Shown here piece after piece: positions 1-35,570 of a stretch of 35,570 nucleotides of DNA (positions within the stretch are counted from its first letter, which is position 1; each line of letters begins with the position of its first letter). The notes beneath the pieces are model-generated. The model was not told the origin of the DNA. It saw only the letters and a program-made list of their open reading frames with translations, and made no database searches. Source of the stretch: an uncultured Eubacteriales bacterium (GTDB taxonomy: Bacteria; Bacillota; Clostridia; Oscillospirales; Oscillospiraceae); assembly GCA_900319275.1 (NCBI GenBank), contig ONNS01000014.1:1-35570 (forward strand), in the 5' to 3' direction. The translations under genes and the position numbers were made by a program.

Positions 1-1
1 C

Positions 2-265
2 TATTATGATCGGAAATGGTATCCCGAGAGTCTGTATCTGCTTGCCATGCTGGATTATATCAGTCGAGAGAACGACATCCCCCTCTGTGACGAGTATGAT
101 GATCTTCGCCGGTGCAAGCTGGAAAAGCCGGTGTATCCGGCTGGCCTCCGGGCGGTATCGGCGGCATCCAAAGACAAGGCCGTTCTGCAAAAGGCTGCTA
201 TGACAGCGATTCCTGAATTCAAACGGTTCAATATTATTGAAAACGAGGTAAGAAATGTCATCTGA
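2..265 (+). CDS. Hypothetical protein, C-terminal part (partner of the downstream nucleotidyltransferase)
   Basis: The reading frame is open from the window edge to a stop at 263-265, so only the last 87 residues are visible and the start lies to the left. The fragment is acidic-aromatic (PESLYLLAMLDY near its start) and ends EFKRFNIIENEVRNVI. It overlaps the next gene by 11 bp, which implies translational coupling. From memory, small proteins of this kind sit directly before DUF6036 nucleotidyltransferases in clostridial mobile elements, so it could be the antitoxin-like partner of an AbiE-type pair. That role is inference only; no DNA-binding motif is visible in the part present. Confidence 0.6.
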   Translation, partial: YYDRKWYPESLYLLAMLDYISRENDIPLCDEYDDLRRCKLEKPVYPAGLRAVSAASKDKAVLQKAAMTAIPEFKRFNIIENEVRNVI

Positions 266-1052
266 AAAACAGTTTGAGTTTACGAAGGAAAACATCGATC
301 TCTACCTGAAAGAGGTCGCCAAGGAATACCGGAAGCAGGCAGGAAAAAAGATGCCTGCCGAACTTGTTCTGATCGGCGGAGCCTCTGTTCTCATCAACTA
401 CGGCTTTCGGAATATGACCACGGATATCGATGCACTAATCCAGGCGGCGTCCGCCATGAAGGAGGCCATCAATCATGTTGGTGATCGGTACGGGCTCCCG
501 AATGGCTGGCTGAATGCGGACTTTACGAACACCGATTCCTATTCAGTGAAGCTGTCTCAGTTTTCCGTGTATTACAAGACCTATGCCAATATCGTGACCA
601 TCCGCACGGTGGCTGCGGAATATCTGATCGCCATGAAGCTCCGCTCCGGCAGACAGTACAAGAGCGATCTGTCAGACATTCTGGGCATTCTCGCAGAGCA
701 TGAGAAACGCGGGATGCCAATCTCGATGAAACAGATCCGCAAGGCGGTAACCGATCTTTACGGAGGCTGGGAATCGCTTCCGGAAACCTCGCAGGCGTTT
801 ATAAAAAATGTCATGGAGGACGGGCGCTTTGAAGAGCTTTATGAGCAGACGGTAAGCAGTGAAAAAGAGGTTGGTGCGCTGTTGGTTCAGTTTGAGCAGA
901 ATTATCCCAATGTCATAACAGGGAAAAACGTAAACGAGATCGCCGGAAACCTGCAGAAGAAAACAGACCGAGCCTCCATCCTTGCAAAGCTACGGGAGAA
1001 GAAAGCGGAGACGGATCAGCCAAAGACCCAAAAGCGGGATGGCCGCGAATGA
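255..1052 (+). CDS. DUF6036-type nucleotidyltransferase (AbiEii/toxin-like fold)
   Basis: A 265-residue protein. Residues 38-44 (VLIGGAS) followed by TTDID at 55-59 give the GG(A)S...DxD signature of the minimal nucleotidyltransferase fold. In this superfamily these residues bind Mg-NTP, and members such as AbiEii transfer a nucleotide to RNA or protein targets. The C-terminal third is helical and charged and has no recognisable domain. The gene overlaps the upstream partner by 11 bp and is followed by a strong terminator, so the two form a closed two-gene unit inside a mobilizable element. A stabilisation (toxin-antitoxin) or phage-defence role is plausible by context but not shown by sequence. 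The ATG at 255 is taken because it couples to the upstream stop. Confidence 0.75.
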   Translation: MSSEKQFEFTKENIDLYLKEVAKEYRKQAGKKMPAELVLIGGASVLINYGFRNMTTDIDALIQAASAMKEAINHVGDRYGLPNGWLNADFTNTDSYSVKLSQFSVYYKTYANIVTIRTVAAEYLIAMKLRSGRQYKSDLSDILGILAEHEKRGMPISMKQIRKAVTDLYGGWESLPETSQAFIKNVMEDGRFEELYEQTVSSEKEVGALLVQFEQNYPNVITGKNVNEIAGNLQKKTDRASILAKLREKKAETDQPKTQKRDGRE

Positions 1053-1074
1053 TAAGACAACGGATACCACACCC

Positions 1075-1117
1075 GGCCGGGAATGATACCACAACAGTAT
1101 CACTTCCGGCCATTTTT
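1075..1117 (+). terminator. Intrinsic terminator after the nucleotidyltransferase
   Basis: Arms 1075-1089 and 1097-1111 pair over 15 positions, with one mismatch and one G-T pair. The loop is 7 nt and TTTTT follows at 1113-1117. It starts about 20 bp after the nucleotidyltransferase stop and closes that two-gene unit. Confidence 0.8.
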
Positions 1118-1141
1118 GATGCCAAAAAACAATCATAAGGC

Positions 1142-1200
1142 GCGCAGATACTAATTATCCCGGCGCTTGACACCAAGCCACGGAAAAATGGTATCTGCGC
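1142..1200 (+). promoter_or_regulatory. Inverted repeat with possible promoter before the DUF3847 gene
   Basis: Perfect 10-bp arms GCGCAGATAC (1142-1151) and GTATCTGCGC (1191-1200) are separated by 39 bp. A TTGACA at 1167-1172 and GTATCT at 1191-1196, 18 bp apart, could be -35 and -10 boxes; the -10 would lie in the right arm. This arrangement could be an operator for a mobilization regulator. The promoter reading is tentative because the -10 is weak. Confidence 0.4.
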
Positions 1201-1230
1201 TTATCATTTCTGCTACCAAGGAGGTTAATT

Positions 1231-1428
1231 ATGACAGAAGACGAAAAGAAACTGCTCCAGGCCAAGCATCGACTGGAGGAAGCCGAGGCGAGAGACCGCG
1301 TGAAGGAGCGGAAGGCACGGACGCGGCGATTGATCCAGGAGGGAGCTATTTTGGAGAAGGTCTTTCCCTCTGCTACGGGAATGGATCTGACGAAACTCGA
1401 AGATATTTTACGCGAGCATTTTTCTTAA
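1231..1428 (+). CDS. DUF3847-like small mobilization-associated protein
   Basis: A 65-residue, highly charged, mostly helical protein (KHRLEEAEARDRVKERKARTRR in the middle) whose C-terminal half is more hydrophobic. Length, composition and position immediately upstream of a MobA/MobL relaxase match DUF3847 proteins of Firmicutes mobilizable and conjugative elements. Their function is unknown; a role as relaxosome accessory or regulator is inferred from context. A strong ribosome binding site (AAGGAGG, about 6 nt before the ATG) supports the start. A terminator follows directly after the stop, so the relaxase must have its own transcription start or depend on read-through. Confidence 0.7.
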   Translation: MTEDEKKLLQAKHRLEEAEARDRVKERKARTRRLIQEGAILEKVFPSATGMDLTKLEDILREHFS

Positions 1429-1436
1429 CGAGAGTT

Positions 1437-1474
1437 GGGGCGTTCCGGGAAACCGGGGCGCTCCGCTTTCTTTT
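1437..1474 (+). terminator. Intrinsic terminator after the DUF3847 gene
   Basis: A 12-bp stem (1437-1448 with 1453-1464, three G-T wobbles) is closed by a GAAA tetraloop and followed by GCTTTCTTTTAT. It lies 8 bp after the DUF3847 stop. Confidence 0.7.
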
Positions 1475-1495
1475 ATCTCGAAGGGCGCACTTACT

Positions 1496-1518
1496 CACCA
1501 CCCGCGTTGCGGGTGGTG
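1496..1518. repeat. Perfect hairpin in the mobilization region
   Basis: CACCACCCGC (1496-1505) and GCGGGTGGTG (1509-1518) form a perfect 10-bp stem with a GTT loop. No T tract follows, so it is not a typical terminator. It is the first of a series of hairpins between the DUF3847 and relaxase genes, probably part of the transfer origin region. Confidence 0.7.
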
Positions 1519-1620
1519 GTATGGCCTGCGGCCAACGCGCGCTCTCCGAGGGGGATGCGGCTCCTGTGGGAGCCTACAGCCAATGCTGCCGAGACTGCGG
1601 TCCCAGTCATCATTGTCTGC

Positions 1621-1672
1621 GCGGAGGGATCGGTACACCGATCCCTCCGCCTGCGTAAGCGTGTCGGGCCCG
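1621..1672 (+). other. Candidate origin of transfer (oriT): perfect 14-bp hairpin plus nic-like sequence
   Basis: GCGGAGGGATCGGT (1621-1634) and its exact reverse complement (1637-1650) form a 14-bp hairpin with a 2-nt spacer. It is followed at about 1653-1672 by CTGCGTAAGCGTGTCGGGCC. MOBQ-family origins (RSF1010, pIP501) have the same order: an inverted repeat and then TAAGTGCGCCCT, which is cut by the relaxase. Here TAAGCGTG is a partial match only. The relaxase gene starts 370 bp downstream, a usual distance. The nick position is not determined. Confidence 0.5.
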
Positions 1673-1811
1673 AACCCCTGCCGCCTGTGAGCGTCCCTTT
1701 TCGGACCTTTTTGTCCCGCCTCTCTTGCCGGGCGTCAGCCCGGCGGCGCTCGTTGGGCGCAAAAAATCCTCGAAAACTGCCAGCTCACAGGTGCTTCGCA
1801 GTTTCCGCGGA

Positions 1812-1897
1812 GCAGATTTGGGCTGAGGCGAGGCGCAGCCCGCAGGGAATACTCCTGTATTTCCAAGGGCTGGAACGAAGCATCCGCCCAAATCTGC
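1812..1897. repeat. Spaced inverted repeat upstream of the relaxase
   Basis: GCAGATTTGGGC (1812-1823) and GCCCAAATCTGC (1886-1897) are perfect 12-bp arms around a 62-bp spacer. With flanking CGCGG/CCGCG they could form a larger cruciform or a single-strand initiation structure used during mobilization. The function is inferred from position only. The remainder of 1519-2020 shows no gene. Confidence 0.6.
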
Positions 1898-1993
1898 CCG
1901 CGCAAACCGGCAGGCGTTCAAGTCCGACACGCTTCAACCTGCACCCGGCAGCTTTGTCGCAGAGGCAGGGCGAACCAAAAAGGATCGCCCTGC

Positions 1994-2015
1994 TTTCTCT
2001 TTTTCGAAAGAGAAA
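1994..2015 (+). repeat. UUCG hairpin just before the relaxase ribosome binding site
   Basis: TTTCTCTTT and AAAGAGAAA form a 9-bp stem around a TTCG tetraloop. It ends about 13 bp before the GGAGGTG ribosome binding site of the relaxase. It may modulate relaxase translation or be part of the transfer region. Confidence 0.6.
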
Positions 2016-2042
2016 CAGAAAAAAGATTGGAGGTGAAAACGA

Positions 2043-3755
2043 TTGGCCATTTACCATTTGGAGGCGAAGGTCATCAGCCGAGGGACAGGACGTTCCGCTT
2101 GCGCGGCCTCGGCCTATATGAGCTGCTCCGCCATCTATAACGAATATGACGGCGTCCAGCATGATTACACCCGGAAGCATGGACTTGTCTGGGAACACGT
2201 CTTCCTCCCGGACTGCGCCCCTACGGAGTGGCAGGATCGCGCGAAATTCTGGAACGCCGTAGAGGAAGCGGAGAAAACGAAAGACAGCAGACTGGCCCGT
2301 GAGTTTGTCGTGGCCTTGCCCATTGAGCTGGGCAAGGACGAATGGGTTGATCTGATGGCAAACTTTATTCAGGAACAATTTGTAAACGAGGGCATGTGCG
2401 CGGATGTGGCGATCCACGACACGGACGGGCACAACCCCCATGCCCACATCATGCTGACCGTGCGACCTCTGAATGAGAACGGCACCTGGCAGCACAAAAC
2501 GGAGAAGGAATACCTTTGCGTCAAGGATGGCGAGGAACGGGGCTTCACTGCTGCTGAGTACAAAGAAGCCCAGAAGGACGGCTGGGAGAAGCAGTATCAG
2601 TACAAGGTCGGAAAAAAGAAAGAATATATGGTTCCTTCTGTTGCCGAAGCGCAGGGCTTGGAGCGTGCATCCAAGTATCCGAAAAGCACGAAATACGGCA
2701 GGCAGAATCCGATCTCCGAGCGATGGAACAGCGACGAGCAGTTGGTTGCGTGGCGGGCGGCCTGGGCGGATGAAGTCAATCTCTGTCTGGAACAGAAAGG
2801 GCTGGATGCGCGCATCGACCACCGCAGCTTTGCCGATCAGGGTAAGGTCGAGCAACCCACGATCCATGAGGGCGTGGCCGCCAGAGTAATAGAGAAGAAG
2901 GGCTTCGTCTCGGATCGCTGTGAGATGAACCGGCAGATCAAGCGGGACAACGCTCTGCTGCGGGAGATCAAAGTGCAGGTCAAAAAGCTGATGCAGGCGG
3001 TCAAGAACACGATCCCGACGCTTGCGGAGGCTATGGAATCCGTGCGGGCAAAGATGATCGTTTTCCAGTATCAGCTTGGCTATATCCTGACGGGCAAGCG
3101 CAGGCTGACAAAGAGCCTTGATGTGATGAAGTCGGAGTTGGAGCGTTATACCCGGATCGTCGGACAGATCAAGGAAAAGGGCAAAGAACGGAACACCCTG
3201 CTTACCGAGAAGAAAGCAACGCCGGTGCTCAATATCTTAAAGCACCGTGATCTCACACATCGCATAGCGGAGCTGACGGAGGAACTTGAAGATCTGCGCA
3301 CCGAAAAGAAACAGCTTTTTGCCTCTCTGGACTATGCCGAGGATACCGGGCTTTCCACGGTGAAGAAAGATATCTCCGCTATGGAGGCCAACCTGGCAAA
3401 GCTGGAGCAGCAGGAGCAGAAGTACACCGACGAGCTGAACGTTGCCCTTGCGGAGTACGAGGAGCTGAAAGCACAGACGGCAGATTTCGATTCCGACGAG
3501 CTGGCTATGGCGCAGCTTGAGATCCGCCCTCAAAAGGAAGCCTCCGCTGAAAGCCGAGTGCAGGCTGCTTACGGGGACAAGTATGACTTCTGGACGATGA
3601 TCGGCGCAAAGCGGGATGTCGTGGAAATGCTGGGAGAGGAAGAACCCCAATCCATCCGTGAGCGTCTGCGTGGAAAAGAGATTGAAACGCAACGGATTAA
3701 CCGGGAGCGCGAGCCCCACATAAAAAAACCGAGAGATATTGGATGGGAGCGGTGA
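2043..3755 (+). CDS. mobA: MobA/MobL family (MOBQ) relaxase
   Basis: This 570-residue DNA-nicking relaxase cleaves one strand at oriT and pilots it into the recipient through a helper conjugation apparatus. The N-terminal 190 residues carry the MOBQ motifs. Motif I is GTGRSACAASAY, with the likely catalytic Tyr25, and the metal-binding HxxHxH cluster is HNPHAH (H130, H133, H135) after HDTDG. The rest is long, charged and strongly coiled-coil (about 290-500), as in mobilizable elements that lack a full conjugation machine. The start is TTG at 2043, preceded by GGAGGTG with 7 nt spacing; no better ATG fits. No type IV secretion gene or integrase is visible here, so the element is mobilizable rather than self-transmissible as far as can be seen. 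Confidence 0.9.
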   Translation: MAIYHLEAKVISRGTGRSACAASAYMSCSAIYNEYDGVQHDYTRKHGLVWEHVFLPDCAPTEWQDRAKFWNAVEEAEKTKDSRLAREFVVALPIELGKDEWVDLMANFIQEQFVNEGMCADVAIHDTDGHNPHAHIMLTVRPLNENGTWQHKTEKEYLCVKDGEERGFTAAEYKEAQKDGWEKQYQYKVGKKKEYMVPSVAEAQGLERASKYPKSTKYGRQNPISERWNSDEQLVAWRAAWADEVNLCLEQKGLDARIDHRSFADQGKVEQPTIHEGVAARVIEKKGFVSDRCEMNRQIKRDNALLREIKVQVKKLMQAVKNTIPTLAEAMESVRAKMIVFQYQLGYILTGKRRLTKSLDVMKSELERYTRIVGQIKEKGKERNTLLTEKKATPVLNILKHRDLTHRIAELTEELEDLRTEKKQLFASLDYAEDTGLSTVKKDISAMEANLAKLEQQEQKYTDELNVALAEYEELKAQTADFDSDELAMAQLEIRPQKEASAESRVQAAYGDKYDFWTMIGAKRDVVEMLGEEEPQSIRERLRGKEIETQRINREREPHIKKPRDIGWER

Positions 3756-3779
3756 TACGCCGCCCCCATCATTTCGAAT

Positions 3780-4007
3780 ACTATATAGGAAGGCAATGGT
3801 GATGGCCGCTCCTTGAAATATCTCAGCAAGGTACCTTGCTGTTTTCACGTTATCAAGAGCAGGAAAAGCCTTCTTTATGCCTACTAAGCGAATGCGATTG
3901 TTTCGTATGGCCTCTGTGCGCGCAATCTCTGGGATTTGCTTTAGGAAAGCTATCTTCTGTAATCCATCATACTGATTATGAAAACAGTGGACAAAACATA
4001 AATCAAT
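3780..4007 (-). pseudogene. Unrecognised gene fragment at the element boundary
   Basis: On the minus strand a frame is open with protein-like composition (QKIAFLKQIPEIARTEAIR, then RIRLVGIKKAFPALDNV, KTARYLAEIFQGAA). It has no start codon and its upper end is a stop just below the GGDEF gene. It then runs on into relaxase sequence on the other strand, so its lower end is probably artificial. It looks like a leftover of a host gene broken at the mobilizable element's edge. I do not recognise the family. The rest of 3756-4058 shows nothing else. Confidence 0.3.
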
Positions 4008-4058
4008 TCATTTATCTTCGTGCAAGTCACAAATGGTTGGCGATGAAGCGAGCAATAT

Positions 4059-4565
4059 TTAGATTTCCCTCTGTCTGCCTCTTTTTCGGGATCGTTTATT
4101 CTCATACATGAGTTTGTCCGCACGACGCGCTGTTTCGTACTCAGTAGCATCTATCTTCGCGTCATATATGGCAATTCCCACAGAGACGCGGACCTGATTC
4201 CATTCATTTTCCGCGCAGGCGCAGATATTCCTGCATTCCTGAGAAAACAAATCCAACAGTTCGGCCTGCTTCGTGTAATCCTCATGTACCAGAAGCACGG
4301 CAAACTCATCTCCGCCGATCCGGAAGACGGAGCTTCGCTTGAAAACTCTGCAGATCAGGCCGCTGGCCGCCTTCAGGTATTCATCCCCCTTGTCATGACC
4401 GTTGCGATCATTGATGCCTTTGAGATCATCACAGTCGAAGACCCCGATTGCCAGGTCTTTCACCTCTCCGCGATCCAGCTTGTCCTGGAGCTCTCGCATG
4501 TATAAATCAAAACCGCCCTTGTTTCGGACAGAGGTGAGTGCATCCTTTGTGGCAAGATCGCTCAT
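4059..4565 (-). CDS. GGDEF domain (diguanylate cyclase), separated by one in-frame TAA from the APC protein
   Basis: This 168-residue protein is a complete GGDEF domain with no sensor. DALT is at 8-11, the metal aspartate region FDCDD at 43-47, and the active-site loop GGDEF at 84-88. The RxxD inhibitory site that normally lies five residues before GGDEF is absent, so product inhibition is not expected. GGDEF domains make cyclic-di-GMP from two GTP but need a dimerising sensor to be active. Upstream, the frame is open through seven codons (ARETAER, a typical linker ending) back to the TAA of the APC transporter gene. So this is probably the C-terminal domain of that protein, now cut off. Without its sensor half it would depend on re-initiation; no good ribosome binding site precedes the ATG. 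Confidence 0.8.
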   Translation of the reverse strand: MSDLATKDALTSVRNKGGFDLYMRELQDKLDRGEVKDLAIGVFDCDDLKGINDRNGHDKGDEYLKAASGLICRVFKRSSVFRIGGDEFAVLLVHEDYTKQAELLDLFSQECRNICACAENEWNQVRVSVGIAIYDAKIDATEYETARRADKLMYENKRSRKRGRQREI

Positions 4566-4586
4566 TCGCTCCGCCGTTTCCCGCGC

Positions 4587-6311
4587 TTATGACAGCTGCT
4601 TGCCGAGCCGCTGTGTGTCTCTGTAGTTGCTCATCATGATGAGGACGGACAGCAGGAACATGCCGAGGGAGACAAGAGAATATAAGGTGTTGGTGCTGCT
4701 GATATGCTTGGCCTGCTCATGCAGGAAAAGCAAGCGCTCCGCTTCACTCTTTTTAAGATCTACCGTGGGATGGCTCTGATGATAGAGATAGATCCTCTCG
4801 ACTGCTTCGTCCGCGGCTTTCTCTGTTGCCCTTGAGGCGCACATGATAGACGCGAACAGCACAAGAAACAGAAACAGAATCCAGACAATGAACCGCAGAT
4901 TATGCTCACCGTCCCTGTCACGCGCAAGCAGCCAACGGAAATAGGCAAGACCGAGCAGCGACCATACGATAAATAGGAAATAGGACTCCGTTTCCATTGC
5001 GTGAAAGGGGAGCAGGCCGGGAACCAGCGTAAGCAAAACAAAGCAGAGCATCAGAACCAGACCTATGATTCCGGTTACGGTCTCCAGCCGTCGGTGCGCC
5101 CGCCTGGCATGGTGAAAAACCGCCTGGGAGATAAACCCGTAAATCAGCGTAGCGCCAAGGGTGGTGACATCGACGATCCACCCGATCGCCGTCCGGCCCA
5201 GCAGTGGAATGAATGCGGAAAGAAGTACGACGGCATAGATCGCCTTTTGCGGAATGCCTTTCCCGTTGAACTCTGAAAACAGACTGGGCGCGTCGCCTTC
5301 TCTCCCGGCCGCGTACAGGACACGGCTGAGCGCCAGGAGATTCCCGATCAGGCTTGTCAGGATCACGCCAAGAAGTGCAAGCATTAAAATCACGACGCCG
5401 GTCCGGCCAAGATAATGCTCCGCGGCATAAAACGCCGGAACAGCCCTCGGCCCGTCCAGATTCCCCATGTCCCGGATATAGTCCAGCCAGCTTTCATATT
5501 CCGGAGGATATGCGGATATGGACAGCAGGGATACGAAAAGATACAGAACTGTCGTAACCACGACTGAGAAGATCAGAATAGCGCGGATCCGCCTGACCGG
5601 AAAGCGGTACTCTTCCGAGAAATGGGAGACGTTCTCAAAGCCGATGAAGGCCCAGGGCGAGATGACGGCGATGCGGACGATCTGTGAGATTGCGCTGGAC
5701 TGCTCCGAATACAGCGGAGCATAGCTGAACGCGCGCTCATGCCGAAGTATGGCCATGACCGCGCAGACGGTAAAGCCGAGCGCAAAGACCAGCGCGGCAG
5801 CGATCATGATCCTGTCAGGCAGACGTGAACTGTGCGCGCACAGAAACCCAACCAGGCCTATGCTGCCTACAGACAGAAGCACCTCGCCCATCCAGACCTC
5901 ATATCCAAAGATCTGATAATGAAAGCCGAACTGGAACGTGCTCCCCAGGAAAAACCGTGCAAAAAGGGGGACTGCGGTGATGTTCGCCCACAAAACCGCA
6001 AGATAACCGAGGAGAACGAACCACAGGGCAAGGAAGCCCAGATCCTTCCCGCCGACGCTGCGCTCAAAGCTGTAGATGCCGCCCGCGTCCGGCCTGCTCC
6101 GGATCATATACTGGAGGTTCCATGTGATGACCAGGATGATCCCCATGCCGATCAGCAGGCCAAACGCCGTCCCGAGGATGCCCGCTTTTTGAAGATAGGT
6201 ATTGCATGTAATAATGAATGAGCCCCAACCGATACTGGTTCCGATTGAAATCGCCCAGATTCCCAGCGGGCTGAAAGCGGGAGACAGGCCCTTGCTACTC
6301 TTCGTGTTCAC
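4587..6311 (-). CDS. APC-superfamily transporter-like protein with extra C-terminal sensor hairpin
   Basis: A 574-residue integral membrane protein. The N-terminus has the APC signature GTSIGWGSF (about 24-32) in the first membrane segment, and about 12 segments follow to roughly residue 460, the usual length of amino-acid permeases. Beyond that core it carries two more membrane segments (about 476-498 and 542-559) that enclose a short extracytoplasmic helical loop. A cytosolic tail, YRDTQRLGKQLS, comes next. This tail is arranged as in membrane GGDEF proteins, and a GGDEF domain follows in the same frame after one TAA. It may therefore be a transporter-derived receptor for amino acids rather than a plain permease. 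The start is GTG at 6311 with GGAGG 7 nt upstream. The TAA could be a recent point mutation or a sequencing error. Confidence 0.8.
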   Translation of the reverse strand: MNTKSSKGLSPAFSPLGIWAISIGTSIGWGSFIITCNTYLQKAGILGTAFGLLIGMGIILVITWNLQYMIRSRPDAGGIYSFERSVGGKDLGFLALWFVLLGYLAVLWANITAVPLFARFFLGSTFQFGFHYQIFGYEVWMGEVLLSVGSIGLVGFLCAHSSRLPDRIMIAAALVFALGFTVCAVMAILRHERAFSYAPLYSEQSSAISQIVRIAVISPWAFIGFENVSHFSEEYRFPVRRIRAILIFSVVVTTVLYLFVSLLSISAYPPEYESWLDYIRDMGNLDGPRAVPAFYAAEHYLGRTGVVILMLALLGVILTSLIGNLLALSRVLYAAGREGDAPSLFSEFNGKGIPQKAIYAVVLLSAFIPLLGRTAIGWIVDVTTLGATLIYGFISQAVFHHARRAHRRLETVTGIIGLVLMLCFVLLTLVPGLLPFHAMETESYFLFIVWSLLGLAYFRWLLARDRDGEHNLRFIVWILFLFLVLFASIMCASRATEKAADEAVERIYLYHQSHPTVDLKKSEAERLLFLHEQAKHISSTNTLYSLVSLGMFLLSVLIMMSNYRDTQRLGKQLS

Positions 6312-6405
6312 TGATTACCTCCACTGCGATACAGTACAGACACAGACCCGGCCGACTCAACGAGTTCTATGGCGGTGATCGAGGGGCTGAGTTGCCGGCC
6401 TGCGG

Positions 6406-6945
6406 TCATTCTGTGGGTGCGGGCCGATCGGGGGAGCCACGGTCAGAGAAGCAGAACGCTTCAAACTGCTCCAGCGGCATGGGCTTTGCAAAGTAGTAGC
6501 CCTGGAACATGCTGCAGCCCATCTCCAACAGCATATGGAACTGTTCCTCCGTCTCAACGCCCTCGGTCAGGGCGGGGATGAAGAGGTCTCCCGTCATATG
6601 CATGATGTTGCGCAGAATCGTCTGCGCCTTCCGGTTGAGACCGGCTTCCTTCAGAAACAGCATGTCGATCTTGACCAGATCAATGGGCATGTCCTTAAGC
6701 ATATTCAGAGAGGAAAAACCGCTTCCGAAGTCGTCCATCTCCACCAGAAAGCCCGCCTCGCGGAGCTCCTTCATGATACGGAGACCCATGTTCGAGCAGA
6801 CATATCCGATGATGTCGGTCAAATCCGTCTCATACTGCCGATAGAGCGTCCTTCTCATCGTGTACCACTCCAGACTTACCAGAGCGGCGATCAGAACGAG
6901 GAAGAACAGAACACTTCTGAGGAGGATGCTTTTTCGATCGGGTGC
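6406..6945 (-). pseudogene. Internally deleted EAL (cyclic-di-GMP phosphodiesterase) gene remnant
   Basis: The frame begins after a stop at about 6946 and has no ATG until 6858. The leading part encodes a membrane helix (SVLFFLVLIAALVSLEWYT) and then MRRTLYRQYETDLTDIIGYV, the usual start of a periplasmic-sensor signalling protein. At about residue 24 from the ATG it jumps straight into the second half of an EAL domain: MDDFGSGFSSL (41-51), EGVET (99-103), QGYYFAKPMP (119-128). The sensor, any GGDEF and the EAL-motif half are missing, so the phosphodiesterase cannot be active. An in-frame deletion of more than 1 kb would produce exactly this. It sits between the giant GGDEF-EAL gene and the APC gene, all on the same strand. 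Confidence 0.75.
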
Positions 6946-7005
6946 TTATATCTGTTCATATAACCGAATCGCCCTCCGTGTCGACCTTACACCGCTCCAA
7001 CCGAA

Positions 7006-10000
7006 TCATAAACCTGCTTTCAGGCGGCTTTTATTTTCATACATATTTTGATCCGCACGCTCGAATACCGCAGCGACATTTGCGTCGTTCTCGTATTTCG
7101 CCATCCCACAGGCAATAACAATGCCGCCGTTCTGCACTGCTTCAGCGTTGTGCTCGTTCACTTTCCCAATCAGTTCTTCCACGCGATCATAATCGCTCCC
7201 CTGAGATATAACCGCAAATTCGTCGCCGCCAATTCGGAACACGGGACTCCTTTTGAATATCTCGCAAATGGTTTTGCACGATTCACAGAGGTAATGGTCG
7301 CCGGCCTGGTGACCGAAGCTGTCATTGACCGTTTTTAGGTTGTTTACGTCAAAGACAACGACTGCGAACGGCGCCTGCCTGTGCATTTTGATCTGCCGGT
7401 TCAAAGCCCTTTCCGTCACTGTGTAAGCGTGTTTGTTCTTGACCCCTGTCAGAGCGTCAAGGCTGGCCGCGCTCTGCGCCTTTGCGAGCTTTCTTCCGTA
7501 TTCCTCTTGCTGGCGCACCTGCGCGTCAATATTGTTGAGTCCGACGATCAGACGGGTGCCCTCCTTCTCCTCCACCGTCGCCGCTTTCAGCTGAAAGTAG
7601 ACATATTTGCCATCCATCAGGATGCGGTAACCCAGTGTAAAGATGCCGCTTCGCCCGATTTCCTCCATCACGTTCTCCTGCGTCAGGAGCGCGAGAACGC
7701 GCTCCGTGTCCTTCGGATGGCTGAAAACCCGCACGGCGCTGCGAAGTGTCGCAAAGAACTCGGTGCCCTCCTTCGCCTGCGCAAAGCTCTCTTCGTAATG
7801 ATCGTTTGCGCTGAACTCGCGGTAGCGGCCTGTTTCCGGGTCAACAACGTAGACGACGATATAGTTGCCGTTGAGGGCGTGGAGGCGTGCATAAATGATT
7901 CGCTCCTCCATAATTCTCTCCTCAGACTGACGCTTTTTTATCAGCTCGTCGACATCCGATACAGCCATAACAAGCAGGCTCGGATCGTCTTCGAATCGGG
8001 AAATGTTCATCCGGACGTAGAACGATCTCCCGTTCTTGATCCTGCGATAGATCAGCTTATGCTCTTTTGACTTGCCCAGCTTGTTTCTGAGAAAGACCGG
8101 GTCCATCGTGCTGACAAACGCATCCCGATCCTCCGGATGGACGAACAGCCGAACATCCCGCCTGCAGCCCTCAAAGAAATCCGCGCCGCGCCGCGCTTCG
8201 GTAAGAATCCCGAGACTGCTGTCTGTCTGGAACTCAACAAACTCATCGGTGTCGATGTTCACGTAGTACAGATCCGTATATTCCCTGGCCAGAGCCTGGG
8301 CGATATGCGTAAAGATGGTCTCCGACTCGTTTGTGCTGGGCTCTTTTGAAAACAGTCTGTTGACGCCGAAAAGAATCTTTTCTCCGCTGTCCTCCCTGAG
8401 CAGCGTCGCACGCAGGCTGACAGGCACATACCTGCCTTCGATCAGCAGCCGGTAGTTGTGAACAAACAGCCCGTTCTGCCTGATGCCACGCAGTACATTG
8501 TCCTTGGTGAGAATATACAGAATCCGCTCTCTGTCCTCCGGATAGAGGACCTTCTCACCGTCTGTGATCACCTGGTCAAAGAAGGCATCTCCCTGCTCTG
8601 CGAGACCCAGCTGCGCGTACTCTGCCGAGGAACTGTACTTGAAGAACTGCTCTGTGACGGGATCGACGATGTACAGGGCAATATAATTCCCGGCCAACGC
8701 GGCAATTCTTCCCAGCGAAACGCTCTCCTGCCGCAGCTTTTTCTCCTCCTCCTGCTTCTTCATCTGTGCGTCAATAATGCTGATGCCCAGAATGATGCGG
8801 TTTCCGCCCCTCATCCTTGTGATCTTCATATTGACGTACATGGGGTTTCCGGTATCGATAAGCCGATAAGTAGTCGTAAAAACGCCCTGCGCGTCCAAAT
8901 CTCGGAGGACATTCTCTTTTGTAAACAATGCCAGGAACGGCTCCCTGTCCTCCTCGTAGATTCGTGTCAGCGTATCCCGTCTGGCAGATTCAAAGAACTC
9001 CTTACCGTGACGTACAACTGACATTTCCTCGCCGCCGACCTGTGAAGCGTACTCGGTGTAGTCGTTTGTATCCAGGTCGATCACGAACAGATTGTAGTAG
9101 TCAGCTGCAAGTGCCCTTGCTATGTCCGCATAGGTTGTGTTTTCATCCGGCGCTGTGATGGAGAGCACGGCAACCGCGACCGCTGCGCTCCCCGTAACAG
9201 GGTTAACGTCTACCCGCCTCGCGAAAGCGTGGACAAGCGAGCCGTCCGGCATCCTGTCATCGAAGAAAACGCGGCTTCCGGTTTCACCGCACTGCTTCAC
9301 CGCGGAAAAACAGGCGGATAGGTATCCGTCGGAGGTCTGCGAAATGGCCCCCTGCCCGTTCGTGATGCTGATGCCGAAATAACGCTTTATCAGGTCGAGA
9401 TAGGAACGGTTGTGGCGCAGATATCTTGGCACGCCGTCACGAATCTCCAGCACGGCGATCGGAATGGTGGCAAAATAGTTCTGCAGCATATCCCTCTCTT
9501 CGCCGGTAACGACGCCGATGTCGAACAGGTTGACTCTCCCGACATTCTCATAATAAGCGGCCTCTTCCGGATTCTCGTTTTCGATCAGCGTATTGCTGCT
9601 GTGCATTTTCCGGATAACGTTATAGGGCAGCGGCTTACTGTAGTAATAGCCCTGGAGCTTTGAGCATCCGATCTCCCGCAGAAACCGAACCTGTGCTTCC
9701 GTTTCCACGCCTTCGCAGACCGTGTCCATATTCAGGGAGGTCACCATGCGCATAAGCTCTGTCAGGATGATCTTTCCCTCATCTCCCGGCTCCAGCTTCC
9801 GCATAAAGCTCATGTCGAATTTGATCAGATCAAACCGGATACACTGCAGAACATCCACAGAGGAATAGCCGCTGCCAAAGTCGTCCATCCATACGGGAAA
9901 ACCCAGGGAGCGGAATCTTTCAACCTCTTTCTTTATAAAGTCCACATCGCCGCCAATGACGCTCTCGGTTATTTCGATTGTGATCAGGCTGTGGTCGACC

Positions 10001-11310
10001 CCGGCGGTATCCACCCGCTTTCGGATTTCCTCAACAATATCACAGGCGTCAAAGTCGGCGCGTGAGAGGTTGATGGAATGGGGGATAACCGTGAAGCCAT
10101 CGGCTTTTTGTGTCTGTATCAATTCGATGACCCGGTCGACCATATACAGATCCAGCTTATATATCAGTCCGGCCTCCTCCAGCGCGGGGATGAAGCTGTC
10201 AGGAGGCAGAACGCCTTTTTCGGGGTCGTTCCATCTGGCCAGTGCTTCCACATCACATATTTTTTCATTGACAGCGCGGATGATCGGCTGGAGATAGATC
10301 TCTATCCACTTCTCGCGTACAGCGGTATCAAAATTTTCTACGATATACTGCTTCCGCATGGCTTCGTCACGCAGCCGGGTATTGTAATAGCGGTAGGAAG
10401 AGATATATGAGCCTTTCAGCGAAGAACATGCTAGCTTTGCCCTATCGCAGGCGACGCTGATAGGAACATCTTCCATTCGCTGTGGATATATCCCCACATG
10501 GACCGGCGGCGTTTTTCCGCCGTACAGCTCCCCAAATGCGTGAAAAATGCCGTCCAGCTTGTCCTCAAGCCCTGCTTCCTCGATGGCCGCCGCAAAATGA
10601 TCCGCCCCGATGCGGCAGCAGTTCTCACTTCCGAAGGCGCGGCTCAGTATTCTCGCAAAGGACAGGAGCATTTTATCTCCTTCGGCGAAGCCGTGATTCG
10701 CGTTGAAGAATTTCATGCCGCTGAAATCAACATACAAAAGCGCCGGCTGTCCGCCTTTATCCAGAATGGCTTCCTTCAACGCGTCAGCCCGCTCAAAGAA
10801 CAGCGTCATGGCAGGCAGCCCGGTAAGGAAGTCAAAGGAACTGGATTTCACAAGGCTTTCCTCATGGAGGGCGTTGTTCATGGCCCGCTGCAGCTCAGAC
10901 TCATCGCCCTTGGGTTCTTCGGCATACGTCCCTTCGTCTGTATACCATATGTGGGCAAGACGGACGCCGTCCTCCGTATACACATGACGACCCAGGGCGT
11001 GAACGATCTTGTATCCGGCCCCGCTTTTCGTGGAGGTCCGGTAGATCACCTCATACTTGCCGCCCTCGGTCGCAAAACGGAACGCGGCATCGGCAATCCT
11101 TGCCATATCGTCGGGATGCGTATCCTTGTACATGTCGTGATCCATGTCATAATAGGCCTGTGCTTTGTCTTCATACCCGAAGAGCTCACAGAACCCGTCC
11201 GAGAGAGCAATGGTCACCACCTGCTTATGGATAAACTGATAGATGGCAAACGGCATCTGCAGGCTCTCATACGTGCTCTGCAATTGTTCAGTAAAGCGAT
11301 ATCTCTTCAT
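7006..11310 (-). CDS. Giant PAS / degenerate GGDEF / EAL / tandem sensor / GGDEF cyclic-di-GMP protein
   Basis: 1434 residues, no membrane segment. The domains in order are: PAS (about 15-130); a degenerate GGDEF with GADHF at 235-239, so no cyclase activity there; an EAL domain (about 325-570) with E355-A-L, ITIEITES 443-450, DDFGSG 476-481 and EGVET 533-537, so a likely active phosphodiesterase; a PAS-like module (about 600-735); four related sensor modules (about 740-865, 870-995, 1000-1125, 1130-1250) that alternate in type; and a C-terminal canonical GGDEF at 1361-1365, likely active but without the RxxD inhibitory site. The protein can thus both make and break cyclic-di-GMP under cytosolic signals. 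Its first 870 residues parallel the protein at 30264-33608. It lies 79 bp downstream of the membrane GGDEF gene and probably shares its transcript. The ribosome binding site (GGTGAT) is weak. Confidence 0.9.
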   Translation of the reverse strand: MKRYRFTEQLQSTYESLQMPFAIYQFIHKQVVTIALSDGFCELFGYEDKAQAYYDMDHDMYKDTHPDDMARIADAAFRFATEGGKYEVIYRTSTKSGAGYKIVHALGRHVYTEDGVRLAHIWYTDEGTYAEEPKGDESELQRAMNNALHEESLVKSSSFDFLTGLPAMTLFFERADALKEAILDKGGQPALLYVDFSGMKFFNANHGFAEGDKMLLSFARILSRAFGSENCCRIGADHFAAAIEEAGLEDKLDGIFHAFGELYGGKTPPVHVGIYPQRMEDVPISVACDRAKLACSSLKGSYISSYRYYNTRLRDEAMRKQYIVENFDTAVREKWIEIYLQPIIRAVNEKICDVEALARWNDPEKGVLPPDSFIPALEEAGLIYKLDLYMVDRVIELIQTQKADGFTVIPHSINLSRADFDACDIVEEIRKRVDTAGVDHSLITIEITESVIGGDVDFIKKEVERFRSLGFPVWMDDFGSGYSSVDVLQCIRFDLIKFDMSFMRKLEPGDEGKIILTELMRMVTSLNMDTVCEGVETEAQVRFLREIGCSKLQGYYYSKPLPYNVIRKMHSSNTLIENENPEEAAYYENVGRVNLFDIGVVTGEERDMLQNYFATIPIAVLEIRDGVPRYLRHNRSYLDLIKRYFGISITNGQGAISQTSDGYLSACFSAVKQCGETGSRVFFDDRMPDGSLVHAFARRVDVNPVTGSAAVAVAVLSITAPDENTTYADIARALAADYYNLFVIDLDTNDYTEYASQVGGEEMSVVRHGKEFFESARRDTLTRIYEEDREPFLALFTKENVLRDLDAQGVFTTTYRLIDTGNPMYVNMKITRMRGGNRIILGISIIDAQMKKQEEEKKLRQESVSLGRIAALAGNYIALYIVDPVTEQFFKYSSSAEYAQLGLAEQGDAFFDQVITDGEKVLYPEDRERILYILTKDNVLRGIRQNGLFVHNYRLLIEGRYVPVSLRATLLREDSGEKILFGVNRLFSKEPSTNESETIFTHIAQALAREYTDLYYVNIDTDEFVEFQTDSSLGILTEARRGADFFEGCRRDVRLFVHPEDRDAFVSTMDPVFLRNKLGKSKEHKLIYRRIKNGRSFYVRMNISRFEDDPSLLVMAVSDVDELIKKRQSEERIMEERIIYARLHALNGNYIVVYVVDPETGRYREFSANDHYEESFAQAKEGTEFFATLRSAVRVFSHPKDTERVLALLTQENVMEEIGRSGIFTLGYRILMDGKYVYFQLKAATVEEKEGTRLIVGLNNIDAQVRQQEEYGRKLAKAQSAASLDALTGVKNKHAYTVTERALNRQIKMHRQAPFAVVVFDVNNLKTVNDSFGHQAGDHYLCESCKTICEIFKRSPVFRIGGDEFAVISQGSDYDRVEELIGKVNEHNAEAVQNGGIVIACGMAKYENDANVAAVFERADQNMYENKSRLKAGL

Positions 11311-11389
11311 AAGATCACCGTTTTTCTTTTTTGAGTATACTGCTGCGCAGTCCGTTTCTTTTCCGCCCAGAAAGGTCTTAGGCGGCTAT

Positions 11390-12745
11390 TCACACATGGA
11401 GATTTGCGTAGAAGGTATACGTGTGCTTGCCACTCTGTTTTGCCTTGTACATGGCCGCATCTGTTTTCTCAAACAGATGCTCCGCCTCAGAGGCCTCAGT
11501 TCCGTGTACGATGCCAACGCTGACGGAGGCCGGCGGCAGCCCGTCGCCTTTGTCCTCCATTTCTCTGTTGATCTCATTAATCTTTTGAACGATCAGATCA
11601 TGCTGTGTTTCTGTAGCGTGAACCATGAAGACCACAAATTCATCGCCGCCGATCCGACAGATATAATCGTCAGACCTGAAGTTGCTCTTCAGGACGCGAA
11701 CAAGCTTTTTCAGCACCTCATCCCCGGTCTCATGCCCGTAGGTATCGTTGATGCGCTTGAAATTGTCCACGTCAAAGAGCAGCATATAGGTACTGCTCAA
11801 ATCAATGCCGGTGAGCAACAGCTGATAACCGGAGCGGTTATAGGCGCCGGTCAGCTCATCATGCGAGGCTTTGAAATTCAGGTGCTCCAGACTCTTCCTG
11901 TAAACGGCATACATTTTGTTGTAAGCCCGTGCCAGATAACGGAACTCATTGGCCCCCATCTCCGGGATCGGACTGTCCTCCCGGATGCGCTCAACGGCGT
12001 TGAGGATAGGATGAATTCCGAGGCGGGATGTCAGCCAAACCATGAAGAAGATACCTATCGTCTGCAGGATGATGATAATACGGACAAAGCTCAGCTCATC
12101 ACGGAGAGATGCCAACGCCGATGCGTCTGTGTCATAGGCCATCTTCTCCAGTTCATCTAGACTGGCCCTCATGTTTTCCCGTATGGCTTCCTTCTGCGCG
12201 TAGTATTCATCATCGTGAACCATTAACGATGCGAGAGCCATTTTTTCTTTCGGGGAGAGCGCCCGATCCTCCGTCTGCAGCTCCACATGCTGTAAGATCT
12301 CGGGAATATTGGCGTCTCCCTGCGCATCCAGCACAAGCCGCATGGCATAGTATTCCCGGCCCATCAGCTTCAGAGAGCCTTCCATTGCGCTCTCCAGATT
12401 CTTCAGGGCTTCTGAATTGCCGACGTCCACCGACATTCTGTCGATTGCTTCTTCGCGGCGATTAGCTACAAAAGCTTCCTCGAAATACTCATCAAGGAAA
12501 TGCCGCTCGCCCAGAACGGAATACCGCTGCACCTTCTCTGTCAGATAATCTGAGGCATCCATCAGTTCCCGGGCTGCCTTTCTAAGCTCGATCTGCAGCT
12601 CGGCTTTCTCGGTCAGATTGCTGAAGCTTACGGACAACTGATATGTAGCAAAAAGCATCAAGCTGCAAATAATCGCAGCGCCGATAATCAAGCAAAGATG
12701 AATCGTCCGTAGAGAGATTCCTCTATCTGGCTCTCCGTTCGACAT
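11390..12745 (-). CDS. Membrane-bound diguanylate cyclase with extracytoplasmic helical sensor
   Basis: 451 residues. One membrane helix (15-35) is followed by an extracytoplasmic helical domain of about 185 residues (four-helix-bundle style), a second membrane helix (221-240), a short HAMP-like linker and a GGDEF domain. That domain has DELTG at 296-300, LFDVDNFKRIND, and GGDEF at 366-370. RSDD at 357-360 lies exactly five residues before GGDEF, so this enzyme has the inhibitory I-site and should be feedback-controlled by cyclic-di-GMP. It is the only canonical, fully equipped cyclase of the block. It is probably the first gene of a minus-strand transcript that continues into the giant protein 79 bp downstream. 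Confidence 0.9.
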   Translation of the reverse strand: MSNGEPDRGISLRTIHLCLIIGAAIICSLMLFATYQLSVSFSNLTEKAELQIELRKAARELMDASDYLTEKVQRYSVLGERHFLDEYFEEAFVANRREEAIDRMSVDVGNSEALKNLESAMEGSLKLMGREYYAMRLVLDAQGDANIPEILQHVELQTEDRALSPKEKMALASLMVHDDEYYAQKEAIRENMRASLDELEKMAYDTDASALASLRDELSFVRIIIILQTIGIFFMVWLTSRLGIHPILNAVERIREDSPIPEMGANEFRYLARAYNKMYAVYRKSLEHLNFKASHDELTGAYNRSGYQLLLTGIDLSSTYMLLFDVDNFKRINDTYGHETGDEVLKKLVRVLKSNFRSDDYICRIGGDEFVVFMVHATETQHDLIVQKINEINREMEDKGDGLPPASVSVGIVHGTEASEAEHLFEKTDAAMYKAKQSGKHTYTFYANLHV

Positions 12746-12749
12746 GTTT

Positions 12750-13240
12750 ACACACCTCTATGTATTAAATTGTTTCTCAGCTGAAGGTCAAACCGTCTCG
12801 CTGCGCATTTTTCATTGTGCGACGGAAAGCCGGGGACAAGCAAAAGGCGGTGACAAACCGGATGCAGCCGACCATGAAGCTTCGCTTTAGCAGCCTTTGC
12901 TATATCGAAGCAATCACCTTTCTCATTCATCAATTGTAGCAGCCGGCAGAGAATACTTCTGAATCAGAAAAAAGAGCACAACACCGGTAGAACATGCCCA
13001 ATTGGTACAGTGCGCAGCATCTATTATGAGAAAAAGAATGCCAAAAAGGGCAGCCTGATTCTGCCTGCCTGTCTGAGGATGGCGAAGGATACCATCACTG
13101 TCAGGAGCTGGTTTGAGATGGATTTGCAGAAGCATTCAAGACCGTCACGATCGACATGAATGGCAGGCTCCACGCGCTGAAGAATAACCACACACTTTGT
13201 AGTATAGCATAAAGACTTGCGGGTGTCCATCGTAAAATCA
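12750..13240. other. Non-coding or decayed stretch, no gene recognised
   Basis: About 500 bp between the membrane cyclase and the acetyltransferase. Short open frames exist on both strands but none has a convincing start, ribosome binding site or recognisable family. The minus-strand part next to the cyclase (12849-12918) can fold with closing arms GGTGA/TCACC and an inner UUGCU/AGCAA hairpin, and may be a structured 5' leader of that gene. Confidence 0.5.
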
Positions 13241-13244
13241 TAAA

Positions 13245-13271
13245 GGCAACACCGCATAATGCGGCATTGCC
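13245..13271 (-). terminator. Intrinsic terminator of the acetyltransferase unit
   Basis: On the minus strand a 12-bp stem with two G-T pairs and a TTA loop starts 3 bp after the stop codon of the O-acetyltransferase and is followed by TTTATGATTTT. Confidence 0.65.
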
Positions 13272-13274
13272 CTA

Positions 13275-13841
13275 TTATTCCCCGGACGGGATCTCGCGCA
13301 GGACGCGGCAGGGAACACCGACGGCGACGACGTTCGCCGGAATGTCGCGGTTGACAAGGTTCCTGGCCCCGATGACGCTGTTGTTGCCGACCGTGACGCC
13401 CGGCAGGATAATGGCCCCGGCCCCGATCCAGACGTTTTCGCCGACCATGATATCGCGGTTGAACTGCAGCCCCGCCCGGCGCTGCGCCGGGTCGATCGGG
13501 TGGCTGGCCGTGGCGAAGGTCACGTTCGGGCTGATCATCGTGTGGCTGCCGATGCGGATATTCCCGTCGTCCACCCGCGTCAGGTTGGCGTTGGCATAGA
13601 CCGCATTGCCTAGGAACAGGTGCTTGCCGCCCCAGTTAGCAAAGAAGGGCGGCTGAATGAAGCAGTCCTCGCCCACGGCACCGAGCATCGCGCGCAGCAG
13701 CTCGGCCATGCGCGCCTCGTCGCTGAGGCCGAGCCTGTTGTATTCCTTCATATAACCGGCACAGCCGGTCTGCTCGGCCATGATCTCACTGTCGCCCGGA
13801 TCATAGATCTCACCAGCGAGCATTTTTTCTCTTTCCGTCAT
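13275..13841 (-). CDS. maa: Maltose/galactoside-type sugar O-acetyltransferase
   Basis: 188 residues, the normal length of the maltose/galactoside acetyltransferase family. These enzymes move an acetyl group from acetyl-CoA to a sugar hydroxyl. The N-terminal helical segment (EREKMLAGEIYDPGD, about 3-17) matches the Mac domain. The rest shows hexapeptide repeats of a left-handed beta helix (IGSHTMISPNVTF, VGENVWIGAGAIILPGVTVG, NNSVIGARNLV), and the catalytic histidine is in TASHPIDP. The gene overlaps the end of the upstream hydrolase fragment by 4 bp, so the two were once cotranscribed. The true substrate cannot be read from sequence. Confidence 0.9.
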   Translation of the reverse strand: MTEREKMLAGEIYDPGDSEIMAEQTGCAGYMKEYNRLGLSDEARMAELLRAMLGAVGEDCFIQPPFFANWGGKHLFLGNAVYANANLTRVDDGNIRIGSHTMISPNVTFATASHPIDPAQRRAGLQFNRDIMVGENVWIGAGAIILPGVTVGNNSVIGARNLVNRDIPANVVAVGVPCRVLREIPSGE

Positions 13842-14428
13842 GGCTTTTTCCCCATGTGGTTCTTGAAGAAGACGGCTTCGGTGTCGTTGACGGTCTTGGC
13901 CTTGTCGGATTTGATGTTCAGGTGAAATACGTGGCCGTACGCCTTCTTTTCCTTCTCGTTGCCGTAAAGCTTATAGGTATAAGGCACGCCGCAGCGCTCG
14001 AAAGCCTTCATCAGCAGCTTCGGCTGATCGATCAGGAAGTCGCCGACCGAGGTCATCAGATAGCTCGGTGGGAAGCCAGGTGCCACATGGTCGACCACCT
14101 GCAGCAGCGACAGATCGGCATAGCGGCCGCTCTCCGGCATCAGATCCTTCATCAGCTTTGTCGTCAGATCGTTGTGGTTGCCGGTTTCGATGCGGAAGGC
14201 GCCGCAGTTGAGCGCCACGGCCCGCGGGACATAATTTGTTGGAGCTTTAAACTCGAAACGCTCGGCGTAGGCGGGGTTGACGCACAGATCGCAGAACAGG
14301 CCCAGCAGATGGCCGCCGGTCGAGTCGCCCACGGCGAAGATGTGCTCGGTGTCAAAGCCGTATTCCGCCGCGTGGTCGAGCACCCAGTGGAAAACCGCGT
14401 TCGTATGCACGCAGCCACACTGTTCCAC
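13838..14428 (-). pseudogene. 5'-truncated alpha/beta hydrolase (fold-3 esterase/lipase type)
   Basis: The 196 codons present encode the C-terminal two thirds of an alpha/beta hydrolase. The nucleophile elbow GDSTGG, the acidic residue region (SVGDFLIDQPKLL) and the histidine region (KKAYGHVFHL) are all seen. The N-terminal part with the HGG oxyanion motif, about 100 residues in this family, is missing. Sequence upstream of the first possible start (GTG or ATG near 14428) no longer resembles the family beyond a short RAPS stretch. The protein is therefore probably inactive. It overlaps the acetyltransferase start by 4 bp, a typical operon junction, so the loss of its 5' end also removed the original promoter of that gene. 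Confidence 0.65.
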
Positions 14429-14934
14429 CGGGAGACATCGTGAAGGAGCTCTGAATTAGGAAAGGTTCGAGCTATCTACGACGTAACTTTGTTGGCACTT
14501 CTCTGAGATTCTCTCGGTTTTGTGATCCACGTTAATAGACGGTAGAATTCTCGGCGGACCATTGACCTGGCAGTACGGAAGGGATTCTCTTCCTAATTCA
14601 CGTATATCAGAGTGGCCAATGCCGGAGACTGATACCCGGGCTCTTTCATGATACTTTCCGGTGCGCTTGTCATTCGCTGCTCTCTGCCCAAGTCGTACAT
14701 TTTCCCCCTTGACAAATGTCATTTCATATCAGTTAACAGCAGGGATAAATTTATCCTTGACAAAACGCTTGCCAACCATCGTTGGAGCCCTTGCAAATAG
14801 TTCTCCATTATTCGCTGCGGGCTCCGCCTCGTCTGGCACAACAAGGTGAATTGCCGCGTAGCGGCAAGAGAGGGCGGCCTGGGCCGTTCTGACTTGCAAA
14901 TCTTTGTCTACTTTCTATTGGGTATCAGTATGAC
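14429..14934. other. No gene recognised
   Basis: This stretch between the truncated hydrolase and the liv region has only short frames without family resemblance. A small perfect hairpin (TTGCCGC/GCGGCAA, about 14852-14868) is present. It is probably the scar of the event that truncated the hydrolase. Confidence 0.4.
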
Positions 14935-14983
14935 GAGCCATCTCCTGCATCCGCATCTGCGGACCACAGCCGATGGCTCTTTT
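14935..14983 (+). terminator. Terminator-like branched hairpin
   Basis: Outer arms GAGCCATC (14935-14942) and GATGGCTC (14972-14979) enclose a smaller hairpin CCGCA/TGCGG, and TTTT follows. It would insulate the liv promoter from upstream transcription. Confidence 0.45.
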
Positions 14984-15090
14984 CCATAATTACCCGCAAT
15001 CCGCCGGAAATGCGCCTCACACGGCCCCTCTTTTGTGCAGTCTTACAGAATCGGGCGTCAAATTCTTTTGCACTTTAACGATTTTAGGTA

Positions 15091-15120
15091 TTGACTTTTT
15101 ACGGGGTGTTTTGATACAAT
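15091..15120 (+). promoter_or_regulatory. Sigma-A type promoter of the small membrane protein / liv operon
   Basis: TTGACT at 15091-15096 and TACAAT at 15115-15120 with an 18-bp spacer. It is located 31 bp before the ATG of the small membrane protein. Confidence 0.65.
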
Positions 15121-15151
15121 CTGTACATCTTATCAGAAGGGAGCACAGACA

Positions 15152-15388
15152 ATGGCCTGCAGAATGACTTATTCGTATCCGACCAGCGCCGCCGCGTGCG
15201 GTGCCGCTTGTGCTGCCTTTGCGTTCGCCTTCATCCTGTCTGTACTGGGCATTGCCGCGGCAATGCCCATTCTTTTTACTCTCGGCGCGCTGCGTTTGTG
15301 CCTTTGCGGCATTCTGCTTGTTGTGCTCGCGGTACTGCGCGAGGTCATTATTCTGAGCCCTCAGCCCCAGAAGGCAAGATTCGGTTGA
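15152..15388 (+). CDS. Small two-helix membrane protein (hypothetical)
   Basis: 78 residues with two hydrophobic segments (about 12-32 and 36-65) and several cysteines (C3, C16, C20 and two more). The ribosome binding site AAGGGAG before the ATG and the promoter 31 bp upstream make it a likely real gene. No family is recognised. It precedes the liv operon and is separated from livJ by a terminator or attenuator hairpin, so it could act in cis as a leader gene or be unrelated to amino-acid transport. Confidence 0.5.
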   Translation: MACRMTYSYPTSAAACGAACAAFAFAFILSVLGIAAAMPILFTLGALRLCLCGILLVVLAVLREVIILSPQPQKARFG

Positions 15389-15401
15389 TCCATCGGATGA
15401 T

Positions 15402-15436
15402 AACCGGTCCTGTTCTTCTGAATAGGACCGGTTTTC
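15402..15436 (+). terminator. Hairpin terminator or attenuator before livJ
   Basis: AACCGGTCCT (15402-15411) and AGGACCGGTT (15424-15433) form a perfect 10-bp stem; an inner TTC/GAA extends it, and TTCATT follows the last T pair. It lies between the small membrane protein and livJ, so it may reduce read-through into the operon. Confidence 0.6.
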
Positions 15437-15483
15437 ATTATATTTCGCACACCCCAAACCTAATGTCAAAAGGAGAGACAACC

Positions 15484-16629
15484 ATGAACATGAAGAAATC
15501 CCTCAGCCTGCTTCTCGCTCTGACTCTCGTGCTGAGTCTCGGAAGCGTTGCCTTCGCCGACGACACCGTGAAGATCGGCGCCATCGGCCCCACCACCGGC
15601 GGCGCGGCCATCTACGGCCAGGCCGTCATGAACGGCGCCCAGATCGCCGTGGACGAGATCAACGCCGCCGGCGGCTTCAACGGCGTCCAGGTCGAGCTCA
15701 ACTGCCAGGACGACCAGCACGATGCCGAAGCCTCCGTCAACGCCTACAACAACCTGATGGACTGGGGCATGCAGCTCCTGTGCGGCCCTGTCACCACGAC
15801 CCCGGCGATCGCCGTCTCCGACTACGTCTTTAACGACCGCGTCTTCGCCATGACCCCCTCCGCCTCCTCCCCCGACGTGACCGCGGGCAAGGACAATATG
15901 TTCCAGCTCTGCTTCACCGACCCCAACCAGGGCACCGGCTCGGCCGAATACATGGCTGAGAACATGGCCGGCAGCAAGGTCTACGTCATCTACAAGAACG
16001 ACGACGCCTACTCTCAGGGCATCCGCGACACCTTTGTCGCCGCCGCTGCCGAGACCGACGCCTTTGAGGTTGTCGGCGAGGGCACCTTCACCGAAGACAC
16101 CTCCACCGACTTCTCCGTGCAGCTGAACGCCGCCAAGGCCGCCGGCGCCGACGTCATCTTCCTGCCGATGTACTACACCCCCGCTTCCGTGATCCTGACC
16201 CAGGCCAAGGCCATGGACTACGCCCCCACCTTCTTCGGTGTGGACGGCATGGACGGCATCCTGACCATGGAAGGCTTTGATACCTCCCTGGCCGAGGGCG
16301 TCATGCTGCTGACCCCCTTCGTCGCCGACGCTGAGGACGAGCTGACCCAGAACTTCGTCGCCGAGTATCAGAAGCGCTTCAACGAGGTCCCCAACCAGTT
16401 CGCCGCTGACGCCTATGACGTCATCTACGCGCTCAAGGCCATGTACGAGGCCGCCGGCTGCACCGCCGACATGAGCTATGCCGACATCTGCGAAGCCATC
16501 GTTGCCGTCGCCACCGAGGTCTCCGTCGACGGTCTGACCGGCGAGAGCATGACCTGGAGTGCCAACGGCGAGGTCAGCAAGAGCCCGCGCGCCATGGTCA
16601 TCAAGGACGGCGCCTACACTGCCGCCTGA
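15484..16629 (+). CDS. livJ: Branched-chain amino-acid ABC transporter substrate-binding protein
   Basis: 381 residues. This extracytoplasmic receptor delivers leucine, isoleucine, valine or related ligands to the LivHM permease. A signal peptide (1-25, ending SVAFA before DD) is followed by the LivJ/LivK fold, with IGAIGPTTGGAAIYGQ at the start and YKNDDAYSQG in the middle. Notably there is no cysteine at the cleavage site, so no lipobox. Most Gram-positive binding proteins are lipoproteins, so how this one stays at the membrane is not obvious. The ATG at 15484 is chosen for its AAAGGAGAG site; open sequence further upstream is not coding. It is the first gene of livJ-H-M-G-F, and a strong hairpin follows it. 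GC-rich codon use (GCC, GAC) suggests high expression. Confidence 0.93.
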   Translation: MNMKKSLSLLLALTLVLSLGSVAFADDTVKIGAIGPTTGGAAIYGQAVMNGAQIAVDEINAAGGFNGVQVELNCQDDQHDAEASVNAYNNLMDWGMQLLCGPVTTTPAIAVSDYVFNDRVFAMTPSASSPDVTAGKDNMFQLCFTDPNQGTGSAEYMAENMAGSKVYVIYKNDDAYSQGIRDTFVAAAAETDAFEVVGEGTFTEDTSTDFSVQLNAAKAAGADVIFLPMYYTPASVILTQAKAMDYAPTFFGVDGMDGILTMEGFDTSLAEGVMLLTPFVADAEDELTQNFVAEYQKRFNEVPNQFAADAYDVIYALKAMYEAAGCTADMSYADICEAIVAVATEVSVDGLTGESMTWSANGEVSKSPRAMVIKDGAYTAA

Positions 16630-16710
16630 TCGCCGAAAAACAGCAATTTACAAAGTCCGCAGCTTCGTATATACTAATAGATAATAGACAATCTGCGGTA
16701 TATCCCGACA

Positions 16711-16748
16711 GCATTTGCATACCCGCTTCACCGCGGGTATGCAAATGC
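16711..16748 (+). repeat. Perfect 16-bp hairpin between livJ and livH
   Basis: GCATTTGCATACCCGC (16711-16726) and its exact complement (16733-16748) enclose a 6-nt loop. There is no T tract, so it should not stop transcription fully. In binding-protein operons such structures protect the upstream message from 3' decay and so give more binding protein than permease. That role is inferred here. Confidence 0.75.
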
Positions 16749-16771
16749 GCGTATTCATGTGAGGTGACGAT

Positions 16772-17650
16772 ATGGAGTTTTTATCCTATCTCATTAGTGG
16801 AATCAGCCTTGGCAGCGTGTACGCCATCATCGCCCTGGGCTATACCATGGTCTACGGCATCGCCAAGATGCTGAACTTCGCCCATGGCGACGTCATCATG
16901 GTCGGCGGCTATATCTCGCTGATCACCATGTTGAACGCCGGTCTCAGTCCCTGGGTGGCCATTCTGCTCGCCATGGCGGTGTGCACCGTGCTCGGTGTGC
17001 TGATCGAGGGTCTGGCCTACCGCCCGCTGCGCGCGGCACCGTCGCTCGCGGTGCTGATCACGGCCATCGGCGTCAGCTATCTGCTGCAAAACTCCGCGCT
17101 TTTGATCTTCGGCGCCAACCCCAAATCCTATACGCCCATCATCACCGGTACCGTACACCTGTTTGACGGGCAGCTGTCGATCAGCTACGTCTCGCTGCTG
17201 ACCGTCGCGGCTTGCATCGTCATCATGGTCGGCCTCACGCTCTTCACCAGCAAGAGCAAAATGGGCAAGGCCATGCGCGCCGTCTCCGAGGACAAGGCGG
17301 CGGCCCAACTCATGGGCATCAACGTCAACAGCACGATCTCGCTGACCTTCGCGATCGGCTCGGCTCTCGCGGCCATCGCCGGCGTGCTGCTGTGCTCGTC
17401 CTACTCCACCCTGATGCCGACCACCGGTTCGATGCCCGGCATCAAGGCCTTTACGGCCGCCGTGTTCGGCGGCATCGGCTCGATCCCCGGGGCCTTCCTC
17501 GGCGGTCTGATCCTCGGCATTGTCGAATCTCTGTCCAAGGCTTACATCTCCTCGCAGCTGGCCAACTCCATCGTGTTTGCCGCCCTGATCATCGTCCTGC
17601 TCGTCAAGCCGACGGGACTGCTGGGGAAATATGTCCCCGAGAAGGTGTGA
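16772..17650 (+). CDS. livH: Branched-chain amino-acid ABC permease LivH
   Basis: 292 residues with about eight hydrophobic segments. ISLGSVYAIIALGYTMVYGI at the N-terminus and NFAHGDVIMVGGY (about 36-48) are hallmarks of LivH. The EAA-like loop GKAMRAVSEDKAAAQLMGIN (about 168-187) contacts the ATPases. It pairs with LivM to form the channel. The start ATG has GAGGTGA upstream. LivM begins 9 bp after the stop. Confidence 0.95.
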   Translation: MEFLSYLISGISLGSVYAIIALGYTMVYGIAKMLNFAHGDVIMVGGYISLITMLNAGLSPWVAILLAMAVCTVLGVLIEGLAYRPLRAAPSLAVLITAIGVSYLLQNSALLIFGANPKSYTPIITGTVHLFDGQLSISYVSLLTVAACIVIMVGLTLFTSKSKMGKAMRAVSEDKAAAQLMGINVNSTISLTFAIGSALAAIAGVLLCSSYSTLMPTTGSMPGIKAFTAAVFGGIGSIPGAFLGGLILGIVESLSKAYISSQLANSIVFAALIIVLLVKPTGLLGKYVPEKV

Positions 17651-17659
17651 GGTGCCGAA

Positions 17660-18727
17660 ATGAAAACGAACAATCCGTCCCGTATGAAGGACTTTGCGAC
17701 CTTTGCGGGCGTTATCATTGCTTTTTTAATCGTTTACATCATGCGCAGCCGCGGCATGTTGACGCGCTCGCTGTCCGGCCAGCTCGTGCCGATCTGCGCC
17801 TATGTGGTCATGGCCATCTCGCTGAACCTGACCGTCGGTGTGCTCGGTGAGCTGAGTCTCGGCCACGCCGGCTTTATGAGCGTCGGCGCCTTCTCCGGCG
17901 TCGTCGCCGCGATGAGTCTCGCCTCCGTCATCCCCTCCCCGGTGCTGCGCCTTGTGATCGCCATGGTCGTCGGCGCGATCTTCGCCGCGATCACCGGTGT
18001 GATCGTCGGCGTCCCGGTGCTGCGCCTGCAGGGCGACTATCTGGCCATCGTGACGCTGGCCTTCGGCGAGATCATCAAGGACCTCATCAACTGCCTGATC
18101 GTCGGCGTGGACGAGCGCGGTCTGCACATCCTCTTCAACGCCACCGGCAGCCGCAGCGTGGCGGACCTGCACCTCATCGAGGGCGGCAAGGTCATTATCA
18201 AGGGCGCACAGGGCGCCACCGGCGTCAAGGCGATCGCGACCTTCCCCGCCGGTGTGGTACTGATCCTGCTGGCGCTTGTCATTGTTCTGAACCTCATGCA
18301 CAGCCGCTCCGGCCGTGCGATCATGGCGCTGCGCGACAACCGTATCGCCGCCGAGAGCGTCGGCATCAATGTGACAAAGTACAAAATGATGGCCTTTGTC
18401 ACCTCGGCCGCGCTGGCCGGAGCGGCGGGAGCGCTCTACGGGCTGAACTTCTCGACGATCGTCTCGTCGAAATTCAACTTCAACACCTCGATCACGGTGC
18501 TCGTGTTCGTCGTGCTGGGCGGCCTCGGCAATATGACGGGCTCGATCATCGCAGCCGCCGTGCTGACGATCCTGCCCGAAGCGCTGCGCGGCTTTGACAA
18601 ATACCGCATGCTGGCCTATGCGATCGTGCTGATCGTCGTCATGCTCGGCACCAACAACGCGCAGGTCAAGGCGCTGCTCGCCAAGCTGATCCCGCACAGG
18701 AAGAAAGGAGCTGAGGAAGGTGCCTAA
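17660..18727 (+). CDS. livM: Branched-chain amino-acid ABC permease LivM
   Basis: 355 residues and about nine membrane segments. LNLTVGVLGELSLGHAGFMSVGAF (about 55-78), GDYLAIVTLAFGEI and the ATPase-contact loop GRAIMALRDNRIAAESVGIN are the typical LivM blocks. It forms the second half of the permease. The 3' end overlaps the GTG start of livG by 8 bp, so the two are translationally coupled. Confidence 0.95.
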   Translation: MKTNNPSRMKDFATFAGVIIAFLIVYIMRSRGMLTRSLSGQLVPICAYVVMAISLNLTVGVLGELSLGHAGFMSVGAFSGVVAAMSLASVIPSPVLRLVIAMVVGAIFAAITGVIVGVPVLRLQGDYLAIVTLAFGEIIKDLINCLIVGVDERGLHILFNATGSRSVADLHLIEGGKVIIKGAQGATGVKAIATFPAGVVLILLALVIVLNLMHSRSGRAIMALRDNRIAAESVGINVTKYKMMAFVTSAALAGAAGALYGLNFSTIVSSKFNFNTSITVLVFVVLGGLGNMTGSIIAAAVLTILPEALRGFDKYRMLAYAIVLIVVMLGTNNAQVKALLAKLIPHRKKGAEEGA

Positions 18728-19574
18728 AAAGATCCGATCCGTCAATGAAAGCCCCCTTGTTCCCGTACCGACCGACTCCTACATCCCCGCGCGCGACCTC
18801 GGCAAGCTCCCCGTACTGGAGGCCCGCCACATCGGCATCGACTTCGGCGGCCTGCGCGCTGTGGACGATTTCACCCTGACCGTCGGCAGCACCGAGATCA
18901 CCGGCCTGATCGGCCCGAACGGCGCCGGCAAAACCACGATCTTCAACATGCTGACCAAGGTCTACCAGCCGACCCGCGGCACGATCCTGATCAACGGAAA
19001 GGACACCGGCCCGATGGACACCGTGCAGGTCAGCAAGCTGGGCGTGGCCCGCACCTTCCAGAATATCCGTCTGTTCAACGAGCAGTCGGTTGAGGACAAT
19101 GTCAAGCTCGGCATGCACAACCAGATCAACTACGGCATGTTCAGCGGCATCCTGCGCCTGCCCAACTACTGGAAGCAGGAAAAGATTGCCCACGAGCGCG
19201 CCATGGAGCTGCTGAGCATCTTCAACATGCAGGACATGGCCAATATGAAGGCCGGCTCGCTCCCCTACGGCGCCCAGCGCCGTCTCGAGATCATCCGCGC
19301 GCTCGGCACGAACCCCTGCCTGCTGCTGCTCGACGAGCCCGCCGCCGGCATGAACCCCTCGGAGACCACCGAGCTCATGGAGAACATCATCAAGATCCGC
19401 GACACGTTCCATATCGCCATTTTGCTGATCGAGCATGATATGAACCTGGTCATGGGCATCTGCGAAGGCATCGCCGTGCTGAACTTCGGCAAGCTGATCG
19501 CCAAAGGCACGGCTGAGGACATTCAGAACGACCCGGTCGTCATCGAGGCCTATCTGGGCAAGAAGGAGGATTGA
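18720..19574 (+). CDS. livG: Branched-chain amino-acid ABC ATP-binding protein LivG
   Basis: 284 residues. Walker A GPNGAGKT is at 65-72. The signature is LPYGAQRRLE, with alanine instead of the usual glutamine, Walker B is CLLLLDEPAAG, and the switch histidine is in IEHDMNLV. About 30 residues precede the normal start of the family. The GTG at 18720 is preceded by AGGAG and overlaps livM; a later start is possible but lacks an obvious ribosome binding site. It hydrolyses ATP to drive the LivHM permease together with LivF, which follows at once. Confidence 0.95.
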   Translation: MPKKIRSVNESPLVPVPTDSYIPARDLGKLPVLEARHIGIDFGGLRAVDDFTLTVGSTEITGLIGPNGAGKTTIFNMLTKVYQPTRGTILINGKDTGPMDTVQVSKLGVARTFQNIRLFNEQSVEDNVKLGMHNQINYGMFSGILRLPNYWKQEKIAHERAMELLSIFNMQDMANMKAGSLPYGAQRRLEIIRALGTNPCLLLLDEPAAGMNPSETTELMENIIKIRDTFHIAILLIEHDMNLVMGICEGIAVLNFGKLIAKGTAEDIQNDPVVIEAYLGKKED

Positions 19575-19576
19575 CC

Positions 19577-20284
19577 ATGGGTGAAATCCTGAATGTTGAA
19601 AACATCAACGTCTATTACGGCGCGATCCACGCGATCAAGGGGATCTCCTTCAACGTCAACGAAGGCGAGGTCGTCACCCTGATCGGCGCCAACGGCGCGG
19701 GCAAATCCACCACGCTGCAGACCGTCTCCGGGCTGCTGCGCTCCCGCACCGGCAGCATCACCTTCATGGGTGAGAATGTCAGCCACATTCCGGCGCACAA
19801 GCTGGTGTACAAGGGCATGGCCCAGGTCCCCGAGGGACGCCGCATTTTCCTGCAGATGACCGTGCGCGAGAACCTGGATATGGGCGCTTTCACACAGAAG
19901 GGCGACATCGAGGAAGCGCTTGAGCGCGTCTATGAGCAGTTCCCCCGCCTGAAGGAGCGCGAAAAGCAGATCGCCGGTACGCTCTCCGGCGGCGAACAGC
20001 AGATGCTGGCCATGGGCCGCGCGCTGATGAGCCATCCGAAACTGCTGATGATGGACGAGCCCTCGATGGGGCTGGCCCCGATCCTGGTCGATCAGATCTT
20101 CGATATCATCCAGCGTCTGCACGAGTCCGGCACGACGATCCTGCTGGTCGAACAGAACGCGCAGAAGGCCCTTCGCGTGGCCGACCGCGCTTATGTGCTC
20201 GAGACCGGGCGCATCGTGATGTCCGGCACCGGCAAAGAACTGGCCGCCAGCCCCGAAGTGCAGAAGGCGTATCTCGGCGGGTAA
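19577..20284 (+). CDS. livF: Branched-chain amino-acid ABC ATP-binding protein LivF
   Basis: 235 residues. Walker A GANGAGKST is at 37-45, the signature is LSGGEQQ, Walker B is LLMMDEPSMGLAP, and the C-terminal motif is VLETGRIVMSGTG. This is the second ATPase of the LivFG heterodimer and the last gene of the operon. The ATG at 19577 fits AAGGAGG with 7 nt spacing; a TTG six bases earlier is too close to the site. The gene begins 2 bp after the livG stop. Confidence 0.95.
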   Translation: MGEILNVENINVYYGAIHAIKGISFNVNEGEVVTLIGANGAGKSTTLQTVSGLLRSRTGSITFMGENVSHIPAHKLVYKGMAQVPEGRRIFLQMTVRENLDMGAFTQKGDIEEALERVYEQFPRLKEREKQIAGTLSGGEQQMLAMGRALMSHPKLLMMDEPSMGLAPILVDQIFDIIQRLHESGTTILLVEQNAQKALRVADRAYVLETGRIVMSGTGKELAASPEVQKAYLGG

Positions 20285-20313
20285 TCGGGCCTGCGATAAA
20301 GTCGGTATTCACC

Positions 20314-20464
20314 GTAGGGGCTGCCGCCCACGGCAGCCCGGCAAAGAAATCTCCATTAACGCACGTATCCCCGGCGAACGCGCACATTCTGTGACCGTTT
20401 TCGCCGGGGACTTTTCTCGTTTTACTGTCATATCGAACGGGCCGCCGAGGGCGTCGGCCCCTAC
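20314..20464. mobile_element. MITE-like palindromic element (151 bp)
   Basis: Terminal inverted repeats GTAGGGGC (20314-20321) and GCCCCTAC (20457-20464). Each end also forms its own hairpin (GGGCTGCCG/CGGCAGCCC at the left, GGGCCG/CGGCCC at the right). The interior holds an 11-bp stem TCCCCGGCGAA/TTCGCCGGGGA around a smaller CACA/TGTG hairpin. There is no open frame. The size and GTAGGGG ends match the element at 27299-27447. Confidence 0.6.
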
Positions 20465-20471
20465 AAACAGG

Positions 20472-20506
20472 AAAAAAGGACGATCCTTTCGGATCGTCCA
20501 TTTTTT
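20472..20506. terminator. Bidirectional intrinsic terminator between livF and rplL
   Basis: GGACGATCC (20478-20486) and GGATCGTCC (20491-20499) flank a TTTC loop, with A6 on the left and T6 on the right. It can end the plus-strand liv operon and the minus-strand rplJ-rplL operon. Confidence 0.85.
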
Positions 20507-20518
20507 GTCCAGTATGAA

Positions 20519-20893
20519 TTACTTCAGCTCGACGGTAGCGCCAACGGCTTCGAGCTGGGCCTTCATGGCCTCGCCGTCTTCCTTGGAGACGCCTTCCTTG
20601 ATCTTGGCAGGGATGCCTTCGACCAGAGCCTTGGCATCGGCCAGGCCGAGACCGGTGATGCCGCGGACTTCCTTGATGACCTTGATCTTCTGATCGCCGA
20701 AAGCGGTCATGACGACGTCGAACTCGGTCTTCTCTTCAACAGCGGGGCCGGCAGCGGCACCGGCAGCGGGGCCGGCGGCAACAGCGGCGGCGGAGACACC
20801 GAAGGTGTCTTCCAGAGCATGGACGAGCTCGCTCAGCTCGAGAACGGTAAGACCCTTGACTTCTTCAATAAGGGCAGTGATTTTTTCGCTCAT
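20519..20893 (-). CDS. rplL: Ribosomal protein bL12 (L7/L12)
   Basis: 124 residues, the normal length. The N-terminal dimerisation domain ([22 protein letters not shown], split here by position 4-25), an alanine/glycine-rich hinge (about 35-52) and the C-terminal factor-binding domain ([20 protein letters not shown] region) are all intact. It forms the stalk that recruits translation GTPases. The start is ATG at 20893, preceded by GGAGGA; an in-frame TTG five codons earlier lies inside that ribosome binding site. It lies 39 bp downstream of rplJ. No rpoB follows; the operon ends at the terminator. Confidence 0.97.
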
Positions 20894-20932
20894 TGAAATT
20901 TCCTCCAATAATAATTTGGTTGGTTTGCGGAC

Positions 20933-21469
20933 TTATTCCGCAGCTTCTTCGGCAGCGGGGGCCTCGAGAGAGCCGCCCTTCTGCTCCAGGATCTGGCCGA
21001 GGCAAACGGCCAGGCCGGTGATGGGTGCGATCATGGTTCCCAGAACCTTGGCATACAGAGCGTCCTTGCTGGGCAGCTCTGCGATCTCAGCGATCTCGCT
21101 CTCGCCCAGGACCTGACCATCCATAAAGGCGGCCTTGATGTTGAAACGGTCGTTGAGCTTCTTGCTGTAGTCGTTGAGGATGCGGAAAGGAGCAATGGGA
21201 TCATTCTCGGTCGTGGCCAGAGAGGTGCTGCCGTTCAGGACGGCGTCGAGGCCGCTCATGCCCAGCTTGTCCAGAGCCTTTCTGGTCAGGGTGTTCTTGA
21301 CGACGGTGTAATCGATCCCTTCCTTGCGGAGCTCGGTGCGCAGCGCGGTATCCTCGGCCACAGTGATTCCCTTGTAGTCCACCAGGACGCCGGAGCCGGC
21401 CTTCTTGATCCGTTCGGAGAGAGCTTCGACGATCGCCTGCTTCTCGCTAAGAACTCTTGCGTTTGGCAT
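20933..21469 (-). CDS. rplJ: Ribosomal protein uL10
   Basis: 178 residues, full length. Conserved blocks are VLVDYKGITVAEDTALR (about 28-44), YTVVKNTLTRKAL (about 54-66) and the C-terminal bL12-binding helix. It anchors bL12 dimers to the ribosome, and in Firmicutes it binds its own leader RNA to limit synthesis. That leader and an attenuator lie directly upstream. The ribosome binding site is GGAGGTG. Confidence 0.97.
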   Translation of the reverse strand: MPNARVLSEKQAIVEALSERIKKAGSGVLVDYKGITVAEDTALRTELRKEGIDYTVVKNTLTRKALDKLGMSGLDAVLNGSTSLATTENDPIAPFRILNDYSKKLNDRFNIKAAFMDGQVLGESEIAEIAELPSKDALYAKVLGTMIAPITGLAVCLGQILEQKGGSLEAPAAEEAAE

Positions 21470-21507
21470 TGTGTGATTTCACCTCCACACGGTTGGTTTG
21501 TCACGCC

Positions 21508-21544
21508 CAAAAAGAAAACCCCTCTGCGCAAAGGCACAGAGAGG
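21508..21544 (-). terminator. Attenuator hairpin of the rplJ leader
   Basis: On the minus strand an 11-bp stem (21534-21544 with 21519-21529, two G-T pairs, CTTT loop) is followed by TTTTCTTTTT. It lies between the L10 leader and the rplJ ribosome binding site, so it can stop transcription when L10 is in excess. Confidence 0.8.
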
Positions 21545-21559
21545 CATAAACATATCATG

Positions 21560-21620
21560 GTGAAACATGTTGATGTCCTCGGCAGGACTTACGGCCATGG
21601 GCCACCTGCTGTCTTTGGAG
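21560..21620 (-). promoter_or_regulatory. rpl10 (L10) leader RNA
   Basis: The minus strand carries AGACAGCAGGTG (complement of about 21603-21614) and CCTGCCGAGGAC (complement of 21575-21586), the conserved parts of the Firmicutes L10 leader, with the expected hairpin between them. It starts just after the promoter and ends before the attenuator. Confidence 0.85.
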
Positions 21621-21629
21621 CGCCCGTAT

Positions 21630-21658
21630 ATAATATCAAGCCTATCGCGCTTTGTCAA
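21630..21658 (-). promoter_or_regulatory. Promoter of rplJ-rplL
   Basis: On the minus strand: TTGACA (21653-21658), a 17-bp spacer, and TATTAT (21630-21635). It is nearly consensus and placed about 10 bp before the L10 leader. Confidence 0.88.
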
Positions 21659-21697
21659 GGCTTTTTTGCCGGAAAAGTCCAGGTTTTTCACGGTTTT

Positions 21698-22210
21698 TCA
21701 CAGATTTTTCCGCAGCCGGTCGAGCAGCGGCGGCAGCAGCGCGCCGAAGAGCACGGCCCGTCCGACGGCCAGCAGGAAGCGCACGGCCAGCATGCCGGTG
21801 ATCAGCGTCGGCGTATAGTAGCCGTAGATCCGGCTGTCGACATAGAGCGCGAGCGTGTTGAGCACCGTGACCGCGAGCTCGCCCACGGCGACAATGCCGA
21901 TGGCCTGCCCGCCGCTGAGACGGAAGTCCTTTTTCTGCGCGCAGACGCCCACAATAATGCCGCAGACCACCTGCGGCAATATCCACAGCGGCGTCGTCAC
22001 GCTCAGCCCGTAGCGCAGCAGCTGGCTGATCAGCGTGCCGATCAGACCGACGGCAGCCCCGCTCCAGCCGCCCAGCAGCAGCGCCCCCGCGAGGACCGGC
22101 AGACTCTCGAGACTGAACTTGATATTCCCGAGGTCGATGCTCAGATAGCTCAGCACCACGCACATGGCCGAGAGGATCGCGTCGACCGCAAGCGTTTTGG
22201 TTTTTGTCAT
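21698..22210 (-). CDS. folT: Folate-family ECF transporter S component
   Basis: 170 residues with about six hydrophobic segments and no ATPase domain, typical of vitamin-binding S components. These bind the vitamin and join a shared energising module (EcfA, EcfA', EcfT), which is not in this window. LVALGALLLGGWSGA-like packing (about 44-55) and LWILPQVVCGIIVG are family-like. Folate is assigned because a tetrahydrofolate riboswitch precedes the gene. The start is ATG at 22210; open sequence further upstream is the riboswitch, not protein. Confidence 0.85.
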   Translation of the reverse strand: MTKTKTLAVDAILSAMCVVLSYLSIDLGNIKFSLESLPVLAGALLLGGWSGAAVGLIGTLISQLLRYGLSVTTPLWILPQVVCGIIVGVCAQKKDFRLSGGQAIGIVAVGELAVTVLNTLALYVDSRIYGYYTPTLITGMLAVRFLLAVGRAVLFGALLPPLLDRLRKNL

Positions 22211-22258
22211 AAAAAAGCCCCCTTCCCGCGTGACACGAAAAAGAGGAGCTCTATCCCG

Positions 22259-22358
22259 TGACAGCGGACGCGAAAGAGCATCGCAGCGTTTAATTGCGCT
22301 TTCGTCCAAAGACAACATCCCGTTCCTTGGCACTTGACGCGCTCTTTCTACTCTGTCA
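22259..22358 (-). promoter_or_regulatory. Tetrahydrofolate (THF) riboswitch
   Basis: The minus strand shows the closing stem CTGTCA (complement of 22259-22264) with TGACAG (complement of 22353-22358). The conserved blocks appear in order: GAGTAGA, GCGTCAAGTG, GGGATGTTG, GGACGAAAGC, CGCTGCGATG, TCCGCT. This follows the THF consensus closely. THF binding would reduce folT expression. The ATG of folT lies about 50 nt further on. Confidence 0.88.
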
Positions 22359-22376
22359 ATTGTTTGATATGGGTGG

Positions 22377-22405
22377 AGTGTAGCACAACCGGAGCATGTT
22401 TGCAA
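22377..22405 (-). promoter_or_regulatory. Promoter of folT
   Basis: On the minus strand: TTGCAA (22400-22405), a 17-bp spacer and TACACT (22377-22382). It ends about 18 bp before the riboswitch. Confidence 0.6.
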
Positions 22406-22422
22406 GACTTTTGAACAAGTGA

Positions 22423-23100
22423 CTATCTCCTCAGTGTTCTTAAATACGCTTTCCGCTCGTCCGGGATGCGGTAACTCTCCACGGCCTTCTGGATCGTCTT
22501 GTTGTGCGTCCATGCGTCCAGACGCCGCTCCTCGAGCCAGAGGATCGCCGCGTCATACTGCTTGGCGAGCGCCGTTGCGAAATACCAGGCCGCCATCATC
22601 CGCACATAGTATGCCTCGTGTCGGACGGCGGCCACCTTGTCCAGATAGGCGGGCGAGAAATGCTCGTCCAGGTAAAAGTCCATCAGCATCTTGATGCCAA
22701 AGCGCACGGTATATTCATGGTCAGCGCCCAGCCAGCGGTCAATGTACGGCAGCAACTCCTGGGTGTGTTTGCGAAAGAGTTTCGGGGAAAAGCTGTCACA
22801 GACGGCCCAGCTGTCGATATAGGGCAGGACCCGCTCGGTCCCGGCGATCAGACGGTCAAAGTCCCTCTCCTGTGCGAGCAGCAGCACGTGCAGCAGCATC
22901 TCCTCGTGATATGTATGCGGCAGTTCGCACAGAAACGCCGCGCGCAACTCGCCTTTCGCCAGCGACTTCGCGTACTGCCGCAGCTGCGGCATGCGCACGC
23001 CGATAATGGTCTCCGGCTCCCGGGTGGGGATCAGCGGCTGCTGAAAGGCCCGGTAGGCTTCGTCCTGCCACTGAAAAAGCTGCTGTTGGATCTCGGTCAT
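22423..23100 (-). CDS. DNA alkylation repair protein, AlkD-like HEAT-repeat glycosylase family
   Basis: 225 residues, all helical HEAT-like repeats. IIGVRMPQLRQYAK (about 31-44) and YIDSWAVCDSFSPKLF (about 94-109) match the AlkD/PF08713 signature; the tryptophan and aspartate of the latter line the active-site cleft in AlkD. Members excise positively charged alkylated bases such as N3-methyladenine and N7-methylguanine. In Firmicutes these are common single genes. The start at ATG 23100 has AAGGAGAGG upstream. Its stop lies only about 20 bp from the folT promoter, so the two are separate units on one strand. Confidence 0.88.
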   Translation of the reverse strand: MTEIQQQLFQWQDEAYRAFQQPLIPTREPETIIGVRMPQLRQYAKSLAKGELRAAFLCELPHTYHEEMLLHVLLLAQERDFDRLIAGTERVLPYIDSWAVCDSFSPKLFRKHTQELLPYIDRWLGADHEYTVRFGIKMLMDFYLDEHFSPAYLDKVAAVRHEAYYVRMMAAWYFATALAKQYDAAILWLEERRLDAWTHNKTIQKAVESYRIPDERKAYLRTLRR

Positions 23101-23217
23101 GGCTGTCCTCTCCTTTCCGCCGCGCTCCGACGGTCTTTCTGTATGCATAAATTGTATAGTATCCGCGCGGCAGCGTCAACGGTTTTTCAAATACTCGCTT
23201 TTATGACACAGTGTGCA

Positions 23218-23246
23218 TTGCAAATCGCTTTCAATTATGGTATTAT
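23218..23246 (+). promoter_or_regulatory. Promoter of the 23299 cluster
   Basis: TTGCAA (23218-23223), a 17-bp spacer and TATTAT (23241-23246), 52 bp before the GTG start at 23299. Confidence 0.65.
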
Positions 23247-23298
23247 ATGTTTACCCTTTATTCATATATAGGCCGATCGGCCGGGAGGGAGTAAAACT

Positions 23299-23973
23299 GT
23301 GGAACAGAGGCAGGGACTCGGCGATATGGTGCGCGAGCAGCTGGCGCAGCAGTACAGCCTGCGAAAAAAAGAGCTCGGGGCGGACGCTCGGCTCGCCAAA
23401 TCCGGCATGGTGTTTGAAACCGAGGTCTATGATATCGCGAAGCTCGGCCATTTCTGCATCCTGCGCATGAACGCCTTTTTCGGCTTGATGAAGATGGAGA
23501 CCGCGGTGCTCGCGGTGTCCGGCAAAGATGTGCCGCTGCTCAATCTCGACTGGGTGCGCGTCCTGGGCAGGGAGACACAGATCATCGAGCTCTACGACAC
23601 GCAGCTTACGCCCTATCCCGACGCTTCGCTCTCCGCGTTCGACGCGCTGCGCCGCCGCGACGGCGATCTGCCGGACACGGTCAGTTCCGCGCACTGGTAC
23701 GATGCGATCCTCTACCCCTGCAGCTATCACAAGGTCGGACGGAAAATCGGCGACCGTCTGCGCGCCGCCGCGCGAGACTACACCGCGCTTTTCCTCCGCC
23801 AGCTGGCCGACGCGCCGGTCTGCGACAGCGCGGCCAAGCGGGAGAAGACGCGCGCCTTCGCCGAGCGTCTCTTTGCCGAGGGCGGCCCCGCCGTCGACCA
23901 GGTGACAAAGCTCTTTGGCGCAGAGATCGCGAAACGCCTGATCCTGCGGCACATGTACGGCATAGCGGAATAA
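23299..23973 (+). CDS. Uncharacterised protein with faint resemblance to ferredoxin-dependent bilin reductases
   Basis: 224 residues, soluble, no signal. I do not firmly recognise it. Three parts resemble the HY2/PcyA family (about 240 residues) in order: a strand-rich centre (FETEVYDIAKL, then ILRMNAFFG), the block PLLNLDWVRVLG followed by IIELYDTQL (79-101), which fits PL.G.DIV..G...I.DL..TQ of PcyA with D84 in place of catalytic Asp105, and a C-terminal tail KREKTRAF...TKLFGAEIAKRL similar to the NDKTR...FGEAWAERY end of PcyA. The PcyA histidine 88 is not matched. If real, it would reduce a linear tetrapyrrole with ferredoxin electrons. GTG start with GGGAGGGAG upstream. First gene of the cluster running to 27236. 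Confidence 0.4.
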   Translation: MEQRQGLGDMVREQLAQQYSLRKKELGADARLAKSGMVFETEVYDIAKLGHFCILRMNAFFGLMKMETAVLAVSGKDVPLLNLDWVRVLGRETQIIELYDTQLTPYPDASLSAFDALRRRDGDLPDTVSSAHWYDAILYPCSYHKVGRKIGDRLRAAARDYTALFLRQLADAPVCDSAAKREKTRAFAERLFAEGGPAVDQVTKLFGAEIAKRLILRHMYGIAE

Positions 23974-23986
23974 AGCCTGTTTACTG

Positions 23987-24075
23987 GTAACTGTTCAGTC
24001 CCTGACGGGACTAAACAGTTAGAGGGGAAGCACCCCGCTGAACTCCCCCTACTCAAGGCAGGACTGAATAGTTAC
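23987..24075. repeat. Short palindromic element (89 bp)
   Basis: Ends GTAACTGTTCAGTCC (23987-24001) and GGACTGAATAGTTAC (24061-24075) are inverted repeats with one mismatch. A second copy of the arm at 24007-24021 makes a 15-bp hairpin with the left end, and GGGG/CCCC arms lie between. No coding frame; it separates the first gene from the rest of the cluster. Confidence 0.5.
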
Positions 24076-24114
24076 GTTTACTGTAAAAAGCTTTTCCGAA
24101 AGGGAGGACACTTG

Positions 24115-24795
24115 ATGAGAAATGCGCTTTTAACCGCCTGTCCCCTGCTTGTCTGGGTCATCACCGCAGCGGAGGCTGTGCTGCTGCTGCTCGCCCTGCG
24201 CGGCTGGGCCAGAAAGAAAGAGCCCCTGTATCTGCTGACGGCGCTGGTGACCCTGGGGCTATGCTATGACGCGCTGATCCTCTCGCTTGGAACCGTGCTG
24301 CCCGGCGGGCCGCTGCTCGCCGCGCTCAGCCGCATGCGCTATGTGGCGCACGGCGCGCTGATCCCGCTGCTGTTTCCGATCTGTGCCTATGCGCTGGGTC
24401 TCAGCAAGCCGTGGAAGCGGCTGGTCTGGGTGTTCACCGCGGTGCTGATCGCCGCCGGCATTGCCGAGGGCTTCGCCACCGCGCTCGAGTTGCGCGAGGT
24501 TGCCGGCCTTGTCCGCTATGCCTCCGGCGACGCGACGCCCGCCTGGGCTTCCGCCGTCAGCGGTGTGCTGAGTTACGGCGCCGTGGTGCCGCTGATCCTG
24601 GCCGGGATCGTCGTCTGGGTCAAGCAGAAGACCCCGCTGCTCTTTCTCTCGGGCTTTCTGATGTTCGCCTTCTCCGCGCTCGGCCCCGCGACCGGCAATT
24701 TCGATCTGATCTTTTTTATCAGCATGTTCGGTGAAGTCTGCATGGCGCTGTGCTTTTTGCTGTATGCCCATAGCAGAAGCAAAACTTCGTCTTAA
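24115..24795 (+). CDS. Seven-helix membrane protein (hypothetical)
   Basis: 226 residues with about seven hydrophobic segments. A histidine lies in the YVAHGALIPLLFP stretch (about 80-92), and arginines sit at the segment edges. No family is recognised. The ATG at 24115 has GGGAGG 7 nt upstream; a TTG one codon earlier is less likely. It lies 32 bp upstream of the flavin-reductase/PCP_red gene. It could be the membrane partner or substrate carrier of the redox cluster, which is inference from position alone. Confidence 0.6.
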   Translation: MRNALLTACPLLVWVITAAEAVLLLLALRGWARKKEPLYLLTALVTLGLCYDALILSLGTVLPGGPLLAALSRMRYVAHGALIPLLFPICAYALGLSKPWKRLVWVFTAVLIAAGIAEGFATALELREVAGLVRYASGDATPAWASAVSGVLSYGAVVPLILAGIVVWVKQKTPLLFLSGFLMFAFSALGPATGNFDLIFFISMFGEVCMALCFLLYAHSRSKTSS

Positions 24796-24827
24796 AAATT
24801 TTTTATACAGGAAAGTGAGGCAATCTA

Positions 24828-25769
24828 ATGAGCAGCTTCAAGGATCTCCGCATCGTGGACAATTTTTACCAGACCAGTTCGTATTTCCCCATGCCCACGG
24901 TCATGATCTCCACTCTGGCCGAGGACGGCAGCACGTCTGTCGGCTCGTACTCCCTCTGCTTTCCCTACTACATTGCGGGGAAAGGCTATTACGCCATGGT
25001 GCTCGAGGCCCGCAACTCCTCCAACACCGCGCAGCATCTGCTGGCCGGGCGCAAGCAAGTCGCGATCAACTTCATGCCCGAGGGCCGCGGCTACCACAAG
25101 AAGATCGTCGCCCAGGGCTGGCCCGGCGACACGCCGGCCGAGAAGATGAAGAACTTCGGCTTCACGCTCGAGGACGGACTGTGCATCAAGGAGGACCCCT
25201 CCACGCCGCGCCCGCAGGTCGTGGCCGAGGCCTACCAGGTGATGGAATGCACCTGGATGAGCGATCTTGAAAACGCCGATGAGGACATCGGCCGCCAGCT
25301 CGTCGACGGCTGCTATCCCCCTCCCTACAAAAACTTCAACGGCATCACGACCCAGTACGGCGCGCACTTCATCCTGCGCATCGACAAGATGCTGATGAAG
25401 CCCAAGTTCTATGACAACATCATCAACGGCGTCAAGGGCCGTCTCTGGCCGAACGTGCTGGTCTGCCACGGCTACCGCGACAGCAAAAACTTCTGGTTTG
25501 CCAAGACGCCGCGCCTGGTGCCCGAGCTGCTGCCGATCCGCAACGCGACGCTCTCCTCCGTGCGCTACGCGGCCGACCGCACCGACCCCAACGTACACTT
25601 TACCGACGACGCGCTCGAGAAGCTGCTGAACGTGCCGCGCATCTTCCTGCCGACTGTGCTGAAGGGCTGCGTGGCCTGGGCCAAGGAGAACGGCGTGACC
25701 GAGATCACGGCGCGCGAGATGGACATCATCAACGACAAGCGCGCCAAGGAAAAGGGCAAAACCAAGTAA
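24828..25769 (+). CDS. Flavin reductase-like split barrel fused to a PCP_red-type C-terminal domain
   Basis: 313 residues. The N-terminal half is an FMN-binding split barrel of the flavin reductase family: MPTVMISTLAEDGSTSVGSYS (about 22-42), LEARNSSNTAQHLL and VAINFMP, matching the flavin-binding barrel. The middle is specific to this protein. The last 46 residues (FTDDALEKLLNVP, then LKGCVAWAKENGVTEIT) match the PCP_red domain found at the C-terminus of protochlorophyllide reductase B subunits and scattered elsewhere, with the VP and GVTEIT hallmarks. The barrel would hold FMN or F420-like flavin; the small helical tail may bind a partner or substrate. The ribosome binding site GGAAAGTGAGG is acceptable. 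It is the central enzyme of the cluster. Confidence 0.75.
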   Translation: MSSFKDLRIVDNFYQTSSYFPMPTVMISTLAEDGSTSVGSYSLCFPYYIAGKGYYAMVLEARNSSNTAQHLLAGRKQVAINFMPEGRGYHKKIVAQGWPGDTPAEKMKNFGFTLEDGLCIKEDPSTPRPQVVAEAYQVMECTWMSDLENADEDIGRQLVDGCYPPPYKNFNGITTQYGAHFILRIDKMLMKPKFYDNIINGVKGRLWPNVLVCHGYRDSKNFWFAKTPRLVPELLPIRNATLSSVRYAADRTDPNVHFTDDALEKLLNVPRIFLPTVLKGCVAWAKENGVTEITAREMDIINDKRAKEKGKTK

Positions 25770-25784
25770 GCGGGGTGAGGCACC

Positions 25785-26399
25785 GTGTACGAGTTTTCTG
25801 TTCTGATGGGTCTCGTCGACTATGTCCCGGTGGCCCTGTTTGCCGTCAGCATGGTGCTGATGCAGCGCGATCTGTACAACAAAATGCCCAAGTACGCCTT
25901 CGCGTGCTTCGCGGCCGGCACGATCAATATCTTCATCGCCGGTTTCCTGAAGGCCACCTGGAAGCTCCTCTATGCCGCCAATCTCTGTGATTTTCACGTG
26001 CTGAACACGATGTTCATGCCGACGCAGTCGCTGGGCTTTCTGCTGGCGGGTCTCGGCATCATCCTGATGTTTACGCCGCGGAAAAAGGCCGCACTGGCTG
26101 TGGCGCCGCCGCTCTTCAGCGGTACGCTGCTGTTCATCCCGATGATGGTGCTCGGTCTCGGCGCGATCTGCAGCTGCCTGAGCATCCTCGCCGCAAAGCT
26201 GAAGAAAAAAGCCCTGATCGTCGTGTTCGTCCTCTGCTTTGTGTGCTACATGGGTATGGGCTATCTTGCTTCCCGCGACAGCAGCTCCGCCGCGATGAAC
26301 TGGATCGAGCAGGGCGTCAACACGCTCGGGCAGCTCCTGCTGCTCATCGGCGTGAGCGGTCTGCACCGCGCCGGTCTGCGCGACTACGCCCTGTCTTAA
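25785..26399 (+). CDS. Multi-spanning membrane protein (hypothetical)
   Basis: 204 residues with about six hydrophobic segments. The GTG start at 25785 is preceded by GGGGTGAGG and lies 15 bp after the flavin-reductase gene, so cotranscription is likely. No family is recognised. Together with the 24115 and 26436 proteins it gives the cluster three membrane proteins around one soluble flavoprotein. Confidence 0.6.
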   Translation: MYEFSVLMGLVDYVPVALFAVSMVLMQRDLYNKMPKYAFACFAAGTINIFIAGFLKATWKLLYAANLCDFHVLNTMFMPTQSLGFLLAGLGIILMFTPRKKAALAVAPPLFSGTLLFIPMMVLGLGAICSCLSILAAKLKKKALIVVFVLCFVCYMGMGYLASRDSSSAAMNWIEQGVNTLGQLLLLIGVSGLHRAGLRDYALS

Positions 26400-26435
26400 A
26401 CATGTATTTCATTTTTTAGAAAGAAGGTATTTATC

Positions 26436-27236
26436 ATGTATCCTGCCTGGTATTTCTGGCTCCTCTTCGGTCTGGCGATGCTCGTCAGCTCCATCGGCTT
26501 TAAGAACTATGTCTGGTTCATCTCCCTCGGCTACGGCTTTTCGATCGCCGCCGCGGGCGTGCTGATGCTGATCCTCTTCGGCAAGACCCTGACCGCCGGC
26601 ACTGTACTGTGCTGCGTGATCTTCTTCCTCTACGGCTGCCGTCTGGGCGGCTACCTCGCCTACCGCGAGCTCAAGAGCAGCTCGTACAAGAAGAACATGG
26701 TCGGCGAAATCAAGGACGGCAAAACCGTGCCCATGGGCGTCAAGCTGGCCATCTGGGTCACCTGCGCGCTGCTCTACGCCACCCAGGTCTCCCCGGTGTT
26801 CTACCGCATGTTCAACACCGCGAAGGACAACGCCCTTGTCTTCATCGGCGCCGTCGTCATGGTCTGCGGCATCACGCTGGAGTCCGCGGCCGACATCCAG
26901 AAGAACAAGGCCAAGAAGGTCAATCCCCGCCGCTTTGTGGACACCGGCCTCTTCCGCATTGTCCGCTGCCCGAACTATCTGGGTGAGATGATCTTCTGGA
27001 CCGGCGTGCTGATCTCCGGCATCGGCGCTGTCCGCGGCTGGCAGTGGCTGGTGTGCGCCATCGGATACTGCGGCATCATCTTTGTCATGTTCTCCGGCGC
27101 CCGCCGTCTCGAGGTCCGTCAGAACAAGAACTACGGCAAGGACCCCGAGTATCAGAAGTTCGTCAAGACCGTGCCCATCCTGCTGCCCTTCGTCCCGCTC
27201 TACAGCGTGGAGAAGTACAAGTGGCTCGTTGCTTGA
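26436..27236 (+). CDS. DUF1295 membrane protein, steroid 5-alpha-reductase-like
   Basis: 266 residues, about six membrane segments. The C-terminal third carries the family hallmark GLFRIVRCPNYLGEMIFWTG (about 172-191; GLWRYSRHPNYFGE in typical members) and VRQNKNYGKDPEYQKF. DUF1295 proteins share the fold of steroid 5-alpha reductases and isoprenylcysteine methyltransferases. The reductases use NADPH to saturate a C=C bond next to a carbonyl in a membrane-dissolved substrate. A cysteine replaces the usual histidine before PNY, which could change the chemistry. Last gene of the cluster, 37 bp after the previous one, with an AGAAGG site. Confidence 0.82.
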   Translation: MYPAWYFWLLFGLAMLVSSIGFKNYVWFISLGYGFSIAAAGVLMLILFGKTLTAGTVLCCVIFFLYGCRLGGYLAYRELKSSSYKKNMVGEIKDGKTVPMGVKLAIWVTCALLYATQVSPVFYRMFNTAKDNALVFIGAVVMVCGITLESAADIQKNKAKKVNPRRFVDTGLFRIVRCPNYLGEMIFWTGVLISGIGAVRGWQWLVCAIGYCGIIFVMFSGARRLEVRQNKNYGKDPEYQKFVKTVPILLPFVPLYSVEKYKWLVA

Positions 27237-27298
27237 GTTTTTGTCCGGAAAGGGCGTGTTGCAAAACGCGAGAAATCGCGATAAGCCCGGAGTACTCA

Positions 27299-27447
27299 CG
27301 TAGGGGAGGGGCTTGCCCCTCCCGCGCAAACAAATGCATAATTTTATAAATTATGTTCGGCGTAACCGCATCATTCTGCGATTGCGCCGTTTTTTTGCCT
27401 AAAAAAATAACATCGTACTGCCGGGAGGGGCAAGCCCCTCCCCTACG
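27299..27447. mobile_element. MITE-like palindromic element (149 bp)
   Basis: Perfect 26-bp terminal inverted repeats at 27299-27324 and 27422-27447, beginning CGTAGGGGAGGGGC. Each end is itself a hairpin (GAGGGGC/GCCCCTC). The interior is AT-rich, with a CATAATTT/AAATTATG palindrome and a terminator-like hairpin. There is no open frame, so a transposase would have to act in trans. It resembles the element at 20314-20464 in size and GTAGGGG ends. Confidence 0.65.
27359..27397 (+). terminator. Terminator-like hairpin inside the palindromic element
   Basis: A 12-position stem with one mismatch (27359-27370 with 27377-27388, loop TCATTC) followed by GTTTTTTT. It could replace the interrupted terminator of the upstream cluster. 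Confidence 0.65.
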
Positions 27448-27523
27448 GCAGAACTGTCATTTGTGCAGCTAAACAGTATTTTGCAACAGGCCCTTTTTTT
27501 GCCCAATGAACTTTTTACAAGTA

Positions 27524-27568
27524 AACAGCATATAACAGTTGACAAGTGTTATATGCTGTTATATACTG
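27524..27568 (+). promoter_or_regulatory. Promoter and GntR operator
   Basis: TTGACA (27539-27544), a 17-bp spacer and TATACT (27562-27567). Perfect 14-bp arms AACAGCATATAACA (27524-27537) and TGTTATATGCTGTT (27547-27560) flank the -35 box. A third half site, TGTTATATACTG (27557-27568), differing at one base, covers the -10. This is a classic layout for repression by the GntR protein encoded next. Confidence 0.8.
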
Positions 27569-27586
27569 TTTGCGGATGGTGATGAG

Positions 27587-27973
27587 ATGCATATCCTATT
27601 AAACAACAGCTCCATGGTGCCGATCTACGAACAGCTGACAGACCAGATCAAGCGGGAAATCATCAGCGGCGGTCTCAGGGAAAACGACAGCCTTCCTTCT
27701 GTACGCACCCTCTCCGCCGAGCTGCGGATCAGTGCGCTGACCGTAAAGAAGGCCTACGACCGTCTGGAGGAAGAGGGCTTTGTCGTTACCGTACACGGCA
27801 AGGGCACCTATGTGGCCGCGACCGACCGGCAGCTGGCCATGGAGGCCCGAAAAAAGGCTGTGGAAGACGTTTTTGCCGCCGCCGTGGAAAAGGCCCGCGC
27901 AGTCGGGTTCAGCAAAGACGATATTCTGGATATCGTGGCGCTTGTATTGGAGGACTATGATGGTCAAAGTTGA
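27587..27973 (+). CDS. GntR family regulator, YtrA subfamily
   Basis: 128 residues. The N-terminal winged helix-turn-helix (about 10-75) has PIYEQLTDQIKREIISG, LPSVRTLSAELRIS, LTVKKAYDRLEEEG and GKGTYVA, the GntR signature. The short C-terminal dimerisation helices (about 80-128) are the YtrA type, which has no ligand-binding domain. Such repressors control the ABC exporter genes next to them, as YtrA and PmtR do. The strong palindrome over its own promoter supports autoregulation. ATG at 27587; an upstream in-frame TTG lies in the -35 box and cannot be used. It overlaps the ATPase gene by 14 bp. Confidence 0.92.
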   Translation: MHILLNNSSMVPIYEQLTDQIKREIISGGLRENDSLPSVRTLSAELRISALTVKKAYDRLEEEGFVVTVHGKGTYVAATDRQLAMEARKKAVEDVFAAAVEKARAVGFSKDDILDIVALVLEDYDGQS

Positions 27974-28823
27974 AAATCTTGACAAACGCTATGGGGATTT
28001 CCGCCTGCAGGTCTCGCTCGAGATCCCGGACGGCACGGTCACCGGCCTGGTCGGGAAAAACGGCGCCGGCAAGAGCACAGTCATCAAGTCGATCCTCGGT
28101 CTGATCCGGCCCGATGCGGGACGTGTTCTGATCAACGGCAAGGACGCCGCGGCGCTCAGCAGTGCCGAGAAGGCACTGATCGGCGTCGCGCTGGCCGATT
28201 CGTGCTTCAGCTCGTATCTGAAGGTCGCGGATGTCATCGCTATTCTGCGGAAAACCTACCCTCGCTTTGACGAGCCCTTCTTCCGCAGCAGCTGCGCGGC
28301 CCAGGGTCTGCAACTTGACAAGCAGATCAAGGACTTCTCGACCGGCATGCGCGCCAAGCTGCGCGTACTCGTGGCGATCAGTCATCAGGCGGAGCTGCTG
28401 ATCATGGATGAGCCCACCGCCGGGCTCGACGTCGAGGCCCGGGTCGAGCTCCTCGACCTGCTGAGGCAGTATCTGGCCGAGAACGACAAGCGCTCCATGC
28501 TGCTCACCTCGCATATCTCGTCCGATCTCGAGAGTCTCTGCGACGACATCTACCTCATTCACGACGGGCGGATCGTCCTCCACGAGGACACCGATACCAT
28601 CTTGAGCAATTACGCGATCCTGAAGGTCGACGAGGCCGCCTACGCCGCGCTGGACAAAAGCCATATCCTCCGCGCGAAAAAAGAGACCTTCGGTTATGCC
28701 TGCTTTACCGACGAAAAGCAGTATTATGCGGAAAACTATCCGGGTATCGTCATCGAAAACGGAAGTATCGACGAGCTGATACTCATGCTGACAGGAGGGA
28801 AATCAGATGCTTGGCCTGCTTGA
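27960..28823 (+). CDS. ABC transporter ATP-binding protein (exporter type)
   Basis: 287 residues. Walker A GKNGAGKST is at 32-40, the signature is degenerate (FSTGMRAKL, with STGM for SGGQ), Walker B is LLIMDEPTAGLD, and the switch region is LTSHISSDLE. A C-terminal extension of about 70 residues follows, as in peptide exporters of the CcmA/YtrB/PmtA sort. It powers the ABC-2 permease that follows. ATG at 27960 with GGAGG 6 nt upstream; another ATG lies 3 bases earlier. Substrate unknown; antimicrobial peptides or membrane-active peptides are typical for this arrangement. Confidence 0.9.
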   Translation: MVKVENLDKRYGDFRLQVSLEIPDGTVTGLVGKNGAGKSTVIKSILGLIRPDAGRVLINGKDAAALSSAEKALIGVALADSCFSSYLKVADVIAILRKTYPRFDEPFFRSSCAAQGLQLDKQIKDFSTGMRAKLRVLVAISHQAELLIMDEPTAGLDVEARVELLDLLRQYLAENDKRSMLLTSHISSDLESLCDDIYLIHDGRIVLHEDTDTILSNYAILKVDEAAYAALDKSHILRAKKETFGYACFTDEKQYYAENYPGIVIENGSIDELILMLTGGKSDAWPA

Positions 28824-29460
28824 AAAAGACCTGCGGCTTACACTCACCAGAAAACAGACGCTGTTGATTTTCTTGGTCGCGGCCCTGGTCATGGGGATGA
28901 CGATGGACGGCTCTTTCCTCGTCGGCTATCTCACGATGCTCGCCACAATCACGGCCGTCAGCACCATCAGCTATGATGAATTCGACAATGGCATGGCCTT
29001 CCTGATGACCCTGCCCACCAGCAGAAAAACCTATGTCCTCAAACAGTATCTGTTCAGCCTGCTGCTGGCCGCGGCCGCATGGTGTGTCGGGCTTGTCCTG
29101 TACGGCGTCATGTCCGCTGTGCGCCACAGCGCGGCCGCTCCGGGCGACGAACTGCCGATGCTGCTCGCCATACTCCCGGTTCTCTACCTCTCCGCCGCCG
29201 TCATGATCCCGCTGCAGTTGAAATTCGGTTCGGAGAAAAGCCGGATCGTTCTGTTTGTCCTCTTTGGCGTCGCCGCGATCCTGTTCGTCGGCGTCAGGAA
29301 CAGCTTTGGCGGCGCTGTCCCCTCGCCGGACGGTCTGATCATGGCCCTGTCCGGTCTCTCCCCCGCTGTCGTTCTGCTCTCGCTCACGGCTGTCTGCGCG
29401 CTGCTCGCGCTTGCATCCTATCTGTGCAGCGTGCGGATCATGGAGAAAAAGGAATTCTGA
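28807..29460 (+). CDS. ABC-2 family transporter permease
   Basis: 217 residues with six hydrophobic segments. The early pair surrounds a YDEFDNGMAFLMTLPTSRKTYVLKQY stretch (about 58-83; its pattern of small-residue, proline, R-x-x-Y is typical of ABC-2 permeases of the PmtB/YtrC kind). It overlaps the ATPase gene by 17 bp, so the two are translated together and form one exporter. The GntR-ATPase-permease order equals pmtR-pmtA-pmtB in staphylococci, but the staphylococcal operon has a second ATPase/permease pair that is absent here. Confidence 0.85.
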   Translation: MLGLLEKDLRLTLTRKQTLLIFLVAALVMGMTMDGSFLVGYLTMLATITAVSTISYDEFDNGMAFLMTLPTSRKTYVLKQYLFSLLLAAAAWCVGLVLYGVMSAVRHSAAAPGDELPMLLAILPVLYLSAAVMIPLQLKFGSEKSRIVLFVLFGVAAILFVGVRNSFGGAVPSPDGLIMALSGLSPAVVLLSLTAVCALLALASYLCSVRIMEKKEF

Positions 29461-29476
29461 TAAATCAGGAGGCAAT

Positions 29477-30028
29477 ATGGAACTGAAACACGGCTCCCCC
29501 GCCGATATGACGGGGCGGAGCGACAGAGAAATACGGGCATACGAATTTTTAGACACGCTGGGTGTGGCATTTGACCGCACCGATCATCCGGATCAGCCCG
29601 CGACATCCATGGAGATATGCGCTAAAGTAGATGCCGTTCTGGATGTACACATCTGCAAGAATCTGTTCCTCTGCAACCGGCAGAAGACCAGCTTTTATCT
29701 GCTCATCATGCCCGGTGACAAGCCCTTCAAAACAAAGGAGTTGTCCGGACAGATGGGCGTGAGCCGGCTCTCGTTCGCGGATGAGACGTTTATGGAGCAG
29801 TTTCTTGATCTGCATCCGGGCAGCGTCTCCGTCCTGGGGCTGATAAATGACAAGGAGCACCGCGTCCAGCTGGTGATCGACGAGGATGTGCTGAAAGAAG
29901 AAATGTTCGGCTGCCACCCCTGTGAGAACACCAGCTCCATCCGCTTTCCGACGAAGGATCTGACAGACAGGATCCTGCCGGCGCTGGGCGTGCACCCGAT
30001 TCTCGTGAAGCTTTCCGGCGGCGGTTGA
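29477..30028 (+). CDS. YbaK/ProX-type aminoacyl-tRNA deacylase
   Basis: 183 residues, one YbaK/EbsC domain. These enzymes hydrolyse mischarged tRNA in trans, most often Ala-tRNAPro or Cys-tRNAPro. FDRTDHP near residue 32, ICKNLFLCNRQKTSFYLLIMP (about 60-80; lysine and asparagine-linked KNLFL is the ProX hallmark), SRLSFADETFM and GSVSVLGLINDKEHRVQLVID are typical of the ProX (PrdX-like) branch. ATG at 29477 with AGGAGG upstream. It lies 16 bp after the permease gene and may share its message, but no functional link is apparent. Confidence 0.9.
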   Translation: MELKHGSPADMTGRSDREIRAYEFLDTLGVAFDRTDHPDQPATSMEICAKVDAVLDVHICKNLFLCNRQKTSFYLLIMPGDKPFKTKELSGQMGVSRLSFADETFMEQFLDLHPGSVSVLGLINDKEHRVQLVIDEDVLKEEMFGCHPCENTSSIRFPTKDLTDRILPALGVHPILVKLSGGG

Positions 30029-30189
30029 TAAGGTGTTTTGTCAGCGTTCATTCTTTCTTTCGTGTGCTTCCAACGAGAGGCACAACTCGTACGCCTTCTG
30101 TTTTCTATCCGATCATAATGAACAGACGCCGCGTCTGTTTTGCCGCGAAGCTGCCCGCCGTATCATCTCCCTCATCGGCAGGAAAAACT

Positions 30190-30229
30190 AACACCACTCT
30201 CTTCATGAAAAGGAGTGGTGTTTTTTGCA
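30190..30229. terminator. Terminator between convergent genes
   Basis: AACACCACTC (30190-30199) and GAGTGGTGTT (30213-30222) form a 10-bp stem; T6 is on the plus side and a TTTTT run on the minus side. It serves the deacylase (plus) and the cyclic-di-GMP protein (minus). Nothing else is seen in 30029-30189. Confidence 0.8.
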
Positions 30230-30263
30230 GGGAAAAGTGGAGCTCGGCGCAGCCCGCATCCGT

Positions 30264-33200
30264 TCAGTGCTGAGACTCTCTGAACCGCAGTTCCTTTTGC
30301 ATCTGTGCGTCGATGATGCTGATGCCCATAATGATCCTGTTGCCGCCGGGCATACGTGTGATCTTCATGTTGACATACATCGGGCTGCCGGTGTCGATCA
30401 GACGGTAGGTGGTCGTGAAAACGCCCTGCGTATCCAGCTCGCGGATAACGCTTTCCTTGGAAAACAGGTTCAGAAACGGCGCCCGGTCCTCTTCATAAAT
30501 GCGCTTCATCGTATCGCGGTTCACAGCGCCGAAGAAATCCGTACCGCGCCGGATCACGGACAGTTCCTCCCCGCCGATCCGGGAGGAATATTCGATGAAC
30601 TGGTCCGTATCCAGATCAATCACATAGATATTATAGTAGTCCGAAGCCAGCGCTCTCGCAATATCCGCATAGGAGGTATCCGCATCCGGCTCCGATACGG
30701 AGAGCACCACAACAGCGAGCGCCGCCGCGCCGGTAACGGGGTCTTTGCTCACCGGATTGATCACCGCGTGCACGGCGGAGCCGTTCGTCAGATACGTGTC
30801 GACAAAAGCGCGGCTCCAATCCGCACAGCACTGGCGGGTCTTGTCCATGAAGACGGCGCCCGCTCCTTCGGGGCGGTCGGAGTAGCCACAGGGCTTTGCG
30901 GTGAGATCAAAGTCAAAGTGCTTTTTCATGAACTCCCGATAGGCCCGGTTCGTGCGCACATAGCAGACCTGATCCTCGCACAGCTCCATGATCCCGACGG
31001 GCAGCGTGTCAAAATAGTCCCGGCTGTCGTTTTCCTTGTCGGAAATCACCGTGAGATCATAGAGGTTCACCCGGCCGATCGCGGTGAAATACGCTGTCTC
31101 GGCGGGGTCTTCGAAACCGATCTGGATACCTTTCCGGTAGCGTTCCAGAATCTCCTCAAACGGGATGGGCCTGGAATAATAATAGCCCTGCTGCTTGCTG
31201 CAGCCGATCTCCTGCAGGAACTCCACCTCTTCCGCAGTCTCCACGCCCTCGCAGATCGTGTCGATCCCGAGGTCGACAGCCATGCGCACCAGATCCGTCA
31301 GAATGGTCTTGCTCTCCTTCCCCTCATAAAAACGCTTCATAAAGCGCATATCGAATTTGAGAAGATCAAAGTGGATATCCTGCAGTACGTCGAGGGCGGA
31401 ATACCCGCTGCCAAAGTCATCCATCCACACCTGGAAGCCCAGCGCCTGGAAGCGTCGGACCTGTTCCTTCATGAAATCAAAATTGCTGCCGATGATGCTC
31501 TCGGTGATCTCGATGGTCAGCCTGTCGTGGGCGATACCGGCGGCATCGATGCGCTTTCGGATTTCCTCGACGATATCACATGCGTCAAAATCGGCCCTGG
31601 ACAGATTCAGGGAATGGGGCACGACACGCAGGCCGGCGCGCTGCTGCACCTGCATTTTTTCGATGATCCGGTCAAGCACATAGAGATCCAGCTTGTATAT
31701 GAGCCTTGCTTTTTCCAGAATCGGGATAAAATCATCCGGCGGCAGCATCCCGCGCACCGGGTCGATCCAGCGGGAAAGCGCCTCCTCGTCACACACGCGC
31801 CCATTGACCGAGCGGACGATCGGCTGGTAATAGACCTGTATCCAGTTTTCCGCCAGCGCCTGATCAAAGTGATTTATGATATACCGGACGCTGTCCAGCT
31901 GGTGCAGCATCTCGTCGTCGAAGAAGTACCAGCCAGACGCAAAAGAGCCTCTTTGCTTATCACAGGCGTATTTGGCGCGGTCACAGGCGATGCTCACGTT
32001 CACCGACTCCATGCTGTCGCGGTAGATGCCCGCCCGCATCGGCAGAGAATTGCCGCCGTTTGCGGCTTTGCATTCGCGAAAAACAGCGCTCAGTTTTTCC
32101 TCAAGGTTTTCCTCACTGCTCACAACCGCAAAGTGGTCTTCGCTGAAACGGCACACGCACTGTTCACCGAAGCAGTCGGCCAGTATCCAGCCCACTTCAC
32201 ACAGGAGCTTATCTCCTTCCTTAAAACCGTACTGACGGTTATAGTGCTTCATGCCTATGAGGTCAAAGAACAGCATCACAGAAGAACTGCCGCTGTCGGA
32301 AAGACGCTGGCGCTCTGCCTCGGCCAGCTTGAAGAAATACCGCATATTCGGCAGACCCGTCAACATGTCTGTGTTGACCCGCCGGTTCAGATCTGCGATA
32401 TAGTCCTTGATCTGATCGCGCATCCGGATAAATGCCTGGGTGAGCTGGCCGATCTCGTCCTTGCTCCGGTAATTCAGCGCCACATCATAATCTTCGTCGG
32501 CAAGCCGCTGTGAGGCGGCGGTAAGACGCAGCAGCGGGAACGTGATAAAACGCATGACCAGCCTGATAATCACGGCAAGGATGACCATGATTGCCAGTGT
32601 AATGACTGCGATATTGCGCGCAAGGCGCATCCAGGATCCATTGATTTCACTTAACGGAGCGGAGATGATCAGCTTCATGCCGTTTCGCAGCGTGGTAAAG
32701 GCCATCTGCCGCTTTGCCCCGTTAATGGTATAGCGGATCAGAGCGTTGCCGCTGTCTGTTTTATTCAGCCATTTCCCGGAAAGCGCCTGCTTTTCCAGCT
32801 CCGGTATTGTTTCCAGTGTCTGATCCGGGTGGTACAGAATGTTCCCTTCCTCGTCACAGAGGCTTGCGAAGCCCGTGTCATAGACCTGAACAGTGCTGAC
32901 GTGGGTGGTGATGGTATCCAGCGGGATATCCATACCGAGCACACCGATCAGCGTGCCGGTGGAGTAGATCGGCACGAGATACGAGCACACAGCCATTTCA
33001 CCGAGGGGAGGGTATGAATACAGTTCTGTCCAGGAGGGGCGGCCGCGTTTGACCGCAGTAAAGTACCAGCTGTTGTGCGCAGCATTTTCCGGATCAAACA
33101 GTCCGGCATCCAGCGGTTCCTGCTCCACAAAGCCCGCCTTCCCGACTCTGGAATAGTAAAAGCCGTGCTGTGTCCTGCTGATCTCGGGACTGATGCAGTA

Positions 33201-33608
33201 GTAATAGGTGATGATGCCGTTGGTATGGCTTGCGGCACTTTCAAAGGTTCGCAGGACCTGCGCACAGTGCTCCGCAATATAAGCGTCCAGCCTGGCCGTC
33301 TGCGCCCTGGTCCGCCCGTTCTGTCTGGCATAGGTGCCTGCGGCGCCGCACTCCACCAGCGTGACGCTGTCCAGTGAATCGACCGCCATATTGGCGGCGA
33401 GATTCACCGACTGCTCGATACTCACGAAATACTCGTCCAGCGTGTCTTTTGTGTTCTCCCCGATCAGGCGCATCATCTCCACCGAGCTCCGATCTGTCTC
33501 AGCCTGGATCGGCGGGTAGCTCACGGCAAAAACAGCGATCATGGCGACAAGAACCGCGGCGACCGCAATCGCCGTGATCTTAAAACGAATCGAATTGATC
33601 TTCATCAT
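30264..33608 (-). CDS. dCache-HAMP / degenerate GGDEF / EAL membrane phosphodiesterase with C-terminal sensor modules
   Basis: 1114 residues. Membrane helix 9-30; extracytoplasmic dCache-like ligand domain 35-325 (YSRVGKAGF, WTELYSYPPLGEMAVCSYLVPIY and GMDIPLDTI fit the family); membrane helix 331-353; HAMP about 354-405. The GGDEF is degenerate (SEDHF, 489-493), so not a cyclase. The EAL domain (575-820) keeps E609-A-L, N668, E700/E703, D730/D731, K751 and E788, so it is probably an active phosphodiesterase. A PAS-like module (865-970) and a sensor module (980-1105) follow; the same two are in the 1434-residue protein, but here the chain stops before further modules and GGDEF. The start at 33608 has GAGG at the right distance and lies 2 bp after the lipoprotein gene; longer frames upstream are shadows. 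Confidence 0.92.
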   Translation of the reverse strand: MMKINSIRFKITAIAVAAVLVAMIAVFAVSYPPIQAETDRSSVEMMRLIGENTKDTLDEYFVSIEQSVNLAANMAVDSLDSVTLVECGAAGTYARQNGRTRAQTARLDAYIAEHCAQVLRTFESAASHTNGIITYYYCISPEISRTQHGFYYSRVGKAGFVEQEPLDAGLFDPENAAHNSWYFTAVKRGRPSWTELYSYPPLGEMAVCSYLVPIYSTGTLIGVLGMDIPLDTITTHVSTVQVYDTGFASLCDEEGNILYHPDQTLETIPELEKQALSGKWLNKTDSGNALIRYTINGAKRQMAFTTLRNGMKLIISAPLSEINGSWMRLARNIAVITLAIMVILAVIIRLVMRFITFPLLRLTAASQRLADEDYDVALNYRSKDEIGQLTQAFIRMRDQIKDYIADLNRRVNTDMLTGLPNMRYFFKLAEAERQRLSDSGSSSVMLFFDLIGMKHYNRQYGFKEGDKLLCEVGWILADCFGEQCVCRFSEDHFAVVSSEENLEEKLSAVFRECKAANGGNSLPMRAGIYRDSMESVNVSIACDRAKYACDKQRGSFASGWYFFDDEMLHQLDSVRYIINHFDQALAENWIQVYYQPIVRSVNGRVCDEEALSRWIDPVRGMLPPDDFIPILEKARLIYKLDLYVLDRIIEKMQVQQRAGLRVVPHSLNLSRADFDACDIVEEIRKRIDAAGIAHDRLTIEITESIIGSNFDFMKEQVRRFQALGFQVWMDDFGSGYSALDVLQDIHFDLLKFDMRFMKRFYEGKESKTILTDLVRMAVDLGIDTICEGVETAEEVEFLQEIGCSKQQGYYYSRPIPFEEILERYRKGIQIGFEDPAETAYFTAIGRVNLYDLTVISDKENDSRDYFDTLPVGIMELCEDQVCYVRTNRAYREFMKKHFDFDLTAKPCGYSDRPEGAGAVFMDKTRQCCADWSRAFVDTYLTNGSAVHAVINPVSKDPVTGAAALAVVVLSVSEPDADTSYADIARALASDYYNIYVIDLDTDQFIEYSSRIGGEELSVIRRGTDFFGAVNRDTMKRIYEEDRAPFLNLFSKESVIRELDTQGVFTTTYRLIDTGSPMYVNMKITRMPGGNRIIMGISIIDAQMQKELRFRESQH

Positions 33609-33610
33609 GC

Positions 33611-35260
33611 TCAATCCTCGCGAATGGACATTTCCCGGTACATGTTCTTTACGGAACCGTTCCAGGAGGCTTGCATGCCCTCCAGCCGTTCCGATACAAC
33701 ATAGGTGTACAGCCGGGAGAACAGGGGGATCCACGCGGCATCCTCCTGTATGATGATCTCTTCCAGTGTCCGGTATTCCGCAATGCGCTCGTCCGGGTCG
33801 GTGATCGTGCGCGCCGCACGCACGCGCTCCATGATTTCCTCCCTTGGATAGCAGAGACTGCGAAAATGCGTGTTCTCCGCATTTCCGAAGAAGGTATACA
33901 GGAAATTGTCCGGGTCGTTGAAATCTGCGGTCCATGTCGCAGAGTAGCACTGAAGCCGCCCGCTCTTCCTCAGGCGCATAAACTCGCTGTCCGAAATCGT
34001 TTCAATGACCGTGTGCACGCCGACATTTTCCCACTGAGACGCCGCCATTCTGAGCAGTGCCATCTCGTCCAGAGACGAGGCTGCGCTCGCGCTCAGCGTC
34101 AAGGTGAAGCCGTCCGGGTACCCCGCCTCGCTGAGCAGCTCGCGGGCCGCCCCTGGGTCGTTGGGGATCTCGGGGAGATCGGGGTTGAAGCCGGAGAGCC
34201 CATGGGGGATGATTCCGTTTTCCAGTGAGCCCCTTCCGCTGTAAGCGGCATCCAGCAGAAGCGTCCTGTTCAAGGCCAGCTGCAGGGCATGCCTCACGCG
34301 CACATCATCCAGCGGCGGCACGGATTCGTTCAGCGCAATATAGGTGGTGCTGATGCGCTGCACCTGATAGAGCCGATCCTGGTAGATATCCCCGTGCAGG
34401 AAGAACTCCTTCGTTTTCCCCACGTCGTCCAGATTCAGGATATCCAGGCCGCCATCCTCAAACAGCCGTCTGATCTCCTCCGCATCCGTCAAAAAGCGCA
34501 GGTCCAGCCCGGCGCAGCGGGGCGGTCCCTGCCAGCAGTTCTGATTTGCCGTCAGCAGCATGCCCCTGCCTGGCTCCCAGCTTTCAAGGATAAAGGAGCC
34601 GGTCCCTATTGTCCACGCCGGATCCCGACCGAAACGGTCCCCGGCCTCCGTTGTTGTCTCCTCATCCAGAATTGAGGCGCTCGGCATGGAGAGGCAGGCG
34701 AGAAAGGCCTCAAAGGGATTATCCAGTGTGATGACAAAGTCCAGATCGCCAAGGATTTTAAAGCCGATAAGTCTGTTCGTCAGGCCCTTCTCCAGCGAGT
34801 CGGCGCCCAGAATGAAGTCGACGACATCCCGGTTGCAGGAATCCGGATGAGTCAGCAGCCTGGTAAAGGTATAAAGCACATCGGACGCGGTGAGCGGTGA
34901 ACCGTTGGAAAAGGTTACCCCTTCGCGCAGGTGGAAGGTATAGGTGCACCGATCGTCAGAGATATCCCAGCTTTCGGCCAGCTCCGGAAGGATCTCGGCT
35001 TTCCCGTCCGCATTGTTTTCCATCCCTACCAGACGGTTAAACACATTCTGGGCGACGGTATAGTGGATCGACGTGCATTGGAAATCCACCGTGTCCGGCT
35101 CGTCCTCAATGGCCACAAGATAAGAGGCGGTGCTCAATTCCGCCGCTTGTTCCTCTGGCTGGGATTGCCGCATGCCGGCAGAGCATGCGGACAGGAGCAG
35201 CAAAAAAGCGGCTGCCAGCAGCATGCAGATTGTTTTTTTCAGTCTGTTGATCGTTTTCAT
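33611..35260 (-). CDS. Peptide/solute-binding lipoprotein (SBP family 5), orphan
   Basis: 549 residues. Signal peptide with lipobox LLSAC (C26 becomes the lipid-modified N-terminus), so it sits on the outer face of the membrane. The rest is the OppA/DppA type: LPELAESWDISDDRCTYTF (about 92-110), LREGVTFSNGSPLTASDVLYTF and VRHALQLALNRTLLLDAAYSG are classic blocks. No permease or ATPase follows. Instead the dCache-EAL gene begins 2 bp after its stop, so they are cotranscribed and coupled. It may present a peptide or other ligand to the receptor instead of to a transporter. AAGGAG precedes the ATG by 9 nt. Confidence 0.92.
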   Translation of the reverse strand: MKTINRLKKTICMLLAAAFLLLLSACSAGMRQSQPEEQAAELSTASYLVAIEDEPDTVDFQCTSIHYTVAQNVFNRLVGMENNADGKAEILPELAESWDISDDRCTYTFHLREGVTFSNGSPLTASDVLYTFTRLLTHPDSCNRDVVDFILGADSLEKGLTNRLIGFKILGDLDFVITLDNPFEAFLACLSMPSASILDEETTTEAGDRFGRDPAWTIGTGSFILESWEPGRGMLLTANQNCWQGPPRCAGLDLRFLTDAEEIRRLFEDGGLDILNLDDVGKTKEFFLHGDIYQDRLYQVQRISTTYIALNESVPPLDDVRVRHALQLALNRTLLLDAAYSGRGSLENGIIPHGLSGFNPDLPEIPNDPGAARELLSEAGYPDGFTLTLSASAASSLDEMALLRMAASQWENVGVHTVIETISDSEFMRLRKSGRLQCYSATWTADFNDPDNFLYTFFGNAENTHFRSLCYPREEIMERVRAARTITDPDERIAEYRTLEEIIIQEDAAWIPLFSRLYTYVVSERLEGMQASWNGSVKNMYREMSIRED

Positions 35261-35409
35261 GGCAACAGGCTCCTTGAAATGCCTCAGTTACTGTATTTGC
35301 GCTGACGCATCGCCCACGGTCATCCGCAGCGGGAAAGCACAGCGCCGCAAGCGGGATTTGGCGAATATGCCCAATTAATTCCAGAAACAGACGCGCATTA
35401 TTTTCTATA

Positions 35410-35438
35410 ATTATACAATATCTGATAGAGAACTTCAA
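35410..35438 (-). promoter_or_regulatory. Promoter of the lipoprotein/EAL operon
   Basis: On the minus strand: TTGAAG (35433-35438), a 17-bp spacer and TATAAT (35410-35415). It leaves a 5' leader of about 140 nt before the ATG at 35260, in which I recognise no riboswitch. Confidence 0.8.
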
Positions 35439-35490
35439 GATTTTTTGTTGCTTTTTTCAGCTCGCTATTGATTATAATGATTATCGGATG

Positions 35491-35568
35491 GCGAAATCAA
35501 TCGAGGATTCGATTGATTTCGCTGCCAAACGACACGTTTGGCAGCGAATGATTCCTTGAATCATTCGC
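35491..35568. repeat. Chain of three perfect hairpins at the window edge
   Basis: Hairpin 1: 35491-35504 with 35509-35522 (14 bp, GGAT loop). Hairpin 2: 35521-35531 with 35535-35545 (11 bp, ACA loop). Hairpin 3: 35544-35554 with 35558-35568 (11 bp, CTT loop). Neighbouring hairpins share a GC dinucleotide, and the arm sequences differ between hairpins. No T tract. The array may go on beyond the window. Confidence 0.8.
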
Positions 35569-35570
35569 CC

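Follow-up and report, generated by a model that had tools for sequence, protein, structure and literature searches.

Receptors that join a membrane domain of transporter-type fold to swappable signalling outputs are already known from CbrA with its SLC5 domain and from receptors of the S-component fold. CbrA has been called a transceptor and combines an SLC5 transporter-fold domain, a STAC coupling module, and a histidine kinase in one chain, with coupling to the output proposed to occur through the STAC domain (PMC13022988). The 5TMR-LYT receptors, which have the S-component fold, are reported to carry PAS, GGDEF, EAL, or kinase outputs (PMC11109136).

We analyzed a stretch of 35,570 nucleotides (hereafter, the window) from an uncultured Eubacteriales bacterium (GenBank assembly GCA_900319275.1, contig ONNS01000014.1, positions 1 to 35,570), one locus of which appears to be a broken membrane sensor-cyclase, whose APC-fold permease domain, two-helix C-terminal module, and GGDEF domain would have formed one chain. 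This arrangement resembles that of CbrA and CrbS, the SLC5-STAC histidine kinases, in having a transporter-fold membrane domain, a coupling module, and a signalling output on one chain, whereas the membrane domain in the window is of the APC type (AA_permease_2) and not SLC5, the output is a GGDEF domain, and the gene is split. No SLC5/SSS membrane domain was found, as the permease part matched two Pfam families at E ≤0.001 and both belong to the APC type. Further, the coupling module of the window's family looks like two membrane helices followed by a long cytoplasmic helix, in contrast to the cytoplasmic STAC bundle; the corresponding extension of the close relative L043 matched none of the Pfam profiles used and is predicted to form two long helices. 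The likeness to the 5TMR-LYT receptors lies in a transporter-like membrane fold with swappable cytoplasmic outputs, including GGDEF and EAL, although their membrane fold is that of the S-component of ECF transporters rather than APC. None of the open-licence papers listed in our literature searches deals with an APC-GGDEF protein, as judged by titles and the beginnings of abstracts.

Organization of the Split Frame

On the minus strand, positions 4059–6311 form one frame, in which translation of the window gave a single internal stop after residue 574. The first part is an APC-type amino acid permease frame of 574 codons (4587–6311), with a GTG start at 6311, a TAA stop, and an RBS-like GGAGG (6318–6322, minus strand), read directly from the sequence, 6 nt before the start. 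AA_permease_2 (PF13520) matched residues 14–430 of this part with 87.8 bits (cut-off 27), and PF00324 matched it with 72.2 bits (cut-off 24.6). Residues from approximately 475 to 574 (4590–4889, minus strand) constitute a C-terminal extension, delimited by alignment and containing two long helices according to the L043 model; we take these helices as putative TM13 and TM14, together with the start of a cytoplasmic helix.

The in-frame TAA that splits the frame (4587–4589, minus strand) is followed by the seven linker codons ARETAER (4566–4586, minus strand), within which a GGAG at 4572–4569 lies just 3 nt from the ATG at 4565. From this first ATG, a GGDEF (diguanylate cyclase) frame of 168 codons runs to a second TAA at 4061–4059 (4059–4565, minus strand; Pfam domain match 4083–4550), so that the translation after the internal stop begins with ARETAERMSDL and leads into FRIGGDEF. 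GGDEF (PF00990) matched residues 13–168 of the second part and positions 2–159 of the 161-position profile with 83.6 bits (cut-off 23.8). The domain is complete and in frame, its RxGGDEF motif is present as FRIGGDEF, and no second lesion was found in the 175 codons 3' of the stop. GGDEF cyclases work as dimers formed through an N-terminal helix or a sensor, and it is the N-terminal helix of this GGDEF domain that the stop interrupts. Translation and Pfam thus confirmed the original prediction that the APC frame ends at TAA 4587–4589 while the same frame stays open via ARETAER into the GGDEF domain. The full length of 743 that it had given for the joined frame was too low by seven, because the seven ARETAER codons had been left out of the count; from the GTG at 6311, 574 residues, the stop, and 175 codons amount to 750 positions.

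Fused Relatives in Other Genomes

A search with the permease part gave a match in 17 of 60 genomes, own genome included, with several of the matches being plain permeases that lack the extension. The corresponding figures, again with the own genome included, were 8 of 102 genomes in a search of the genus at a strict cut-off and 12 of 394 in a search of the order. Named species genomes were searched with an 11-sequence alignment, and the best 80 of 575 confirmed candidates, which represent 79 distinct loci and, being the best, close and mid-range relatives only, were examined. These 79 loci (best 80 of 575) lie in metagenome assemblies, many of them from the guts of goat, sheep, deer, or buffalo, and are labelled mostly as Clostridia, with some others such as Chloroflexi, Sutterella, and Spirochaetales.

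The junction (query residue ≥560) was reached in 77 of the 79 loci from the best 80 of 575 candidates, and none of the 77 has a stop there. All of these 77 loci (best 80 of 575) have at least 45 open positions beyond the junction, the shortest being L066 with 45, and the open frames of eight run to the edge of the contig or locus. The column of the stop is matched at residue 574 itself in 46 of the 77 loci and was reached by ungapped extension in the other 31; its codon is most often one for Glu (32/77, best 80 of 575). As for the two loci short of the junction, the match in L109 ends at residue 541 with the frame continuing for 201 residues, and that in L095 stops at residue 369, with 127 bases of contig left. 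The genus and order searches supplied 18 more loci, partly the same genes as the named loci, and all 18 were also open at the junction. The gene therefore descends from an uninterrupted fusion. The arrangement opposed to this, in which each part as a rule has a gene of its own and a ribosome binding site lies between the two, was rejected, as it was seen at none of the 77 junction-covering loci among the best 80 of 575.

Uninterrupted APC-GGDEF fusions, whose presence in related genomes followed from the original prediction, were indeed found: L043 and L056 have the architecture and the GGDEF type of the window without a break. Their identity to the window is 70.0% and 69.5%, respectively, in the permease and 53.1% and 52.6% in the GGDEF half. 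Besides GGDEF alone, as in these two, the outputs on the permease frame include PAS-GGDEF (L028), GGDEF-REC-GGDEF-EAL (L031), and histidine kinase-REC-REC (L034, in the own genome). The last is a paralogue with a permease part 36% identical to that of the window and the same extension, although it carries a two-component output instead of GGDEF and forms one open frame of 1108 aa. An extension of approximately 100 residues is common to the fused proteins and is lacking in the alignment from the plain permease L037.

Three further observations were made on these loci. Inspection by eye of L029 (G027:C7, 6333–16416, minus strand) revealed three tandem APC sensor fusions with different outputs, namely, GGDEF, GGDEF-REC-GGDEF-EAL, and histidine kinase-REC-REC. 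The translations of L118–L121 and L123 from related genomes, also examined by eye, have the window's GGDEF type behind sensors that are solute-binding-protein-like or Cache-like, and this GGDEF type looks like a swappable cassette. The highest listed identity among the named relatives (best 80 of 575) belongs to L104 (4342–6064), with 74% over residues 2–324; it is frameshifted near residue 324, and its junction is open.

Structure Model of an Intact Relative

An AlphaFold2 model of L043 was built from 26 sequences (mean pLDDT 86.1, pTM 0.71). The LeuT/APC fold was recognized in this model, that is, in a relative whose permease part is 70% identical to that of the window. In its fold, this permease part agrees with AdiC, ApcT, a bacterial CAT homologue, which we take to be GkApcT, and CAT/LAT, with 14–18% identity in those alignments. 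The two-helix extension and the output lie past the end of the alignments with these transporters, which is near model residue 474. The extension is modelled as two long helices, 475–515 and 523–597, the second of which is unbroken up to the GGDEF domain and, on a putative membrane topology, would run from the membrane to that domain. Reckoned from the ends of the alignment, the stop of the window corresponds to about residue 578 of L043, inside helix 523–597. The AdiC/CAT-like fold of the model suggests that the intact proteins may be gated by amino acids.

Tree, Linker Length, and Rate Comparison

In a permease tree of 88 sequences, the window fell with 54 fused relatives into a clade of 55 that contains no plain permease (support 1.0). 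Its nearest neighbours in the tree are L066 and L090, with a support of 0.56; strict orthology with L043 and L056 is not supported, as the tree does not group the window with them. Rooted on one of the five plain permeases, the tree does not bring these five together as a single outside group, and for this reason the deep branching is not interpreted.

The linker from the end of TM14 to the DxLT motif has 21, 28, or 35 residues in the eight close members measured, and that of the window has 28 when the stop is counted as one residue. In 20 other sequences, it has 18 or 25 residues. These lengths come from 92 sequences, 72 of which passed the first anchor and 28 of which were measured, at least one gene being present twice (L030 = L097); the other 44 past the anchor carry a different output, lie on a truncated contig, or do not fit the pattern. 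Steps of seven residues suit a coiled-coil signalling helix.

We also compared the sites unique to the window with those unique to L043 and L056. The window had 43 such sites in the GGDEF half and 105 in the permease half, against 19 and 41, respectively, for sites found only in the relatives (Fisher p 0.74, from few sites). Measured against the permease half, the GGDEF half has thus not changed faster than in L043 and L056. The comparison, a weak test, did not show selection on the GGDEF half to be relaxed; it presumes one history for both halves and may be blurred by output swapping, because the tree does not group the window with L043 and L056.

Cyclic di-GMP Genes of the Same Genome and the Neighbourhood

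The own genome contains 17 GGDEF matches, 16 of which lie in open frames of at least 363 codons, and only the domain split off here from the permease stands alone in a short frame (175 codons). Likewise, six of the seven EAL matches cover nearly the whole domain, the truncated exception being the upstream neighbour of the permease in the window. This EAL remnant (6409–6942, minus strand), directly upstream of the permease frame, consists of a membrane-segment-like stub and the C-terminal part of an EAL domain (EAL match 6481–6780, positions 137–236 of the 236-position profile) and lacks the first half of EAL, while its eight best relatives have frames of 748–803 codons. A possible start in another frame was seen by eye just upstream of the remnant, which may carry a frameshift besides the missing piece.

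Farther upstream (7006–11310, minus strand), a 1434-aa protein that matches PAS, EAL, and, twice, GGDEF occupies one open frame, and a MobA/MobL-type relaxase gene (2043–3755, plus strand) lies beyond the 3' end of the GGDEF frame, both identified from open reading frames and Pfam matches. The adjoining of two damaged signalling genes, together with the relaxase gene, suggests local decay or rearrangement. An interspersed repeat at approximately 1649–1925 of the window has parts that match about a dozen other places in the genome at 67–91% identity. No copies of window positions 1–4300 were found in a plasmid collection at megablast sensitivity, and a search for viral copies of the GGDEF piece gave one pattern match in viral_contigs and none that was confirmed. 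In the genus, four GGDEF and four EAL matches are listed with an in-frame stop inside the match; one of these, L123, has a whole frame, so its listed stop is probably the terminal one.

Origin of the Internal Stop

We consider it rather probable that the gene, having descended from an intact fusion, was cut by a real nonsense codon, probably recently. The cut is probably recent because the GGDEF half has no other lesion. The dating draws mainly on this absence of further lesions, and a still-functional separate GGDEF protein would look alike. We rank a real nonsense mutation above an error because the neighbouring EAL gene is also damaged, which points to local decay or rearrangement. Among the three options of the original prediction, a very recent nonsense mutation fits best, a sequencing error retains a smaller share of the probability, and read-through gained no support.

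The next explanation in order, and a clearly less probable one, is a sequencing or assembly error, in which case the fused gene would be intact in the cell and the stop confined to the assembled sequence. A lone substitution with no frameshift in an otherwise intact domain is how an error would be expected to look, and the sequence comes from a single genome of the species, assembled in 161 contigs. Breaks in assembled copies are also not rare, the permease frame being broken in 4 of the 79 named loci (best 80 of 575), by frameshifts in L104 (near residue 324), L082, and L089 (near residue 78) and by the early match end in L095. However, the adjacent EAL gene lacks a long piece, for which a base-call error offers no explanation, and substitutions are less usual than indels among assembly errors.

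It is unlikely that the split is a working one, in which translation of the permease stops at the TAA and begins anew at the ATG 21 nt farther on to make a separate small GGDEF protein, which would perhaps associate with the permease. Such an arrangement would account for the in-frame ATG at 4565 with GGAG 3 nt before it, and for a GGDEF domain whose sequence is unbroken and has not changed at a raised rate relative to the permease half. Yet, among the intact relatives, where no such role is possible, 43 of the 77 (best 80 of 575) have a start codon in frame no more than 75 nt from the junction, and 8 of the 77 (best 80 of 575) have one with a Shine-Dalgarno-like four-mer. The start signal at 4565 is accordingly at no more than chance level by the latter measure and was rejected as evidence for a separate gene. 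The 3-nt spacing is short in comparison with the GGAGG and 6 nt at 6311, all other GGDEF matches of the own genome are in longer frames, and split pairs are absent from the 77 junction-covering loci of the best 80 of 575, the set in which they were looked for.

Stop-codon read-through yielding some full-length protein, as the frame continuing unbroken past the TAA would allow, is very improbable: TAA also ends the GGDEF frame at 4059, on which ground a general reassignment of TAA was rejected, selenocysteine and pyrrolysine recoding use TGA and TAG, respectively, and a stop at this place occurs in 0 of the 77 relatives (best 80 of 575).

Proposed Mechanism and Meaning

Under the preferred explanation, a real nonsense mutation in a once intact fusion, the parts of the locus can be given tentative roles. 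Binding or transport of a solute by the permease domain of the intact relatives would shift the two-helix module and the long helix, and the shifted helix, reaching from the last membrane segment to the GGDEF dimer, would set the rate of c-di-GMP synthesis, by analogy with CbrA. In the window, the nonsense codon in the cytoplasmic part of this helix, a few residues past the membrane, would detach the cyclase from its input; on this reading, the change would be a genuine and recent one that uncouples sensing from cyclase activity.

By their architecture, the intact relatives would work like transceptors. A more far-reaching reading, which we hold to be improbable as a whole, is that they are little-described APC-fold transceptors in which one permease sensor is connected to alternative outputs (c-di-GMP synthesis, c-di-GMP turnover, or phosphotransfer) via a helix that varies in length by whole heptads, and that the window represents a natural decoupling of this sensor from its cyclase, perhaps retained as a two-protein system.

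Taken by itself, the split is a commonplace broken gene, and it is the uncut family that is of interest. In these proteins of gut bacteria, the sensor that acts on c-di-GMP enzymes or histidine kinases appears to have the fold of an amino acid permease. With an APC sensor linked to c-di-GMP, one could test directly whether the conformation of a transporter sets the level of a second messenger, and the naturally occurring stop in the window shows the point at which sensor and enzyme part.
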